NCBI GenBank assembly: GCA_028820655.1
Contig: JAPPIK010000032.1
Location: 62,001 to 126,000, forward strand
Reading direction: 5' to 3'
DNA length: 64,000 bases
From: Candidatus Poribacteria bacterium
GTDB taxonomy: Bacteria > Poribacteria > WGA-4E > JAJDTR01
Shown here: positions 1 to 64,000 of the stretch, in pieces
How the letters are laid out: each line of letters starts with the position of its first letter
How positions within the stretch are numbered: the stretch's first letter is position 1
Made by a program: the position numbers and the translations under genes
The notes under the pieces: generated by a model
What the model was told of the DNA's origin: nothing
The model's input: the letters and a program-made list of their open reading frames with translations, nothing else
Database searches by the model: none

Positions 1-41
1 AATTGGAGGCTGTTCTCGAAATAAACTAGATTCTGCCCAAT

Positions 42-875
42 TTACACAGGTTTCAAACGGCTTCGAATTGAGTTCAACGTCGGAATGTTTGACGTGTGCT
101 GCCCTTCGACGGCGAACGAGGCCGCGCAGTTGGCAAAATTTAATGCCTCCTGTGGCAACTGCGTTTCATAGTATTTTGTCAAGAACGCGGTTGCAAATAC
201 GTCGCCAGCCCCGGTAGGATCGATCTCTTTGGCAGGATAGGCGCATGAGTGTGACACTCTGCCGTTCTCATAGAGAATAGCCCCCTGCTTTCCCTTGGTC
301 AATACTACTATTTTCGTTAGCTCAATATACTTTTCGAGTTCATCCGGAAATGTGTTCAGATCTTCATCACTGAGAATGAGTGCATCTGCATAGGGTAAGA
401 TCAGCTCCGCGGAACTCCAGCGTTTGGCAAGAACCCGGGAATCTCCCTCACACTGCCGCATCCAACCTTGAGGGGTAACGCCGATTAGAGAACCGTTGAA
501 ACTGTGGGCCCAATCTGGGTGGACTTCATCGGCAATTGGGCACAAATAAACAATTTCTGCGTCGCAACAGTCATTTGGGATGTGTGTCGGTATTAATCGC
601 GCCGCCAACCCCAAAATTGATTGTCGGCGCTGTCCATCCCCGCTGTAGAGGTTTTCGAATATCGTAGTGTCGGGCGATTCTTTATAGTAGACCTCGATGC
701 CATTCAACAGCGGATTGCGACGATTAAAGTTAGGCCCCACGGAGGTTATGACACGAGCGTGGAACCCTAGGTTGCGGGCGGCAATTGCCGAATAAGCCGC
801 CGATCCGCCAAGCACAAAACCCTCGCGGGTAACATCATAGCAAAAATGTCCGATTGATAGGAAGGTTGCGGTCAT
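42..875 (-). CDS. PfkB-family carbohydrate kinase
   Basis: Probable cytoplasmic sugar or nucleoside kinase of the ribokinase/PfkB fold. The C-terminal signature DPTGAGDVFATAFL is seen directly; its last Asp is the catalytic base in the family. The N-terminal part has the LGGSAAYSAIAARNLG substrate-binding pattern. I start at ATG 875, because the fold begins at once (FLSIGHFCYD). A GGAG lies only 1 nt before that ATG, so an in-frame GTG at 914 is an alternative start that would give a nearly leaderless message, given the promoter at 926-954. The substrate cannot be told from the sequence. It is transcribed away from glpK. Confidence 0.85.
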   Translation of the reverse strand: MTATFLSIGHFCYDVTREGFVLGGSAAYSAIAARNLGFHARVITSVGPNFNRRNPLLNGIEVYYKESPDTTIFENLYSGDGQRRQSILGLAARLIPTHIPNDCCDAEIVYLCPIADEVHPDWAHSFNGSLIGVTPQGWMRQCEGDSRVLAKRWSSAELILPYADALILSDEDLNTFPDELEKYIELTKIVVLTKGKQGAILYENGRVSHSCAYPAKEIDPTGAGDVFATAFLTKYYETQLPQEALNFANCAASFAVEGQHTSNIPTLNSIRSRLKPV

Positions 876-925
876 TCTCCTTTTTGAAGTGCGTTCATGT
901 CCATGGAGAAACACGCTATTTTACG

Positions 926-954
926 ATTTTACAGCCGAATCCAAGATATGTCAA
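926..954 (-). promoter_or_regulatory. Sigma-70 promoter for the PfkB kinase
   Basis: On the minus strand, TTGACA (954-949), a 17-nt spacer and TAAAAT (931-926). The predicted transcription start is near 919, only a few bases before the in-frame GTG at 914. Confidence 0.7.
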
Positions 955-1203
955 GAACAATCTACTCACTGCGGGGCTTTTTAGTCTTTCGAAATAATGC
1001 GTGATGGATAAATTCGCATTCCTATAAACTTGAGTAGAGGGGTGATGCTTTGGTATTTGTCCCAAAACTCAGCACGAACTTTAGAGTGTAAATCAGAGAA
1101 TCAGGTCAGGAATACTGACACATTCGCAATTCTGCCGCACTCAACGCACACGCGGCGGATCCTCATGGATAGCGCGAGCACTCTAACAACGCCCCTTTTA
1201 CCA

Positions 1204-1233
1204 TTGACGACAATTCGGGTCTGATGATATAGT
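1204..1233 (+). promoter_or_regulatory. Sigma-70 promoter upstream of glpK
   Basis: TTGACG (1204-1209), an 18-nt spacer and TATAGT (1228-1233), about 65 bases before the chosen glpK ATG. It probably drives glpK and the tightly packed genes behind it. Confidence 0.55.
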
Positions 1234-1297
1234 GCCGGCGTTAAAACTCTCAAAATTCGATGCAGGTTCTTCATGGAAATCGGGTGTCCGATATCTG

Positions 1298-2794
1298 ATG
1301 GCGCGAAAATCAAGTCCGCCGTATGTGCTTTCGATTGACCAAGGAACAACTGGTACCACCGCGCTATTGGTGGATGCGCAGGGAAACATTGCGGCGCGCG
1401 GCTATAAGGAACTTCGACAAGATTATCCACGCCCAGGATGGGTCGAGCAGGATCCGCTTGAGATATGGGAAACAGTACTCCATGTCATACATGATGTGAT
1501 TGACTCAGGCGGCGAACCACGTGGCATTAACGCAATAGGCATTGCCAATCAACGTGAGACTACAATTCTTTGGGATCGAGACACGGGTGAGCCGATTCAC
1601 CCGGCAATTGTTTGGCAGTGTCGTCGCACGGCGGACGAATGCGATGGCGTAAAGGAACGGGGACTGGACGATGTTATCCATGCGAAAACCGGGTTGCTTG
1701 TCGATCCGTATTTCTCTGCTACAAAGATCGCGTGGGTGATTGATCGCGTAGCAGGGGCACGAGAACATGCAAAGCGAGGAAATCTTGCGTTTGGGACCGT
1801 GGACACATGGTTGCTTTGGAAATTGACTGGCGGAGCGGTTCACGCGACCGATTACACAAATGCCTCACGCACGTTGCTGTATGACATTGACAACCTCGTA
1901 TGGGATGATGAACTACTGGATGTCTTCCGTATTCCGAGTCATCTTCTGCCGGATGTAGGCCCGTCTGGACAGGTATTCGGCCTCGTGAAAGACCTCCATC
2001 CAGCATTGAACGGCCTCCCGATAGCGGCGATTGCGGGTGACCAGCAGGCCGCACTGTTCGGCCAACTCTGTGTAAAACCCGGCATGGCCAAGAACACTTA
2101 CGGTACAGGATGTTTTCTCATGCTCAACACTGGTGAAGACCGTGTTGATTCCGATGCCGGTTTAGTGACGACACTGGCATGCAACCTCGCGGACCGCCCC
2201 GTTTATGCGCTTGAAGGGAGTGTGTTTGTCGCGGGCGCGGCAGTACAATGGCTGCGCGATGGAATCGAGATTATCAGTTCATCGGCCGAAACTGAATCAA
2301 TCGCGCACGGTGTAAACGACACGGAAGGCGTTGTGGTTGTTCCTGCGTTTACAGGATTGGGAGCGCCTTATTGGAAAGCCGATGCAAAGGGCGCAATTAT
2401 TGGTCTCACGCGTGGTGTGACTCGCGCGCATATCGTTCGAGCAACACTGGAGTCAATTGCGTTCCAAACCGCCGATCTGGTCGAGGCGATGACGAGTGTA
2501 TTCTTTATGGGGCGTACACGTCTGAGAGTGGACGGAGGTGCGGCAGCCAATGATTTCCTTATGCAGTTTCAAGCTGATATTCTTGATATGGATGTCGAGC
2601 GACCACAGCAGATTGAGAGCACCGGACTTGGCGCAGCTTTTCTCGCCGGATTAACTTGTGGCTTGTGGAGTAGCATAAGTGAACTTGAGTCGTGTCGCAA
2701 GGTTGATCGTGTCTTTTCTCCAAGCATGAAAAGTGCGGAGCGTCACGAAAAACTGGATGCTTGGAAAGATGCCGTCCGAAAGGTGATGATTTGA
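1298..2794 (+). CDS. glpK: Glycerol kinase
   Basis: FGGY-family kinase that phosphorylates glycerol to sn-glycerol 3-phosphate with ATP in the cytoplasm. Seen directly: the N-terminal phosphate-binding motif SIDQGTTGTTALLVD, the NQRETTILWD segment, AGDQQAALFGQLC and the NTYGTGCFLMLNTG loop typical of GlpK. At 498 residues from ATG 1298 it matches the usual length of about 500. An upstream in-frame start at 1232 would add a 22-residue tail not found in the family. Its TGA stop is immediately followed by the ATG of a sensor kinase, which suggests co-transcription and translational coupling. No glpF or glpD is next to it. Confidence 0.96.
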   Translation: MARKSSPPYVLSIDQGTTGTTALLVDAQGNIAARGYKELRQDYPRPGWVEQDPLEIWETVLHVIHDVIDSGGEPRGINAIGIANQRETTILWDRDTGEPIHPAIVWQCRRTADECDGVKERGLDDVIHAKTGLLVDPYFSATKIAWVIDRVAGAREHAKRGNLAFGTVDTWLLWKLTGGAVHATDYTNASRTLLYDIDNLVWDDELLDVFRIPSHLLPDVGPSGQVFGLVKDLHPALNGLPIAAIAGDQQAALFGQLCVKPGMAKNTYGTGCFLMLNTGEDRVDSDAGLVTTLACNLADRPVYALEGSVFVAGAAVQWLRDGIEIISSSAETESIAHGVNDTEGVVVVPAFTGLGAPYWKADAKGAIIGLTRGVTRAHIVRATLESIAFQTADLVEAMTSVFFMGRTRLRVDGGAAANDFLMQFQADILDMDVERPQQIESTGLGAAFLAGLTCGLWSSISELESCRKVDRVFSPSMKSAERHEKLDAWKDAVRKVMI

Positions 2795-4528
2795 ATGCAT
2801 CTGCAATGGAAATACGCGCTGATTGTGAACCTCGCTGTGTTAATTGTCTTGGTGGCGTTCTACATCTTGGATGATTTTAGAGCGCAACGGGAATTAAACA
2901 GTCTCTACAACACCGGTTTGGAAAACGGCGCTGATTTTAAGGCGATTACCGAGAAAACAATTCGCCCGATAGTCGTTAACGAGATTGTAAGATGGCAGTC
3001 ATTCAAAGGTGATGAAATCGCAAGCGCTCTTCGCGGCAAAAAAGAGGCGCACGACGATTTGAGCGGGGTTTTAGATATCAACGTGACACATGGCGAAACC
3101 ACCGCAATCCAAGCGGCGCTTGTGCCGGGTAAGGGCAAAGAAGCGCTCCATATCAACCTCACGGAAGAGGATGACTTCGATCTCGAACGACTGGGTGCAA
3201 AATTGTATCCAATCGAGGGAAAATACCAAACAGCCGTAATTGTTCCTTATCAAGCGGATTTGATTGCACACACCAGCGACAGGTTAATCTTCAGCGCGGA
3301 ACTTGCACACCACGACGAACTGAACCACGGTAAAATGTCGGAAGGTCTAAGGCAGATGTTTGTGGATAGGGGAGCTTTGCGTTCCAGCGTTCACGAGATA
3401 GAGGTCGTAACAAAGGAGAGGGGACGCAGATGGCTGGTAACTGATACGAGTAATGGGCAAAGGTATTTGATTTGGCGCAACGAGGATTTACTCGACGTTC
3501 ATGTAGATAATCCGGTTGGGATCGAGAAGGAGAGTCTTATTGAAGGGTATATCCAAGTGGTTTTTGAAATTCCCGAGATTCCGAGAATGATTCACAACTC
3601 TCGTTTGATGCATATCGCATTGCTTTTTGTCATGAGTAGTTTGCTATTCATCATAGTCAATATCACGACGACCCACCTCGTCATGCGTCCGCTTGAACAG
3701 ATGACGCAGATAATTCGAGGTGCGGAGTCGGGGGATACGGACTCGCTTCAACAGTCATATTCATCGGGTGAAATAGGGCGCGTGACCTATAGCCTGGCAC
3801 GAATGCTTAGGCAATTGAAGGGAGCACACTCGAAACGCATAGCTGCTTTGGAACAATTCGCGGGTGGGGTGGCTCACGAAATTCGCAACCCGCTAAATTC
3901 GATTGGCATGACCGCCCAGTATCTAAAGTCAATTTTCTCTCAGCCCGAGGTGAAGGATGAAGACATCGAAGAAGCGAAGGAACTATTGGAGATTGTTGAT
4001 GATGAAATCAGACAGTTGAAACAGATTTCGGAACAGTTCTTGACATTAAATCGTCCGAAACATCTGAATCTGGAACCAACGCAACTTGGTGAACTCATAG
4101 ATCGGGTTTTGGCGGAATTTGCACTGAGTATGAAGGAACCAAAGGTTCAAGTCGTCAAAAATTATGATGCCAAACTTCCAGCCGTTGCGCTTGATCCGGT
4201 GTTGATACGGCAGGCGGTATTTAATCTTGTGCAAAACAGCATTCAAGCGATGTCGAAGGGCGGGAGCATCTACATTACGACACGAATGGATGAGAACGAC
4301 GCGAGCCCGTGCGTAGTTGTGGAGATTCGGGACACTGGAATAGGGATTCCCGAGGAAATACAGGAACGAATCTTCGATGCGTATTTTACTACGAAGGAAA
4401 ATGAAGGAGGAATCGGGCTTGGGCTAGCTCTCGCCCATCAAATCATAACCGCACACGATGGAGAGGTTACAATGAAAAGCAAAGAAGGAATGGGAACAGC
4501 ATTCACAATTGCTTTTCCGGTGCACTAA
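2795..4528 (+). CDS. Membrane sensor histidine kinase
   Basis: Two-component sensor of the NtrB/ZraS kind. A transmembrane segment at about residues 8-25 is followed by a periplasmic region of about 240 residues. A second membrane segment lies at about 270-292, then HAMP, then HisKA with the H-box AHEIRNPLNSIGM (His361), and HATPase_c with N-box NLVQNSIQAM and the G-rich DTGIGIPEEI and GGIGLGLAL motifs. The ATG abuts the glpK stop and the response regulator follows after 21 bases, so the two form a cognate pair. The sensed ligand is unknown; its place next to glpK and a binding protein hints at a nutrient. Confidence 0.93.
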   Translation: MHLQWKYALIVNLAVLIVLVAFYILDDFRAQRELNSLYNTGLENGADFKAITEKTIRPIVVNEIVRWQSFKGDEIASALRGKKEAHDDLSGVLDINVTHGETTAIQAALVPGKGKEALHINLTEEDDFDLERLGAKLYPIEGKYQTAVIVPYQADLIAHTSDRLIFSAELAHHDELNHGKMSEGLRQMFVDRGALRSSVHEIEVVTKERGRRWLVTDTSNGQRYLIWRNEDLLDVHVDNPVGIEKESLIEGYIQVVFEIPEIPRMIHNSRLMHIALLFVMSSLLFIIVNITTTHLVMRPLEQMTQIIRGAESGDTDSLQQSYSSGEIGRVTYSLARMLRQLKGAHSKRIAALEQFAGGVAHEIRNPLNSIGMTAQYLKSIFSQPEVKDEDIEEAKELLEIVDDEIRQLKQISEQFLTLNRPKHLNLEPTQLGELIDRVLAEFALSMKEPKVQVVKNYDAKLPAVALDPVLIRQAVFNLVQNSIQAMSKGGSIYITTRMDENDASPCVVVEIRDTGIGIPEEIQERIFDAYFTTKENEGGIGLGLALAHQIITAHDGEVTMKSKEGMGTAFTIAFPVH

Positions 4529-4549
4529 ACCTAGGTACGGAAGGAGCCT

Positions 4550-5941
4550 ATGATGTCCTCAATTCTGATTGTAGACGACGAACAAAGCCAACGAGCAGTA
4601 TTGCGGCGCATTTTGAAGCGCGAAGGATATGATGTCGAAACAGCAAGTGATCGCCCTGACGCGCTAGAGAAAATGAAGTCAAGAATGTTCGACGTTGTGC
4701 TCAGTGACATGCGTATGACATCACAAATGGAAGGTCGCGATTTGCTAAAGGAGATTAAGCGGCGAGATCCGGAAGTTCCCGTGTTAATTATGACTGCGTT
4801 CGCGGAAATAAACGACGCTGTTGATCTGGTGGCGCGTGAAGGCGCATTCTATTACCTTGAAAAACCAATTGACATAGATGTGCTCAAATCGGAACTGAAG
4901 CGCGCTGTCGAATCGAGATCTGCACCTCAAGTTCGAGGCGAGGACGACGATCAGCCGGTTCCCGACATTGATTTTGAATCAGTTGTAGGGCAGAGCCGGC
5001 AGATGCGGCAACTGTTCAGGATTATGTGCCGAATTATTCATCGTGGCGTAAATCAAGTATTGATTACCGGAAAAACCGGCACGGGTAAGGAGGTAGTCGC
5101 AAAGGCGATTCACGGCCATGGAAAGCGGAAGCACAAGCCGTTTGTTCCAATAAACTGCAACGCAATACCCGAGCAACTGATTGAAAGTGAACTGTTTGGA
5201 CACGAGAAAGGGGCGTTCACCGGCGCCGACCATAAGAAGATTGGGCAGTTTGAGCTTGCGGATGGAGGAACGGTATTCCTTGATGAAATCGGTGATATTC
5301 CGCTGAACATGCAGAGTAAACTTCTCCGGGTGTTACAGGAAAGGGAGGTTTCTCGTGTCGGTGGAACCAAATCGTTAAAGGTGGATGTCTGTGTGATTGC
5401 GGCAACGAACATTGACTTGAAAGATGCTTGTGAGGCGGGAGAGTTTCGAGAAGATCTTTACTTCCGACTAAATGTCATTCCACTTCATGTTCCCTTGCTC
5501 AAAGATCGACAAGACGATATTCCTATCTTGGTAAGTCATTTTCTGGAGAAGTTCAGCAAGGAGTATGTTGATGCGGAACCAAAATCGGTAACGTCGCGAG
5601 CAATGTCCGCTCTGCGGAGATACGATTGGCCCGGCAATGTCCGCCAACTGGAGAACTATCTTCACAGGATTTTTGTCCTCTCGGAGTACGAGGCGATAGA
5701 CCTTGACGAACTTCCTCCCGAAATCTCGGAAGGCGCTCCGCCGCCCGCGGATTTCCAAGTCGACATTCCGGAGCAAGGAGTGTTACTTGAAGACATCATG
5801 AAGGAATATATACGTGTAGCCCTTGCAAAGACGAATGGAAACCAAACTAAAGCTGCGGAACTGTTGGGAATATCGCGTCGTAGACTCCAGAATCGGATTC
5901 AGAATTACGGGATTGATAGCCGAAAGTTCAAGAGCGGCTAG
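4550..5941 (+). CDS. Sigma-54 response regulator, NtrC family
   Basis: Transcription activator for RNA polymerase-sigma54. The receiver domain (about 1-120) has phospho-acceptor Asp53 in VVLSDMRM and the acidic pair D9/D10. The AAA+ domain has Walker A GKTGTGKE, the sigma54-contacting GAFTGAD loop at 221-227, and a Walker B GGTVFLDEIGD. A Fis-type helix-turn-helix closes the protein (KTNGNQTKAAELLGISRRRL). All parts look intact. Two adjacent ATGs (4550, 4553) follow GGAGCC; either may be used. The gene is paired with the kinase upstream. Target promoters are not identifiable here. Confidence 0.95.
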   Translation: MMSSILIVDDEQSQRAVLRRILKREGYDVETASDRPDALEKMKSRMFDVVLSDMRMTSQMEGRDLLKEIKRRDPEVPVLIMTAFAEINDAVDLVAREGAFYYLEKPIDIDVLKSELKRAVESRSAPQVRGEDDDQPVPDIDFESVVGQSRQMRQLFRIMCRIIHRGVNQVLITGKTGTGKEVVAKAIHGHGKRKHKPFVPINCNAIPEQLIESELFGHEKGAFTGADHKKIGQFELADGGTVFLDEIGDIPLNMQSKLLRVLQEREVSRVGGTKSLKVDVCVIAATNIDLKDACEAGEFREDLYFRLNVIPLHVPLLKDRQDDIPILVSHFLEKFSKEYVDAEPKSVTSRAMSALRRYDWPGNVRQLENYLHRIFVLSEYEAIDLDELPPEISEGAPPPADFQVDIPEQGVLLEDIMKEYIRVALAKTNGNQTKAAELLGISRRRLQNRIQNYGIDSRKFKSG

Positions 5942-5981
5942 AACGGTTGCTGAATATCTATTGATGTATGGGGGATTTAGG

Positions 5982-7187
5982 ATGAATTCGTGTCGATTAT
6001 CTTTGATGTCGCTGTTAATGGCGTGTGCAGTGCTCATTGGAGGCGCATCCTCGAGTGATGAATTGGTCACGGGCTTGCCTAAAGGCGCTTTGCCTGATGA
6101 CGCTAATACAACGGGAGAAATTACTATCGGCGTTGTTCTATCTCTGACTGGACCCCCCGCCGCCGCGTACGGTTTACCCATGCAGCGCGGGTTTGAGTTG
6201 GCTCGAGACGAGATTAACGCTTCCCAACTAGGCGCGCCTGGGATCAGGCTCATCACGATAGATGACAAGGGTAGTGTCGACGGCGCAGTGGACGCATACA
6301 GAAAACTAATTGGCCGACACGGAGTATCCGTGATCTTGGGCCCCGGATATTCAAATCAAGTGCGAGAAACTTTTCCCATAGCGCAACAAAATCGAATTGT
6401 GGCAATAAGCTCTCTGTCCTCTGCTACGGGTTTGGGCGCAATTGGCGACTTCTGTTTTCGCGTCGGCCTTACGAACGATGTGCTGATTCCCAGCAGCGTC
6501 GAGACGACTCAGGCGATACTCGGCTACCAACAAGTAGCTACGCTGCATGACGAAACGGATTTCTATTCAACAAATAGTAACCAACTCGTACGCGAAGCGC
6601 TCGCGGCGAATGGTGTGACGCTCCTCGCCGGCGAAACCTTTCAAACCGGTGATTCCGACTATTCTGTGCAGCTTGAACGAATAATGGCGCTGAATCCTGA
6701 CGCAATCTTTGTTTCCGCTTTGGCACCTGACATCCCCGAAATAATGATACAGGGTCGCGGCATTGGCATTCCCTATTCCGTGCCGTTTATCGTCCCATAC
6801 ATGACTAAGGAGGAAGCGGAAGCGGCTGGGGCGGCGGCCGAGGATTCGATTTCGTTCACCAGTTGGATTAGCGCCGCTCAAACGCCGGGTAATCAGGAAT
6901 TTGTTCGTAATTATCGATCGAAATATGGGATTGAACCTGAGACGTGGGCGGCGCAGACGTATGCCACGCTCAATATCTTGGTTGAAGCTATGATTAATGC
7001 TCAATCCACTAATCCAACGGCAATTCGCAATGCCTTGGCGAATATTGACGATTTTGACACTATTTTGGGTAAATTCTCTTTCAATGAAAGCGGCGACGCG
7101 GATTATGCTGCCAAGATATTGGTTGTGAAAGAGGGCGAGCTTGTAGACTTTGATGTTGGTGCAATAGACTCGATTGGCGGCAAGTAG
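5982..7187 (+). CDS. Periplasmic binding protein, Leu/Ile/Val type
   Basis: Substrate-binding protein of the Peripla_BP_6 (LivJ) family, 401 residues. A signal peptide is visible (MNSCRLSLMSLLMACAVLIGG). The mature start has the family pattern ITIGVVLSLTGPPAAAYGLPM, and later segments VILGPGYSNQVRETFPIAQQ and YATLNILVEAM fit. The start at ATG 5982 has GGGGGA upstream, and the 3-frame extension back into the regulator gene is ignored. No permease or ATPase of an ABC importer follows, so it may work with transporters encoded elsewhere or as a ligand sensor for the two-component system just upstream. The ligand is unknown. Confidence 0.88.
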   Translation: MNSCRLSLMSLLMACAVLIGGASSSDELVTGLPKGALPDDANTTGEITIGVVLSLTGPPAAAYGLPMQRGFELARDEINASQLGAPGIRLITIDDKGSVDGAVDAYRKLIGRHGVSVILGPGYSNQVRETFPIAQQNRIVAISSLSSATGLGAIGDFCFRVGLTNDVLIPSSVETTQAILGYQQVATLHDETDFYSTNSNQLVREALAANGVTLLAGETFQTGDSDYSVQLERIMALNPDAIFVSALAPDIPEIMIQGRGIGIPYSVPFIVPYMTKEEAEAAGAAAEDSISFTSWISAAQTPGNQEFVRNYRSKYGIEPETWAAQTYATLNILVEAMINAQSTNPTAIRNALANIDDFDTILGKFSFNESGDADYAAKILVVKEGELVDFDVGAIDSIGGK

Positions 7188-7679
7188 AAACGGTTGCAAA
7201 GGGGCAGCACCCGTGACGCGACTTCGCGCATGTGGGTAGCGTATCCAGTTCTTGAAATTGGAGATGCTCTTCGCATCTCCCTAGAGCAATGGTGGGATTA
7301 TCACGAAGAGTGAATATCTCAAGCGCTTTACAACCGCAGATGCATATCGCCAGGCGATCTGAGGCGTGACAGCGTGTTTGGCTGGAATTGGGTGGCCTGG
7401 AAGACTTGCGGTATTGGATGCGGCGGGTGATAGGATCGAGTCGCCTTCGTTTTCCACGCCTTGTCTCCCCCTTCAAATCAAGTTCCTGTTTTTACACGAT
7501 TTGCTTAAGCCGCGAGGGTTCCTCGCTAACGCACTTTCGTACCTACTAAAGACCCATGCGGGCGATAAGCAAGGCGAGGAGATAACGGAAGCAATTTGTG
7601 AAAATTAGTCTCAAGTGGATAACACTGAAATGCTATTGCGTTGAAGGTCTTCGTTATGGCTCGAATCTTCTCGGGGATT
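7188..7679. other. Convergent intergenic region, no gene seen
   Basis: About 490 bases between the binding-protein gene and the rhodanese. Apart from the hairpin at 7260-7280 I see nothing recognisable. Short ORFs on both strands overlap each other and show no domain-like pattern. Confidence 0.5.
7260..7280 (+). terminator. Hairpin after the binding-protein gene
   Basis: Perfect 8-bp inverted repeat GGAGATGC / GCATCTCC with a 5-base loop, 72 bases after the stop codon. There is no T-run, so termination would have to be inefficient or Rho-assisted; it could also be a 3'-end stabiliser. Confidence 0.35.
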
Positions 7680-8123
7680 TTAATATCGCGGAAGGTCGGG
7701 GTCGATCTCCGACGCCCATCGGACAATACCGCCCACGAGACTTCTGACACGCTTGAAACCCAGTTGTTGCAGAAGGTATGCGGCGTCCAAACTTCGCATT
7801 CCGCGATGGCAATAAACCACGATCTCGGCGTAGGGATTTAATTCGCGGCTACGTCTCGGAAGCTCTCCCAAAGGTATGCATTGTGCGTGATCGATATGCG
7901 CGATTCGATATTCCCATTCATCTCGAACATCAAGAAGGACAATTGATTTCTTCTGTTCTATCATGTGTTTCAGGGTCCGGGGTTCAATGGAATAATCCGC
8001 AGGATTGAATGGAAGGATGGCTTCTTCAGCGCTTGGAACTGCACGAGGCAGGCGCCTTTTGGGTAGGAGGTTCATATACTTCGAGAAAAACTCTTGAAGT
8101 ACCTCTTTTATGCCGTTTCGCAT
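7680..8123 (-). CDS. Rhodanese-domain protein
   Basis: Single rhodanese domain, 147 residues. Catalytic loop VVYCHRGMRS carries the sulfur-accepting Cys. The preceding VLLDVRDEWEYRIAHIDHA and the following LGFKRVRSLVGGIVRW are classic for the fold. About 40 N-terminal residues precede the domain and are not recognisable. It may act in sulfur transfer or cyanide/thiosulfate detoxification, but the partner is unknown. It has its own strong promoter at 8192-8221 on the minus strand, so it is a separate unit from the TonB receptor gene behind it. Confidence 0.9.
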   Translation of the reverse strand: MRNGIKEVLQEFFSKYMNLLPKRRLPRAVPSAEEAILPFNPADYSIEPRTLKHMIEQKKSIVLLDVRDEWEYRIAHIDHAQCIPLGELPRRSRELNPYAEIVVYCHRGMRSLDAAYLLQQLGFKRVRSLVGGIVRWASEIDPDLPRY

Positions 8124-8191
8124 CGGCTGTTACTCCCCAATTTTGAAGATTCCAATTGCCGTCCTTTAGTACTTTCATACGTAAGGCTTCA

Positions 8192-8221
8192 ATTATAATC
8201 GAACGTTTCGAACAATGTCAA
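8192..8221 (-). promoter_or_regulatory. Strong sigma-70 promoter for the rhodanese gene
   Basis: On the minus strand, TTGACA (8221-8216), an 18-nt spacer containing TTCGAAACGTTCGA, then consensus TATAAT (8197-8192). The repeated TTCGA within the spacer might be an operator. Confidence 0.75.
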
Positions 8222-8235
8222 GGATTGGACACTGC

Positions 8236-10338
8236 CTAGAATGTCACACTTACACCCAAGGTTGGAATAATCGGAAAGAATGGTTCCTTGATCACATGGC
8301 AATCAATCAATCTATTCGTTGCCTCATCGCGTTCCTCCGAAAATGCGTATTCGTGAACGTTCGATCTGTTGTATAGGTTTAGCACCTGAAAATACCAAGA
8401 GAGATGCCAACCGTTGTGCGGGCTTGTCTTTGTCAATCTGAGATCAAGACTATGAAACGCTGGCAACCGTTCGGCATGATATTCTCCAAAACTTCGTTCG
8501 CAGGCCGATACACCATCGAAGGAATTTACGATTGAATGGTTAAGTTCAGTGGTTGGGTTGCCGGTATGAAATCGCCATGCCCCGTGTAACTGCCACGACG
8601 GTGAAAGACGATAGTTGCCATGTAGTGCGATGGTATGTCGCTGATCAGACTCCCGAAAGAACTCTTCGCCAAATACCGATGGGAATACTGTGGCCGGGGC
8701 TTCTCTAGCTTTGGCTATCAAAAACGCATATCCAAGGCTCCCCGTCATCCTATCTGAGATCACACCGTTCACGAAGAGATCGATGCCTTTAGCGCTGCCT
8801 GAATGTGCCGGAGCCACTATCCTCGCTTGTCTACCGTAGTCGGGTATATGTCCGATCAGATTCGCGAGTCTCTTGTGGTATGCTTCGGCACGGATGAGGA
8901 CTCTATTCGGCACGACATAGTCTCCCCCAATCACATAATGCGTTGCTTGTTCTGCACGACCTATGTCATCTTCACCATCTTCCACTGGAATCGTCGTTAA
9001 ATCGGTTGGCTGATGGTAAAAGCCCCATGCGCTGCGTAGGATTATGTTTTCGGTTGCTCTGTAGGCTAGTGCAACCCGTGGACTCAGCTCCTGCCCCTGA
9101 GTGCCTTCCTTCCGGTAGTTCTGGAATAAAAGACGGACGCCGGCATTGACTGCTAATTTCGGGTGAAGTTGCCATTCATCTTGAAGATAACCCTTTACGT
9201 CGGTACCGTGCGCGTCAACCTTTGCCCAAGTTTTTCGTTTGAGATCGCACACCGAACACCGACTTTGGATGAACTGCGTGGTTATTTGTCCATAAGTTGG
9301 AACGGAATAATTGTAGTCCGCTGCTGACCAACGCCATTCGAGCCCGGCGCGTAGAGTGTGAGTGTTAACAAGCCGAGCAGTGATCTCTGCTTTTGAACCC
9401 AAGTAACCGAAATCTCGAGTGTCTATACCGTTAACTCCCTCTTGCCGGTCGCGGGTTACCAAGCCATTGAATAAAAAGACATCGGACCATATTTCTTCAT
9501 TGAAATGATGGCGCCACTTTGTCCACACCATGGCGTTTTGATATCGCGAGTCGAGGTTACTTTCATCGTCTTCTTCTCTGATGCGGTTTTTGTCCCATGC
9601 ATACAGACTATTGACAGATAATGTGTCCTGAGATGTCAAGTCGTAAGTGATCTTCCCGTAAACATCAGCGTATTGCGGTTTCAATTCTTCATCGGCGCCC
9701 ATCAGATTTAGAATGATGTCGAGGTAGCCGCGCCTCGCTGAGACTAACCATGAACCTCTGTCGGATAGCGGCCCTTCAAGGAGCATGTGTGCATTTATCA
9801 GATCTACGCCAAGGTTTGCACTAAATTCCTCTCTATTTCCATGCATCACATGGAGGTCATATACACCTGAAAGCCTATCTCCGTACTCGGCGGGAAAGCC
9901 GCCCATGAGTAAATCTGCATGGCGAATCAATCCGAGATCGATTATTGATACTGCACCCCCGAAATCCTGTAGATGGTACGGTTCGTATAGTTCCATACCG
10001 TCGAGCCGAACCAATATTTCATCCTTCTCGCCTCCACGCACGCTGAAGCGAGCACTGTATTCATTTGATACGACGCCAGGGAATATATGTGCGGCACGCG
10101 CCACATCGTTGTCAATCAATGGTAGCGACTCGATTTCACGCTTCGTGAGCGTGACGACTGACTTTGCTCCGCCTAGAATCGTGAATTTTCCGGGTGTGAC
10201 AATTATGGGTGAGAGTTGGACGAGATCCGATGCCTCTTGACCCGATACGGAACCGTATACGATGAAGAATACGAAAATGCTGGGAATGATGACGCGAGAT
10301 TGGACCAGATTTGGCCAACGTGCAGTTGAAAGAGGCAT
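8236..10338 (-). CDS. TonB-dependent outer-membrane receptor
   Basis: Outer-membrane importer with a plug and a beta-barrel, 700 residues. A hydrophobic export signal (SIFVFFIVYGSVSGQEA) is followed by the plug: IETLPLIDNDVARAA-like start, FSVRGGEKDEILVRLDGMEL and the YGDRLSGVYDL plug end. The barrel runs to a C-terminal aromatic (TLGVSVTF). I start at ATG 10338, which has GGAG six bases upstream; a TTG at 10362 is less likely. No N-terminal carboxypeptidase-like domain is seen. The substrate is unknown; plugs of this DGxxLYEPYH type occur in many uncharacterised receptors. Its promoter is at 10368-10396. Confidence 0.9.
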   Translation of the reverse strand: MPLSTARWPNLVQSRVIIPSIFVFFIVYGSVSGQEASDLVQLSPIIVTPGKFTILGGAKSVVTLTKREIESLPLIDNDVARAAHIFPGVVSNEYSARFSVRGGEKDEILVRLDGMELYEPYHLQDFGGAVSIIDLGLIRHADLLMGGFPAEYGDRLSGVYDLHVMHGNREEFSANLGVDLINAHMLLEGPLSDRGSWLVSARRGYLDIILNLMGADEELKPQYADVYGKITYDLTSQDTLSVNSLYAWDKNRIREEDDESNLDSRYQNAMVWTKWRHHFNEEIWSDVFLFNGLVTRDRQEGVNGIDTRDFGYLGSKAEITARLVNTHTLRAGLEWRWSAADYNYSVPTYGQITTQFIQSRCSVCDLKRKTWAKVDAHGTDVKGYLQDEWQLHPKLAVNAGVRLLFQNYRKEGTQGQELSPRVALAYRATENIILRSAWGFYHQPTDLTTIPVEDGEDDIGRAEQATHYVIGGDYVVPNRVLIRAEAYHKRLANLIGHIPDYGRQARIVAPAHSGSAKGIDLFVNGVISDRMTGSLGYAFLIAKAREAPATVFPSVFGEEFFRESDQRHTIALHGNYRLSPSWQLHGAWRFHTGNPTTELNHSIVNSFDGVSACERSFGEYHAERLPAFHSLDLRLTKTSPHNGWHLSWYFQVLNLYNRSNVHEYAFSEERDEATNRLIDCHVIKEPFFPIIPTLGVSVTF

Positions 10339-10367
10339 GTTATTCTCCGGTGTTTCAGTCAACGGTG

Positions 10368-10396
10368 ATTATAGCACGTACCATCTGTTGGGTCAA
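10368..10396 (-). promoter_or_regulatory. Sigma-70 promoter for the TonB receptor
   Basis: On the minus strand, TTGACC (10396-10391), a 17-nt spacer and consensus TATAAT (10373-10368), about 30 bases before the ATG. Confidence 0.75.
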
Positions 10397-10902
10397 ACAG
10401 CATGCGGCGACGAGTAGTATGGTCTGCTACCGGCAAAGGTTGCACATTTCAGTTTGCAATTTTGGCTCTCATGTCAGGTGAAGACGGGTAAACCTTCGGA
10501 ATACTCATCCGAGCAGGGCTGAAATGGCACTGAGAAGGTTTCAAAGAGACGTGATTAGCGGTACGTTGCGCGAGGCTAGTCACCGAATGAATTTCTTCAA
10601 GGTGATCCATACTCGGCGACCTTTATCTTCGGGACATTGCGCGGAAGTCACCTCGGTTTTTCGGAAGCGTTCGGAAATTAAGCAAAACGTCCCGTTCACG
10701 ATGCACGAGGAACATCGTTCAGATTTTCATTTTTTGGTACTTTGGCGGAAAATTTCGTAGGGGACTTCGGCACGTCTGAGCAGGACATCTTATAAAGTTT
10801 TAGGCCTTGATGATCTCGCTTAATTATTGAGCAACCCGGCGTTAGCGTATATTCCGTCATGATTATCTCAGGTTAAATGCTGGCAGCCAATCACGTTTTG
10901 GC

Positions 10903-10931
10903 TTGACGATTCGCGGGGTGTTATGTAGAAT
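10903..10931 (+). promoter_or_regulatory. Sigma-70 promoter for the envelope cluster
   Basis: TTGACG (10903-10908), a 17-nt spacer and TAGAAT (10926-10931), ending about 23 bases before the lipoprotein start. It is likely to be the lead promoter for the genes up to about 15 kb. Confidence 0.7.
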
Positions 10932-10954
10932 ATCATCACAGTAAGGAGATGACG

Positions 10955-11347
10955 ATGCCAACCTTTTTTTCGCTTTGTTCTCTCTTGACCGCTTCCTTTG
11001 TTATCCTAGCCGGTTGCGGCATTTCCCACGATAAGGTTTCGGTAAATCAATACAATGAGTTTGGAGTTCGAACTGCGGAATCCAAACTTTGGAACGAAGC
11101 AATCTTTCGCTGGAATCAGGTTCTTAACATCGACCCTCGAAATGCCAAAGCACATAATAATCTTGGCGTCGCATATGAGGCGCTGGGGAAGATTGACGAG
11201 GCCATTGAGTCTTATAAGCGTGCGTCAGAGTTAGATTCTAGCAGCAAATATTACCGATATAATTACCGAAAATGCCGCCTTCACGTTGAACGTAACAAAG
11301 ACGGTTCCACTGTCGAGAGCGAAACGAACGACGAATCGAAAGAGTGA
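10955..11347 (+). CDS. Small TPR lipoprotein
   Basis: A 130-residue secreted lipoprotein. The signal peptide ends in a lipobox (ILAGC; lipidated Cys21). Two tetratricopeptide repeats follow (SKLWNEAIFRWNQVLNIDPR and NAKAHNNLGVAYEALGKIDE), then a charged tail. ATG 10955 is chosen because AAGGAG sits six bases before it; ATG 10949 would overlap that site. TPR lipoproteins such as PilF or NlpI assist outer-membrane assembly, so a scaffolding role for the next genes is possible but is an inference. It has its own promoter. Confidence 0.8.
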   Translation: MPTFFSLCSLLTASFVILAGCGISHDKVSVNQYNEFGVRTAESKLWNEAIFRWNQVLNIDPRNAKAHNNLGVAYEALGKIDEAIESYKRASELDSSSKYYRYNYRKCRLHVERNKDGSTVESETNDESKE

Positions 11348-11461
11348 TGCGGTAAATCAGAACTAATCACCGGTTGAAAGTTGAATTCGTCATTCATTTT
11401 GCCCGCCTCCGGCAAGCGTTAAGTGTTGAGAGGTTTTCCTGTCCACCACGAGGGACTTCAG

Positions 11462-12169
11462 ATGAACGCTCGCGTCGCCCTAATCTTGGCGTTTCTGACC
11501 ATATTTTGCAGTTGTGGTAGATCCATCACTCGCGTGACAATTCCTATCCAAGTGGAATCTGAGATTGACGCGGATCGATTTTCAAGTTTTGCCGTTTTGC
11601 CCTTTGTGAAAGACAACGCGGGAGACATGTCGGACAGCATTGACATAGGCAATGACATTGCATCCACAATGCGGCGCAGGATTGGAAAACACAAAAATTA
11701 CAATGTCGTGGGTAGTCAGGAGACGAATCGATTGATTACCGGAGAAACCATTGATAGCGAATTCTTGGCGAATATGGGGCAGCTTACAAGGCTCGGTGGT
11801 CATTTTGAAGTAGATGGGCTGATCACCGGAAGTTACAGATATTACACAATCAATCAGCCCAAGACCTATTACGGCGAACACTATTCTCCAACACGAAGAC
11901 AGTACGTAATGGACTATCAAGATTATATTCAAAGAATGTATATATTGGCGCTGCGGGTAATGATTGTAGATGTTGACTCGGAGGAAATTATGTGGGATGA
12001 AAAATACGAGCGGACCGCAGTGGAGAACCACGCATTAGGATCTTTTCTCGTTTCGCAGATCACGCCGCGGGACACCATCTTGAAATCACTGACCAAGCAG
12101 GCTGTCTCAGAATTCACTCGACAGATTGCACCACATTATGAGACCGAGGTTAGGTTTCTGGTGAAATAG
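11462..12169 (+). CDS. CsgG/GNA1162-like putative lipoprotein
   Basis: A 235-residue exported protein. The signal sequence ends at FCSC, a plausible lipobox with Cys18. The segment FSSFAVLPFVKDNAG and the later VDGLITGSYRYY, then LRVMIVDVDSEEIMWDEKYE, follow the pattern of CsgG and GNA1162-type lipoproteins, which use an N-terminal alpha/beta domain to form periplasmic complexes or pores. I have not matched it to a precise family. The start at ATG 11462 has GAGGGA upstream. It lies between a TPR lipoprotein and a large outer-membrane fusion, so it probably works at the inner face of the outer membrane. Confidence 0.6.
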   Translation: MNARVALILAFLTIFCSCGRSITRVTIPIQVESEIDADRFSSFAVLPFVKDNAGDMSDSIDIGNDIASTMRRRIGKHKNYNVVGSQETNRLITGETIDSEFLANMGQLTRLGGHFEVDGLITGSYRYYTINQPKTYYGEHYSPTRRQYVMDYQDYIQRMYILALRVMIVDVDSEEIMWDEKYERTAVENHALGSFLVSQITPRDTILKSLTKQAVSEFTRQIAPHYETEVRFLVK

Positions 12170-12227
12170 CGGAGTACATTGTGCCGACGAGGAACGCTTC
12201 AATCGTGGTCTGTACGGAGGGCGAACA

Positions 12228-15134
12228 ATGAAAGAACTGCCGATGGTGACACGGTGGCGAATAAACCACGTTGCAGCGATGCCTCCCACAACTGTTGTTT
12301 TCGTCCTTCTGTGCATCCTCAGCATTAACTTCAGTTTATTCGGTCTCCGTATAGCATGTGCACAAGGATTCGGCAAGAATAAGGTCACCGACCAACATTT
12401 CGATTGGCTTATTCATCGAACAGAACACTTTGATATATACTATTATCCCGAAGAAGCGAAGCTGGTGCCGATAATGGCGGACATTGCCGAAGAGGCCTAT
12501 GAAAAACATAGTGAAGACTTTGAGCACGAGATTGCGGACCGAACCCCGTTAATCCTCTACCAATCGCATAAGGATTTTCAAGAAACGAACATTATCCTGC
12601 AGGAGTTGCATGAAGGAATCGGCGGGTTTGCCGAGATTTTCAAGCGGCGGGTGGTGATTCCGTTTACAGGATCTATGGAGGCGTTTCGCGAAGTAATTTT
12701 TCATGAGCTTGTTCACATCTTTCAATACGACATTATCTACCAGAAACCGGCTGCGCGCATCTATAGTGGCGAATTTCTTTACTCTGCGCCGATTTGGTTT
12801 ATTGAGGGGAGTGCAGATTATTTCGCCGAAGACAATGACGCGATCGGCGAGATGGTGTTACGTGATGCAAGTGTTCACAATCGAATAGTGCCTCTGGCCC
12901 ACTTGCACGATTTTCGAATTCTTGGGTCACAGGTTTTCCTTGGGTATAAGATGGGACAGCTCGCCGTCAAACACTTGGTTGAAACGTATGGTCGTGAGAA
13001 GGTTGGAGAGATTATGCAGGAACTGAGGCAAAGTCGAACCAAGGATTTGAATGAAGCGTTTCAGAATGTGCTGGAAACAAGTCTTGAGGAATTTGACGAA
13101 GATTGGCGACGTTCGGTGAAAAAGAAATACTGGCCGATGATCGAGCATCGCGATTTGCCAGACGCCGTCTCCAAGAATCTGACGGCAAAATCGCGGTATT
13201 CGCACAACGTCAAGCCCGTTTGGTCTCCAAGCGGCGACCTGATTGCCTATGTTACGGGGAACGAAGGTTTCGGTGAGATTGTTCTAATGTCTGCCAAAAC
13301 AGGGGAGAAAATCGATAGGATTAGCAAGCGGTATTTCGGTAGCAGATATGAAGAGATTCGGAGCGACGGACGAGGGCTTACATGGTCACCGGACGGGGAC
13401 CGTATTGCGTTCATTGGAAAACATCGCGGGGTTGACTATTTCCTTGAGATTAACATACTAAATAAAAAGTTGACCCACCGTGTTAGACTGGATTTTGACG
13501 CGGCTTCGTCACCCTCCTATGATGGCAGTGGCGAGCGCGTCGTTTTTTCTGCTATAAAGGATGCGCAGGCAGATCTTTACATTCTTGAGTGCAATACGGG
13601 AGAGATCACTCGACTGACCCATGATCGATTTAACGATACCCATCCGGCTTGGCATCCAACTCGCGAGGAGATCGTCTTTTCATCCGAACGGGAAGGAAAG
13701 TCCAAATTGGTAATCATTGATGTGAGTCAAGGGACCCAACGGCAATTGACCCACGACAGCTATAGCTCGATAAGTCCAAACTGGTCGCCATGTGGTGAGG
13801 ACGTTATCTTCTGTGCCGACATGCGGGGTGTTTACGATATATATATGATAAAATCTGACGGCACGGAACTTACACGGTTAACCAATATTATGACGGGCTG
13901 TTTCAACGCTAGTTTTTCTCCGGACCGCAGAGGAATAGTGTTTGGTGCATATCAAAACGGCAAACAGGACATCTGTCTCATGGAGACGGAAAAGGCTATC
14001 GATGAAAAAATAGATATGTCTCCTGCGGAGTTGCGGCCTGTTGCTTTAGAGACCAATGAGATGCGAGAGCATCGAATTGCTCGGAGAAAGTATGGACCTA
14101 AAGTTGCGCTGGACGCGATATTTACGGATTTCAACTTGGGTGCAGACGGTCTCTTGCGGAATACGACAGAACTCATTGCCAGCGATATGATGGGAAATCA
14201 TCGCTTGGGATTAAGCGTTGCGAATCAATCCGGTTTTGTCGCGCCCGATTTCATCGCGCGATACGGATATCTTACGCGCCGCGCTGACATTGGAACGGCA
14301 ATATTCAACTACCATCAGTATCATGTATTGGGATCGCCCAGAAATCGACGCGGTCTGCTGCAGCGAACCACCGGATTGATGGGATATTTCAGTTATCCAT
14401 TTAATCGATATAGGCGAGTGGATTTTCAAACCATGTTCTATTCGACACCTTTCACCTACAACTTCGAAACCGAACGAACTTTTGACAGTGGTCGCGGGAT
14501 GCTGATGGTTGGCGGCGTTGCTTTCGTGAATGACACGACGAGGTGGAGAGAATTTGGTCCGCATACCGGCGCGCGTTATCGGTTCTCGGTAGAAAAATCA
14601 TTTCGAGATTTGGGCAGTGACCTGGATCTTGTCAACGTTTTATTCGATGGACGGAGATACCTCAAACTAGGGAGGCGATCGACATTAGCGACACGACTAT
14701 TCTTGGGGGCAAGTTTCGGTGCGGACCGGTCCCTATTCTATCTCGGTGGAATTGATTCTTTCCGTGGCTACCGTTATGAAGAGCTTGTTGGCACACGAAT
14801 GGGGTTACTCAATTTTGAAGTGCGTATCCCTTTCATTGACGAACTGCGTTTCGGTTGGCCTTTCGCTTGGGCGATCGGTGGCATTCGCGGAATCATATTT
14901 GCGGATTTTGGTAGTGTTTGGTCGAAAACCGAATTTCACTCTGAAAATAGATATCACGCTTTACGACGTGACGGAAATTGGTACCGACTTGATGATGTGA
15001 AAGGATCGATTGGCATTGGTTTGCGTTTGCAACTTGGCCTTTTTTCACTTGATCTCGCCGCCGCACGGCGTACAGACTTGGGAAGCATCGATCCGGAGGT
15101 TAGATACCACTTCGGACTGGGCCAGGCGTTTTAA
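12228..15134 (+). CDS. Metalloprotease / beta-propeller / outer-membrane barrel fusion
   Basis: A 968-residue exported protein with three parts. After a signal peptide (to about residue 46) there is a gluzincin-like, peptidase-MA-type domain with zinc motif HELVH at 159-163 and a downstream IEGSADYFAE whose Glu193 is the likely third ligand. Next comes a TolB/PD40-type beta-propeller (about 320-590), shown by repeated WSPDGDRIAF-like blades. From about residue 633 to the end is a BamA/TamA-like (bacterial surface antigen) barrel, with FYLGGIDSFRGYRYEELVGT and a final GLGQAF. GGAGGG before ATG 12228 supports the start. The protease and propeller would sit in the periplasm, anchored by the barrel. 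The substrate is unknown. Confidence 0.85.
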   Translation: MKELPMVTRWRINHVAAMPPTTVVFVLLCILSINFSLFGLRIACAQGFGKNKVTDQHFDWLIHRTEHFDIYYYPEEAKLVPIMADIAEEAYEKHSEDFEHEIADRTPLILYQSHKDFQETNIILQELHEGIGGFAEIFKRRVVIPFTGSMEAFREVIFHELVHIFQYDIIYQKPAARIYSGEFLYSAPIWFIEGSADYFAEDNDAIGEMVLRDASVHNRIVPLAHLHDFRILGSQVFLGYKMGQLAVKHLVETYGREKVGEIMQELRQSRTKDLNEAFQNVLETSLEEFDEDWRRSVKKKYWPMIEHRDLPDAVSKNLTAKSRYSHNVKPVWSPSGDLIAYVTGNEGFGEIVLMSAKTGEKIDRISKRYFGSRYEEIRSDGRGLTWSPDGDRIAFIGKHRGVDYFLEINILNKKLTHRVRLDFDAASSPSYDGSGERVVFSAIKDAQADLYILECNTGEITRLTHDRFNDTHPAWHPTREEIVFSSEREGKSKLVIIDVSQGTQRQLTHDSYSSISPNWSPCGEDVIFCADMRGVYDIYMIKSDGTELTRLTNIMTGCFNASFSPDRRGIVFGAYQNGKQDICLMETEKAIDEKIDMSPAELRPVALETNEMREHRIARRKYGPKVALDAIFTDFNLGADGLLRNTTELIASDMMGNHRLGLSVANQSGFVAPDFIARYGYLTRRADIGTAIFNYHQYHVLGSPRNRRGLLQRTTGLMGYFSYPFNRYRRVDFQTMFYSTPFTYNFETERTFDSGRGMLMVGGVAFVNDTTRWREFGPHTGARYRFSVEKSFRDLGSDLDLVNVLFDGRRYLKLGRRSTLATRLFLGASFGADRSLFYLGGIDSFRGYRYEELVGTRMGLLNFEVRIPFIDELRFGWPFAWAIGGIRGIIFADFGSVWSKTEFHSENRYHALRRDGNWYRLDDVKGSIGIGLRLQLGLFSLDLAAARRTDLGSIDPEVRYHFGLGQAF

Positions 15135-15186
15135 CGCTTAAAGGCTGGAGCACCAATTTCAATTTTTAGCTCATGAAAGGGATAAT

Positions 15187-18100
15187 ATGGATTCGCGTTT
15201 CAAACGATTGATTGTTCTGGTCGCAATTCTGGCGGCAATTGGTGGGATTGTGGCCATCCTCGTACAGATCTATCCGGACTTACTATGGTTTGGTGTAGTA
15301 GGCTATAGTTCGGTATACAAAAAGATTCTAATCACCAAGGTGCTCCTGGGGATTGGCGTTGGGGGTTTCTTTCTTGCTGTTACCTTAATTAACGTCTATC
15401 TGCTGTATCGCTTTACTCCGTCTCGGCTCAGTCCAACGGTAATGGAGAGCATTCCGATAAGAGGAGAGGCTGATTTCGATCTGCGGAGACTAATCTATGG
15501 TGTACTAACTCTCTTGGCAATCGGGTTTAGTGTGTTGATGGGTTATGCGGCAACGGACCGGTGGGAGCCTTTCCTTCGATACTCAAATGCCGAAGGACTG
15601 ACTTTTCAGAATGCCACGCCCGTCATTGACTCGTCAGGCCGCGATGCGTCTGAGTTGCACATTGCCGAACTGGAACTCAAAGCAAAAGGGTTGCAAGTCG
15701 GCGACGATGTCACGATACAAGGCACAGATGGAAACGTTACTTCATCTATCCAATCCATTCAGGTTCAAGACGATGGTATTGCAAGAATCCAATTGGAGAA
15801 TCCTGTAGGCTTTGATGTCACGACAGAAACCACATTGATGGCGGCGGCGCGCGACCCGGTCTTTCACAAGGACGTTAGCTATTATGTCTTTAGAATGCCG
15901 CTTGAACGCTTCATCATTGGAAATCTGTTTGGATTGTTCATGTTGTTGACCTTCTTTTCTGCCGGGATATACTTTTTTCACGGTCTGCTGATCGGTGATA
16001 ACAATCGCCTCTCGCCTCCTGCCCATGTTAAAGTCCATCTGTTAATACTTGGGGCGTTGACGCTGATATTTCGAGCTTGGAATTATCGTTTTGCAATGTA
16101 TGATTTACTCTACACGTCGAATGATGTTGTGCGTGGAGGTGGAGGCTATGCAGCCATACATGCTCGTCTGCCGTTGTTGAATATCCTCTTGGTGCTTTCC
16201 GCCATTTGCGCCGCTGTTTTTCTAATCAGCATTTTTCTGAAGCGGCTAAGATATGCCTTGGCGACATTCGGAATCTTTTTGGTCGTAGGTATGATAGGCC
16301 AGATATATCCGGCTGTTGTACAGAAATGGCGTGTTGAGCCGAATAAACAAGAGCTTGAAACAGAATATATCAATTACAATATCAAGGCAACGCTGCACAG
16401 TTACGATCTGGAAGAGAACACTGTTACGGAAGAGGAATATCCGTTGAAGGGCGAGCTCTCATATGAGGGAATAAGAAATCGAGAGAACGCCGCCGTGATG
16501 AATAGCGTTCGCCTATGGGACGAGCGGCCTATCCAACGCACGTTTAGACAGTTGCAAGAGTTACGGTCACAATACGATTTTCATGGTGTGGACATTGATA
16601 GGTATTCGGTCGAAGGTTCCCCGCGCCAAGTAATGTTGTCTGTAAGAGAATTGAACATCAACGAACTTCCACATGCCGTTCGAAACGACTGGTTCAAGCG
16701 CACTTACGTGTACACACATGGATATGGGGCTGTGATGAGCCCCGTTAACGAGATTCTCGATGGCAAGCCAAAAATGTACGTTCGGGATATTGATCCGGTT
16801 CACTATGAACCGGAATGGAGTTATCGATTCGGTGAAAACCCCGGCCCCCGAATCTATTATGGGGAACGCACGAATCATTATGTCATCGTGCATCCAGCAC
16901 GTAGCGAAGATTTGGAATTCGATTATCCAACATCATTTGGCGAAGATTTTGCCAAGTATTCATACCTGGGGCAAGGGGGAGTTGAACTGTCCTCGTTCTG
17001 GCGAAAGTTTGTGTATATGCTAAAGTTTGGCAACGAATTCAAGTTCGTTCTCCCCGGTGAGATTAATTCAGACAGTCGGGTGCTCTATCATCGCAACATC
17101 AAAGAACGTGTCAAAAAAATTGCACCTTTTCTTCAATACGATGGCGACCCTTATGCGATTGTTCACGACGGAAGATTGGTGTGGATGCTTGATGCCTATA
17201 CAACCACGCATCGATATCCATATGCAGCGCCTATGCAACATGCGCTGCGCGCCGAAATAGCTGAACGACGCGGCAGTCGCGTTGCTAGTCGGATTCAGGG
17301 CGGGGAGAAGCCGTGGGGGAATTACATACGCAACGCCGTGAAGGTTGTAGTTGATGCGTATGACGGTAGCGTAGAATTTTATGTCATTGAGCAGGAAAAG
17401 GATCCGATTGTCGAGTGTTATCGCAGCATTTTTCCCGACCTTTTCAAGCCGTTCGATATGATGCCGGAGGAACTCAAAAGGCACATCCGTTACCCTACGA
17501 CCATGTTTCTCATTCAGGCACGAATGTATCAGGATTATCACATGAAGGATCCTGTCACATTTTACGCGAGCGAAGATCAGTGGGAGATTGGAAAAGAACT
17601 GTACGACAATACGGAACGCCAACGTGCGCTGCAGGCGGCCCAGTTGCCATCAAGTCCGTTTGCTCCGCGTCAGCCAAACTTGCCCGAAACTGTTACAAAC
17701 GTTCAAGAGGTGGCGCCGTATTACGTAATTATCAAATTGCCGGGCGAGGAGCGGGCTGAATTCATGCTCATGTTGCCGTTTACGCCCAAGAACAAACCAA
17801 ACCTCACCGCGTGGTTTGCTGCGCGATGCGATCTTCCTCAATACGGACAGTTGTTAGTTTTTCGGTTTCCGAAGGGAAAACTCGCACCCGGCCCAATGCA
17901 AGTCGAGAACTTCATCAGCCAAGAACCAGAAATATCTCAACAGATTTCATTGTGGGACAGTCAGGGTTCGCGTGTATTGCGTGGTAATCTGCTAATTATT
18001 CCCATGAATGAATCCATCCTGTATGTAGAACCGATTTATATTCAGTCGGAGGATGCCAAAACGGCAATTCCCGAATTGCGGCGGGTGGTCATCGGGTACA

Positions 18101-18408
18101 AGGAGAATGTCGCGTGGGGAAAGAGCCTTGATGAAGCGTTGATTAATATGTTCGGAAAGAGCCTTGCCTCTGCTACAGGCGTCTCCGTCACATCTGGGAG
18201 CGAACCGGACGGCGGTTCTATTCGCGCGAATGTTCCAACGCCCGGAGAGACATCTGTTCGCGATTTGGTGAGTTTAGCGGCTCAACATTTTGATTCGGCA
18301 CAGGAAGCGCAGCGCAGCGGAAATTGGTCGGAGTATGGCAGACATCTGAACTTATTGGAACAAATTCTAAATCAACTGGAAGCCGGTACGTTGGAAGGAG
18401 GTGAATAG
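15187..18408 (+). CDS. UPF0182 family large membrane protein
   Basis: A 1073-residue protein with about seven transmembrane segments in the first 380 residues (for example IVLVAILAAIGGIVAILVQI and LFGLFMLLTFFSAGIYFF), then a long soluble domain. The soluble part has family landmarks such as FHGVDIDRYSVEGSPRQVML, NDWFKRTYVYTHGYGAVMSP and GPRIYYGERTNHYVIV. UPF0182 is widespread in actinobacteria, cyanobacteria and others, and has no established biochemical function. An Ala/Pro-rich stretch near residue 1000 precedes the usual coiled C-terminal tail. Its last codons contain the ribosome binding site of the DUF5069 gene, which starts one base after the stop, so the two are surely co-transcribed. 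Confidence 0.93.
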   Translation: MDSRFKRLIVLVAILAAIGGIVAILVQIYPDLLWFGVVGYSSVYKKILITKVLLGIGVGGFFLAVTLINVYLLYRFTPSRLSPTVMESIPIRGEADFDLRRLIYGVLTLLAIGFSVLMGYAATDRWEPFLRYSNAEGLTFQNATPVIDSSGRDASELHIAELELKAKGLQVGDDVTIQGTDGNVTSSIQSIQVQDDGIARIQLENPVGFDVTTETTLMAAARDPVFHKDVSYYVFRMPLERFIIGNLFGLFMLLTFFSAGIYFFHGLLIGDNNRLSPPAHVKVHLLILGALTLIFRAWNYRFAMYDLLYTSNDVVRGGGGYAAIHARLPLLNILLVLSAICAAVFLISIFLKRLRYALATFGIFLVVGMIGQIYPAVVQKWRVEPNKQELETEYINYNIKATLHSYDLEENTVTEEEYPLKGELSYEGIRNRENAAVMNSVRLWDERPIQRTFRQLQELRSQYDFHGVDIDRYSVEGSPRQVMLSVRELNINELPHAVRNDWFKRTYVYTHGYGAVMSPVNEILDGKPKMYVRDIDPVHYEPEWSYRFGENPGPRIYYGERTNHYVIVHPARSEDLEFDYPTSFGEDFAKYSYLGQGGVELSSFWRKFVYMLKFGNEFKFVLPGEINSDSRVLYHRNIKERVKKIAPFLQYDGDPYAIVHDGRLVWMLDAYTTTHRYPYAAPMQHALRAEIAERRGSRVASRIQGGEKPWGNYIRNAVKVVVDAYDGSVEFYVIEQEKDPIVECYRSIFPDLFKPFDMMPEELKRHIRYPTTMFLIQARMYQDYHMKDPVTFYASEDQWEIGKELYDNTERQRALQAAQLPSSPFAPRQPNLPETVTNVQEVAPYYVIIKLPGEERAEFMLMLPFTPKNKPNLTAWFAARCDLPQYGQLLVFRFPKGKLAPGPMQVENFISQEPEISQQISLWDSQGSRVLRGNLLIIPMNESILYVEPIYIQSEDAKTAIPELRRVVIGYKENVAWGKSLDEALINMFGKSLASATGVSVTSGSEPDGGSIRANVPTPGETSVRDLVSLAAQHFDSAQEAQRSGNWSEYGRHLNLLEQILNQLEAGTLEGGE

Positions 18409-18409
18409 A

Positions 18410-18691
18410 ATGGGATTGGATTGGAAACCACGTCATCGGGATACGCTAATCGGGGATTTTCCGTGGTTGGCACGAATCACTGACAAAGCGAATGCCAAGT
18501 TGGCCGGTACAATCGGTGATTACATCTACCCGTGACCGCAAGACAAGATGTTCCTGGAGGAACATAAAATTGGTGCTGATGCATTCGTTGAAATGGTGAA
18601 GAATAATCCGTCGGACGATGCCATGATTTCAGCGATGAAATCACTCAAAAAAACATCGAAGAAGGGGAAGTCGAAACGCCGTAAATCCTGA
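18410..18691 (+). CDS. DUF5069 protein with in-frame TGA: candidate selenoprotein
   Basis: A 93-codon frame with TGA at codon 42 (18533-18535). Before it, residues such as WLARITDKANAKLAGTIGDY match the DUF5069 family as I know it. After it, P-Q-D-K-M-F-L-E and GADAFVEMV continue the same family. In relatives the TGA position is Cys in the motif Y-x-Cys-P-x-D. The ribosome binding site AAGGAGGTGA (18395-18404) is the best in the window, with ideal spacing. A perfect hairpin begins 12 bases after the TGA (18548-18565), as a bacterial SECIS element would. The last 20 residues are Lys/Ser-rich. Readthrough with selenocysteine is my preferred reading; a nonsense mutation or sequencing error cannot be excluded. 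Without readthrough only 41 residues are made. DUF5069 function is unknown. Confidence 0.75.
18536..18565 (+). promoter_or_regulatory. Candidate bacterial SECIS element
   Basis: Directly after the in-frame TGA: 12 bases, then ATGTTCC (18548-18554), loop TGGA (18555-18558), then GGAACAT (18559-18565), a perfect 7-bp stem. The published bacterial SECIS consensus asks for an upper stem of 4-16 bp, a loop of 3-14 nt with a G among its first two bases, and the loop 16-37 nt after the UGA. Here the loop starts 20 nt after it and its second base is G, so all three conditions hold. Confidence 0.65.
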
Positions 18692-18700
18692 TGGGTTAAC

Positions 18701-18809
18701 CGTAATGCGTGAATAGTCGATGGTGTGTCACAATGAAGTAACTCACCTTGTTTTTTGCCACTTAACTTGACGTAATCGTGAGTTCAACTTCTAAGGATCA
18801 CGCATTACG
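18701..18809. repeat. 12-bp inverted repeat bracketing the pheA leader
   Basis: CGTAATGCGTGA (18701-18712) and its exact complement TCACGCATTACG (18798-18809), 85 bases apart. A related CGTAATCGTGA lies inside at 18771-18781. The pair encloses the terminator and a weak candidate promoter (TTGACG 18767, TCTAAG 18790). Confidence 0.5.
18722..18756 (+). terminator. Rho-independent terminator after the DUF5069 gene
   Basis: Stem GGTGTGT / ACTCACC (one mismatch) around a 12-base loop, followed by TTGTTTTTT at 18748-18756. It ends the UPF0182-DUF5069 transcript 31 bases after the last stop codon. Confidence 0.6.
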
Positions 18810-18821
18810 TCACCCTATTGT

Positions 18822-19922
18822 ATGGGAGAGTCATTGTTGGAATTAGAAAACCTACGCGATCAGTTGGATGAGATTGACAATAGGATATTGTTACTTCTGC
18901 ATAATCGCGCCGAGATTGTACGGAGCGTTGGGCAACTCAAATCAGCCAATGGCGGCGAAAATGTCTATGTGCCGCACCGAGAGACGAAAATTCTTGCGCG
19001 GTTGCGGGAGAAGAATCGTAATTTCTTCCCGGCGGACGCTCTCGATACAATTTTCGCAGAGATAATCTCCGCATGCCGGTCATTGGAGCAACGCCTTGAG
19101 GTCGCGTTTCTTGGTCCTGAAGGGAGTTTCGGTCATGCGGCGGCACTTCGGCACTTTGGATCATCGGTCAATTTCAATCCAATAGCAGATCAGACCGATG
19201 TATTTTCGGAGGTTGAATCGGGCAGAGCAGATTACGGAGTCGTTGCGATTGAAAACTCATCTAGGGGGACAGTGCGCGACGTTTTAGAAATGTTTGCAGG
19301 TACGACGCTACAAATTTGCGCAGAGGTGATTTTGCCGATTGATCAAAACCTATTGTCTAAATCGCCAAAGGAGCGAATCACTAAAGTGTATTCGCACCCA
19401 CAGCCGTTTGCGCAATGCCGGGAGTGGTTGCGCCAAAACCTAAAGGGCATTCGACAGATTGAAGTTGCGAGCACATCGGAAGCCGCACAATTGGCTGCAG
19501 CAGAGGAAGACGCCGCAGCAATAGCTAGTAAATTGGCGGCTGAAATCTATGGATTACAAATCGTCGGTGAATCAATCATGGATAGCTCGTGCAACATAAC
19601 GCGTTTTCTCGTGATTGGACCTCACACGGCAATGAGAAGCGGTCAGGATCGCACTTCAATCTTCATAGCCATTCAGGATAGAGTTGGCGCCCTCTATCAG
19701 GTGTTGACGGTACTTCAGAAGCATCAGATTAATATGAGCAAGATTGAATCGATGCCAGCTCAAACCAAACCTTGGGAGTACGTGTTCTTCGTTGATTTGG
19801 ACGGACATGTTGACGATTCTAATGTGCAGGCGGCACTACCGGAGCTTGAAAAACTGTGCCTGCATGTCAAGCTTCTAGGCTCCTATGCGCGTAGCGCGTC
19901 GCCGCAAGACTCATCAATCTGA
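18822..19922 (+). CDS. pheA: Chorismate mutase / prephenate dehydratase (P-protein)
   Basis: Bifunctional enzyme from chorismate to phenylpyruvate in phenylalanine synthesis, 366 residues. An AroQ-type chorismate mutase occupies about 1-90 (LENLRDQLDEIDNRILLLL). Prephenate dehydratase spans about 95-270, with FLGPEGSFGHAAA, AIENSSRGTV and the catalytic NITRFLVIG. An ACT domain follows (RVGALYQVLTVLQKHQINMSKIESM). The ACT domain normally carries ESRP for phenylalanine binding; here it reads ESMP, so feedback control may be altered. It sits alone between a terminator and a convergent gene. Confidence 0.95.
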   Translation: MGESLLELENLRDQLDEIDNRILLLLHNRAEIVRSVGQLKSANGGENVYVPHRETKILARLREKNRNFFPADALDTIFAEIISACRSLEQRLEVAFLGPEGSFGHAAALRHFGSSVNFNPIADQTDVFSEVESGRADYGVVAIENSSRGTVRDVLEMFAGTTLQICAEVILPIDQNLLSKSPKERITKVYSHPQPFAQCREWLRQNLKGIRQIEVASTSEAAQLAAAEEDAAAIASKLAAEIYGLQIVGESIMDSSCNITRFLVIGPHTAMRSGQDRTSIFIAIQDRVGALYQVLTVLQKHQINMSKIESMPAQTKPWEYVFFVDLDGHVDDSNVQAALPELEKLCLHVKLLGSYARSASPQDSSI

Positions 19923-20078
19923 CTCGGGCCGACGGAAATCTCCGCCTATGCGATGAATGGAAATACCGGAGTATCTATCAACCTTGGCACGGTGCTATAA
20001 CCTCTACTCAACACAACCCGCTCAATTGTGGTGATCTCTCCAATCGATTGTTTTTCCCTTCTTGATTGTTACTCTCCC

Positions 20079-21092
20079 TTACGTATTGTGAAGATGAACT
20101 GCTAGTGCAATCATGTTCACCAAACCGTGTGTAATTATTGACGGGATTAACGAGCGAGTATGATAATACAGAAGTGTTGCAACCACGGCAAACACAAACG
20201 ATGGAATGAACTGAATTACTCCTCCGTGGAATATGGCATACAAGAGTGCGCCGAAGACGATGCCGGCGGAATGACCAAATCGGCGGGCGAAAGCAAGGTA
20301 TCCTATGCCTCTAAAGAGTACCTCGTAAGCAAATGGCGATAGGACAATCGCGACGAAAGCGACGAGAATCATTGAAGAGTCGAATACTTCGGGCAGGTAT
20401 GCTGACTCTTGACCGTGCTCCCATTGAATAAGGTTTTCTAATATAGCAATTGAGGTCCATTGACTCACTTGTGAGATGCTATGGACGATCAGTTCAGAGA
20501 ACAGGAATAGCAGTGGTGCAAGCACCACGGGAAGAGCGATTTGACGGTAACTGAACTTGAACTGGAGACCGATCATGTTTAACCGTCCGAAATATCGCGC
20601 TGTGATGCAGTGGAAACACAGCCAAATGAGCGCATTCGCCGCAATCAACTCGATCGTCCAAAGTTCAGAAGGCGAGAGCGCCGTGATGTCAATTGCTTCG
20701 GCAAGTAAGTCTTCTCCATCTCTAATCAAGAATATAAGATAGAAACAGAATCTGTGAACGAGTAACGCGGCCAAAGAAATCGCCATCACGTCCGATGGCT
20801 CCGGATAACCATGTAGGCGAAGAGCGACTTCCTCTCTTGCATAAAGTCGATTGCAATGTCTGCACCCGCGAGTCGAATCCGGATTTTCGCGGGAACATGA
20901 CGGACAATACCAAATTAACTTGGATTCGATTCGCCAGAAGTATATTGGAAAGAACGCTTCTGGCATCAGAACTGTGCCGAGCACCCAAAACAATGACTGT
21001 TCCCGACGTTTCACATCAGTGTACACCCAAAGTGCCGAACCGACGTGAATGACCGCGAGCAGCGAAAACATGTAAATCTGTTGTATTGACAA
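20079..21092 (-). CDS. CPBP-type membrane protein with N-terminal zinc ribbon
   Basis: A 337-residue polytopic protein. After one membrane segment there is a zinc-ribbon-like CPSC-x9-CRHC cluster (about 64-80), then about seven membrane segments. The C-terminal half fits the CPBP/Abi (Rce1-like) protease family: VLFRG, LYAIFHGG and PSIITHGLVN give the usual Arg and His ligands. The first motif normally reads EExxFRG but here is YEVLFRG, so the first Glu, thought to be catalytic, is missing. It may be a non-proteolytic relative. TTG 21092 has GGGGA upstream. It is 31 bases behind the ceramidase-like gene and probably co-transcribed. Confidence 0.75.
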   Translation of the reverse strand: MSIQQIYMFSLLAVIHVGSALWVYTDVKRREQSLFWVLGTVLMPEAFFPIYFWRIESKLIWYCPSCSRENPDSTRGCRHCNRLYAREEVALRLHGYPEPSDVMAISLAALLVHRFCFYLIFLIRDGEDLLAEAIDITALSPSELWTIELIAANALIWLCFHCITARYFGRLNMIGLQFKFSYRQIALPVVLAPLLFLFSELIVHSISQVSQWTSIAILENLIQWEHGQESAYLPEVFDSSMILVAFVAIVLSPFAYEVLFRGIGYLAFARRFGHSAGIVFGALLYAIFHGGVIQFIPSFVFAVVATLLYYHTRSLIPSIITHGLVNMIALAVHLHNT

Positions 21093-21123
21093 TCGGTATC
21101 CCCTTCCAGCCCAAAATTCATGC

Positions 21124-22443
21124 CTATTTCAATTTGCAGAAGAGTTGTGTAATTCCCTCCCGGATCTGCGCTTCAATAGAAGGCTCCAATGGCCAACGAT
21201 GGTTTATTGAAGCCTCGTAGCCGCCGCGTTCATCGAGGTCGTAGTCATTCTTGGTAGCAACATATCCCACGCTCCGATTGGTGTAACCGAAAACTACAGT
21301 ATATTTGAAAGGCGAAATTTCATCTGCAAACAACTGATATTCGGCGAAAGTCTCACTTGGAAGAAATACCATGCACAATTCGTCGCCAATGGCAAACCCG
21401 CTCATGGGATAGGACAGGAACTCCTGACTGCCTCCGTCGATTATCCGCAATAACCGTTCGCGATGTCGGGAATTCGGGTCGTGCTCCAGCATCGTTTTAC
21501 AGCTCTCGATAGGTGGATGCCAGTACGGTAGCGACACCTTAAGCGCGTACGCTCTTAGCGACTTCGTGGAAACCGTGACCGCTTTAGTTAACGCGTTTTT
21601 TGCCGCAAAAGCCAGCGAAAGTCCGGCAGAATCAGCCGCATCGTACCCTCCTCGTAACGGATATCCATTAATGTTGGCACAGCATCCTTGGGCGAACATC
21701 AGAACACCCTGTGGATCACTGTGTTTATCGAGTAAGTTGCGTAAATGCCCCACGGCATATCCGGGGAAGTCGGCGGTGATTGCTTCGCTTGCCCAATGCA
21801 CGATCACGGGGTGTGCAGCATGGGAGAACATCACAGCGATTCTCGTACCATTGATTCCGTAAATACCTAGTACGTCTGTCCAAGGCACAATTGCGCCCTC
21901 GGGATTCACCTCCATCCTAATATATCCGTCGTCACCCATCAATCGCCTGTTGTAACCGATTTGTGCAGGCTCCCGCCCAACGCGCAGTGTTGCCTCTTGA
22001 AGGTTGTCAATCGCGCGCTGAACCAATTGACTTAACGCATCGGCGAGCCATTCACCTGAACCTGGAGCCGGTGCGCGTCCGTCAACTCCGGGTGCACCGT
22101 GCGTGTGGCTCCAATTGACGGCGATATTGGTTTTTGGTATCCCGGTGGCCTCCTCTATGGCGCTAAGCACAGCCGGACCATCCAAACTTCCAATGTCAAC
22201 CGTGACAATGGCGACGCGCTGTTCACCGTTGTTCAACACCAGAGCGCGAGCATACAACTCATCATGCACATCTTCAAGATCTCCGGGAGCTTTGTCGATA
22301 AGTCTAAGTACCCTTTGCGCGGGATCGTCCTTGACACGGGTAACAATTGTCTCGGCAGCGCCCGCTTTCAATTTGGAATTAAGCTCTGGGGTGACTCCGT
22401 TGGCTGTCTTGGAGACAGCGTTCAACGCAGACAGGGCATTCAT
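21124..22443 (-). CDS. Neutral/alkaline ceramidase-like hydrolase
   Basis: A 439-residue protein of the neutral/alkaline non-lysosomal ceramidase N-terminal domain type. Landmarks: the N-terminal KAGAAETIVT, RALVLNNGEQRVAIVTVDIG, the metal/catalytic NWSHTHGAPG, then VMFSHAAHPVIVH and FAQGCCANINGYPLRGG. ATG 22443 has AGGAGG four to five bases upstream. No signal peptide is visible, and the C-terminal immunoglobulin-like domain of true ceramidases is absent. Many such bacterial proteins are of unknown substrate, so sphingolipid hydrolysis is only a possibility. It leads a two-gene unit with the CPBP gene, from a promoter at 22620-22648. Confidence 0.8.
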   Translation of the reverse strand: MNALSALNAVSKTANGVTPELNSKLKAGAAETIVTRVKDDPAQRVLRLIDKAPGDLEDVHDELYARALVLNNGEQRVAIVTVDIGSLDGPAVLSAIEEATGIPKTNIAVNWSHTHGAPGVDGRAPAPGSGEWLADALSQLVQRAIDNLQEATLRVGREPAQIGYNRRLMGDDGYIRMEVNPEGAIVPWTDVLGIYGINGTRIAVMFSHAAHPVIVHWASEAITADFPGYAVGHLRNLLDKHSDPQGVLMFAQGCCANINGYPLRGGYDAADSAGLSLAFAAKNALTKAVTVSTKSLRAYALKVSLPYWHPPIESCKTMLEHDPNSRHRERLLRIIDGGSQEFLSYPMSGFAIGDELCMVFLPSETFAEYQLFADEISPFKYTVVFGYTNRSVGYVATKNDYDLDERGGYEASINHRWPLEPSIEAQIREGITQLFCKLK

Positions 22444-22619
22444 CTTTCCTCCTTCCGATGAACGAGGTTCTGGTGGTTGATGCTGATTTCGCTGTTGGAA
22501 AATCGGCGGAACCGAGTTGTCCGGCGATTTCAAAATCGTCCATTGAATTCAACCAGAATGGAGAATTCAAATCACCGAAACTTTCATGGCAACTCGATTT
22601 TTTGACGCGCGTTTACGTC

Positions 22620-22648
22620 ATTTTAGCGATTTCGTACTTCACGGTCAA
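22620..22648 (-). promoter_or_regulatory. Sigma-70 promoter for the ceramidase-like gene
   Basis: On the minus strand, TTGACC (22648-22643), a 17-nt spacer and TAAAAT (22625-22620). It implies a 5' leader of about 170 bases. Confidence 0.6.
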
Positions 22649-22694
22649 CAGAAATGAATCATGCGTTGAGGTACAATCACAATTGAGTTTGCAC

Positions 22695-22724
22695 TTGCAA
22701 TCGACTCTCGCAGTGTGATACTAT
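22695..22724 (+). promoter_or_regulatory. Sigma-70 promoter for yggS-proC-yggT
   Basis: TTGCAA (22695-22700), an 18-nt spacer ending in TGTGA, then TACTAT (22719-22724), about 66 bases before the yggS ATG. Confidence 0.5.
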
Positions 22725-22790
22725 TTTCATCGAATTGTAATCTGCCAAATCCATAATTCGCTGTATTCCCTCCCTTCAGTGAAATGTCCG

Positions 22791-23495
22791 ATGAGCAGCC
22801 ACCGTTTAGTCTCTGTTCGAACGAATATCCAAAGCGTTAAAAACCGCATCGCATCTGCGGCAAATCGTGTTGGGCGCGATCCACATTCAATTGAGCTTGT
22901 GGCCATTTCCAAATTCAAGCCGGTAAGCCAAATGATGGAAGCGATTGATGCGGGTATTACGGATTTGGGTGAGAATCGTGTACAAGAGGCGACCGACAAG
23001 CATTGTCGGATCGATCTCCCGGTAAAATGGCATCTCGTAGGGCATTTGCAAACCAACAAAGTTAAGCAGGCGCTACAGATGTTTGATTTGATTCATTCGC
23101 TAGATAGTTTAAGGCTTCTCGCAGAAATTGATCGCCGCTCCGGTCAATTGAATCGTAAAACAGACACGCTAGTTGAAGTCAACACCTCCGGTGAAGAAAG
23201 TAAATACGGTTTGCAACCCAACGAAGTGCCAAGCTTCATGGAATCGTCTGTGGAATATTCTCATGTGCGAATTAAGGGTCTCATGACGATCGGCAGATTA
23301 GTTCCTGATCCGCAGGAAGTTCGTCCGTCATTTGCTTTACTCAGGAGGATTAAGGATACTGTCGACAGTCAAAGATATCCAAATATTCAGATGAAGTATC
23401 TTTCGATGGGAATGACGAACGATTTTGAAGTTGCGATTGAAGAAGGGGCAAACATGGTAAGAATTGGGTCGGCGATCTTTGGTGAACGCCATTAG
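22791..23495 (+). CDS. yggS: YggS/PLPBP pyridoxal-phosphate homeostasis protein
   Basis: Single-domain TIM-barrel PLP carrier of the YggS family, which keeps vitamin B6 and amino/keto acid pools balanced. LVAISKFKP carries the PLP lysine. [35 protein letters not shown] and [28 protein letters not shown] are family hallmarks. I take ATG 22791; an in-frame GTG at 22779 is possible and neither has a clear ribosome binding site. The order yggS-proC-yggT is common in bacteria and these three are probably one operon. Confidence 0.95.
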
Positions 23496-23511
23496 ATTTA
23501 GGAGAGGGAAG

Positions 23512-24330
23512 GTGTTAGACGGAGAATTTCGATTAGGCATTATTGGCGTCGGTGGCATGGGAGAGGCAATTCTTCGCGGAATAGTCGGGAACTTGCTCAT
23601 GGCTAATCAGGTGTGGGTGAGTGACATCGTTGAGGAGAAAGTTGATTCTCTGTGTGAAGAATTGGATGTCAATAAATCCGAAAACATAGTGGACTTGGTG
23701 GATAACGTCGATTGTGTACTTTACGCGGCGAAACCTGGGAATGTACCAACGATATTGCCTGAAGTTGCGGACGTTTTCCAATCTTCTGATCAATGGCTGC
23801 TATCGATTGCCGCGGGAGTGCCGACCGCCACGTTTGAATCCTATTTTTCCTCCCCCACTTCTGTCGTGCGGGTAATGCCGAATCTCGCAGTTACTGCAAA
23901 AGCGGCAATATGCGTGATTGCAAGAGGCAACGCGGTTGCGGATGAGCACATTTTTCTCGCCGAGACCCTGTTCAACGCGCTGGGTAACACAATGGTGCGC
24001 GAAGAGAAGATGCTTGACGCTGTGACGGCACTCAGTGGGAGCGGTCCCGGTTTTGTGTTCCTTTTCATCGAAGCGCTTGCCGACGCCGGAGTCCATATAG
24101 GTTTGGCGCGCGACGACGCTTACCAACTAGCCGTGCACACTGTGCTGGGCGCTAGCAAGCTGTTGAGCGAAACGGGTGAACACCCCGCTGTTCTCAAGAA
24201 CCTGGTAACAACCCCAGCCGGAACAACCACGGCAGGGCTGCATGAACTGGAACGCGGGGGTCTACGTGCGATGATGACCGAGGCGGTGGCGGCGGCACGG
24301 CGGCGAGCTGAAGAACTCGCGAATTCATAA
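23512..24330 (+). CDS. proC: Pyrroline-5-carboxylate reductase
   Basis: Makes proline from 1-pyrroline-5-carboxylate with NAD(P)H. An N-terminal Rossmann motif GIIGVGGMGEAILRG is followed by VRVMPNLAVTAKAAICVI, ALSGSGPGFVFLFIEALADAGV and the conserved TPAGTTTAGLHELERGGLRA. At 272 residues it has normal length. GTG 23512 is chosen because GGAG lies about seven bases before it; the frame also extends back into yggS to a TTG, which I discard. It starts 16 bases after yggS and is likely co-transcribed. Confidence 0.95.
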   Translation: MLDGEFRLGIIGVGGMGEAILRGIVGNLLMANQVWVSDIVEEKVDSLCEELDVNKSENIVDLVDNVDCVLYAAKPGNVPTILPEVADVFQSSDQWLLSIAAGVPTATFESYFSSPTSVVRVMPNLAVTAKAAICVIARGNAVADEHIFLAETLFNALGNTMVREEKMLDAVTALSGSGPGFVFLFIEALADAGVHIGLARDDAYQLAVHTVLGASKLLSETGEHPAVLKNLVTTPAGTTTAGLHELERGGLRAMMTEAVAAARRRAEELANS

Positions 24331-24352
24331 GAAACATAACGAGACGCTAAGA

Positions 24353-24628
24353 ATGGGGTATTTCCTAATTTCGATAATCCGCGAAGCGATTTGGATTTAC
24401 ATTGTGATCATCATCGCTAACGCCATATTGTCATGGTTTGTCGGTGGGATCCGGAATATTATGGTTCGGAGGATTTATTGGACAACAAACGCACTCGTAG
24501 ATCCTGTGTTGGCTCCTGTTCGACGGTTGCTGAACCCTATGATGCGAAGTTTCGGTATCGATATCTCGCCATTTATTGTGATCATTTTATTGCAGATTCT
24601 ACGAGGAATGTTGAGAAGTTTGCTTTAA
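24353..24628 (+). CDS. yggT: YggT family membrane protein
   Basis: A 91-residue inner-membrane protein with two membrane segments (about 5-28 and 70-88) and the YggT landmark WTTNALVDPVLAPVRRLLNP between them. The family is often next to proC and yggS and has been linked to osmotic protection and cell division, without a firm biochemical role. No strong ribosome binding site is seen. A repeat element begins 20 bases after its stop. Confidence 0.9.
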   Translation: MGYFLISIIREAIWIYIVIIIANAILSWFVGGIRNIMVRRIYWTTNALVDPVLAPVRRLLNPMMRSFGIDISPFIVIILLQILRGMLRSLL

Positions 24629-24648
24629 CTGCAAATGGAGACAGTTTA

Positions 24649-25019
24649 AGAGCCTGTTTGAAAAGTGCATTTTGTAGCACCGGCCTTTAAAAGCCCCGGA
24701 GGGGATCAAGCGAACGGATAGTGAGTGCGATAGAGATCTTGAAGGTGTATAGAAACGCCCAAAGCCCCGTGCACCAAGCCCCAGCGGGGATCAAGCGAGT
24801 GGATAACGAGTGCGATAGAGATCCAGCAAGCGAGTGGATAGCGAGCGCGGTAGAGATCCAGCAAGCGAGTGGATAGCGAGCGCGGTAGAGATCCAGCAAG
24901 CGGGTGGATAGCGAGCGCGGTAGAGATCCTACAGGTACTTGACAGACGACATTAATAACCCGAAAAGACTTACTACAAATGACCAAAAAGTCTCTGCTGC
25001 GATTATTCAAACAGGTTCT
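24649..25019. mobile_element. MITE-like element with terminal inverted repeats
   Basis: AGAGCCTGTTTGAA (24649-24662) and TTCAAACAGGTTCT (25006-25019) form 14-bp terminal inverted repeats with one mismatch around 371 bases that contain no gene. Such ends resemble those of some insertion sequences. Inside are AAGCCCC(A)G(C/G)GGGG palindromes and a 35-bp tandem repeat. A second, diverged copy of the same material lies at 45000-45209. No clear target-site duplication is seen. Confidence 0.6.
24792..24930. repeat. 35-bp tandem repeat, four units
   Basis: Units begin at 24792, 24827, 24862 and 24897 with CAAGCG(A/G)GTGGATA(A/G)CGAG and end AGAGATCC. The middle two are identical and a diverged fifth unit stands apart at 24707-24741. 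Units are directly adjoining with no spacers, so this is not a CRISPR. Any minus-strand reading frame over it is an artefact of the repeat. Confidence 0.85.
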
Positions 25020-25117
25020 AAAGGATTCCGAACATTTGTAACCTACAATTCATTCACGATGTATAGTATTAAGGATTTAGCTCCAAAGGAACAGTCTGCA
25101 GACTGCGTGTATCATTA

Positions 25118-25624
25118 ATGTGCCGACACACTCTCAACTCTTTAGTGCCGCTTGTCTCTGTGGCCGTGCCTAGTTTTGCAATCGATCAATTGACAAAGTG
25201 GCTTGTCGAGCGGTACATCCAACAAGGAAGTTGGTATGTCATCATTGACGGAATATTAAACCTGAGGCATGATAGAAACAGTGGCGCCGCTTTTGGAATA
25301 ATGCCGGGGCAGAATTTACTGCTTATCGGCATTACAGTCGTTGCTATCGGATTCATATTCTTTTACTATCGCCAGTTTCAGACCAATCTTTGGATGAGGA
25401 TTGCGCTCGGATTCCTTTTGGGTGGAGCGTTAGGAAATTTCGTTGATCGTCTCCGCCTGGGTGAGGTTGTGGATTTTCTGCAGATAGGAATTCAAAAGGC
25501 GGGTCTATGGTGGCCAACGTTCAACGTCGCGGACATTAGCATTTGTATTGGGGCAGGCATGTTAATTATTCACCTGATTCGAACCCGAGGGGAGCATGAA
25601 AATTCGAACCCGAGTGACGGTTAA
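25118..25624 (+). CDS. lspA: Lipoprotein signal peptidase (signal peptidase II)
   Basis: Inner-membrane aspartic peptidase that cleaves the signal peptide from diacylglyceryl-prolipoproteins, 168 residues, four membrane segments. Conserved boxes are present: AIDQLTKWLVERY, LRHDRNSGAAFGI, GGALGNFVDRLRLGEVVDFL (catalytic Asp) and TFNVADISICIG (second catalytic Asp). No good ribosome binding site precedes the ATG. It overlaps the next gene by 29 bases and heads a run of genes down to rpe. The lipobox proteins at 10955 and 11462 are probable substrates. Confidence 0.95.
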   Translation: MCRHTLNSLVPLVSVAVPSFAIDQLTKWLVERYIQQGSWYVIIDGILNLRHDRNSGAAFGIMPGQNLLLIGITVVAIGFIFFYYRQFQTNLWMRIALGFLLGGALGNFVDRLRLGEVVDFLQIGIQKAGLWWPTFNVADISICIGAGMLIIHLIRTRGEHENSNPSDG

Positions 25625-26087
25625 TTTGGCGTGTGGCTTACTCATGTTGTTTATGCTGATACCGACGGGCGTCGTCGCGCAGCGGCGTGTGGCTCCGGAC
25701 GGGGCACGGTCCATGCAGCGTGGCCAGCATGAGGAGGATTACCGTGAAAGTTCGCTCCGTCGGTTTGAAATAGTTTCCTTAATTTCACTACCGTTTACCA
25801 CGATCCACAGTTTTCTTGTCGTTCGCGGCGTTGAGATGGTTCGACAGAAGGAAATCGCACCGGAACTTTCGAACCAGAATTATACGGTTATAGGTGCCTC
25901 CGCGGTTTCTTTCGCACTCTTCATCGGCTTTTGGGATTGGCTGCATACGCGTGACAAGGACTCATCCGAGCAGTTGATGCCGTCCACACCCTCGCCGAGG
26001 AAGCCACGTAGAGAGGTTGAGAAACCGCGTTGGAATGCCGAGGACGAATCATGTTTTGCGTTTCCTATCGTCCAAGTTCGGTTTTGA
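25596..26087 (+). CDS. Hypothetical membrane/envelope protein
   Basis: A 163-residue protein I do not recognise. An N-terminal signal or membrane segment (VNLACGLLMLFMLIPTGVVA) is followed by two hydrophobic stretches (about 60-75 and 97-112) and a Lys/Arg/Pro-rich region. It overlaps the 3' end of lspA. The same frame stays open for 32 codons past its TGA stop (to 26186) and ends LRMSVDFQW, which resembles a C-terminal outer-membrane beta-signal, so the gene may have been longer. No SECIS-like hairpin follows this TGA. Function unknown. Confidence 0.65.
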   Translation: MKIRTRVTVNLACGLLMLFMLIPTGVVAQRRVAPDGARSMQRGQHEEDYRESSLRRFEIVSLISLPFTTIHSFLVVRGVEMVRQKEIAPELSNQNYTVIGASAVSFALFIGFWDWLHTRDKDSSEQLMPSTPSPRKPRREVEKPRWNAEDESCFAFPIVQVRF

Positions 26088-26201
26088 TTGGGTATGGGAG
26101 GACATCATCCGCCGGCAGATTGTGTTTCCGATTATCTTCCGTCGCGTCTGGGCAAACTTCGTATGAGTGTTGATTTTCAGTGGTAGGTTTACGACTGATA
26201 C

Positions 26202-26705
26202 ATGGCGATTCTAGAGATTCAAAAAGGCGACATCCCCATACTTCGACAAAAATCCGAGCCGCTCAAGTGTATTAACCAAGGCGTGCTGCAGCTTGTTGAA
26301 GACATGTTTGAGACGATGACTCACGCCGGGGGGATTGGACTTGCCGCGCCGCAGGTTGGGGTGTCAAAGCAGGTAATTGTTGTGGACATTTCGCCACACT
26401 TTCCCGACTGTCCACGATTGGTATTGATAAACCCGCTGATAACGGACTCGACTGGAGAAAAGTTGGGTGAGGAGGGGTGTTTGAGCCTGCCCGGGGATCG
26501 AGGCATGGTTAGGCGAGCTAGTTCGGTGACCGTCCAAGCCTTGCTCCCGAGCGGAGAAAATACGGAAATGAAAGTGAACCATCTGATGGCGAGGGTTCTA
26601 CAGCATGAAATTGATCATCTGAATGGAATACTCTTTATAGATCTACTAAGGTCCGAAGATCAAGAATTGCTTAAGAATGAGGAGACTTTGGAGGCAGCCG
26701 GTTGA
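26202..26705 (+). CDS. def: Peptide deformylase
   Basis: Metalloenzyme that removes the N-formyl group from new proteins, 167 residues. All three motifs are intact: GIGLAAPQVG, EGCLSLPG (metal-binding Cys) and HEIDHLNG (two metal His and the catalytic Glu). Normal length. It lies directly before fmt, the classic pairing of deformylase and formyltransferase. Confidence 0.97.
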   Translation: MAILEIQKGDIPILRQKSEPLKCINQGVLQLVEDMFETMTHAGGIGLAAPQVGVSKQVIVVDISPHFPDCPRLVLINPLITDSTGEKLGEEGCLSLPGDRGMVRRASSVTVQALLPSGENTEMKVNHLMARVLQHEIDHLNGILFIDLLRSEDQELLKNEETLEAAG

Positions 26706-26751
26706 TTTGTGAAACTGTCATGGTCTTCAATCGCTTGGCGGGTATCATGTA

Positions 26752-27711
26752 ATGCGAATTGTCTTCATGGGGACAAGTGAGTTTTCCATCCCGAGTCTCC
26801 AAGCACTAGTAACGCAACATTTCGACATCGTAGCTGTCGTAACGCAGCCTGATCGCCCATCCGGCAGGGGCAAGAGGTTGATGCCGCCGCCCGTAAAGGT
26901 TGCCGCCGCACAACTCCATCTGACGGTTTACCAACCTGAAAGGTTAAGGCGACCCGATTTCATTCGCACACTTCGAAATCTTCGACCGAACGCAATCGTG
27001 GTAGTGGCTTTCGGCCAGTTAATTCCAAAAGCGGTGCTGGATTTGCCTCCCTGTGGTTGTATAAATGTTCATCCCTCTTTATTGCCCAAGTATCGTGGCG
27101 CGGCTCCGATTCAGTGGGCGTTGATTAATGGTGAAGAGGAAACAGGCGTTACAATTATGCTTCTTGATGAGACCGAAGATACCGGCGACATTATTCTCCA
27201 GCGTCGTGTCATGGTTGACCCGCTGGAGGACGCCGCGATGCTCTCACACCGTTTGGCATGTGCCGCGGCAAAAACGTTGGTTCAAGTGCTACAAGCAACC
27301 CCGAGCGATGCCCCGCCGCCTCACACCCCCCAGAATCACGACGATGCGACGCACGCGCCCAAACTGACCAAGGAAAGTGGACGTATCGACTGGAATGCTC
27401 CGGCGGTGGAGATTTGCAATCTCGTGCGCGGTACAGCAGTCTGGCCTGGGGCGTTTACGTATTTTAACGGCGAACTCCGTCTGAAGATTCTCCAATGCCA
27501 CGTAATAGTCGATTCCCGACAATGTGGTAATGTGCCTGGGATTGTTACCGTGACACCACAGCGTGATCTGATTATCGGGACGGGGACGGGGGTTCTGAAG
27601 GTTACGCAGGTACAGCCTGCGAATAAGAGAATCATGGATGCCAAGGAGTTTGTCAACGGATATCGTGTGAAATCAGGGACTTGCTTTTCCCAACTGTCAA
27701 GAAACGGGTGA
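26752..27711 (+). CDS. fmt: Methionyl-tRNA formyltransferase
   Basis: Transfers a formyl group from 10-formyltetrahydrofolate to initiator Met-tRNA, 319 residues. The N-terminal domain has RIVFMGTSEFSIPSL and the catalytic stretch INVHPSLLPKYRGAAPIQWA (Asn, His), with a downstream Asp in LLDETEDTGDIIL. The C-terminal OB-like domain follows (about 205-315; WNAPAVEICNLVRGTAVWPG). The gene follows def by 46 bases in the same operon. Confidence 0.97.
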   Translation: MRIVFMGTSEFSIPSLQALVTQHFDIVAVVTQPDRPSGRGKRLMPPPVKVAAAQLHLTVYQPERLRRPDFIRTLRNLRPNAIVVVAFGQLIPKAVLDLPPCGCINVHPSLLPKYRGAAPIQWALINGEEETGVTIMLLDETEDTGDIILQRRVMVDPLEDAAMLSHRLACAAAKTLVQVLQATPSDAPPPHTPQNHDDATHAPKLTKESGRIDWNAPAVEICNLVRGTAVWPGAFTYFNGELRLKILQCHVIVDSRQCGNVPGIVTVTPQRDLIIGTGTGVLKVTQVQPANKRIMDAKEFVNGYRVKSGTCFSQLSRNG

Positions 27712-27732
27712 CCGCGACCTAGCGAATCTATA

Positions 27733-28701
27733 ATGAATTCTATCCTGGCGGCCATAATCAAATTTGCTATTCTTCATTTAGTTGCAATCGGGACAATTGG
27801 ATCGGTGGTGATATTTCTCGTTCTTCCTTGGACTGTGCGTTCAAGAGATGTTGAGGTTCCAAATTTGGTCGGTGAGAGTTACGATCAAGCCGTCACGCTA
27901 CTATATGCCGCGGGCTTGTTGGTAGCCGACGATATTGAGGAAAAAGCCAGTTCTGATATTCCGAAAGGTTTTGTTCTTGAACAATCTCCCCCCGCGGACT
28001 TCAAAGTCAAGCGAAAGAAACCCGTGCAGGTCACACTAAGCATTGGTGATCAAATGGTAGAAGTGCCGGATGCGACGGGCAAAATGCTACAGGAGGTTGA
28101 TAAGATACTGAGGGGGGCTGGGCTGCGCCGCGGGCGTGTTGCGGAAGTACATTCCGATCAGTTTCCCGTTGCGGAAACAGTGATTGCTCAAACGCCCATA
28201 AGCGGCTCCATGCATCAACAGGGCGCATCTGTTCATTTTTTAGTGAGTCTTGGCAAACGCTCGAAACTGTTACTGATGCCAGATTTGCGCGGGGAGCCAA
28301 TTGATACCGTGCGATCTTTGCTCAAGTCTAACGGGTTGGAAGTTGGGGATGAAACATATAAATCGGAACCTGAAATTCGCCAGGGCTCTATCATTAGCCA
28401 TCAACCGGAGGCTGGTGATCGTGTGCATGTTGGACAGGTGATTTCACTTGAAATCAGCGGTTCTGCAACGACTCGGACTGACAGAGGTCGTCTCATCTCG
28501 CTTAGGTATCGTGTTTCAGAGGAGGGTGAGATTCCGATACATGTTCAGATTGTTGTTGAAGACGAACGCAGAACTGTCACCATTGTTGATAGTCATTATG
28601 AACCGGGCACGTTAATCGAAAAACCGCCGTTACGGGTCTTTGGCGAGGCAGCCATGACCGTCTACGAGAACGGTGTAGAGGTTCAAAAGAAGGATTTATA
28701 G
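27733..28701 (+). CDS. Membrane-anchored PASTA-domain protein
   Basis: A 322-residue protein with one N-terminal membrane segment (about 10-32) and three PASTA domains on the outside (starting VEVPNLVGESYDQA, VEVPDATGKMLQE and LLMPDLRGEPIDT), then a unique tail of about 85 residues. PASTA domains bind peptidoglycan fragments. In Firmicutes the cluster def-fmt-(rsmB)-stp-prkC-rsgA-rpe carries a PASTA kinase at this place; here the kinase domain is absent, leaving the sensor part alone. It overlaps rpe by one base (TAGTG). Confidence 0.88.
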   Translation: MNSILAAIIKFAILHLVAIGTIGSVVIFLVLPWTVRSRDVEVPNLVGESYDQAVTLLYAAGLLVADDIEEKASSDIPKGFVLEQSPPADFKVKRKKPVQVTLSIGDQMVEVPDATGKMLQEVDKILRGAGLRRGRVAEVHSDQFPVAETVIAQTPISGSMHQQGASVHFLVSLGKRSKLLLMPDLRGEPIDTVRSLLKSNGLEVGDETYKSEPEIRQGSIISHQPEAGDRVHVGQVISLEISGSATTRTDRGRLISLRYRVSEEGEIPIHVQIVVEDERRTVTIVDSHYEPGTLIEKPPLRVFGEAAMTVYENGVEVQKKDL

Positions 28702-29396
28702 TGTCGGATCGGGATATTAAAATTGCACCCTCGATTCTTGCTTCGGATTTTAGTCGGCTTGGCGAGGAAGTCTGCCGAGTAGTGGAAGCGGGCGCAGATC
28801 TCATACACTTCGACGTGATGGATGGACATTTCGTGCCCAACATAACGATGGGACCTCAGTTAATAAATTCCATCAAACAGTACACGGATTGTCCTTTTGA
28901 TGTGCATTTTATGATCTCCCATCCACAGAATTTTATTGATGAGTTCGCGGATGCGGGCGCGGATTTCATCACGTTCCACATTGAGATTGAGGACTCGGTC
29001 GAAGATGCAATAGATATGGTTAAGGCGCGAGAGGTCGGAGTTGGAATTGCCATCCGACCAAAGACGCCGATTTCGACTCTGTTTCCCTATCTTGCGGATT
29101 TGGATCTTGTATTGCCGATGAGTGTGGAACCCGGGTTTGGAGGGCAGAAATTCATCATGGCCACCCTTGACAAGATTGAAATTCTGCGAAAGAAAATTTC
29201 GGAACTGGGTTGCGGGACGCTGATCGAGGTGGACGGAGGTGTCAACTCACATACAGCGCCCCTTGTGGTAGATCGTGGCGCAACAGTTTTGGTTGCTGGC
29301 ACTGCGATTTTCAATAGTGAGAATCCAAGAGACGCGATTCGCGTATTGCGAGGGGAAGAACTCAACACAAAGCGTGACAATAACTGGGATGTCTGA
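28701..29396 (+). CDS. rpe: Ribulose-phosphate 3-epimerase
   Basis: Interconverts ribulose 5-phosphate and xylulose 5-phosphate in the pentose phosphate and Calvin pathways. A 231-residue TIM barrel with IAPSILASDFSRL, the metal-binding HFDVMDGHFVPNIT, DVHFMISHP and MSVEPGFGGQKF, then EVDGGVN. It starts with GTG inside the stop of the PASTA gene, which indicates translational coupling. It ends the lspA-to-rpe run. Confidence 0.96.
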   Translation: MSDRDIKIAPSILASDFSRLGEEVCRVVEAGADLIHFDVMDGHFVPNITMGPQLINSIKQYTDCPFDVHFMISHPQNFIDEFADAGADFITFHIEIEDSVEDAIDMVKAREVGVGIAIRPKTPISTLFPYLADLDLVLPMSVEPGFGGQKFIMATLDKIEILRKKISELGCGTLIEVDGGVNSHTAPLVVDRGATVLVAGTAIFNSENPRDAIRVLRGEELNTKRDNNWDV

Positions 29397-29513
29397 GAAT
29401 AAGCGTACTAAACTTTCGTGTAGACATGGGTTATAACGTTCGCATGGTGAAACTTATAGGATAAGGTAAGATTTCTTTGTTCTGGATTATTACAATTGGA
29501 AAGCGGAGGCAAG

Positions 29514-30698
29514 ATGACTCAATCATACGATGAGCTGAAACCGTCACCTCGCGTGCTACTGGGACCGGGTCCGAGCGACGCAAGTCCGCGAGTATTGAAA
29601 GCAATGACTACGCCGATGTTGGGATACCTTGATGGGGAATTCATCCGTATTATGGATGGAACCGTGGGTCTCCTCCGCCAAGTGTTCGGGACGGCGAACA
29701 GGCTCACACTGCCGGTTTCCGGAACCGGCACCGCCGGGATGGAAGCAGCGCTATGCAACGTCGTTGAACCGGGTGACGCAGTTGTAGTAGGCATTAACGG
29801 TTATTTTGGCGGAAGGATTGCGGACATTGTCCAACGGTGTGGCGGGGTAGTGACCGCTGTGGAAGCTCCGTGGGGCTCGGCTATTCGGGTAGAAGACGTG
29901 GCTGCCGCGGTAAAGAGCGCTAATCCGAAGCTGGTGGCAATTATTCACGCGGAAACGTCAACAGGTGTTCTTCAACCGCTGGATGACATCAGTCAGGTTG
30001 TAAGAGAAAGCGGCGCACTGTTCCTTACGGATTGTGTAACCTCGTTGGGAGGACAACCCGTGGATTTGGATCGGCGCGGAATTGATATTGCCTACAGCGG
30101 GACTCAAAAGTGTCTTGGGGGGCCGCCGGGCCTTGCACCTATCAGCTTTAGCGATAGAGCCGTTGAGGCAATTCACAATCGAGCCGACAAGGTGCAGAGT
30201 TTCTATCTTGATATGAATCTGCTTGAAGCGTACTGGAGCGGCGAAACAAGAACGTATCACCATACCGTTTCAATGTCTTTGGTTTATGCATTGCACGAGT
30301 CGTTGCGCGTTGTACTGGAGGAAGGACTGGATGCGCGATACGCGCGTCACGAACGTAACGCAAAAGCGTTGGTCGCCGGAGCATCCGCAATAGGTCTCAA
30401 GCCCATTGTGGGAGAAGGATTCCGTGCCCCAATGCTAACAACCATTGACATCCCGGATGGCATTGATGATGTGGAAATCCGGAATCGCTTAATTGACGAT
30501 TTCGGCATAGAAATCGGCGGCGGTTTAGGGATATTTAAAGGCAAAGCATGGCGGATTGGCTTGATGGGCGAGTCGTCAACGCAGCGGAACGTTCTGCTGG
30601 TCTTGAGCGCGTTGGAGAAACTCCTTGCCGACGCGGGGCATAAGCTCGAAGCTGGTGTCGGTGTGCGTGCGGCGTCGGAGGTATTTTCGCAAGCATAG
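29514..30698 (+). CDS. Class V aminotransferase, alanine/serine-glyoxylate type
   Basis: PLP-dependent aminotransferase of fold type I, 394 residues. Landmarks: LLGPGPSDASPRVLKAM at the start, SGTGTAGMEAALCNVVEPGD, HAETSTGVLQPL, the PLP-Asp in FLTDCVTSLGG and the PLP-lysine in SGTQKCLGGPPG. These fit alanine-glyoxylate and serine-glyoxylate aminotransferases, which detoxify glyoxylate; related pucG-type enzymes act in purine breakdown. ATG 29514 has GGAGG five bases upstream; the frame's TTG at 29496 is discarded. It stands alone. Confidence 0.92.
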   Translation: MTQSYDELKPSPRVLLGPGPSDASPRVLKAMTTPMLGYLDGEFIRIMDGTVGLLRQVFGTANRLTLPVSGTGTAGMEAALCNVVEPGDAVVVGINGYFGGRIADIVQRCGGVVTAVEAPWGSAIRVEDVAAAVKSANPKLVAIIHAETSTGVLQPLDDISQVVRESGALFLTDCVTSLGGQPVDLDRRGIDIAYSGTQKCLGGPPGLAPISFSDRAVEAIHNRADKVQSFYLDMNLLEAYWSGETRTYHHTVSMSLVYALHESLRVVLEEGLDARYARHERNAKALVAGASAIGLKPIVGEGFRAPMLTTIDIPDGIDDVEIRNRLIDDFGIEIGGGLGIFKGKAWRIGLMGESSTQRNVLLVLSALEKLLADAGHKLEAGVGVRAASEVFSQA

Positions 30699-31027
30699 AA
30701 GCAAATCCGTCCGGCACATCGGCCTAGCACTGTGTTTGCCAGTGCCACTCAACAAAAAAGAAAATCACACGGATGTTATCCGTCTCCTAAACCATCGCAG
30801 TGCATTTGGCTTTGACTATCTGACGATTATTGCGGCTTTTGAGCAGTGTCAAAATATGGGGCAGTCTTGTTCCCTGTTTAAACTGCTCCACACCACTCAC
30901 CTTCGGCCCGAAGCAGGACGAAAATGTGTCTCCTAAACCTCACTTTTTCAGTTTCGTCTAACGATGCAATCCCGGACAACCGTATTTCTGCAATTCCGAA
31001 TTCGCCAGTATTGAGGAGATGCAATAA
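30699..31027. other. Leader region upstream of the T2SS operon
   Basis: About 330 bases without a gene. It holds a 12-bp direct repeat GTCTCCTAAACC (30782-30793 and 30928-30939) and a 7-bp inverted repeat GAGCAGT / ACTGCTC (30841-30847, 30882-30888). No strong sigma-70 promoter stands out. These may be control sites for the secretion operon. Confidence 0.4.
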
Positions 31028-32782
31028 TTGGAAACCACTCCCGATGTAGCGTCAATAGAGATGATGCGTGATGGTCAACTGATTTCTGAGGTTGATTATC
31101 AGCGGATACTAGAGAATATCCGTTCTGCAGGTTTATCCCCCGAGGAAGCGCTGTTAAACCATGTTGCGCCAGATGTCGTAGCGTTCGCCAAAAGAGGAAT
31201 GGAGTGCGGTGTGTCAAGTGTTCGACTTGAGAACATCGAACCGGAACCTGAAACGACAAGTAAAATGCCTGCCGGATTTGCCTACAAGAACAAAATTGTA
31301 CCTATTCGTCTTGATGGCAATACGCTCACCGTGGCTATGGCAGATGTGCTTGATGTCATGCTGATTGACGAGATTCGCCTCGTGACGGAATGTGAGATTG
31401 AGCCGGTGCTTGCCACTGATGAAGATGTGGAAGCCGCAATTATCCGCATATACGGGAAAACAGCGGGAGCAATACTAAGTGAAGGCATCAGAGGTCCGGT
31501 CGGAGCGGTCTCAACGCTGCGTCGCGAAACGATTGATGACTTTGGTATTGATGAGAAAGATCTCAGCCAAGATCCGACAGTTGTACATGCGGTCGATCAG
31601 ATGATTATTGACGCAGTGCGATTGAACGCGAGTGATATTCACATTGAGCCGTTTCCGGGCGAGCTAAAGGTTCGTTTTCGAATCGATGGGGTACTGGAAG
31701 ATCAGCCGCAGCCTCCTCCGCATCTGCAATCGGCGATTACCTCGCGTGTCAAGATTATGGCGGGAATGAACGTTGCTGAGCGTCGTCGGCCGCAGGATGG
31801 GAAGATTGGTGTAACCGTTGGAAGTGTGGGAAACCGGCAGATAGACTTGCGTGTGTCAACAGTGCCAACGGTCTCCACTCCGCAGGGCGAAAGCCTTGTT
31901 TTGAGAATTCTGGATAAACAGTCAATTTCTTTCGGATTGGAGGAACTCGGATTAACCGCAGACAATTTGGCTCATTTTGAACGGCTAATTCGAAAACCGC
32001 ACGGCATTATCCTGGCGACGGGGCCAACCGGAAGTGGCAAAACGACAACGCTTTATGCGTGCTTGAAGAAAATTAATACCCCGGAAGTGAAGATTATCAC
32101 AATTGAAGAGCCTGTTGAATACGAACTCGAGGGAATCAATCAGATTCAGGTCAATCCGGATATTGACGTGACGTTCGCGGCTGGTTTGAGACACATCCTT
32201 CGGCAAGATCCGGACAAGGTGTTGGTCGGCGAGATCCGTGACTATGAAACTGCCGAAATGGCAATTCATACCTCGTTGACCGGGCATTTGGTTTTTAGCA
32301 CACTGCATACGAATGACGCACCGGGAGCAATAACTAGGTTAATTGACATGCAGGTTGAATCCTATTTGGTTGCTTCCACCATAGAAGGCGTAATTGCGCA
32401 ACGTCTCGCGCGGCGAGTCTGCCAGAACTGCTGCGAGATGTATCACCCCTTGGAACATCAACTAAATGAATTTTTCGGGCACAATGAATACGAGATTGAG
32501 TCTAGTCTTTTGATTCCGAAAGCCGTGGGTTGTAACGAGTGCAGGGATAGGGGTTATAAAGGACGCATCGGCATATTTGAAATCCTCGTCATGAGTGAGG
32601 AACTTCGATCGATGACACCGCAGCACACCTCCACGAATCAACTTCGGCGCGCCGCAATTAAAGATGGAATGAAGACCCTCCGGGAGGACGGGTGGAATAA
32701 GGTTGTTGCCGGCCACACCACCATGGATGAGATTATCCGGCTTACGCAAGAAGATGAGATTGGCGTTGAGCAAATCGCATAG
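31028..32782 (+). CDS. gspE: Type II secretion ATPase GspE
   Basis: Cytoplasmic hexameric ATPase that powers pseudopilus assembly, 584 residues. An N-terminal MshEN/T2SSE_N domain (about 70-150) is followed by the ATPase core: Walker A GPTGSGKTTTLYA, the Asp box ITIEEPVEYELEGINQIQVN, Walker B DKVLVGEIRDYETAEMA and the His box TSLTGHLVFSTLHTNDA. A four-Cys zinc site sits near the end (CQNC and CNEC). It starts at TTG with GGAG nine bases upstream; ATG 31061 is an alternative. It is the first gene of a ten-gene T2SS set. Confidence 0.94.
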   Translation: METTPDVASIEMMRDGQLISEVDYQRILENIRSAGLSPEEALLNHVAPDVVAFAKRGMECGVSSVRLENIEPEPETTSKMPAGFAYKNKIVPIRLDGNTLTVAMADVLDVMLIDEIRLVTECEIEPVLATDEDVEAAIIRIYGKTAGAILSEGIRGPVGAVSTLRRETIDDFGIDEKDLSQDPTVVHAVDQMIIDAVRLNASDIHIEPFPGELKVRFRIDGVLEDQPQPPPHLQSAITSRVKIMAGMNVAERRRPQDGKIGVTVGSVGNRQIDLRVSTVPTVSTPQGESLVLRILDKQSISFGLEELGLTADNLAHFERLIRKPHGIILATGPTGSGKTTTLYACLKKINTPEVKIITIEEPVEYELEGINQIQVNPDIDVTFAAGLRHILRQDPDKVLVGEIRDYETAEMAIHTSLTGHLVFSTLHTNDAPGAITRLIDMQVESYLVASTIEGVIAQRLARRVCQNCCEMYHPLEHQLNEFFGHNEYEIESSLLIPKAVGCNECRDRGYKGRIGIFEILVMSEELRSMTPQHTSTNQLRRAAIKDGMKTLREDGWNKVVAGHTTMDEIIRLTQEDEIGVEQIA

Positions 32783-32935
32783 CTTTTGCACAACTCGACT
32801 TTCGTCGTTTCTCATTCGCCCGTGATCGTTCGTGAAGGTATAGTTACGCATTGAAATATGCAATAGGAATGAATCAGCCAGTCAGTTCATTAAATAGCCG
32901 CGCCAACACTTAAATACTAAGATCATAAACCACCA

Positions 32936-34159
32936 ATGCCAAGATTTCGCTACGAGGCCCTTACAAACACTGGCGGAACAGTTAAGAGCGCACAAGATGC
33001 AAGCTCTCGAGCTGATCTTGTTTTTCAATTGAAATCGATGGGATATTGGCCTCTTAACATTGTCGAAGACAATGTTAGCGAGACAAGTGACAAACAGTTT
33101 CGATTCCCTCAGTTTTCTGCTCGTGTGAAAGCGAAGGATGTGGAGTTTTTCACCTATCAGATGGCAACTCTGATAAACGCTCACATCACGTTGCCGCGCG
33201 CTTTGGCAGTCACTCTCGAACAGATTGAGCATCCGGGGTTTCGGCAGATTGTCGAACAGATCAAATACGACGTTGAACACGGTTCCACGTTTCATGACGC
33301 CCTAAGCCAACATCCGAGAGTTTTTCCGGAGTTGTATGTCAACATGGTTAGAGCAGGCGAATCCGGCGCGGTGCTTGGCGTGGTGCTGGAACGGCTCGCA
33401 AGATTCTCCGAACGGCAGCGGTTGCTCAAGGCCGACGTTATTTCGGCGCTTTTTTATCCCGCGATTCTTTTCACTCTAAGTTTAGCCGTTATAGTATTTA
33501 TGGTGTTGGTAGTTATCCCAAGGTTTGCTGACATGTTCGCGGATCTAGGGGTCGATTTACCTTTGCCGACGCAATTGCTGATTGGCACCGTCGGTTTTGT
33601 CGAGAGCTATTGGTGGGCTATAGCGATTGGGGGAGCCGTAACTACCTTCGGGTTTGTGCAGTATTCTCGCACTGAAAGTGGAAAATTTGTCGCCGACATT
33701 CTTAAACTCAAACTTCCCCTATTGAGAGGTGTCTTCAGCAACTTTGCCCTCGTGCGCTTTACACGAACGATGTCGACGCTACTGGAAAATGGGGTCTTGC
33801 TTCTTCCCGCGCTTCGGGTTGTCAAGGGCACAATTGGAAATCTGGTTTACAGCGAAGCGATTGACCGGGCGGAAAAGGAGGTTGAGCAGGGATCTACTTT
33901 GGCGCGGGAATTACAGGAAAGCGCTGTATTTCCCCCGCTGGTGGTTCACATGATGGAGATTGGAGAAGAGTCGGGTAATCCGGAGCAAATGTTGGCTAAA
34001 CTTGCGGATTACTATGATTTGGAGGTGCAGCAAACGTTGCAGCGGTTGACGAGTTCTATCGGTCCGTTAGTGATTTTGATTATGGGAGTGATTGTCGGGT
34101 TAATCGCCGTCGCAATAATACTTCCGGTGTTTAGGGCAAGTACATCGTTAGCTGGCTGA
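32936..34159 (+). CDS. gspF: Type II secretion inner-membrane platform protein GspF
   Basis: A 407-residue polytopic protein with two T2SSF domains (about 70-195 and 275-397) and three membrane segments. It begins with the typical MPRFRYEALTNTGGTVKSA. Repeats of the T2SSF signature are seen: MATLINAHITLPRALAVTLEQ and MSTLLENGVLLLPALRVVKG. It ends with a hydrophobic anchor (GPLVILIMGVIVGLIAVAII). GspF couples the ATPase to the pseudopilus. A 153-base gap separates it from gspE, larger than elsewhere in the operon. Confidence 0.95.
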   Translation: MPRFRYEALTNTGGTVKSAQDASSRADLVFQLKSMGYWPLNIVEDNVSETSDKQFRFPQFSARVKAKDVEFFTYQMATLINAHITLPRALAVTLEQIEHPGFRQIVEQIKYDVEHGSTFHDALSQHPRVFPELYVNMVRAGESGAVLGVVLERLARFSERQRLLKADVISALFYPAILFTLSLAVIVFMVLVVIPRFADMFADLGVDLPLPTQLLIGTVGFVESYWWAIAIGGAVTTFGFVQYSRTESGKFVADILKLKLPLLRGVFSNFALVRFTRTMSTLLENGVLLLPALRVVKGTIGNLVYSEAIDRAEKEVEQGSTLARELQESAVFPPLVVHMMEIGEESGNPEQMLAKLADYYDLEVQQTLQRLTSSIGPLVILIMGVIVGLIAVAIILPVFRASTSLAG

Positions 34160-34193
34160 CAGCGGTCGAATAAGGTTCATTAAGGAGAATCAG

Positions 34194-34643
34194 ATGTTTA
34201 TGCCATTAAGAACGGGCGAATCCGGTATGACGCTCATTGAACTTACTATAGTGATGGTGATAATAGGGCTCTTGGCGGCGCTTGTTATTCCGCAGTTTCG
34301 TGGCGTGGTTGATGACGCAAAACTGAAAACCGCCCAGAGCGAAATCCAAGTGTTTGAAAGTGCACTGCAACGGTATTCAATCGACGTAGGGGATTATCCC
34401 TCCACGGAGCAGGGACTAATTGCGCTTTGGAGTGCTACCAGCCTTACTACGGGAAGTTGGAGAGGACCATACGTGGCAAAACCAAAATTCAGAGATCCTT
34501 GGGGTAACGACTACGTCTATCGGTATCCCGGAAATCATGAAGGTTATGATTACGATCTCTATTCTTTGGGTAAGGATGGCCAGGAGGGCGGTGATCCGCC
34601 TTTCAACGCCGATGTTACAAATTGGATTGAGTTAGCCGAATAG
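34194..34643 (+). CDS. gspG: Major pseudopilin GspG
   Basis: A 149-residue major pseudopilin. The short leader ends at Gly and is followed by the prepilin signature MTLIELTIVMVIIGLLAALV, with Glu at +5. The C-terminal part has the GspG pattern YPSTEQGLIAL, GPYVAKPKFRDPWGNDYVYRYPG and DLYSLGKDGQEGG, which binds calcium in known GspG. GGAG lies about six bases before ATG 34194. No prepilin peptidase gene (gspO) is in the window. Confidence 0.96.
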   Translation: MFMPLRTGESGMTLIELTIVMVIIGLLAALVIPQFRGVVDDAKLKTAQSEIQVFESALQRYSIDVGDYPSTEQGLIALWSATSLTTGSWRGPYVAKPKFRDPWGNDYVYRYPGNHEGYDYDLYSLGKDGQEGGDPPFNADVTNWIELAE

Positions 34644-34650
34644 GTTACAC

Positions 34651-35346
34651 ATGTTTTCGATTTTCTCATACGTGTTCAAAATACGGACTAGACGCACGCG
34701 GCATTTTCCTTCCGTGCCAGGATTCACTCTGATTGAAGTCATGCTGGTACTTACGTTAATTGTAATACTATCATCGGTTACGATGCCATCTCTTCGTGGA
34801 TTCGCGGGTTCAACGCGCCTAAAATCATCGGCTTCAGCCATTCGGGACATGCTGCATTTTGCGCGAGATGTGGCTATTACAGAAGGATCTGCCTACCTTG
34901 TAGTATTCGATCTCGATCAAAACCGTTATTGGTTGGCTTCAAGCGAGACGTTTGTCGCTTCAGACCTCGCCTCGTCTCTAGTAGCGAACACTTCAAACAC
35001 TATCAATCAATCAGAAATGCAAAGGTCTGAATCAAGCCAACCTGTGATTTCGCGAACGAGCATGATTCTTGGGATTCCTCGGCAACCGAATCACAACATC
35101 ATCCTGTCGCAAATGGTCACTAATCGCAACTCCCGATCGATGAATGTCGACGATGGCATTGATTACATCTATTTTTCCCCAACCGGTTCCTCCGAGGACA
35201 TCATTTTGTATATTCAGGACCAAGTTGGAAGAGTTGTGTCCATTGAAGTGGAGGCTGCTAGCGCTCGGGTGAGAATCCAAGATGTCGCCGCCGAGGAAAA
35301 TGGAGCGTATGGGATGCATCGGGCTGGCAACAACCGCACGTACTAA
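34651..35346 (+). CDS. gspH: Minor pseudopilin, GspH-like
   Basis: A 231-residue prepilin. After a basic 24-residue leader comes the processing site and helix FTLIEVMLVLTLIVILSSV. The following SASAIRDMLHFARDVAITEGSA is typical of GspH/FimT. It is longer than usual GspH (about 170). Most of the rest is not recognisable. It lies 7 bases after gspG and 10 before gspI, in the usual GHIJK order, which supports the name. Confidence 0.85.
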   Translation: MFSIFSYVFKIRTRRTRHFPSVPGFTLIEVMLVLTLIVILSSVTMPSLRGFAGSTRLKSSASAIRDMLHFARDVAITEGSAYLVVFDLDQNRYWLASSETFVASDLASSLVANTSNTINQSEMQRSESSQPVISRTSMILGIPRQPNHNIILSQMVTNRNSRSMNVDDGIDYIYFSPTGSSEDIILYIQDQVGRVVSIEVEAASARVRIQDVAAEENGAYGMHRAGNNRTY

Positions 35347-35356
35347 AGAGGGGCTC

Positions 35357-35812
35357 ATGCAGTTGCTATCGCAAGCTCGACCATTGCCGAAACCTCACGA
35401 ATCTGTGAGGGACGATGATGGCTTTACTCTCGTTGAAATCTTGGTCACCTTGTCCGTCTTATCGGTTGCCCTTCCAGTGTTGATGTATTCCTTTAGGAAT
35501 GCCGCACAGGGACAGGCTCTATCGGAGAATCGGACTACGGCGGTATACTTGCTCAAACTTCGCATGGCGGAGATTGAGCTAGGCGGTTACCCGGACATTG
35601 GAGATGAAGGCGGAGAGTTTGGAGAAAACTCGCGATTTCGTTGGAGTTCAAGCGTTCAAGACGTGGCATCGGAGGAAATCGAAAACCTACGCCACATTAC
35701 CGTGACCATCATGTGGCAGGAACAGGGAAAAGAGAAGTCGATATCTATGATTACTTATATGGCAGATCGGGAAACTCAGGCTCAGAGACAAGGCGGAGGT
35801 CAACAGGGGTAG
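35357..35812 (+). CDS. gspI: Minor pseudopilin, GspI-like
   Basis: A 151-residue prepilin with leader ending DDDG and the helix FTLVEILVTLSVLSVALPVL. GspI caps the pseudopilus with GspJ and GspK. The NRTTAVYLLKLRMAEIELGG segment after the helix matches GspI. ATG 35357 is chosen after the gspH stop, with AGAGGGG upstream; the open frame extends back over gspH but the leader would be too long. The tail is Gln/Gly-rich. Confidence 0.85.
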   Translation: MQLLSQARPLPKPHESVRDDDGFTLVEILVTLSVLSVALPVLMYSFRNAAQGQALSENRTTAVYLLKLRMAEIELGGYPDIGDEGGEFGENSRFRWSSSVQDVASEEIENLRHITVTIMWQEQGKEKSISMITYMADRETQAQRQGGGQQG

Positions 35813-35822
35813 GCAGAAGAAA

Positions 35823-36737
35823 ATGAGATTACGGAAGAGGATAAATGGAAATCCGTCTAACTTGCAGTTCGGTCACACTCTTGGCAGGTCGGAACATGGG
35901 TTCACCCTCATTGAACTCTTGATTGGGGTAACCGTTCTTGTCATAGTGGGCGGGGTTGCCTACAAGGTATTCGATGCTTCGGTAGACGTTTACCACTCTT
36001 CCGAAACTCGCATGATTATGGCGCAAAAGTGTCGCGCCGCATTGGATGTTGTGAGCAAAGATTTGCGTAATATCTATTCCGTAGAACAAGATGATTCCCT
36101 GATTTTCGTGTCACAGGATAATCCGGACGATGCGGGCGATAGAGACGTTGTTAGCTTTGTCACGCTAGTTCATACCGACCCCGATCCTTTCCTCGCGCAA
36201 TTGAATCAAGGATTAGAAACTGGTCAGGGGGAGGAATCACTGCCTATTAGCGACGTTCAGCGCGTCGCATACTACGTTGGTCCCGACTTGACTCAATCGG
36301 AAACCCTTCAGGCAAGCCAATCAACCGATTTAACAGTGCGAGAGGAGGTTGAGAATTTGGTTCTCTCGCGAATTTCGACGACCTCAATCGACCCGCAGAC
36401 GGTAATCGCCTCTCTGTTCGATTCGGGTACAGTTCCATCAGAGGATGAAAACGGGAATCCTATTCAGGTAAAAATTGCGCAAATTATCGATCGTGTCGCA
36501 TCATTCGATCTCAAATACTCGGATGGGGAAGATTGGTACGAATCGTGGGAAGAAACCAATGCCATTCCCAAGGCAGTTCAAATACTAATCGCGGTGCGAT
36601 CGGAGGAATATGATCAGAGTCGCCAGAATCTGGAACGGAACACGATGACTCAGTCGACCATGATATACCTACCAATGAGCGCTAATTTCGGAGGGCAGCC
36701 CCCCGGTGGACAAACCGGAGAAGGTTCAAGTGGTTGA
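35823..36737 (+). CDS. gspJ: Minor pseudopilin, GspJ-like
   Basis: A 304-residue prepilin, longer than the usual GspJ (about 200). The leader ends SEHG, then FTLIELLIGVTVLVIVGGVA. It is followed by MIMAQKCRAALDVVSKDLRNI, which matches the GspJ N-terminal helix, and a C-terminal half rich in acidic residues. The last 20 residues are Gly/Gln/Pro-rich. Its end overlaps the extended 5' frame of gspK. Confidence 0.82.
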   Translation: MRLRKRINGNPSNLQFGHTLGRSEHGFTLIELLIGVTVLVIVGGVAYKVFDASVDVYHSSETRMIMAQKCRAALDVVSKDLRNIYSVEQDDSLIFVSQDNPDDAGDRDVVSFVTLVHTDPDPFLAQLNQGLETGQGEESLPISDVQRVAYYVGPDLTQSETLQASQSTDLTVREEVENLVLSRISTTSIDPQTVIASLFDSGTVPSEDENGNPIQVKIAQIIDRVASFDLKYSDGEDWYESWEETNAIPKAVQILIAVRSEEYDQSRQNLERNTMTQSTMIYLPMSANFGGQPPGGQTGEGSSG

Positions 36738-36765
36738 AAGAATTCCGACGGCCAGGTTAAGTGTC

Positions 36766-38223
36766 ATGCTTCGCCTTCCCCTTCTCGCCCGACGTCTCTG
36801 GAGAAATGTTTGCCGTTCATCAAATGAACGCGGTCTTTCACTCGTCGCTGCGCTTTGGATTCTGACAATTCTCTCCGTATTGGCCACACAACTGCTCCAT
36901 TCCATTTTTCTTGAACGCCGTGTTCAGGCTAATTTTGCTGATCGGACGAAGTATCATTTTGCCGCAAAGGCAGGATTTGAGCATACGATTGCAATGCTCC
37001 TCGGGGATGATACGCCGTTTGATTCACTCGGCGAGGTGTGGGCAGATACCGTTGAGGATCGGATTGAAGATGGCACAATGGACGGGATGTATCTCACCTA
37101 TCGGGTAGACATCCGCGATGAGAGTTCAAAGGTGAATATCAACACCGCTGAGCCCGACACGATTCAGAGACTCTTGAATCTTGTGGGCTATGAGGATATT
37201 CAATCTCCCGGTCAATCCCTCCCCGATTCAATTGTCGCGAGCCGTCCTTTTCGAACGGTGCGCGACCTCGCCAGAGTCCCGGGTATGACTACGACCCTAC
37301 TCTACGGCAGGCAACAGCAAAGTGTTGGAGGCCTGACTGTTGACGAGACTGAAACACAGAATATACCGGGATTGCTTGAGTATACAACGATTTATTCGGT
37401 GGATACGAATACGGATGCAAGCGGTCAAAACCGCCTCAATGTCAGAAATGCTGAACAGCAGCAACTGACGCAACTTCGAGCGAATAACAATCAGCCAGTT
37501 TTCAGCCAAGGCGAGGCAGATTCGCTAATTCAGCAACGTGATTCAATAGAGAATGTCGGCGATGTTCTCGGTCTAAAGGCTATTTCGGAACAAACCTTCG
37601 ATAGCATTCGAGATAAAATTGGCACCGAAGGCGGAGATGGCGACGAGGGAACGGTGAACATAAACACTGCCGATTCAAATCAACTACAAACGCTTGACGG
37701 CATTGACGATGGTGTTGCGAATCGGATTATCGATCATCGCAACACCCAAGGAAATTTTCAAAATGTTGATGCAATTAAGGATGTGAATCTGGTTACGACA
37801 AATGAATTCAAGAGCATAGTGGATAAAATTTCCACAACTGACGACGAGATTTTAAACGGTCTTATCAACGTCAACACGGCCTCGTTAGAGGTTCTAAAAC
37901 TCCTACCGGGAATGGATGAGTCCAAAGCACAGGCAGTGATCACACGTAGAGAATCCGAGCCTGAAGATAATCAACAGCCTCAATTACAAACACAGGATGA
38001 AATTGAAGGCAATCCTTTTACCGATATCGGCCAACTCCTTGATGTGGAGGGGATCGCAGTGGACACATTTGAACAAATAGCGGGGCTTGTTTCGTACCGA
38101 TCCCATGGGTTTTTGATAGAAGCAGACGGTATTGACGCAGGAGGGCGAATAATTTCGTCGTGCACGGGGGTAGTTGATCGTACGGGTCAGACAGTAACCG
38201 TCAAGTATTGGCGACAGAATTAG
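36766..38223 (+). CDS. gspK: GspK-like tip pseudopilin with three helix-hairpin-helix repeats
   Basis: The largest minor pseudopilin, 485 residues from ATG 36766; an in-frame GTG at 36706 is an alternative. The leader ends NERG and is followed by LSLVAALWILTILSVLATQL, which lacks the +5 Glu, as GspK does. Three ComEA-like helix-hairpin-helix units follow, each beginning with an N-[IV]-N-T-A signature (VNINTAEPD, VNINTADSN, INVNTASLE). Typical GspK has a single such region. GspK starts pseudopilus assembly with GspI and GspJ. Confidence 0.88.
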   Translation: MLRLPLLARRLWRNVCRSSNERGLSLVAALWILTILSVLATQLLHSIFLERRVQANFADRTKYHFAAKAGFEHTIAMLLGDDTPFDSLGEVWADTVEDRIEDGTMDGMYLTYRVDIRDESSKVNINTAEPDTIQRLLNLVGYEDIQSPGQSLPDSIVASRPFRTVRDLARVPGMTTTLLYGRQQQSVGGLTVDETETQNIPGLLEYTTIYSVDTNTDASGQNRLNVRNAEQQQLTQLRANNNQPVFSQGEADSLIQQRDSIENVGDVLGLKAISEQTFDSIRDKIGTEGGDGDEGTVNINTADSNQLQTLDGIDDGVANRIIDHRNTQGNFQNVDAIKDVNLVTTNEFKSIVDKISTTDDEILNGLINVNTASLEVLKLLPGMDESKAQAVITRRESEPEDNQQPQLQTQDEIEGNPFTDIGQLLDVEGIAVDTFEQIAGLVSYRSHGFLIEADGIDAGGRIISSCTGVVDRTGQTVTVKYWRQN

Positions 38224-38246
38224 GGTCGATTGTGAAATAGGTCAAA

Positions 38247-40010
38247 ATGGCGAAAAACCTGATTGTAGCGGTTGACATCGGCACCAATACAGTCAAGCTA
38301 GCGCAGTTTTCGATAAACGCATCGGAAACACGGCTTATCAGGACTAGTGTTGCCAGGTTTCCCCGTGAGAGTGCGACCGGGACCATAGATGCGGAAACGG
38401 TGTCGCGTACACTTGAAGCGTTGTGGCATGACGTCAAAGGAGGGAAACACAAGGTCATATTGTCGATTCCCAGGCTACTGGTGACGACTCGCCGGTTAAC
38501 GGAATTTCCAACGGCGGCAAATGATGAACAATTATCCAATCTTGTGTCCATGCAGGCTGAGTCCGAGATCCCCTTTAGTGCAGAAAACGCGGTTTTCGAT
38601 TACCATGATGTTCGACGTGGGGCCAATGGAGTGTCTGTGGAATTAATTGCGGCAAAACGCGAAAGCGTGCAACAATACATCGATTGTCTGCAATCGATTG
38701 ACGTCGTAACTGCGGGAATCGTTCCGTCAGCGATGGCGACTGCAGCATTGGGACGCGCATTTCTTGGCGGGCAGGCGGGGGATCGGATTACTATGATTGC
38801 CGATATTGGTGCCGGCAATACAGATATATGTTTGGTTCAAGGAGGGAAGTTCGTATTTTCCAGGAGTTTTTCGCTTGGCGGCAACGATCTTACGCTTCGC
38901 TATCAGGAGGAGGTTGGCGGTGATTTTGAGTTTGCCGAGCAAATGAAGATGGGACGTTGCGGCCTTGACCAAGAATCGACCGATAGAATTCCCACATACA
39001 AATGGGCGGATCGGCTGGCAACACAGATCGATCAGTCAATCGGGGCCGCACGACGGGAGATAGAGTCTGCTTCGGAGATTGAGATAGACGAAATTTTGAT
39101 ATGTGGGGGCGGGGGGCAAGTCTCCGGATTGCCAGAATACCTGACGAACCGGCTGGGAGTCGCGACGAAGCGCTGGAATCCCCTAGATGCATTCAGCGAA
39201 CAAGGTGGAAAAATTGACACCGCACCTATTGGCAATGTAGGCGGAGCTCTTTCTGTTGCACTAGGGTTGGGTGTGAACGCGGCTACCCATGAGATAGCCT
39301 TAGATTTGCTGCCTAGAGAAGAAAAAGCAAAATTGACGCAGAGCGAGCAGAGACGGCGGTTGATTTACAGCGTTGCCGCGGGAATAGTTCTGGTTGCTGG
39401 CATTGGACTTGGCGGACTGACATTTAGTAGATCCAAACAGACGGAAAGCGCAATTCTGGATGATCAGATCCGACGTATTGCAGAATCCGAATCGCGTGCG
39501 AAACACACGCTAACTGAAAACTTGGCGACCGCCGACCTCTTGTCGCCTCGTGTTTCAGTGCTTGACATTCTCCGAGTGTTAAGTATGCGTTTTTCTGATC
39601 GGACCAAGGTTGCTTGGACCAATTTCCATGTCGTTCGTTTGGATGAACTCGACTCGGCGAAAATGACATTCAACATTGAAGCCAAGTCTCACGGTGATGT
39701 AAGTGAGATGATTCGTGTAATGGGACAGTCTGGATTGTTCGCCAACATAAAATCGGGAGATGTCACAAGCGTTAGGCGCGATAAAGAGGTGTATTTTCAA
39801 ACGCAAGTCGCGTGCAATCTTTCTCCTGATGCCCCGCGGCTGCTTGCACAAACCCGGTTCCCCGGTACAGCGACGGAAAACGAGGATCGCGGAGAAAAAG
39901 AACGGACACATTCTGACGAGGAATCCACCTCGGATCGCTCGCAGCCGCCTGAAACGGATGCTCGTGCGTTGGCAGAACCTCAGGATGGATCCATCGTAAG
40001 TAATAAATGA
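38247..40010 (+). CDS. GspL-like protein with PilM domain
   Basis: A 587-residue protein. Residues 1 to about 350 form a PilM/FtsA-like actin fold: VAVDIGTNTVKLAQF, DYHDVRRGANGVSVELIAAKRE, the ADIGAGNTDICLVQGGK phosphate loop and ILICGGGGQVSGLPEYL. A membrane segment at about 371-393 leads to a periplasmic PilN-like part and a charged tail. In canonical systems this is GspL, or PilM plus PilN as separate proteins; here the two are fused. It recruits GspE to the membrane. I leave the symbol open, between gspL and pilM. Confidence 0.85.
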   Translation: MAKNLIVAVDIGTNTVKLAQFSINASETRLIRTSVARFPRESATGTIDAETVSRTLEALWHDVKGGKHKVILSIPRLLVTTRRLTEFPTAANDEQLSNLVSMQAESEIPFSAENAVFDYHDVRRGANGVSVELIAAKRESVQQYIDCLQSIDVVTAGIVPSAMATAALGRAFLGGQAGDRITMIADIGAGNTDICLVQGGKFVFSRSFSLGGNDLTLRYQEEVGGDFEFAEQMKMGRCGLDQESTDRIPTYKWADRLATQIDQSIGAARREIESASEIEIDEILICGGGGQVSGLPEYLTNRLGVATKRWNPLDAFSEQGGKIDTAPIGNVGGALSVALGLGVNAATHEIALDLLPREEKAKLTQSEQRRRLIYSVAAGIVLVAGIGLGGLTFSRSKQTESAILDDQIRRIAESESRAKHTLTENLATADLLSPRVSVLDILRVLSMRFSDRTKVAWTNFHVVRLDELDSAKMTFNIEAKSHGDVSEMIRVMGQSGLFANIKSGDVTSVRRDKEVYFQTQVACNLSPDAPRLLAQTRFPGTATENEDRGEKERTHSDEESTSDRSQPPETDARALAEPQDGSIVSNK

Positions 40011-40084
40011 GATGACGTTGCGCAAAATCATTGGCATCAAGATGCGCATGTGGGTCAATACGGCCCTAACGGGAATTGAGTGCG

Positions 40085-41593
40085 ATGAGAGAATTAACAA
40101 AACGCGAAAAAACGCTCCTATGTGTTGTTGGGGTAATCTGCCTCATAGTCTTTATAATGAGAGGCCTTCCTACTGTTCTACAGGGATTGGCAGGGGCGAG
40201 GATCGCCGACAAGCATGAGCGTCTTCAAACAGCAGAGAATTTGGTGCTACTGGATAGGCAGGCGAGCGGAATTGGCGAGAGTCTGCGTGAACTGGTGGGC
40301 TTAAGGGGACGGCTGATTTCAGATTCTTTGTTTGACGAAATTTCGCAATTGCATACTGTGCAGACCCTCAATCAAACGCGCCGCACGTCGGATTTCACGT
40401 CGTTGCATCCTGCATTGGAAGGTAAAGCCGAGGCCCTCTTCGCCTACAAGAACCAACGCGGCGGGTTTGCCAATCTGGAAGAGTTGAAATCGATTCAAGC
40501 GTCTATTTTTGAGGGAGAGCAGCCGCGCGTGGTGATTTCGCAACGCATTTCGCAACTGGCGAGACGATCCGGTGTAAGACCGGATTACCAACTCAACATC
40601 AAACCTTCGCCAAGCAAGAAGACAGAAAAAATATCGCATCAGGCAAAGCGGAATTTCATTTTGTACAGCTATACGAGAGAGTTGGAAACTGAACTCAAGC
40701 AACTCAAAGAACTGGAACAACAGAAGACCGAACAATCAGAGCCTCGGCTCGATGAAGAGGTTGAGTTGGAACGTGCAATGTTTGAAGGCTGGTGGGGAGA
40801 CTATGATTCTGTCGATGCTAACAACGGCGATGGCAATGGTCGTGTGTTACAAGAACCCAAGCCGGCAGAGGAAGACGCCGAGATCGACACCGATTCTGGG
40901 GGAAAATCCTCCACAGCCAATCTTACGACCAGTAACCGCGATCACTTGAAGGCAAAAAATCGGTTGTCAAAAGGAAATCTAAGCTTCCGAAAATTACCAG
41001 CGATTATTCCATTGGAATTAAGAGCGACGCTGATTGAGTTCATTCTCTCATCTGTTACGTCGGAACTGCATGGGGCAACAGAGTTCAAGCGCGGTTTCTT
41101 CTCAGATCAGATTTCCCGCGTCGATGAGGGCCCGTCTCGCAAGTTTCTGGGGTTTGGACGGAACGCGCCTTCTGGGGTCCAAGTTAAGCTTCGAGAGAAT
41201 AGCGTTTTGCTTGCGAAATTTGAAGACTTGATTCGTCGTTACGAAGCGAATCGAGTCTATGACGCTGCCGAATCGACTGATGATGTTCTTGACTATGATG
41301 AACAAATAGTGGCTCTAACCGAATATGTCGATGATACAGAACTGCAGATTAAGCAACTTGAAAACTTGCTTGCAGGCGTGACATTGACTCACCAGCCAGA
41401 ATTGTACGTTGTTGAAATGAAGTTTAAAAGCGGAGTCGGCACCGTGGTGAAGCTGCTTGAATCAATTGATACTTCTACGAAATGGCTGTATGTCAGAAAC
41501 CTCAAGATCGTCAACGACAAGTCGGAGAAGAAAGACGCAGAAGAAGAAACGAAGCTTGGAGTGGAGTTGTCAATGACAGCAAGAATCCTTTGA
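40085..41593 (+). CDS. GspM-like membrane protein with helix-hairpin-helix-like segment
   Basis: A 502-residue protein in the place of GspM. One membrane segment (about 10-27) is followed by a coiled-coil region. Then comes a stretch resembling the ComEA helix-hairpin-helix (ALFAYKNQRGGFANLEELKS, about 120-140). A long acidic linker and a C-terminal region with VVKLLESIDTSTKWLYVRNL, like the PilO/GspM ferredoxin-like fold, complete it. Known GspM is about 160 residues, so this is much enlarged. ATG 40085 is preferred over the TTG at 40076. The assignment rests on topology and operon position. Confidence 0.6.
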   Translation: MRELTKREKTLLCVVGVICLIVFIMRGLPTVLQGLAGARIADKHERLQTAENLVLLDRQASGIGESLRELVGLRGRLISDSLFDEISQLHTVQTLNQTRRTSDFTSLHPALEGKAEALFAYKNQRGGFANLEELKSIQASIFEGEQPRVVISQRISQLARRSGVRPDYQLNIKPSPSKKTEKISHQAKRNFILYSYTRELETELKQLKELEQQKTEQSEPRLDEEVELERAMFEGWWGDYDSVDANNGDGNGRVLQEPKPAEEDAEIDTDSGGKSSTANLTTSNRDHLKAKNRLSKGNLSFRKLPAIIPLELRATLIEFILSSVTSELHGATEFKRGFFSDQISRVDEGPSRKFLGFGRNAPSGVQVKLRENSVLLAKFEDLIRRYEANRVYDAAESTDDVLDYDEQIVALTEYVDDTELQIKQLENLLAGVTLTHQPELYVVEMKFKSGVGTVVKLLESIDTSTKWLYVRNLKIVNDKSEKKDAEEETKLGVELSMTARIL

Positions 41594-41693
41594 TTTCAAG
41601 CGTAGAGGCCGGGAACAACCGGAGTATTTTGCTTTGTTTCATTGGGGCGGATTTATCGACAATCCAAGGCATTGGATAGCGGAGTGGGAATCT

Positions 41694-44672
41694 ATGATAA
41701 AATCGTGTTGCGACAGGACTAGCAGGCGGCGACCCAAGAGTTTTCATTTCTGTATTCTTGTTTTGTTAGCAGCAAATCTGGCTAACATCGAATACATCGC
41801 TTTTGCGCAAAATGATGAAGGGGAAATGCGCGTATCGGAACGCGACGACACCGGAAGAGCAATTCAGTTTGATTTTAACTTCATTAGCAGAGACCTCCGC
41901 GACTTGATAAGATTTTTGAGTCAGGAAACCGACTTGACATTTGTGGCATCGGAGAATGAAATCAAGGACAAGAAGTTTGCCCTGACGAACCTCAAGAATG
42001 TTAGCATGGATGAGATGTTGGAGGAGGTAAAAACTGTCTTGTCGACTTATAACCTGACAACGATTCGTGACGGTAACACCGTGCTAATCACAACCTTCGA
42101 GAAAGCGGTGCAAATGAAGGTACCGGTGAAACGGATTACGGCGGATGCGAGCCAAGTCGAGACGATTGACGAGATTCAGACCTACATCATTCAGTTAGAA
42201 AATGCTGCCGCGTCGGAACTTGTAGGGGGGCTCAAACCGTTATTGAACAAAGCAGCCAATATATTCGCAGATGCAAACAGCAATTCTTTGGTGATTACGG
42301 ATGTTGCTTCCAACGTGCGCCGAATCGCGACAATTTTGCAAGTTGCCGATGAAGCTCCGGAAATGCCGCTTAAGATAGAGATAGTCCCGTTGCAGAACGC
42401 GACTGCTTCCTCGCTTGCGGCGACCTTGAATGAGGTGTTTCAGGATGAGACTCAGATTGCAAATGTGCTGAGGACTATGGGAAGCACTAAAGATCCTGAA
42501 AAGATGGAAAAAATGATGGATAAAGCGAAAGAGGAGGGAGCCGGCATTGACATGCTTCGAGGACGAATCTACATTGCGGCTGACGACAGTTCGAATTCGC
42601 TGGTCATCAAGGCTTCAGAATCCAATCTGGTTGCGTTGAAAGACGTGATTCGTCAACTAGACACGGCGCCAAATATTCAGACGGAGATTAAGATATTTCG
42701 ACTAAACTTAGCGATTGCCCAAGATGTCGCGCAAACGCTTGAGGAAGTTATCACGGGGCAAAGTGCCGGCAGGCGGCCTGGCAGCAGGGCGCAGTGGTGG
42801 GAACGGCGCGAATGGGATCGCCGCCGTAGGGAGGTTCAGCGTGATCGCCGGGATCGAGCTTTTCAAGGAATTATCGGTACTGTGCATATTACAGCCAATG
42901 ACCGGCTAAATGCTGTGATTGTCTCTACGGATCCACGGAATCTTTCCTTGATAGAGAAACTTATAAAGGAGCTTGATCAAGCAGACCCACAGGAAGAGGT
43001 CAGAATTTTTTTCCTGAAATTCGCGGATGCGCAGACGCTTTCCGATAATCTAGTGGATCTTTTTGAAGGCGGAACCGCGGGTAGGGACCGCAATAGACCC
43101 TGGTGGGAGCGTCGGGAAGGGCGTCGAACGCAGGAGAGTAGTGGTTTCGGCGTTCAAGGAACAGTGCACTTGGTGCCGGATTCTAGACTGAACGCACTCT
43201 TGGTCACGACTGCTTCCCAGAATTTTCAGACTATCGAAAACCTCGTGAAGCGCCTCGATGTTAGTATGCCTTCTCAGGAATGGGGTACAAGGGTTTATCC
43301 GTTGAAATACGCAGATGCCGAAAATGTAGCTAACATCATAAACAGTGTTTACCAGGGTGCAAACAACAATAGTGGTTTCTTTTTTTTCCTTCCTCAGCGA
43401 AATCGAAACGAAGGCTCTCTAGCCGGAAATGTGTCTGCGGAACCTTACATTACGTTAAATGCGGTGGTTGTTACCACGGCTACGCAACGCAACTTTGAAC
43501 TGATTACCGAGTTTATTCGCGAACTTGATGTGCCGACCCCTGAAGGTCAGACAGAGGTTACGATGTTGGTTCGATTGGAGTACGCCAGTGCAGAGCAGAC
43601 AGCGGAGATCCTGGAAAGCATCTGGGGTGAAGGTGAAGATGGCGGGCGGGGGTTCAGTTTTAGACGTTTCTTCGCAGCGGGCGGGCGGCTTGAACAAAAG
43701 GACATCAACTCCCTGCGGGGTCAAGTTGAAATTGCCGCGGATATTCAGACCAATTCCCTCCTCGTAAGAACTGCTAAGCGATATATCCCGCAGGTTCAAG
43801 CCATGATTGAGCAACTTGACTTTGTGCGGGGACAGGTTTGGATTGACATTCAGATTCTTGAAGTAACGCTGGATGAAAGCACAAAACTCGGGCTTGAGTT
43901 GACCGCACAGGAGAACAAATTGTTTGGCCGGCAGCTTAGAAGCGGGAATCCGTTGGTGGGGAGTGTTGACACGCAGTTGGGATTGGATCAAGAGATTAGC
44001 GGATTCACATACCGGATCGCAACGAAGGAGTACATGGGTTTGCTTCACACGCTTATGCGTGAAAACAAAGTGAAAACATTGTCAACGCCTTCTCTACTAA
44101 CTCGCGATAACCAGCAAGCTACCTGGAGTCGCGGACGCACGATTCCATACTTGCAGAGTGTCGATACGACCAGCCTTCTCGGGGAGGGAGTGAATCAACC
44201 GTTGTTCAATTACGATTTTATCACACCGCCCGTGGGCATAAACATTACCCTTACACCGCACATCGCCCGATCGCGAGAGGGATCCGACGGAAAGCGTACC
44301 ATCGGTCTTGATATTGAACAGATTCAGGCAAGCAATTTCATCGAGTTCACTGATTTTAATGCCCCTATAACCGAAGACAGTTCCATCAGCGCTTATATTG
44401 ATGTCGAAGATGGGCAACAGATTGTAGTCGGCGGGATGATCAAGTCGAAGCAGCAGGAAATTGAGAGTAAGGTACCCATTCTCGGCGACATTCCGTTCAT
44501 CGGCCGTCTGTTCAAGCGTACAGAAAAGGTTACAGAAAACTCCGAAATTGTCATTATTATCACGCCGCATATCGTCGACATCAAGAATCCCGAAGACTTG
44601 GAGAAGCTACAGAAAGAAGCTGAAAAGTGGCGTTCCAATAATGGCCAAGAAGAGGCATCACAGGAGCAATGA
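41694..44672 (+). CDS. gspD: T2SS secretin GspD with six N1-like repeats
   Basis: Outer-membrane secretin of 992 residues, against about 650 in well-known systems. A signal peptide ends near FAQ. An N0 domain (FDFNFISRDLRDLIRFLSQE) is followed by six secretin-N-like repeats, each ending near an LNAVIVST or NSLVI strand and an I-x-x-L-D helix. Two repeats carry Arg/Trp-rich inserts (RAQWWERREWDRRRREVQ and RPWWERREGRR). The C-terminal secretin barrel has VWIDIQILEVTLDES, VKTLSTPSLLTRDNQQATW, VGINITLTPHIA and VPILGDIPFIGRLFKRTE. ATG 41694 is chosen for its signal peptide. No pilotin gene is next to it. Confidence 0.94.
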   Translation: MIKSCCDRTSRRRPKSFHFCILVLLAANLANIEYIAFAQNDEGEMRVSERDDTGRAIQFDFNFISRDLRDLIRFLSQETDLTFVASENEIKDKKFALTNLKNVSMDEMLEEVKTVLSTYNLTTIRDGNTVLITTFEKAVQMKVPVKRITADASQVETIDEIQTYIIQLENAAASELVGGLKPLLNKAANIFADANSNSLVITDVASNVRRIATILQVADEAPEMPLKIEIVPLQNATASSLAATLNEVFQDETQIANVLRTMGSTKDPEKMEKMMDKAKEEGAGIDMLRGRIYIAADDSSNSLVIKASESNLVALKDVIRQLDTAPNIQTEIKIFRLNLAIAQDVAQTLEEVITGQSAGRRPGSRAQWWERREWDRRRREVQRDRRDRAFQGIIGTVHITANDRLNAVIVSTDPRNLSLIEKLIKELDQADPQEEVRIFFLKFADAQTLSDNLVDLFEGGTAGRDRNRPWWERREGRRTQESSGFGVQGTVHLVPDSRLNALLVTTASQNFQTIENLVKRLDVSMPSQEWGTRVYPLKYADAENVANIINSVYQGANNNSGFFFFLPQRNRNEGSLAGNVSAEPYITLNAVVVTTATQRNFELITEFIRELDVPTPEGQTEVTMLVRLEYASAEQTAEILESIWGEGEDGGRGFSFRRFFAAGGRLEQKDINSLRGQVEIAADIQTNSLLVRTAKRYIPQVQAMIEQLDFVRGQVWIDIQILEVTLDESTKLGLELTAQENKLFGRQLRSGNPLVGSVDTQLGLDQEISGFTYRIATKEYMGLLHTLMRENKVKTLSTPSLLTRDNQQATWSRGRTIPYLQSVDTTSLLGEGVNQPLFNYDFITPPVGINITLTPHIARSREGSDGKRTIGLDIEQIQASNFIEFTDFNAPITEDSSISAYIDVEDGQQIVVGGMIKSKQQEIESKVPILGDIPFIGRLFKRTEKVTENSEIVIIITPHIVDIKNPEDLEKLQKEAEKWRSNNGQEEASQEQ

Positions 44673-44814
44673 ACGCATTCCAATATAGTATTTGATTAGT
44701 ACATCGTTTGGTTCGTAGTATTACGATTCGTCGCGCGTCTGGCTTGAGCATGTAAGCCCCCGATCAGTCGGAATTAGCATTGTACTTCCCTACCCGGTGC
44801 GTTTCCCGCCCCCG

Positions 44815-44844
44815 CTCGGTTTGGATTGGCAAATCCAGACCGAG
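44815..44844. terminator. Strong hairpin after gspD
   Basis: CTCGGTTTGGATT (44815-44827), loop GGCA, AATCCAGACCGAG (44832-44844): 13 bp with one G-U. It lies 143 bases after gspD. There is no T-run, so it is either an inefficient terminator or a dispersed palindrome; the core CTCGGT/ACCGAG also occurs at 49505-49553. Confidence 0.4.
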
Positions 44845-44918
44845 TGACCAAAAAGTTGCCCGATATATAAGTGCAAGTTGTGTCCAAGACTTTGGACTTC
44901 CCCGGTTAAATACGTTTA

Positions 44919-44977
44919 CTATGCTTCGGACCGTGGCTCTTGCACTTTTCCGGTTAACCTTGCACCGATCCACGCCA
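44919..44977 (-). pseudogene. C-terminal fragment of the neighbouring membrane-protein family
   Basis: On the minus strand the 33 bases 44977-44945 match 45462-45430, the 3' end of the hypothetical membrane-protein gene, with three mismatches. They translate to AWIGARLTGK (intact gene: AWIGAKLTGK). A stop lies at 44921-44919, and an in-frame stop occurs just upstream. It is a remnant of a second copy, or a duplication of the gene's end, separated from the intact gene by the repeat at 45000-45209. Confidence 0.6.
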
Positions 44978-44999
44978 AAGTTCATTTGTAAGGTGCAAT

Positions 45000-45209
45000 C
45001 AAGCGAGTGCATAGCGAGCGCGATAGAAATCCCCTGCTTACCACCCTTTAAAAGCCCCAGCGGGGCGGAAGGTGTATAGAAACGTCAACCCCCCGTGTTC
45101 CAAAGCCCCAGCGGAGCGAAAGGTTCGTAATAGATTGCAATTAACATATGAAATAACGCCGTATTAGTAACCAACAGTGGCTTTGCTGCCGACTATTAAA
45201 ACAGGTTCT
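45000..45209. repeat. Second, diverged copy of the MITE-like repeat
   Basis: Shares with 24649-25019 one 35-bp unit (45000-45034), CCTTTAAAAGCCCC, GGTGTATAGAAACG, the CCAAAGCCCCAGCGG palindrome and the right end (TTGCTGCC...AAACAGGTTCT). The left terminal repeat is not found, so this copy is truncated or rearranged. Confidence 0.6.
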
Positions 45210-45424
45210 GACGCTGATGATGGAAGGGAAAATCGGCCAACAGATCGGACTCGCGGTAGTGTCTAGGTGATTGTTGCTCGTTCGTGGAGACATTCCCCAA
45301 AATGTAGGATGTGAAAACTCGAGATTACACAAGCCTACTATGCGGAATATGAGTAAAAGGGATACCAAAAACTATAAATGTGCCCTGTCAAATACCCACA
45401 ACCCTTCAGCGTTGAGCGCGGTCT

Positions 45425-45835
45425 TTATGCTTTTCCTGTTAATTTTGCACCGATCCACGCCATAGGGATGTAGGCACCTATTAGATCCACGACGACAAAC
45501 CAAGCAGGGGAAGGCAGCATGAATACGTTGATGGTGCCGAATATCAGAAAGAGGACGCCTATCAACAGTCCCAGCTTCAGCTTGTGACTGGCGGTTATCA
45601 ATACGGCGACAAAAGCGCCTACCAAGGTTCCGGCGGCATGCGCCGCGAACGGGACGACGAAGTGTCTAAATTCAAAGAGATGCATGTGGTCTTTGATGGA
45701 CTCGACATTGGTCACGTCAACTCCGTCAGGGGGAGGGATGATTTTGGATCCCGCAACAACCAGTGCCATGTTCACCGCACTGCCTGCGATAACACCTACT
45801 ATGACTGCAAGCACATTCCGGATTTTTGAATTCAC
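45425..45835 (-). CDS. Hypothetical four-helix membrane protein
   Basis: A 136-residue inner-membrane protein from GTG 45835, which has GAGG seven bases upstream; an ATG at 45889 would add 18 polar residues. Four hydrophobic segments are seen (VLAVIVGVIAGSAVNMALV, FVVPFAAHAAGTLVGAFVAV, LKLGLLIGVLFLIFGTINVF, WFVVVDLIGAYIPMAWIGAK). I recall similar proteins as uncharacterised families in Bacteroidetes and Poribacteria, with the HLFEFRHFVVPFAAHA motif between helices one and two. Function unknown. A fragment of its C-terminus is repeated at 44919-44977. Confidence 0.75.
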   Translation of the reverse strand: MNSKIRNVLAVIVGVIAGSAVNMALVVAGSKIIPPPDGVDVTNVESIKDHMHLFEFRHFVVPFAAHAAGTLVGAFVAVLITASHKLKLGLLIGVLFLIFGTINVFMLPSPAWFVVVDLIGAYIPMAWIGAKLTGKA

Positions 45836-45977
45836 AATTTTCCTCGCTTGACTTATTTGTAGTGCAGATATTTCTGCCTCGAGTTTCATTTGAGTACGTT
45901 TTCACGAAGACCTTCTGAAATTTTCAAATTCCATTGTACTCAGTATTCTTTGTATTGTCAACCGACCCCTGATTTCT

Positions 45978-47087
45978 CTACATTGACTGGTTATAGGTCC
46001 GCCTTAGCTGCTTCAGTCGGTGTCTTGCCTTCAATTGCCGCCAAAGGTTCACACTGGCACTAAACAAAAAACCGAAACCAATCAACCCTCCGGTCAGTGC
46101 GGCAAGTGCATACTCAGTCTGCATTATCCCATAGCACGCACCGCCAATCAAGATTGTCGCGATGAGAAAATCTTGAACAGAGTTTCTTCGCGCACGTGCC
46201 TTTACGATGTACAGATTTCTCAACTTCTGTTGTCTGATATACTTCGAGATTAGCTCCGGTGAAACTTGCGGTGAATATCGCCTTGATTCCTCCTGAGTCA
46301 CATCTTGAACGCAACGGAATCCGATGTTATTTGCCGCATAGTCCTGCGGCGCGTGCAGCCGATTGGCGCACCGGAAATACTGTTCCGCCGTATGATCGCG
46401 GACTTCAAGCCATGAGCCGCCTCGTAAGACCTTGTGCTTTGCACCATAGTCGCGTTCCCTGAAACGGTTTCCATTATATGGTCGGTACCAATCCGCCGTC
46501 CATTCCCACACATTTCCTGCCATCTCATCAACACCATAAGGACTTGACACCCGCGTTCTGCCGTCCACATGCGTCAACCGGTCCGTAAACAACCGCGCAA
46601 TGTGGCTGTCGGAATCTTTTCCTTCCACACTGCCCTCTTCGTCTGCGGAGTGAAAAGGTTCAAAATCGTCGCCCCAAGGATATATCCGTCCGTCTACACC
46701 TCGGGCGGCTTTTTCCCACTCCGCTTCTGTAGGCAATCGTTTCCCTGCCCATAGGGCGTAGGCTGCGGCATCGTGCCAATTGACGCCGACGACAGGGAGT
46801 TTCGCATCTTCGTGCCGGAATCTTGCGCTGTTCCAATGTGCGGGCGGAGGATATTCCGTCGATTGAATGAACGCATCATAGTCCGCGTTGGTGACCGGAT
46901 AACGATCAATATAGTATGGCGCGAGGTCTACGGCGTGGATCGGAAATTCGTCGAGTTTGGCGTGCTTCGATTGTTCAAGTGCGGTGCCGTAGAATGGTTC
47001 AACATCGGTGCCCATGATGAAAGCACCGGGTGGGATGAGAATTGCATTTGCGGCGTGACAAGTAGCATCATCTCGAGTCTGACTCAT
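45978..47087 (-). CDS. FGE/SUMF1-fold protein lacking the catalytic cysteines
   Basis: A 369-residue protein. The N-terminal 270 residues form a formylglycine-generating-enzyme (SUMF1) domain: LIPPGAFIMGTD, PYYIDRYPVTNADYDAFI, PVVGVNWHDAAAYALWAGKR, LPTEAEWEKAARG and MAGNVWEWTADWY. True FGE has Cys after GGS and five residues on; here GGSWLEVRDHTAEQYFRC has Glu and Ala there, so sulfatase activation is unlikely. Two membrane segments follow (about 305-355). The start codon ATG 47087 overlaps the TGA stop of the lipoate ligase family gene (ATGA), indicating coupled translation. The role is unknown; non-FGE members include EgtB-like and structural proteins. Confidence 0.85.
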   Translation of the reverse strand: MSQTRDDATCHAANAILIPPGAFIMGTDVEPFYGTALEQSKHAKLDEFPIHAVDLAPYYIDRYPVTNADYDAFIQSTEYPPPAHWNSARFRHEDAKLPVVGVNWHDAAAYALWAGKRLPTEAEWEKAARGVDGRIYPWGDDFEPFHSADEEGSVEGKDSDSHIARLFTDRLTHVDGRTRVSSPYGVDEMAGNVWEWTADWYRPYNGNRFRERDYGAKHKVLRGGSWLEVRDHTAEQYFRCANRLHAPQDYAANNIGFRCVQDVTQEESRRYSPQVSPELISKYIRQQKLRNLYIVKARARRNSVQDFLIATILIGGACYGIMQTEYALAALTGGLIGFGFLFSASVNLWRQLKARHRLKQLRRTYNQSM

Positions 47088-47884
47088 CGTCGATGGGTCC
47101 ATTCGACACCGGAGTATTTGGAACGCGCCAAGGATTCTGCGGCCTCAATCTCATCCGCCGAAAGTCTGGAGACAACGCATCGAACATTCGACGCTTCCGT
47201 GAATCCTTCTGCGACTGCCTTCTCAACCTGTTCACGTTTCTTCGGCGCTAGTGACTCAGAGTTAATTGCTGACGACGTTTGGGCTATAGTCACCTCATAA
47301 TTGGGTAACTTGGATGTGAGTCTCAGAATCTCGGGGTGAGGCATATCAAGTGCGATATATCCCTGATAGACTGCGCCGATACGATTGCGGCGCTGCGAAA
47401 CCCCTGCGATTTTCTTACCCTTGAGCAGCACATCATGTTCCGCGGGATTCGCGAGGCACGTATTCGGTCCGGCTTCCGATGTTCCTGGCTTTCTTCCCTG
47501 TAGCGAGGCCGGTACACCAATCCGATGAAACCCTTGAAGCAGGCGGTTGGCGATCCAACAGTAGGAAGCGGAAATATCACTCGGAATCACTCCGGAACCG
47601 TGAGGAACAATAATTGAGTAGGTCACATCCCAACCGTGCACGACTATACCGCCGCCGGTCATTCGTCGCACGAGTTCGACACCTTGAGATCCACATTTTT
47701 TCACGTCGATTTCAGCCGAAATCATTTGAAAATACCCGAAACTGAAGGCGGGCTGGGACCAGTCATAGAGCCGCAACGTTGGCTGAGGGTAATCTTCTTG
47801 TCGCAGCAAAATCACCTCGTCAATCGCCATGTTTGTAGCAGCGTCATGCTTCCCTGTTTTGAGCAGCCGCCATTGGGCGTCCAT
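47084..47884 (-). CDS. Lipoate-protein ligase A / octanoyltransferase LipM family
   Basis: Attaches lipoate or octanoate to lipoyl domains, 266 residues of the BPL/LplA/LipB fold. Landmarks: AATNMAIDEVIL, LRLYDWSQPAFSFGYFQ, VELVRRMTGGGIVVHGWDVTYSI and LLKGKKIAGVSQRR with the catalytic-type Lys. A Cys in NTCLANPAEHDV lies where LipM has its acyl-carrying Cys, so octanoyltransferase LipM is as likely as LplA. ATG 47884 is preferred over the far upstream ATG. It overlaps the FGE-like gene and is driven from 47944-47972. Confidence 0.85.
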   Translation of the reverse strand: MDAQWRLLKTGKHDAATNMAIDEVILLRQEDYPQPTLRLYDWSQPAFSFGYFQMISAEIDVKKCGSQGVELVRRMTGGGIVVHGWDVTYSIIVPHGSGVIPSDISASYCWIANRLLQGFHRIGVPASLQGRKPGTSEAGPNTCLANPAEHDVLLKGKKIAGVSQRRNRIGAVYQGYIALDMPHPEILRLTSKLPNYEVTIAQTSSAINSESLAPKKREQVEKAVAEGFTEASNVRCVVSRLSADEIEAAESLARSKYSGVEWTHRR

Positions 47885-48197
47885 ATCGTGTTTGATCCTT
47901 ACGAAGAGGTAGTTCGTGCATATACGCAGAAATCTGAATCTCAATTGTATGATTCGTCGGAGCGTCTGTCAAGCGATTGTTCACAGAGCGAACCTTGGTT
48001 TTTTGACTTTATTCCAGTTTTTCATTGTTGTAAAATACGAAAACAGCAGTCATCTGATAGAACACTAGAGATACTGAATTCATCGGTGTGGTTAGACTTT
48101 GAAGCCCCGAAGCTTGCAACTTGACTGATGAAGTGTACTGCCAATTCTTGAACCGCCCGGCTCCATGGCCACGGCTGGACTTTGTTAAGGGGAAAAT
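47885..48197. other. Divergent intergenic region lplA-like/argG
   Basis: About 310 bases. It holds the minus-strand promoter; on the plus strand a TAAAAT at 48031-48036 lacks a well-spaced -35. I found no ARG-box-like palindrome. No gene is seen. Confidence 0.45.
47944..47972 (-). promoter_or_regulatory. Sigma-70 promoter for the lipoate ligase family gene
   Basis: On the minus strand, TTGACA (47972-47967), a 17-nt spacer and TACAAT (47949-47944). A start at the far upstream ATG (47944) would lie inside the promoter, which supports the shorter start at 47884. Confidence 0.7.
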
Positions 48198-49433
48198 ATG
48201 AATGTCGAGGAACTAAAAGGAAAAACTGTTGGCGCAGCTGTTTCCGGAGGACTTGATAGCTGTACGATTACGAGATGGTTAGTCGATCATGGTGTTAACG
48301 TCGTGTGTTTCACCGCGGATCTTTGCCAACCGGACGAAAAAAACGTTGACGAGATACGAGGGCGAATGCTTGCATCCGGCGCACAAGAAGCCATAATTGT
48401 CGATGCCAAAGACGCACTAGCTATGGCTGGATTGAAGGTTATCCAATGCCAAGCCATGTATGAGGGAGGCTATTGGAATACAACCGGAATCGCACGCCAT
48501 ATAACGGTGAAAGCCCTGCTGCCTGAGATGCACCATCGCGGCATAACAATCCTCGGACATGGGTGCACTGGCCGGGGCAATGATCAAGTGCGGTTTCAAC
48601 TCGCCGCGAACATGCTAAATCCCGAGATTTCGGTCTATGCGCCTTGGCGTGATCCGGTTTTCTTGGATGGATTTGGCGGCAGAAAGGAGATGATCGATTT
48701 CTGCAATGCGCGCGGGCTTCCTGTCACCGCCACGCATGAGAAACCCTACTCGACCGATGCAAACCTACTTGGTTTGACACACGAGGCTGGAAGATTGGAG
48801 TCGCTTAAGACGCCTGCACGATTCATCACACCCGGCATGGGGATCCACCCCGAGGATGCGCCGGACAAGGTTGAGTACTTCACCGTGGCCTTTTCAAGAG
48901 GAATACCGGTGGAGATTAACGGGACCCCAACCACGCCGCTTCAAGCTATTTTGGAAGCGAATAGAATCGGCGGAAGGAATGGGGTAGGTATAGGCATCCA
49001 CACGGTCGAGAATCGATTTGTAGGTATAAAAAGCCGAGGAGTTTATGAATCACCCGGTATGGAGCTGATTGGCAAATGCTATGAGTACCTGCTTCAACTC
49101 ATTTTGGACAGACGTGCGCGCCGCGTGTTCAATCACGTGTCGGACACGGTTGCCGAGCAGATTTATCAAGGATACTGGTTTGACCCGGCTACGCAGTCAT
49201 TGCTTGCGTCAATCGAGCCGTACACGCGGTTGGCGCAAGGGACTATAACGGTGGGATTGTATAAAGGAAACGTCTCGTTTCACTCGGCGGGCGGCGTCCG
49301 TCATTCAATCTACTCCGAAGAAACTGCTTCTATGGAGGATGTGGGGGACTTCGATCATACCGACTCCGAAGGATTTGTGTCGGTGCTGGGGGTTGGCGCC
49401 AGAGCCTTGGCTGTCGGCGGACAAATTGAGTAG
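48198..49433 (+). CDS. argG: Argininosuccinate synthase
   Basis: Condenses citrulline and aspartate with ATP in arginine synthesis, 411 residues. The N-terminal PP-loop AVSGGLDSCT (about 13-22) binds ATP. ILGHGCTGRGNDQVRF, YAPWRDP, KPYSTDANLLGLTHEAG and the C-terminal VENRFVGIKSRGVYESPG are family signatures. The YSTDxNLLG form is closer to the E. coli type. GGGGA precedes the ATG. No other arginine gene is nearby, so it stands as a single gene ending at the hairpin at 49505-49553. Confidence 0.96.
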   Translation: MNVEELKGKTVGAAVSGGLDSCTITRWLVDHGVNVVCFTADLCQPDEKNVDEIRGRMLASGAQEAIIVDAKDALAMAGLKVIQCQAMYEGGYWNTTGIARHITVKALLPEMHHRGITILGHGCTGRGNDQVRFQLAANMLNPEISVYAPWRDPVFLDGFGGRKEMIDFCNARGLPVTATHEKPYSTDANLLGLTHEAGRLESLKTPARFITPGMGIHPEDAPDKVEYFTVAFSRGIPVEINGTPTTPLQAILEANRIGGRNGVGIGIHTVENRFVGIKSRGVYESPGMELIGKCYEYLLQLILDRRARRVFNHVSDTVAEQIYQGYWFDPATQSLLASIEPYTRLAQGTITVGLYKGNVSFHSAGGVRHSIYSEETASMEDVGDFDHTDSEGFVSVLGVGARALAVGGQIE

Positions 49434-49504
49434 GAGGAGACTCGAAAAATAGGCTTGTAACAAACTCCTCTGCATCGCGCCCACGCACATAAAAAGTAAC
49501 GTTT

Positions 49505-49553
49505 GCACGCTCGGTGCCCGCTTAAAACACAAGGATCACGGGACCGAGCGTGC
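49505..49553. terminator. Bidirectional hairpin between convergent genes
   Basis: GCACGCTCGGTGCCCG (49505-49520) and CGGGACCGAGCGTGC (49539-49553) form a 15-bp stem with one bulge and an 18-base loop, placed between the ends of argG and the TPP-enzyme gene. There is no marked T-run. Confidence 0.5.
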
Positions 49554-49611
49554 GACTACTTCTGCACGTTTCTGACTTTGCCTGTAGTTCGGCTAGGATG
49601 ACCCTAGGATT

Positions 49612-51672
49612 TCAAACCAAGTCGGGATCGGCGACGATTTCAACCATGCTCGGCCCGTCGTGAGGAAGTGCGTCCGTTAAGGCACGGTCTAGGTCTTCTT
49701 GCTTGGTGACACGAATACCTAACGCGCCGCAGTTGTTTGCGTATTCCGCAAAGTTCGGGTTGTGGAGCGAGGTTTGCCATACATCCCAATGTCCTGCGCG
49801 CTGCTCCTTGGTGATTTTGCCAAGTTGATTGTTGTTTAGCAGGATATGAGTGATGTTCATTCCGTATTTTACGGCGGTAGTGAGTTCGGCCATGTATTGT
49901 CCGAAACCGCCGTCGCCTGAAACCGCAAGCACCGGCCGGCCCCTGTAGCGCGGATCGTCTTCTCTCGTTGCCGCGAACGCGCCCATTGCCGCCGGATACG
50001 CGAATCCGATCGAACCCAGATAACCCGACATAAGCACTGATTGCCGCGTGCATTCGAAATATCGACCAAATGAATAGGTATTGTTTCCCACGTCTACAGC
50101 GATGATGGCATCATCGGGAACTAGCCTGTTCATAGCGGCAAAAACGGAAGCTGAGTTTATTCCTTTCCCGTGGGTCTCATGTAACCTTCGTTCTTTCTCG
50201 GATCGCCAGATTTTCCAACGCTCATCAATTTCTGGACGCTGATTTATCGTATCGGTCTGTCCGGCGAGGGCGTTTGAGAGTAGTTCCATTGTCACGCCGA
50301 TTTCACCCCACACGGGCACGTCGACCGCGTGGAATTTGCCCAGTGTCATTGCGTCAAAGTCAACCTGGATGGTCGGCTTTTTGTCCGTAATGCCCGTATG
50401 GTTGCTGAAACTTGCGCCGAGTACGAGTAAGCAGTCGGATTCATTCATAAACCAACTGGCGATTGGCGTGCCGCTCCGACCAAGAACACCGCAGCCGAGC
50501 GGATGTTTGTCGGAGATTAGTCCCTTGCCTTTGAAGGTCGTGATTAATGGGCTATTGATCATTTCGGCGAGGGCGGTGATTTCTGGCATATTGAATCGGG
50601 CGCCATGCCCCACAATAATGGCAGGCCTTCGCGAGTTTCGCAGCATGTCAACGGCTTGTTGCAATGAATCCTCTGGAGGAGAGATTGCTCGTGGCGTAAC
50701 ACGTCCTTCGGGAGAACCCGCATCAGCGCCTTCCACCGCCGGTCGCGTTTGTACTTCGTCCGGGAAGATTAGATGTGACACTCCGCGATTGAGTATGGCG
50801 CTTTTGCAAGCGAGGGTCATGAGTTCGGCATGTTTGCTGGTATGGAGCACAGATTGCGTCCACTGGGCAACTTTGCCGTATGCCGCCCCCAAATCAATTT
50901 CTTGAAAAGCACCGGGTCCGAGTACCTGAGTGTCAATTTGACCGGTCAGCGCCAAGATAGGCGCTCGATCGACGTTGGCGTCCCAAAGCCCGGTGAGCAA
51001 ATTTGTTGCACCGGGACCGGCAATCCCGAGGCAAGCGGCGGGTCGTCCCGTCAGTTTGCCGTATGCCGATGCGGCAAACGATGCGGCGCCTTCATGGCGA
51101 ATTCCGATATAGGTCAACTTTCCGGCTTCTTCTTGCTCTCGCAATGCGTCCGCCAAGCCGAGGTTGGAGTGACCTACCATGCCGAATACATGACGTACTC
51201 CCCAATTAACCATCGTTTCGACTATCACATCGGACACCGTACGAGTTCGCGGTTTCTCCGGCGATAATCCGACATAGATGCCGTCCGGTTTTTCCTGTAC
51301 GATGAAGGTGTCGACTCCATCGTCATAACCGCCGGGAGGTTTGCCGGTGAGCGGGTGGAAATCCCACCCATGCCATGGACATCGCAACCAGCCCTGTTCT
51401 ATTGATCCTTCGCCAAGCGGACCGCCTTGATGCGGACATTTGTTGTCGAGTGCCGCATATTTTCCTTCGAATCGCGTCATGCAGAGTGTCTTGTGTGCGC
51501 AGGTAACCGATTTGACGCGCCCCTCGGGTAATTCATCAAGGTCGAGCGCTTTGTACCACATCCGTCCGGTTTCCTCGTTGTCCACGTCTGCTTCCGTTTC
51601 TTCTCTTTTTTCGTTTTCCATAATACTGCTCTTCGCCCCTATTTCGTGTTCAATTTCCCATGGCTCGCTCAT
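49612..51672 (-). CDS. Rieske ferredoxin fused to a thiamine-diphosphate enzyme
   Basis: A 686-residue fusion. Residues about 38-135 are a Rieske [2Fe-2S] domain with CPHQGGPL (Cys79, His81) and CPWHGWDF (Cys98, His101). The rest is a pyruvate-oxidase/acetolactate-synthase-type ThDP enzyme. It has a catalytic Glu in GIRHEGAASFAASAYGKLTG, then GPGATNLLTGLWDA, and the cofactor motif from AVSGDGGFGQYMAELTTA to ILLNNNQLG. In such enzymes electrons leave by FAD, ferredoxin or quinone; a tethered Rieske cluster could accept them from the ThDP intermediate, but the reaction is unknown. The start is uncertain: ATG 51672, ATG 51621 or an internal one. Confidence 0.88.
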   Translation of the reverse strand: MSEPWEIEHEIGAKSSIMENEKREETEADVDNEETGRMWYKALDLDELPEGRVKSVTCAHKTLCMTRFEGKYAALDNKCPHQGGPLGEGSIEQGWLRCPWHGWDFHPLTGKPPGGYDDGVDTFIVQEKPDGIYVGLSPEKPRTRTVSDVIVETMVNWGVRHVFGMVGHSNLGLADALREQEEAGKLTYIGIRHEGAASFAASAYGKLTGRPAACLGIAGPGATNLLTGLWDANVDRAPILALTGQIDTQVLGPGAFQEIDLGAAYGKVAQWTQSVLHTSKHAELMTLACKSAILNRGVSHLIFPDEVQTRPAVEGADAGSPEGRVTPRAISPPEDSLQQAVDMLRNSRRPAIIVGHGARFNMPEITALAEMINSPLITTFKGKGLISDKHPLGCGVLGRSGTPIASWFMNESDCLLVLGASFSNHTGITDKKPTIQVDFDAMTLGKFHAVDVPVWGEIGVTMELLSNALAGQTDTINQRPEIDERWKIWRSEKERRLHETHGKGINSASVFAAMNRLVPDDAIIAVDVGNNTYSFGRYFECTRQSVLMSGYLGSIGFAYPAAMGAFAATREDDPRYRGRPVLAVSGDGGFGQYMAELTTAVKYGMNITHILLNNNQLGKITKEQRAGHWDVWQTSLHNPNFAEYANNCGALGIRVTKQEDLDRALTDALPHDGPSMVEIVADPDLV

Positions 51673-51744
51673 CTCTTTCGCAAGATATTGTAGTCACTGC
51701 GACTAATAATCGCACACGCTTGTAGAAAATGTCATTCTTCTGTA

Positions 51745-51765
51745 CCACAATCTGTTAGATTGTGG
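51745..51765. promoter_or_regulatory. Perfect 9-bp palindrome upstream of the Rieske-ThDP gene
   Basis: CCACAATCT (51745-51753), GTT, AGATTGTGG (51757-51765), 73 bases before the Rieske-ThDP start. The short 3-base centre and exact symmetry suit an operator for a dimeric regulator; a hairpin is the alternative. Confidence 0.45.
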
Positions 51766-51908
51766 CATGCGCAAACTAACAACTTGCGCTACGATGGCGA
51801 GTCCGATTTTGTGGGTAATCACACATGTCATCATCGACCATTTACACACAATCATAAGATGTGCAGATTTGTAAACAAATGACTAAAACGAGATCGTAAG
51901 TCCCAATC

Positions 51909-53255
51909 TCAATATCCCAAGCGTTTTGATGTCTTTTCAATGGCGTCTCTTAGTACATCTGCGACCACTGACACCTCATCTTCACTTATGGTAAAAGGTG
52001 GACTAATGGCGATATGGTCCCCGCTGACGCCGTTGACCAAACCCGGCGCGCCGGGCATGACCAGTACGCCTCTGTCGAATGCAGAACTTACTATCATTGA
52101 TGTCACGTCTTTCGAAACATCGAATGGGGTTCCCTTGTCCTTGTCGGCCACGAACTCCATTCCGATGAGTAGCCCCTTTCCGCGGACTTGCCCAACTATT
52201 GGCAAATCTCGCAGGTCACAGAGTTTGTCGAGCATCAGATCGCCCATCTCTGCACACCTTGACACCAGATTGTGTTCCTGGATGAAGTTTTGGACGGCGA
52301 ACGCTACGGCGCAAGATAACGGGTTCCCTCCGTATGTATGACCATGTGTGAACGAGGTTGAATTTGCGTAGATTGCGTCGTAGATTTTCTCATGCGCGAT
52401 CGTAGCGGCAATAGGCGTGTAGCCGCTGCTTAAGCCCTTTCCCGTAGCCATAATGTCCGGAGTTACTCCCCAATGCTCGATGCCAAAGTTTAGACCCGTC
52501 CGCCCGAATCCGGTCACAACCTCATCGATAATCAGGAGAACGTTGTGTCTATTGCAAATCTCTCGTATGGCGGGGTAGTAATCTGGTGGAGGTGCGGCGC
52601 CGGCCGCAGAAGTGCCAAGAATCGGTTCGGCGATGAATGCGGAGATATACTCGCTTCCCTCTTGAGTGATAACCCGTTCGAGTTCGTCGGCACAACTCAG
52701 GTGACAGTCGGGGTACGTTTGCCCGTAAGGACAACGATGGCAGATCGGCGACGGTATGTGTGGAAAATCGAGAAGGTATGGAACATAGTCCTCCCGCCAA
52801 GGCGTTCGTCCGGACATCGAAAGCGCGCCAATCGTGTTTCCGTGCCAACTTTGCCATCGTGATATCACCTTATATTTCTTTGGGTTTCCGGTTTCAATGT
52901 GGTATTTTCGGGCGATTTTCAGCGCGGCTTCCGTAGCTTCCGATCCACCTGAAACATAGAACACTCTGGATAGCCCCTCTGGCGTGAGCTCAACGATCTT
53001 CTCTGCAAGATCGACTTGGGCATGGGTAAGAAAGCGGCCATATGTGAAACAGACTCTGGTTGCCTGTTCCTCCATTGCATCGACCACTTCTTTAACACCG
53101 TGACCGATACTTACAACGTGGACACCCGCGGCGGCATCGAGATAGCGTTTCCCTTCGGTATCAAAAAGATAGACGCCATCTCCGTGTGTTATGTATTGCC
53201 AATCTTTTTTGAGCGTTCGATGAAAGATGTAATCCGGGTTCAGACTATCAAGCAT
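51909..53255 (-). CDS. Class III aminotransferase (omega-type)
   Basis: PLP-dependent aminotransferase of fold type I, subgroup II, 448 residues. Landmarks: DGVYLFDTEGKRYLDAAAGV, FYVSGGSEATEAALKIAR, WQSWHGNTIGALSMSG, the PLP-Asp in VLLIIDEVVTGFGRTG and the PLP-Lys in ATGKGLSSGYTPIAA. It is a typical aspartate-aminotransferase-family member; the amino donor and keto acceptor are not predictable. A small Cys cluster (CHRCPYGQTYPDCHLSC) in the middle is a common insertion in this subgroup. It lies 67 bases behind the dehydratase-like gene and is probably in its operon. Confidence 0.9.
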   Translation of the reverse strand: MLDSLNPDYIFHRTLKKDWQYITHGDGVYLFDTEGKRYLDAAAGVHVVSIGHGVKEVVDAMEEQATRVCFTYGRFLTHAQVDLAEKIVELTPEGLSRVFYVSGGSEATEAALKIARKYHIETGNPKKYKVISRWQSWHGNTIGALSMSGRTPWREDYVPYLLDFPHIPSPICHRCPYGQTYPDCHLSCADELERVITQEGSEYISAFIAEPILGTSAAGAAPPPDYYPAIREICNRHNVLLIIDEVVTGFGRTGLNFGIEHWGVTPDIMATGKGLSSGYTPIAATIAHEKIYDAIYANSTSFTHGHTYGGNPLSCAVAFAVQNFIQEHNLVSRCAEMGDLMLDKLCDLRDLPIVGQVRGKGLLIGMEFVADKDKGTPFDVSKDVTSMIVSSAFDRGVLVMPGAPGLVNGVSGDHIAISPPFTISEDEVSVVADVLRDAIEKTSKRLGY

Positions 53256-53322
53256 TCGTATCTCCCTGATGAATCGATATTCTTTTGGTTCGTGGATATT
53301 GGATCCATAGAGTAATCATCGT

Positions 53323-54279
53323 TTAAGCCATTATTGACTTTAGGGTGTGAGTGTCAATGTTGGCACCGCTCATTACCAACACAACGTTCTGATGATTCAG
53401 TTCTGCCTTCAATTTACAAGCAGCCGCAATCGACGCTGCGGCGGCCGGTTCTGCCAAGTTGTGCGTGTATCGTAGTGCCAGTCGAACGGCTTCTCTGATT
53501 TCGTCCTCGCTCACCAATAAGATTTCGTGAATTCCTTGGTTGAGGATTGACAGCGGTAAGTCAAATGGTACGCGCGTAGCCAACCCATCCGCGATAGTAT
53601 CACATGAGCTGGTTTGAATTGCCTTTCCCGATTTCCATGAAAGATAGATTGATGGGGCATTTTCCGCCTGAACGCCGATGATTCTTGCTCTAGGGTTAAT
53701 TGCTTGCGCTACGGTAATCGCGCCGCACGATCCACTGCCTCCACCGATTGGAACGATGATCGCATCGACATTCGGCAGTTCCTCGAAGATTTCGAGCGAA
53801 TAGGTCCCTACGCCATGGTATAGAGCAGGTTCCACGAGAGGATTTAGATAGTAGAGTCCACGCTCATTTTGCAAACGTTCGCACAACTCGCGTGCCTCAT
53901 CAAAATCAACCCCATGTTCGATGAGTTCGGCACCGTAAGCGCGCATCGCACTGTTCTTCTCGGGATTGTTCCCGTATGGAACAACGATACTGGTATGAAC
54001 TCCAAATTCCCGTCCTGCAAAGGCTATCGATTGACCATGATTCCCCCTCGTGACCGTTGTTACGCCACGCTCCTTCTGTTCATTCGAGAGCTGCGCCATG
54101 AAGTTCAGACCGCCCCGAATCTTAAAGCTACCGGTTGGTAGATGATTTTCATGCTTGATGTAAGCGTTAAAACCGAGGAAGGTGGATAGTTCGGGATATG
54201 GAATTAGCGGGGTAGGTTTTAGACGGCGATAAACGGCTCGGCGCGCCGACATTATGCCTTGAAATGTAACCGAATTCAA
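53323..54279 (-). CDS. Threonine/serine dehydratase-like PLP enzyme
   Basis: Fold type II PLP enzyme, 318 residues. The PLP-lysine is Lys53 in LPTGSFKIRGG. TRGNHGQSIAFAGREFG and the Gly-rich phosphate loop PIGGGSGSCGAI follow. It lacks the C-terminal ACT regulatory domain, so it resembles catabolic threonine/serine dehydratases, hydroxyaspartate dehydratase or EutB of ectoine breakdown. It is the first gene of a two-gene unit with the class III aminotransferase, which suggests amino-acid breakdown. Promoter at 54318-54346. Confidence 0.85.
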   Translation of the reverse strand: MNSVTFQGIMSARRAVYRRLKPTPLIPYPELSTFLGFNAYIKHENHLPTGSFKIRGGLNFMAQLSNEQKERGVTTVTRGNHGQSIAFAGREFGVHTSIVVPYGNNPEKNSAMRAYGAELIEHGVDFDEARELCERLQNERGLYYLNPLVEPALYHGVGTYSLEIFEELPNVDAIIVPIGGGSGSCGAITVAQAINPRARIIGVQAENAPSIYLSWKSGKAIQTSSCDTIADGLATRVPFDLPLSILNQGIHEILLVSEDEIREAVRLALRYTHNLAEPAAAASIAAACKLKAELNHQNVVLVMSGANIDTHTLKSIMA

Positions 54280-54317
54280 TGGATTCTCCCTTGTAAATTA
54301 CGTCAATCTGCTGTACA

Positions 54318-54346
54318 ATATTACCAGCGATTCAGGGTGCTGTCAA
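54318..54346 (-). promoter_or_regulatory. Sigma-70 promoter for the dehydratase-aminotransferase unit
   Basis: On the minus strand, TTGACA (54346-54341), a 17-nt spacer and TAATAT (54323-54318). Immediately upstream is the palindrome ATACC-TTTT-GGTAT (54351-54364), a possible regulator site. Confidence 0.7.
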
Positions 54347-54455
54347 CCCAATACCTTTTGGTATAACCATGCGGTTTTATTGCGCATATTTCGCTGCGAA
54401 AGAGATGGTTTAGGATTCCATAATCTCACCGTCTACGGTGGCAAAGGGGACGCGA

Positions 54456-55433
54456 ATGACGGAGTTTCAGTGGCAATCCGATCTGATAGAAGTGAGGGAC
54501 GAAGCGGACCCGATAGAAGTCGCTTATCAGAAGAACTGGACAGATGGTTTGCCCGTGGTGCCGCCGACACCGGAGCGGGTGAGTCGCATGCTTGCCGGCA
54601 CGAAGCGCCCGCCAGACGAGATCATTGCGCAAATTCCCCCAAAATGGGGGCGAGCTACTGTCGAAAGAGTGGCCATCAACGCCGTGATGGCGGGTTGTAA
54701 ACCTGAATACATGCCCGTCATCATCGCAGCCATAGAAGCGATGACAGATGACGCATTCAGCTTACACGGCGTTCAGGTGACGACATCGCTGGTGTCACCC
54801 TTATTAATTGTGAACGGACCCATTCGAAGAGAATTGGGTATTAACGACAGTTTCAATGTATTTGGCCAAGGTTGGCGCAGTAATGCAACAATTGGCAGGG
54901 CTGTTCGCCTCGTTTGCACAAACATCGGAGGTGCGTTTCCCGGGGAATTGGATCGTGCTACGTTTGGGCACTCTGGGAAGTTCACGTATTGCATTGGCGA
55001 GGGCGAAGAGGTCAGTCCATGGGATCCTCTGCATGTCGATCGTGGATTTCAGTCATCTGATAGCACCGTTACTGTATTTGCCGGTGCCTCACCGAGGGTT
55101 ATTGATGACCACGGCAGCAATACGGCTGAAGGGATCCTCGATACAATTTGTCTTAATCTCGCGGTACCCGGAATTGCCGACGGAGAAATAGTGATTGTAA
55201 TGAGCCCGGAGCATTCCAAAACCGTTGGCGACGCTGGTTTAACTAAGCGCGAAGTTCAAGAATACGTTCATGTGCACACCAAGATTGACGCTGCCGAAGA
55301 TGGAAAGCAGTCTCATCACAAACCCGACGAGGTAATTGTGATGGTGGCGGGGGGACCGGCCGGTCGAAGCACAATGGCGGTATCGGGTTGGGGATCCTCG
55401 ACCCAAGCTGTGACCGTGGCGGTGGCTGCCTGA
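54456..55433 (+). CDS. Uncharacterised conserved protein
   Basis: A 325-residue, probably soluble protein. I recognise the sequence type (KNWTDGLPVVPPTPERVSRM, GRATVERVAINAVMAGCKPE, VNGPIRRELGINDSFNVFGQ) as a conserved uncharacterised family. From memory, its members often lie beside small UGSC-motif (seleno)proteins; that is not verified. No such partner is seen within the next 200 bases. No signal peptide, no known cofactor motif; Cys residues are few. ATG 54456 has AAGGGGA upstream and is preferred over GTG 54438. Function unknown. Confidence 0.65.
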   Translation: MTEFQWQSDLIEVRDEADPIEVAYQKNWTDGLPVVPPTPERVSRMLAGTKRPPDEIIAQIPPKWGRATVERVAINAVMAGCKPEYMPVIIAAIEAMTDDAFSLHGVQVTTSLVSPLLIVNGPIRRELGINDSFNVFGQGWRSNATIGRAVRLVCTNIGGAFPGELDRATFGHSGKFTYCIGEGEEVSPWDPLHVDRGFQSSDSTVTVFAGASPRVIDDHGSNTAEGILDTICLNLAVPGIADGEIVIVMSPEHSKTVGDAGLTKREVQEYVHVHTKIDAAEDGKQSHHKPDEVIVMVAGGPAGRSTMAVSGWGSSTQAVTVAVAA

Positions 55434-55654
55434 TCCAACCGCATCAAGAATTGTCGGTATCGGTGATCAATCCTGGCCTATCCATTGGCAATGGGGTTCT
55501 GCACGCCATTTTCCTTGGAATCGTCCGCGACATCTGCGGAGCGGGCTTCAGACTTTAAAGTCGAATTCAAAATTGGAATATCAATTTAATCCTACATCAA
55601 TTTTTGCGGAAACGAAACCTGCTTGTTATCGTTTTCTGTGAAAGGAGCCAATAT

Positions 55655-56104
55655 ATGGATGCACACATGTTGTCTCTGCCAATCAGTACTCTGAATCCGA
55701 ATCAACCATGTTCAGTCGAAATTGGCACCACTGTTAGTGAAGCAATCCGGTTGATGCAGGATGGTAGGTTCGGATGCGTGCTGGTGGTTGACGCCGAAGA
55801 ACGGCTTGTTGGTATCGTCACCGAACGGGACATTCTGGTCGAGATTACGGGTACGGGTGCCGACCCAATTGATGTGCTCGTCGATGACATCATGACGCCA
55901 GACCCCGAATCATTGCATGCTAGTGACCCGATTGCGTTTGCACTAAACCTTATGCATCTGGGACACTACCGCCACGTACCGTTGGTGTTGTCTGATGATG
56001 ACAGCAGAGGCGATGAAGGCGGTTACCCCGTGGGTGTGATTTCAAGTAAGGACATTACCAACCACGTTGCCGCCTTCTTGGAGGGGAGTACGGAGAGGAG
56101 ATGA
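55655..56104 (+). CDS. CBS-domain protein
   Basis: A 149-residue protein made of two CBS modules (about 5-62 and 70-140), which normally bind adenosine nucleotides. Seen: RLMQDGRFGCVLVVDAEERL, VGIVTERDIL, DDIMTPDPESLHASDPIAFA and GHYRHVPLV. An acidic insert (SDDDSRGDEGG) interrupts the second module. ATG 55655 has AAGGAG seven bases upstream. A second CBS gene follows after 3 bases, so the two probably form a heteromer sensing energy charge. Confidence 0.88.
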   Translation: MDAHMLSLPISTLNPNQPCSVEIGTTVSEAIRLMQDGRFGCVLVVDAEERLVGIVTERDILVEITGTGADPIDVLVDDIMTPDPESLHASDPIAFALNLMHLGHYRHVPLVLSDDDSRGDEGGYPVGVISSKDITNHVAAFLEGSTERR

Positions 56105-56107
56105 AAA

Positions 56108-56647
56108 ATGCTATACGAAGAAATGGTTGATGAAGAACTGGCTATCATGGATGAAACGCCGGATGAACCTTCGAAAACATTGAGCGCGCACGAAATCAAA
56201 GTGCCACTCCAATCTCTGATGACCCCTCCTGTTACAATCGAATTTGGCGCGAGCACCCAAGATGCAATCAATTTAATGATAGATCGCCACGTCGGGCATG
56301 TGTTGATTGTGTCCGCCGGTATTCTGAGGGGCATATTCAGTGAGCGCGATGTATTAGTGAAAATCCTAAACAAGCCGGTCGGTAATTTAAGACAGATTCC
56401 GGTCGAACGCTTTATGAAAGCCGATCCACAGACTGCCAACGTAAAAGATTCTCTTGATACCGCAATTCTGTATATGGCGGACGGTGGTTATCGGCATGTT
56501 CCGATTGTGGACGAAGAAAATCGCCCTGTAGGAACAGTGTCCGTGCGCGATATCATCTCCCACTTGGTTGAACATTTTCCGCAAGATGTGTTAACTCTCC
56601 CACCCAAGCCGATTAGAAGCGCGATGAAATCCCGTGAAGGGGCGTAA
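56108..56647 (+). CDS. CBS-domain protein
   Basis: A 179-residue protein with an acidic N-terminal stretch (VDEELAIMDETPDEPS) and two CBS modules (about 33-95 and 105-160): LMTPPVTIEFGASTQDAI, GHVLIVSAGILRGIFSERDV, RFMKADPQTANVKDSLDTA and GGYRHVPIVDEENRPVGTV. GGAG lies before ATG 56108. Together with the preceding CBS gene it sits just upstream of the 2-oxoacid oxidoreductase genes, so it may adjust that enzyme to the nucleotide state. That link is inference. Confidence 0.88.
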   Translation: MLYEEMVDEELAIMDETPDEPSKTLSAHEIKVPLQSLMTPPVTIEFGASTQDAINLMIDRHVGHVLIVSAGILRGIFSERDVLVKILNKPVGNLRQIPVERFMKADPQTANVKDSLDTAILYMADGGYRHVPIVDEENRPVGTVSVRDIISHLVEHFPQDVLTLPPKPIRSAMKSREGA

Positions 56648-56781
56648 ATGCAAAGGCGCAAATTAAGTTTTGGGGTCACAAGAACGTCAACGAACATGGT
56701 AGTATGGGAAGAGTATGGGGCGCCGCCGTTAGACGGCGGAGCCTTGTGGCTTGGCACTGCATGGACGGACTTGGAGGTGCG

Positions 56782-58620
56782 ATGAAAAAGCAGATACAGA
56801 CCATCGAGGAGGCTACGATACTATTTGCCGGTGACTCTGGCGATGGTTCGCAGATTATCGGTACGCAGATGACCGAGGCTTCTGCAATCGCTGGGAATGA
56901 CGTTGCGACGTTACCCGATTACCCGGCGGAAATTCGTGCACCTGCAGGTTCGCTAGCAGGTATCTCCGGTTTTCAATTACATTTTTCGAGTGAAACCATT
57001 CACACGCCCGGCGATGCCTGCGATGTTCTCGTCGCGATGAATCCCGCAGCTTTGAAAGTCAACATCGACAATCTCAAGCCGAACGGAATCCTCATGGTGA
57101 ACTCGAACAATTTTGCATCACGAAATTTGAGGTTGGCGGGATATGAGAGTAACCCCTTGGAGGATGGTTCCCTGGAACGATTTCAGGTTTATTCCGTGGA
57201 GTTAACGCGGTTAACGCGGGCGGCGCTCAAAGACACGGATTTGAGTCAGCGCGAAGTCGATCGGTGTAAGAATTTCTTCGCGGTCGGAATGATCTTTTGG
57301 TTGTATAATCGCCCGATGGAGAACACGCTAAAATTCATAAAGGAACGATACTCAAATAAACCTGAGTATGTCGAGGCAAATACTCTGGCGCTAAAAGCGG
57401 GCAACGTCTATGGCGATGCAACCGAGCAATTTGCCACGACCTATGTAGTCGAACCGGCGGAATTCCCACCGGGTAAGTACCGGAATATCGAAGGAAACAT
57501 GGCAACGGCGCTTGGGCTTGTAGCCGCCTCGCAAAAGTCCGGTCTGCAATTGGTTTACGGTAGTTACCCGATTACTCCTGCGAGTAGTATTCTTCACGCT
57601 CTGGCGAACCACAAGGAATTTGGCGTTGTTACGATGCAAATGGAGGATGAGATTGCCGCCATCGGGGTGGCCATAGGGGCGGCATTCAGCGGAGCATTGG
57701 GAGCCACTGGAAGCAGCGGCCCCGGGCTTGCCCTAAAGTCCGAGGCGCTGAATCTCGCTATGATTGCAGAGCTGCCGATTGTCGTGTGCAATATCCAACG
57801 CGCCGGACCGTCGACGGGCATGCCTACGAAAACGGAACAGGCAGATCTTTTGCAAATGTATTACGGAAGGAACGGCGAATCTCCGGTACCGATAATCGCA
57901 GCATCGCGGCCATCGGATTGTTTTGAGGCGATTTATGAAGCATGCCGCATAGCTGTCAAATTTATGACGCCCGTTATTTTTTTGTCAGACCTCTATGTCG
58001 CATTTGGCGCAGAACCGTGGCGAATCCCGGAGGTATCGGACTTGGACGCAATTGACGTGAATTTTCGAACAGAGTTGGAAGGGTTCCATCCCTACCTTCG
58101 CGATGAGGACACGCTTGCGCGCCCGTGGGTAAAACCTGGAACCCCCGGTCTGGAGCATCGAATCGGAGGATTGGAGAAGGCTGATGTCACGGGGAATGTC
58201 AGCTACGATCCGGATAATCATGAACAGATGACCCATATCAGAGCAGAAAAGGTCGCCCGAATTGCCGATGATATTCCCCCTATGGAGGTCTTTGGACCGG
58301 AAGAAGGAAACCTCCTCGTTTTGAGTTGGGGAGGAACATTTGGCGCTGTGCGCACGGCGGTTGAACGCAAACAGGGGAACGGCGCATGCGTCTCGCATGC
58401 GCATTTGCGGTACCTCAACCCATTACCCAAAGACTTGGGAGGGATTCTTGAGCGGTACCATCAAGTGCTTGTCCCCGAACTCAACCTTGGGCAGCTTAAG
58501 CAGTTAATCCGCGCCGAATACTTGATAGCTGCGAAAGGTCTCAATAAGGTGCAAGGTCAGCCCTTTCATGTGTTTGAAGTCGAATCCAAAATTGATGAGT
58601 TACTAGAAGGTGAAGCATGA
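56782..58620 (+). CDS. korA: 2-oxoacid:acceptor oxidoreductase, fused gamma-alpha subunit
   Basis: A 612-residue subunit. The N-terminal gamma domain (about 12-190) has FAGDSGDGSQIIGTQM. It is followed by the alpha subunit's pyrimidine-binding domain (GLQLVYGSYPITPASSILHA, MEDEIAAIGVAIGAAFSGA, SSGPGLALKSEAL) and a C-terminal transketolase-type domain (LLVLSWGGTFGAVRTAVE). This fused layout is typical of 2-oxoglutarate:ferredoxin oxidoreductase KorA. ATG 56782 with GGAGGTG upstream is chosen over a longer frame from 56704. The stop overlaps korB (ATGA). It converts 2-oxoglutarate and CoA to succinyl-CoA, or a related 2-oxoacid. Confidence 0.93.
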   Translation: MKKQIQTIEEATILFAGDSGDGSQIIGTQMTEASAIAGNDVATLPDYPAEIRAPAGSLAGISGFQLHFSSETIHTPGDACDVLVAMNPAALKVNIDNLKPNGILMVNSNNFASRNLRLAGYESNPLEDGSLERFQVYSVELTRLTRAALKDTDLSQREVDRCKNFFAVGMIFWLYNRPMENTLKFIKERYSNKPEYVEANTLALKAGNVYGDATEQFATTYVVEPAEFPPGKYRNIEGNMATALGLVAASQKSGLQLVYGSYPITPASSILHALANHKEFGVVTMQMEDEIAAIGVAIGAAFSGALGATGSSGPGLALKSEALNLAMIAELPIVVCNIQRAGPSTGMPTKTEQADLLQMYYGRNGESPVPIIAASRPSDCFEAIYEACRIAVKFMTPVIFLSDLYVAFGAEPWRIPEVSDLDAIDVNFRTELEGFHPYLRDEDTLARPWVKPGTPGLEHRIGGLEKADVTGNVSYDPDNHEQMTHIRAEKVARIADDIPPMEVFGPEEGNLLVLSWGGTFGAVRTAVERKQGNGACVSHAHLRYLNPLPKDLGGILERYHQVLVPELNLGQLKQLIRAEYLIAAKGLNKVQGQPFHVFEVESKIDELLEGEA

Positions 58621-59663
58621 GACAAGAAATATCCGGCCAAGTTCCCGGGGCTGCGCCCACATTAACCAAAAGAGATTTTGAATCAGATCAGGATGTCAGA
58701 TGGTGTCCCGGGTGTGGCGATTACTCGATACTTGCCCAAACTCAGCGGATTCTCCCGGAACTGGGGATTTCAAAAGAAAACTTGGTTTTCATCTCGGGAA
58801 TAGGCTGTTCCAGCCGGTTTCCATATTATATGGATACATACGGTTTCCACACGATACACGGAAGAGCGCCGACGATAGCGGCGGGCGTTAAAATCGCCAA
58901 CCCGGATCTTTCCGTGTGGGTAATCACGGGCGATGGTGATGCGCTGTCAATCGGAGGGAACCACTTCATTCATTTAATGCGGCGTAACTTGGACATCAAT
59001 GTGCTGCTGTTTAATAACCGAATCTATGGTTTGACAAAAGGGCAGTATTCGCCGACTTCCGAACAGGGTAAGGTGACGTATTCAACCCCGATGGGGTCCA
59101 TTGAAAACCCCTTCAATACAATCAGTCTCGCGTTAGCGTCTAGAGTATCATTCGTCGCCAGGTCCCTTGATAGAGATCCCGACCATTTGCGTCGCATCAT
59201 CAAGGCCGCCTTTGAACACAAAGGGACATCGTTCGTCGAGATTTATCAAAATTGCAATGTATTCAATGACGGTGCCTTTTTTCAATATACCGAGAAAGAG
59301 ACAAAAGCTGATAACACCGTGTTCTTGGAACATGGCGAACCGCTGATTTTCGGAAAGGACCAAGATAAAGGGATACGACTCAATGAACTTCGACCGGAAG
59401 TCGTATCACTTACAGGTGGTCAATATACCGTAGATGATCTCATGGTCCATGATCAGTATGCAGATGGCCCAACCCTCGCGCATTTCTTTGCTCGAATGAC
59501 GGACATCCCAAACGTGCCAACACCGGTAGGCATTTTCCGTTCTTTCAACAGGCCGTGCTATGAGGATTTCATGACTCAACAGGGGGACGCCGCCAAGCGA
59601 GCAAAGGGAGAGGGCGACTTGGAGGCGTTACTTCACACGGGCGACACATGGGAGATTGAGTGA
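58617..59663 (+). CDS. korB: 2-oxoacid:ferredoxin oxidoreductase beta subunit
   Basis: The ThDP-binding beta subunit, 348 residues. CPGCG (Cys30, Cys33) with one further Cys supplies the [4Fe-4S] ligands. The ThDP motif spans VITGDGDALSIGGNHFIHL to NVLLFNNRIYGLTKGQYSPT. It ends with the usual regional landmarks FVEIYQNCNVFNDGAF and NELRPEV. It pairs with korA by ATGA overlap, so equal subunit synthesis is expected. No separate ferredoxin gene is adjacent. Confidence 0.95.
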   Translation: MRQEISGQVPGAAPTLTKRDFESDQDVRWCPGCGDYSILAQTQRILPELGISKENLVFISGIGCSSRFPYYMDTYGFHTIHGRAPTIAAGVKIANPDLSVWVITGDGDALSIGGNHFIHLMRRNLDINVLLFNNRIYGLTKGQYSPTSEQGKVTYSTPMGSIENPFNTISLALASRVSFVARSLDRDPDHLRRIIKAAFEHKGTSFVEIYQNCNVFNDGAFFQYTEKETKADNTVFLEHGEPLIFGKDQDKGIRLNELRPEVVSLTGGQYTVDDLMVHDQYADGPTLAHFFARMTDIPNVPTPVGIFRSFNRPCYEDFMTQQGDAAKRAKGEGDLEALLHTGDTWEIE

Positions 59664-60169
59664 ATTTTTTTGCGGATCTCCTCACGCTTCGTCGTCGCCT
59701 GATTTCACCCTTCCGATTTTGATTGAATGAGTTTTGATCGGCGTCGTGAACCTACCTTGATAACCCGGTCTTGCTGTGACCACTATGCCGATTCGACGTG
59801 TCGGTCTCATACATCGGTTGCCAGTAGTATAATCAAGTAGCCCCCGCCGTCTACATCTCACCTAAGTCCAAGGGAAAGTCGGGTAGTTGCATCTAAACTC
59901 CATTGATTCTGTCACATTTTTCCCTCGGAGCCTCATCCCTATTGCCGCTGTTGGACAACAACCTCCCGGAATTTGGATAATCTTCGAAACGGTCGAACCT
60001 TGGGTGAACCCTTCTTCGTGTTCGCCATATTAAACCGGACCCTCTTTAATGGGTTCTTGAAGATTGTACACCTCCTTGTCGCGACTGCCATGATTGTCTA
60101 CTGCAATCATGGAACCTCAAAAGGCATGTCCCTACCGTTATGCCCGATTCCGGTGATCTGGCAATTTTC

Positions 60170-60198
60170 TTGACTTGGGCATAGGTCAACATTATGAT
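60170..60198 (+). promoter_or_regulatory. Sigma-70 promoter of the metal transport operon
   Basis: TTGACT (60170-60175), a 17-nt spacer and TATGAT (60193-60198), 38 bases before the ATPase ATG. Confidence 0.75.
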
Positions 60199-60205
60199 AT
60201 TGACC
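60184..60205. promoter_or_regulatory. Palindromic operator overlapping the -10 box
   Basis: GGTCAACAT (60184-60192), TATG, ATATTGACC (60197-60205): 9-bp arms with one mismatch, centred on the -10. A further TTGAC half-site is part of the -35. This layout is expected for a repressor that blocks polymerase, such as an ArsR/SmtB-type metal sensor; the regulator gene is not in the window. Confidence 0.55.
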
Positions 60206-60236
60206 GTCCGAACAAAGTTAAACAAAACCTCGAACC

Positions 60237-62609
60237 ATGGCTGAAAAAACTCTGAAGTTAGAAATATATTCACTCCTTTCCGGCATCAAAGACGAGAAAG
60301 ACGGGTGCGTCAAGCGTTTGATGTCGGCTCTCCGGAACCGCCCGGGCATCAATGAGGCACATCTGGAACAAAACGGCAATGTCCGGTTGTGTTTGCATTA
60401 TCAGTCGGAGCTATTATCAACGACGGAGGTTAAGCACGTTGCCGAGCGTGTGGGGATTGAGGTGAGCGAGCGATTTCGCCATGACTTGATACCCGTCAAG
60501 GGAATGCATTGTGCCGATTGCGTTACATCTATACAACATAGAATCAGCCAAATGACGGGTGTTCTAAGCGTGGATGTCCGATTCGTGTCCAAAAACGTGT
60601 GGGTTGAATACGATTCTCACTTTGTTAAACGGGAACAGATTGAAAAGCAAGTTATACAATTGGGTTATCGTGTGCCGGCCGAGGATATACGTTCTTGGTA
60701 CATAGAAAACAGGGATTTAATCACTAGTATTTTGTGCGGAATCTGTTTGGTAATTGGCTGGTCCGGCGAAAATCTCTTTGAATTTCCATTTCCCCTGGAC
60801 ACGGTTCACCATGTGAGTGCTGTAAGTTTATTCTTCTTCTTTGCAGCTTACGTATTTGGGGGTTTAGATTTATTTCGCCGTACCATCAACGAGCTAAAAC
60901 AACATCATGTAGGCATTGAACTGTTGATGGTGGTGGCGTCGATTGGTGCAGCCTTTCTGGGTGAGTTTAGTGAGGGAGCATTATTGCTGTTTTTGTTTGG
61001 GGTAGGGCATGCCCTGGAGGAGCGGGCACTTGACAAAGCACGTAAGGCGATTATCAGCTTGGCTGAATTGGCGCCAAAAACGGCGCTTGTGAAAGATGCC
61101 GGTGGAGAATCAGAACAAGCCGTAGATGACTTAAAACTCGGAACAATAATTATTGTCAAGCCTGGAATGCGAATTCCTGCTGACGGGGTAGTGGTTGCTG
61201 GCAAATCTACCGCAAATGAATCCGCCGTAACTGGAGAATCTGTGCCGGTAGATAAAGAACAAGGTTCTCCGGTGTTCGCGGGAGGCATCAACGGAGATGG
61301 TAGCTTGGAGGTCCGGGTAACACGTCTTTCAGATGACACAATGTTAGCCCGAGTGGTGTCAATGGTCGAGGAAGCACAAACCCAAAAATCAAATTCACAG
61401 CGGATAACCGATAAGTTTTCAGGAGTTTTCGTTCCTCTGATTCTCATCGGTGCTATTTCAATGATTTTGATGCTTGTGTCATTTGGTATTCCATTCAGCG
61501 AATCTTTTCTACGGGGAATGGTATTGTTGGTGGCGGCATCGCCGTGTGCGCTTGCTCTTGGACCACCCTCGGCAATTCTCGCCGGCATCGCACGAGCGGC
61601 CCGGAACGGCGTTCTGATTAAAGGCGGAATTCACCTAGAAAATTTAGGAAAGGCAAAAGCTGTTGCATTCGATAAGACCGGCACCTTGACCAAGGGTAAA
61701 CCGGAAGTCACGGACGTCATTTCAATTGGCGAAATGGACGTTGATTATTGGCTGAAAATGGCGGCGGCGGCGGAGAACCGATCTGGCCACCCTATCGCGG
61801 AGGCTGTTGTAGATGTTGCCGTGAAGAGAGGCTTCAGGTTACCGGAAGTGGAGGAAGTTGAATCATTGATTGGACGAGGAATCAGAGCACAGGTGTCAGG
61901 TAAAACTGTTTGGGTCGGTAACCTGAAATTGTATAATGAAGCACACCTGGAAATACGAACATCTGTGCAGGCGCAGGTCGCGAAACTCGAAGAAGAGGGA
62001 AAATCTATCATGCTGGTTACTATTGATCAGAAGCCCGTAGGTATAATTGGAGTTATAGACGCGATGCGTGCGGAATTGGGAACGGTGGTTGCAGAACTTA
62101 AACAAATAGGGATTGGTCACACGGTTGTGCTAACAGGTGACAACCCGCGAGTGGCTTCCTATATTGCCCAACGTGCGGGCATCAAAGAGTACAAAGCGGG
62201 TTTGCTCCCCCAAGACAAAGTGATGATTATGCACCAGCTATTGAATTCATATGATAGCGTCGTAATGGTTGGGGATGGTATAAATGATGCGCCGGCGCTC
62301 GCGAGCGCAACTACTGGCATCGCAATGGGTGGGGCTGGATCGGATCTGGCTCTTGAAACCGCTGACGCGGCGCTGATGGCTGACGATCTTTCGAAACTTC
62401 CCTTTGCCATCGGGCTTGGACGTGCCACGCGGAAAGTCATCTCACAGAATCTCTACATAGCGCTTGCGGTGATTGGTGGATTAATTGGTTCGACGATTTT
62501 CGGACTGGCAACTATCGGCATTGCCATTATACTTCATGAAGGCAGCACCATCCTCGTTGTTCTAAACTCGTTACGTTTGTTACGGTTCCGGCATTTGCCG
62601 AACAATTAA
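60237..62609 (+). CDS. Heavy-metal P-type ATPase, SPC / HEGST (P1B-4-like)
   Basis: Inner-membrane metal exporter, 790 residues. It has a first, degenerate HMA-like domain (about 1-75) and a second with MHCADC (Cys92, Cys95). These are followed by membrane segments, the SPC ion motif (Ser435-Cys437), the phosphorylation site Asp479 in DKTGTLTKG, HP in SGHPIAEAVVD and the GDGINDAPALA hinge. The last segments carry HEGST and NSLRLL. SPC plus HEG(G/S)T marks the P1B-4 (cobalt/iron/zinc-type) subgroup, which usually lacks HMA domains, so the substrate is uncertain. It shares an operon with a ZIP transporter and a palindromic operator. Confidence 0.93.
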   Translation: MAEKTLKLEIYSLLSGIKDEKDGCVKRLMSALRNRPGINEAHLEQNGNVRLCLHYQSELLSTTEVKHVAERVGIEVSERFRHDLIPVKGMHCADCVTSIQHRISQMTGVLSVDVRFVSKNVWVEYDSHFVKREQIEKQVIQLGYRVPAEDIRSWYIENRDLITSILCGICLVIGWSGENLFEFPFPLDTVHHVSAVSLFFFFAAYVFGGLDLFRRTINELKQHHVGIELLMVVASIGAAFLGEFSEGALLLFLFGVGHALEERALDKARKAIISLAELAPKTALVKDAGGESEQAVDDLKLGTIIIVKPGMRIPADGVVVAGKSTANESAVTGESVPVDKEQGSPVFAGGINGDGSLEVRVTRLSDDTMLARVVSMVEEAQTQKSNSQRITDKFSGVFVPLILIGAISMILMLVSFGIPFSESFLRGMVLLVAASPCALALGPPSAILAGIARAARNGVLIKGGIHLENLGKAKAVAFDKTGTLTKGKPEVTDVISIGEMDVDYWLKMAAAAENRSGHPIAEAVVDVAVKRGFRLPEVEEVESLIGRGIRAQVSGKTVWVGNLKLYNEAHLEIRTSVQAQVAKLEEEGKSIMLVTIDQKPVGIIGVIDAMRAELGTVVAELKQIGIGHTVVLTGDNPRVASYIAQRAGIKEYKAGLLPQDKVMIMHQLLNSYDSVVMVGDGINDAPALASATTGIAMGGAGSDLALETADAALMADDLSKLPFAIGLGRATRKVISQNLYIALAVIGGLIGSTIFGLATIGIAIILHEGSTILVVLNSLRLLRFRHLPNN

Positions 62610-62624
62610 CACTTCAAGGAGAAT

Positions 62625-63671
62625 ATGATTCTCTTAACACGTGCCCTGTTGAAAATTGATAGGCGACTTTTCTTCATGCTTTTGTTGATCGTTCCCATGG
62701 GGTGTAGCATTCAGAGCGAAACTACACGTTCAACCTCCGGATTGGCTATCCTTATCATGCTAATCATGTTTGCGGCGTCCTTAGCGGCGGGTGCCATTCC
62801 ACTTCTAGGCATTCGTACCCGAACGAACCTGTTACGCTGGGCGACCAGCCTCGCTGCGGGGTTTTTAATCTCGTCCGCGTTGTTGGTTGCTTTACCGGAA
62901 GGATTCCGACTCGTAACTGGAGACGAGAGTTCAACTCACATTTCACATGTGAATGAAAGAAACACACAGCGAAACAACCACAATGAAGTCGATGGTCATG
63001 AACACAACCATAGACTCCCTGTCCGGCATTCGTTTAAGTTTGGCGCATACCAGACCGCGGGCCTTGCTCTGCTCATGGGATTTATGCTGATGCTGGTAAT
63101 TGAATCACTAGGCTTCGGTCATGATTTACATGAAGAGCACCATCACGAAGATGCCGGGGCGGACCATATACATCATCCATCGAGTGCGTCCTCGCGAGGA
63201 AAAGGTTTGGCAACGCCGATTGTGATTGGATTGAGTATCCATGCCCTCACCGATGGGTTGGCGATGGGGGCCGCGCTGACGACGAACTCCATTTCACTCA
63301 CGGTACCGCTTATGCTCGGGATAGTTATGCACAAGATGCCTGCGGCGTTTAGTCTTTCCGCATTTAGCCAACATTCCCATGGAAATGTCCGGCGCACATG
63401 GAAAGAGCTAATCGTTTTCAGCTTAGCCACACCGGTGGCGTTATTCATCGCGTGGCGTGTGTTGGGAGCCTTGGAAAGTTACTGGTTGGGTCTGGCAATA
63501 TTGACCTCCGCGGGCACTTTGCTCTATGTTGCAACCGTTGATGTATTGCCCAATGTCATTCATGGGGCGAATCGCAGGATGGTGTTTCTGCAAGTAGCCA
63601 TCGGTACGGCAGTAATTCTCGCCTTGTCACTTCTTCTTGAGTCTCTCGGTTTGGGAATACATCCTCATTGA
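62625..63671 (+). CDS. ZIP-family metal transporter
   Basis: A 348-residue polytopic protein of the ZIP family, which brings zinc or other divalent metals into the cytoplasm. After an N-terminal hydrophobic segment come the core helices; a His-rich loop (HEHNHRL and HEEHHHEDAGADHIHH) lies between helices. The metal-site helices read SIHALTDGLAMGAAL and MLGIVMHKMPAAFSLSAF. AAGGAG precedes the ATG, 15 bases after the ATPase stop. Import and export proteins in one operon is unusual; it may also work on a different metal or in the other direction. Confidence 0.9.
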   Translation: MILLTRALLKIDRRLFFMLLLIVPMGCSIQSETTRSTSGLAILIMLIMFAASLAAGAIPLLGIRTRTNLLRWATSLAAGFLISSALLVALPEGFRLVTGDESSTHISHVNERNTQRNNHNEVDGHEHNHRLPVRHSFKFGAYQTAGLALLMGFMLMLVIESLGFGHDLHEEHHHEDAGADHIHHPSSASSRGKGLATPIVIGLSIHALTDGLAMGAALTTNSISLTVPLMLGIVMHKMPAAFSLSAFSQHSHGNVRRTWKELIVFSLATPVALFIAWRVLGALESYWLGLAILTSAGTLLYVATVDVLPNVIHGANRRMVFLQVAIGTAVILALSLLLESLGLGIHPH

Positions 63672-63796
63672 ATTATCGGCAATGGGAAAGGGTGATTTGC
63701 TGCCGGAGGGTTCAAAATACATGATCTGATTTGAATGTACGTTGTGCTAATATCGAATCTGTCTCATTCCAAATATGATCCGTTTTGGAGAAAATA

Positions 63797-64000
63797 ATGA
63801 GAATTGACCGAATAGATGTGTATTACGTGAGTTTACCCTTGGTGTATCCGTGGCGCACGGCCTACGGCGAGGATCCAAGTATTCATTCCGTTCTCGTACG
63901 AATGGAATCCGAAGGTCAAGAGGGGTGGGGAGAAACGACGCCGCTGAAAGCCCCGGCATATACTCCCGAATCGGCAATGTCGGTATACCACAACATCGTC
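63797..64000 (+). CDS. Enolase-superfamily enzyme, 5' part
   Basis: The first 68 codons of a gene cut by the window end. GGAG lies seven bases before the ATG. The N-terminal capping domain is typical of mandelate-racemase/muconate-lactonising and o-succinylbenzoate-synthase-like enzymes: DVYYVSLPLVYPWRTAYGED, HSVLVRMESEGQEGWGE and TPLKAPAYTPES. The catalytic barrel with the Lys and Asp/Glu metal ligands lies outside, so the reaction cannot be assigned. Confidence 0.8.
   Translation, partial: MRIDRIDVYYVSLPLVYPWRTAYGEDPSIHSVLVRMESEGQEGWGETTPLKAPAYTPESAMSVYHNIV

Follow-up and report, generated by a model that had tools for sequence, protein, structure and literature searches.

The window, the whole 64,000-nucleotide stretch of DNA that was analyzed, belongs to a Poribacterial assembly of 5.88 Mb that is 95% complete. 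Poribacteria are bacteria described as sponge symbionts and are known from marine sponges. Between a UPF0182 gene and pheA, the window carries a short gene of the DUF5069 family (PF16798) with an in-frame TGA codon (Table 1). The original prediction described a 93-codon frame preceded by a Shine-Dalgarno sequence and interrupted by a single TGA at codon 42, with no frameshift. Rereading of the DNA confirmed each of these points: the frame opens with ATG at 18410, 3' of AAGGAGGTGA (18395-18404), and ends with TGA at 18689-18691; the TGA at codon 42 is its only internal stop, and the sequences on both sides of this codon lie in one frame. With the internal TGA read as Cys, the product matches PF16798 over residues 7-83 with 51.1 bits against a cut-off of 27, covering only positions 4-80 of the 133 in the profile. 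A similar Shine-Dalgarno sequence lies ahead of the start codon in most relatives of the gene. No NCBIfam family was found at E <= 1 for the four proteins that were tried.

Table 1. Features of the DUF5069 locus in the window and related genes elsewhere in the source genome.
Feature	Location	Strand	Description
UPF0182 gene	15187..18408	+	Directly upstream; stop 1 nt ahead of the ATG
Shine-Dalgarno sequence	18395..18404	+	AAGGAGGTGA; within the 3' end of the UPF0182 gene
Short-form DUF5069 gene, predicted selenoprotein	18410..18691	+	93 codons; identified from the ORF, the PF16798 match and relatives
UGA codon 42, predicted Sec	18533..18535	+	At the Cys of Y-x-Y-P-C-P-x-D
SECIS-like hairpin	18548..18565	+	7-bp stem AUGUUCC/GGAACAU; loop UGGA, 18555-18558
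pheA	18822..19922	+	Downstream; chorismate mutase, prephenate dehydratase, ACT
selD, contig C22	L098:1462-2532		In-frame TGA near the start (..ECAGUASK..)
Triple-DUF5069 paralogue, contig C4	L002:844-2148		434 aa; three PF16798 stretches

The neighborhood of the gene was compared across 46 named loci, which comprise 43 TGA forms and 3 Cys forms and are titled as Poribacteria in 45 cases and as Bacillota in one. An upstream UPF0182 match is present in 38 loci, separated from the DUF5069 gene by 1-237 nt in 36 of them and by 591 and 953 nt in the other two. A pheA match is likewise present in 38 loci; in the 37 for which the gap was measured with tblastn, it is 28-308 nt in 34, the remaining three being 447 nt, 5338 nt and -107 nt, the last from a partial match. 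Some neighbors are missing because the flanks end at contig ends. Three loci (L090-L092) keep pheA and have no UPF0182 match. The two Cys forms from Poribacteria in this set are likewise followed by pheA. In two Poribacterial Cys loci (L095:6001-10658 and L096:3606-8795), the DUF5069 gene heads a series of aromatic amino acid genes, in the order pheA, aminotransferase, prephenate dehydrogenase and EPSP synthase. In the Bacillota locus, an ABC transporter lies downstream of the DUF5069 gene. Gene order hints that DUF5069 may be connected with aromatic amino acid synthesis, although it does not prove a common function. The gap between the DUF5069 gene and pheA in the window (18700-18810) holds a perfect 11-base inverted repeat, GTAATGCGTGA ... 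TCACGCATTAC, and a similar pair occurs at the same place before pheA in a locus of the same genus (L052); the repeat is a candidate leader structure for pheA, or else a small element.

To follow the in-frame TGA among relatives, 193 genomes were searched, including the source genome; 80 gave a match and 77 carried the short gene, and in G070, G075 and G088 only distant, longer DUF5069 forms were matched. The original prediction had called for a search of related genomes for the same TGA, and 71 of these 77 genomes proved to have it, the other 6 having Cys. The 71 TGA genomes are the source genome, 69 others of its order and G074, from another family of the same class; the six Cys genomes (G072, G076 and G078-G081) all belong to one family of the class (f5). 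Within the order, the TGA form is present in 70 of 72 genomes and was not seen in G059 and G070, each 81% complete; G059 gave one PF16798 match among the matches listed in a wider family search. The codon was read base by base in the fetched loci (76 rows, 54 distinct DNA sequences), and for genomes beyond these loci the TGA count rests on an automatic count of stops. All 54 distinct TGA genes contain exactly one internal stop, which is always TGA and always at the same codon, and they terminate in TAG (26), TAA (25) or TGA (3). The codon is TGA, rather than TGC or TGT, in independent assemblies as well, some of which are single-contig chromosomes. In the seven distinct short genes that lack the TGA, the site codon specifies Cys in every case (six TGC, one TGT) and is never TGG. 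The conservation of the in-frame TGA in the short DUF5069 gene is far beyond chance.

Codon variation was examined in 53 distinct TGA sequences, with L089 excluded for its one extra codon. Downstream of the TGA, F+17, N+24, P+25, D+27 and A+33 are kept as residues while their codons vary, so the segment behind the TGA is selected as protein. Conversely, codons +6 to +9 (TTC CTG GAG GAA) show zero synonymous change in all 53 sequences. Nearly all other degenerate codons vary, D-38 being one further fixed codon.

The invariant codons encode the center of a SECIS-like hairpin, which adds to the original prediction and whose stem motif begins 15 nt past the TGA. All 54 distinct TGA genes contain the motif TTCC-TGGA-GGAA (TTCCTGGAGGAA), and none of the 7 distinct Cys genes does. 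The motif lies 15 nt past the TGA in 53 of the TGA genes and 18 nt past it in one, which places the loop 19 or 22 nt after the UGA. For bacterial SECIS elements, a 2026 review (PMC13188914) gives an apical loop of 3-9 nt with an upper stem of 4-16 bp, a G among the first two nucleotides of the loop, a minimum free energy (MFE) of at most -7.5 kcal/mol, and 16-37 nt between the UGA and the apical loop. The hairpin of the window falls within all four of these published limits, with its 4-nt loop and 7-bp stem, the G of its loop, an MFE of -8.0 kcal/mol and a UGA-to-loop distance of 19 nt. Across the 54 TGA genes, the 4-bp core with its closing pair, the UGGA loop and a distance within the 16-37 nt range are universal; the energies are more variable, with 28 of the isolated 26-nt hairpins reaching -7.5 kcal/mol and 26 being weaker. 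The hairpin forms part of the MFE fold of the surrounding 60-nt stretch in 39 genes and is absent from that fold in 15. In the window, a 58-nt stretch folds no better than its shuffles (z = -1.06), and the z score of the 31-nt core is -2.79.

Covariation was tested on 38 distinct 28-nt hairpins against 500 shuffles. The four core pairs are invariant, so the core itself is no test of pairing. In the three outer pairs, both sides have changed in 6 cells, a value as high as which was reached in 0 of 500 shuffles, and 90.2% of the cells pair, versus at most 68% when the register is slid. Of the 38 hairpins, 17 leave outer pair 3 unpaired and 9 leave pair 2 unpaired. The number of pair types is not above that of the shuffles, 436 of the 500 having as many or more, and a slide of +2 columns outscores the true register in covariation (0.091 versus 0.059) with only 38% of its cells paired.

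The original prediction also named selA, selB, selC and selD as genes to be sought in the source genome, and all four were found. One cluster on contig C51 holds selA (590.8 bits), selB (351.1 bits) and tRNA-Sec (76.6 bits), and ARAGORN reports a tRNA-SeC with the anticodon tca in the same genome; the searches for selA and selD covered the source genome. The SelD protein of this genome is itself a predicted selenoprotein, given the in-frame TGA of its gene, and Sec in SelD is already known according to the table in PMC13188914. The 60-nt fold behind the selD TGA is no better than that of its shuffles (z = -0.25). Among the 71 TGA genomes, selB scored above the cut-off in 67; the other four (G009, G050, G063 and G065) are 73-83% complete. 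A tRNA-Sec, for which 20 candidates were scored per genome, was above the cut-off in 63 of the 71; the eight others are G009, G036, G042, G050, G063, G064, G065 and G069, four of them more than 90% complete. selB is also above the cut-off in five of the six Cys genomes, the sixth (G081) being 61% complete, and missing machinery therefore does not explain the Cys there. SelA and SelB families are reported to be present together in the majority of sponge symbiont bins, from various phyla (PMC5649159). UGA is, in addition, an ordinary stop in the window, since 16 of its 36 large non-overlapping ORFs (at least 220 codons, picked by length) end in TGA, the others ending in TAG (12) or TAA (8).

Across the wider DUF5069 family, the site often, but not always, carries Cys. 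The original prediction placed the TGA on the Cys of a Y-x-C-P-x-D motif. In a profile search that returned 605 proteins, the site residue among the best 120 is Cys in 100 and Trp in 20, which, together with the seven non-TGA short genes, bears out this placement; the Sec/Cys pairs that the prediction expected are likewise present, as 54 distinct TGA genes opposite 7 distinct Cys genes. Two or more Cys residues occur in 30 of the best 120. In a wider family search of 386 genomes, five genomes outside the class matched DUF5069, and none of the matches listed has an internal stop. Cys occupies the site in four of five distant DUF5069 stretches that were inspected. The source genome itself encodes a paralogue made up of three PF16798 stretches, the domain that it shares with the short gene. 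It differs in having a motif of the type YG-x-x-SG-x-D instead of Y-x-C-P-x-D, and thus has neither Cys nor Sec at the site; the frames on either side are, we presume from resemblance, phosphoribosyl pyrophosphate synthase and SmpB. Among the matches listed, long DUF5069 frames with several domains are found repeatedly across the order.

The proteins of the Poribacterial clade with Trp at the Sec site are public metagenome proteins (P0002-P0007, P0010, P0011, P0013-P0016, P0020, P0021, P0024 and P0057). In a family tree of 172 rows and 89 columns, in which bootstrap support is unsettled, most Trp rows fall among the Poribacterial TGA genes. Several Trp proteins have an almost identical counterpart gene that carries TGA; for example, P0006 equals the product of a TGA gene (L081) except at the site. 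P0002 continues with Trp at the position of the gene's own terminal TGA, a mark of gene calling under genetic code table 4. Because of this position in the tree and the identity of P0006, the Trp in rows among Poribacterial TGA genes is most likely a UGA called by table 4. Two Trp sets adjoin Cys rows instead: P0012, with weak support, and the group of P0070, P0079 and P0081. The latter three read YIYPWGAD at the site and group with Cys proteins in a clade separate from the Poribacterial one; judged from their translations, they may represent a second DUF5069 Sec lineage with a putative UGA. Starred branches of the tree require at least three changes of the Cys label. Among the matches listed for 198 genomes around G209, there was no TGA form except in the Poribacterial genome G002; a search of G216 for the DNA of the Trp proteins gave a weak match only, and the viral contigs gave one weak 32-residue match to P0070 (L122) and no match to P0001.

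These observations were weighed against three readings in which Sec is not the point of the codon. A nonsense mutation, a pseudogene or a base error, with the gene dead, is easily imagined because TGA is one base away from the TGC and TGT codons of the relatives; this reading was rejected, and we consider its probability negligible, given that the TGA is kept in 71 of 77 genomes and in independent assemblies and that selection acts on the downstream protein, where F+17, N+24, P+25 and A+33 persist as their codons change. Decoding of UGA as an amino acid throughout the genome, for example as Trp under table 4, would leave nothing special about the codon and would agree with the Trp of the metagenome proteins of the same clade. 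It was also rejected, and hardly any probability attaches to it: TGA terminates 16 of the 36 large window ORFs, the seven sense-codon short genes have Cys and never TGG, and the multi-domain DUF5069 paralogues have no internal stop among the matches listed. The UGA might, finally, serve as a selenium-sensing switch that yields a 41-residue peptide at low selenium or alters pheA expression, with the full-length protein mattering less. The short distance to pheA (28-308 nt in 34 of the 37 loci measured) would suit such a switch, as would the inverted repeat that precedes pheA both in the window and in its nearest relative. The switch nevertheless appears very improbable, as the protein sequence of the C-terminal half is conserved and the Cys forms, which lack the UGA, also precede pheA, so that the gene pair is independent of the UGA. 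Sec is favored instead by the conserved TGA, the Sec/Cys exchange, the hairpin motif, the genes of the machinery and the use of TGA as a stop elsewhere in the window, and the UGA of the short DUF5069 gene is very likely decoded as Sec, to give a predicted selenoprotein of 93 residues. The central claim of the original prediction, a candidate selenoprotein, is thus strengthened by the conservation of the TGA, the hairpin motif and the presence of selA, selB, selC and selD.

With Sec as the preferred reading, the SelB and tRNA-Sec of the same genome would insert Sec at UGA codon 42, which the hairpin follows, and the selenol of Sec42 would be the single reactive group of the protein. The predicted fold of the short form is all-helical in two models (pLDDT 74.5 and 76.8), in both of which a helix of residues 43-51 starts at residue 43, right after residue 42. 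In these models, the location of residue 42 just ahead of the helix would favor an ionized selenolate. None of the 48 distinct predicted Sec proteins contains Cys in addition to Sec, so the protein would presumably act as a one-selenol redox protein (a reductase, peroxidase or sensor) that is recycled by an external thiol. A redox role of the predicted Sec42 protein is the interpretation that we favor, with moderate confidence. Sec could also be inserted for a purpose other than redox chemistry, such as metal binding or selenium carrying. The lack of Cys beside Sec in all 48 proteins, the invariant Tyr, Asp, Arg and Lys residues in 77 aligned sequences and the lack of an enzyme among the fold matches (a Foldseek search against the PDB returned two matches at E <= 10, 3omd and another at E 5.6, and the absence of enzymes there excludes nothing) are compatible with such a purpose. 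We regard it as less likely, since Cys at the site in 100 of the best 120 of 605 homologues points to a chemistry common to thiol and selenol, not to selenium storage. It is plausible that the Cys or Sec at the DUF5069 site is redox-active or catalytic. More tentatively, DUF5069 could constitute an all-helical class of selenol/thiol enzymes outside the thioredoxin fold, with no resolving Cys, in which Sec and Cys have been swapped more than once. One such swap would lie beyond the Poribacterial clade, in a second lineage that databases conceal because its UGA was called as Trp. In such an enzyme, the Sec or Cys at the helix start would be framed by the invariant Tyr38, Tyr40, Asp45 and Arg/Lys.

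Prokaryotic selenoproteins were tabulated in 2026 as 119 families and subfamilies (PMC13188914), and DUF5069/PF16798 is not in that table as published. The absence from this table and from NCBIfam accords with the original prediction, which was aware of no description of a DUF5069 selenoprotein. In the open-licence literature, no paper was found on DUF5069/PF16798, on selenoproteins of Poribacteria or of sponge symbionts, or on 3omd of Leptospirillum, and a report in a subscription journal is possible; Poribacteria and selenocysteine are named together in two papers, in one of them through a reference only. A marine survey (PMC2398784) includes a protein, GOS_A, that has no domain. DUF5069 is thus predicted to be a selenoprotein family absent from the current catalogue. 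The short gene resembles those of bacterial SECIS-dependent selenoproteins, such as formate dehydrogenase, SelD and others in the table of PMC13188914, in its in-frame UGA at a conserved Cys, in a hairpin that starts ∼12-15 nt downstream with G second in the loop, and in the presence of SelA, SelB, tRNA-Sec and SelD in the source genome. In contrast to them, its site, YIYPUPxD, has neither CxxU nor UxxC. Most characterized selenoproteins have a thioredoxin-like fold, as stated in the same review, whereas the DUF5069 protein is predicted to be all-helical. The solved example of PF16798, 3omd from Leptospirillum rubarum, has 145 aa; the window protein is shorter and would carry Sec in place of Cys.

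Known selenoprotein families are few, as the 119 entries of the table (PMC13188914) illustrate. A trap is also apparent here, in that the gene calling applied to metagenomes seems to have rendered these selenoproteins as Trp proteins. Although a DUF5069 structure has been solved since 2010, the family is without an assigned function, and the conserved, predicted Sec marks the one DUF5069 residue worth testing. The presence of the TGA form in 70 of 72 genomes of one Poribacterial order suggests a need for selenium in that group.
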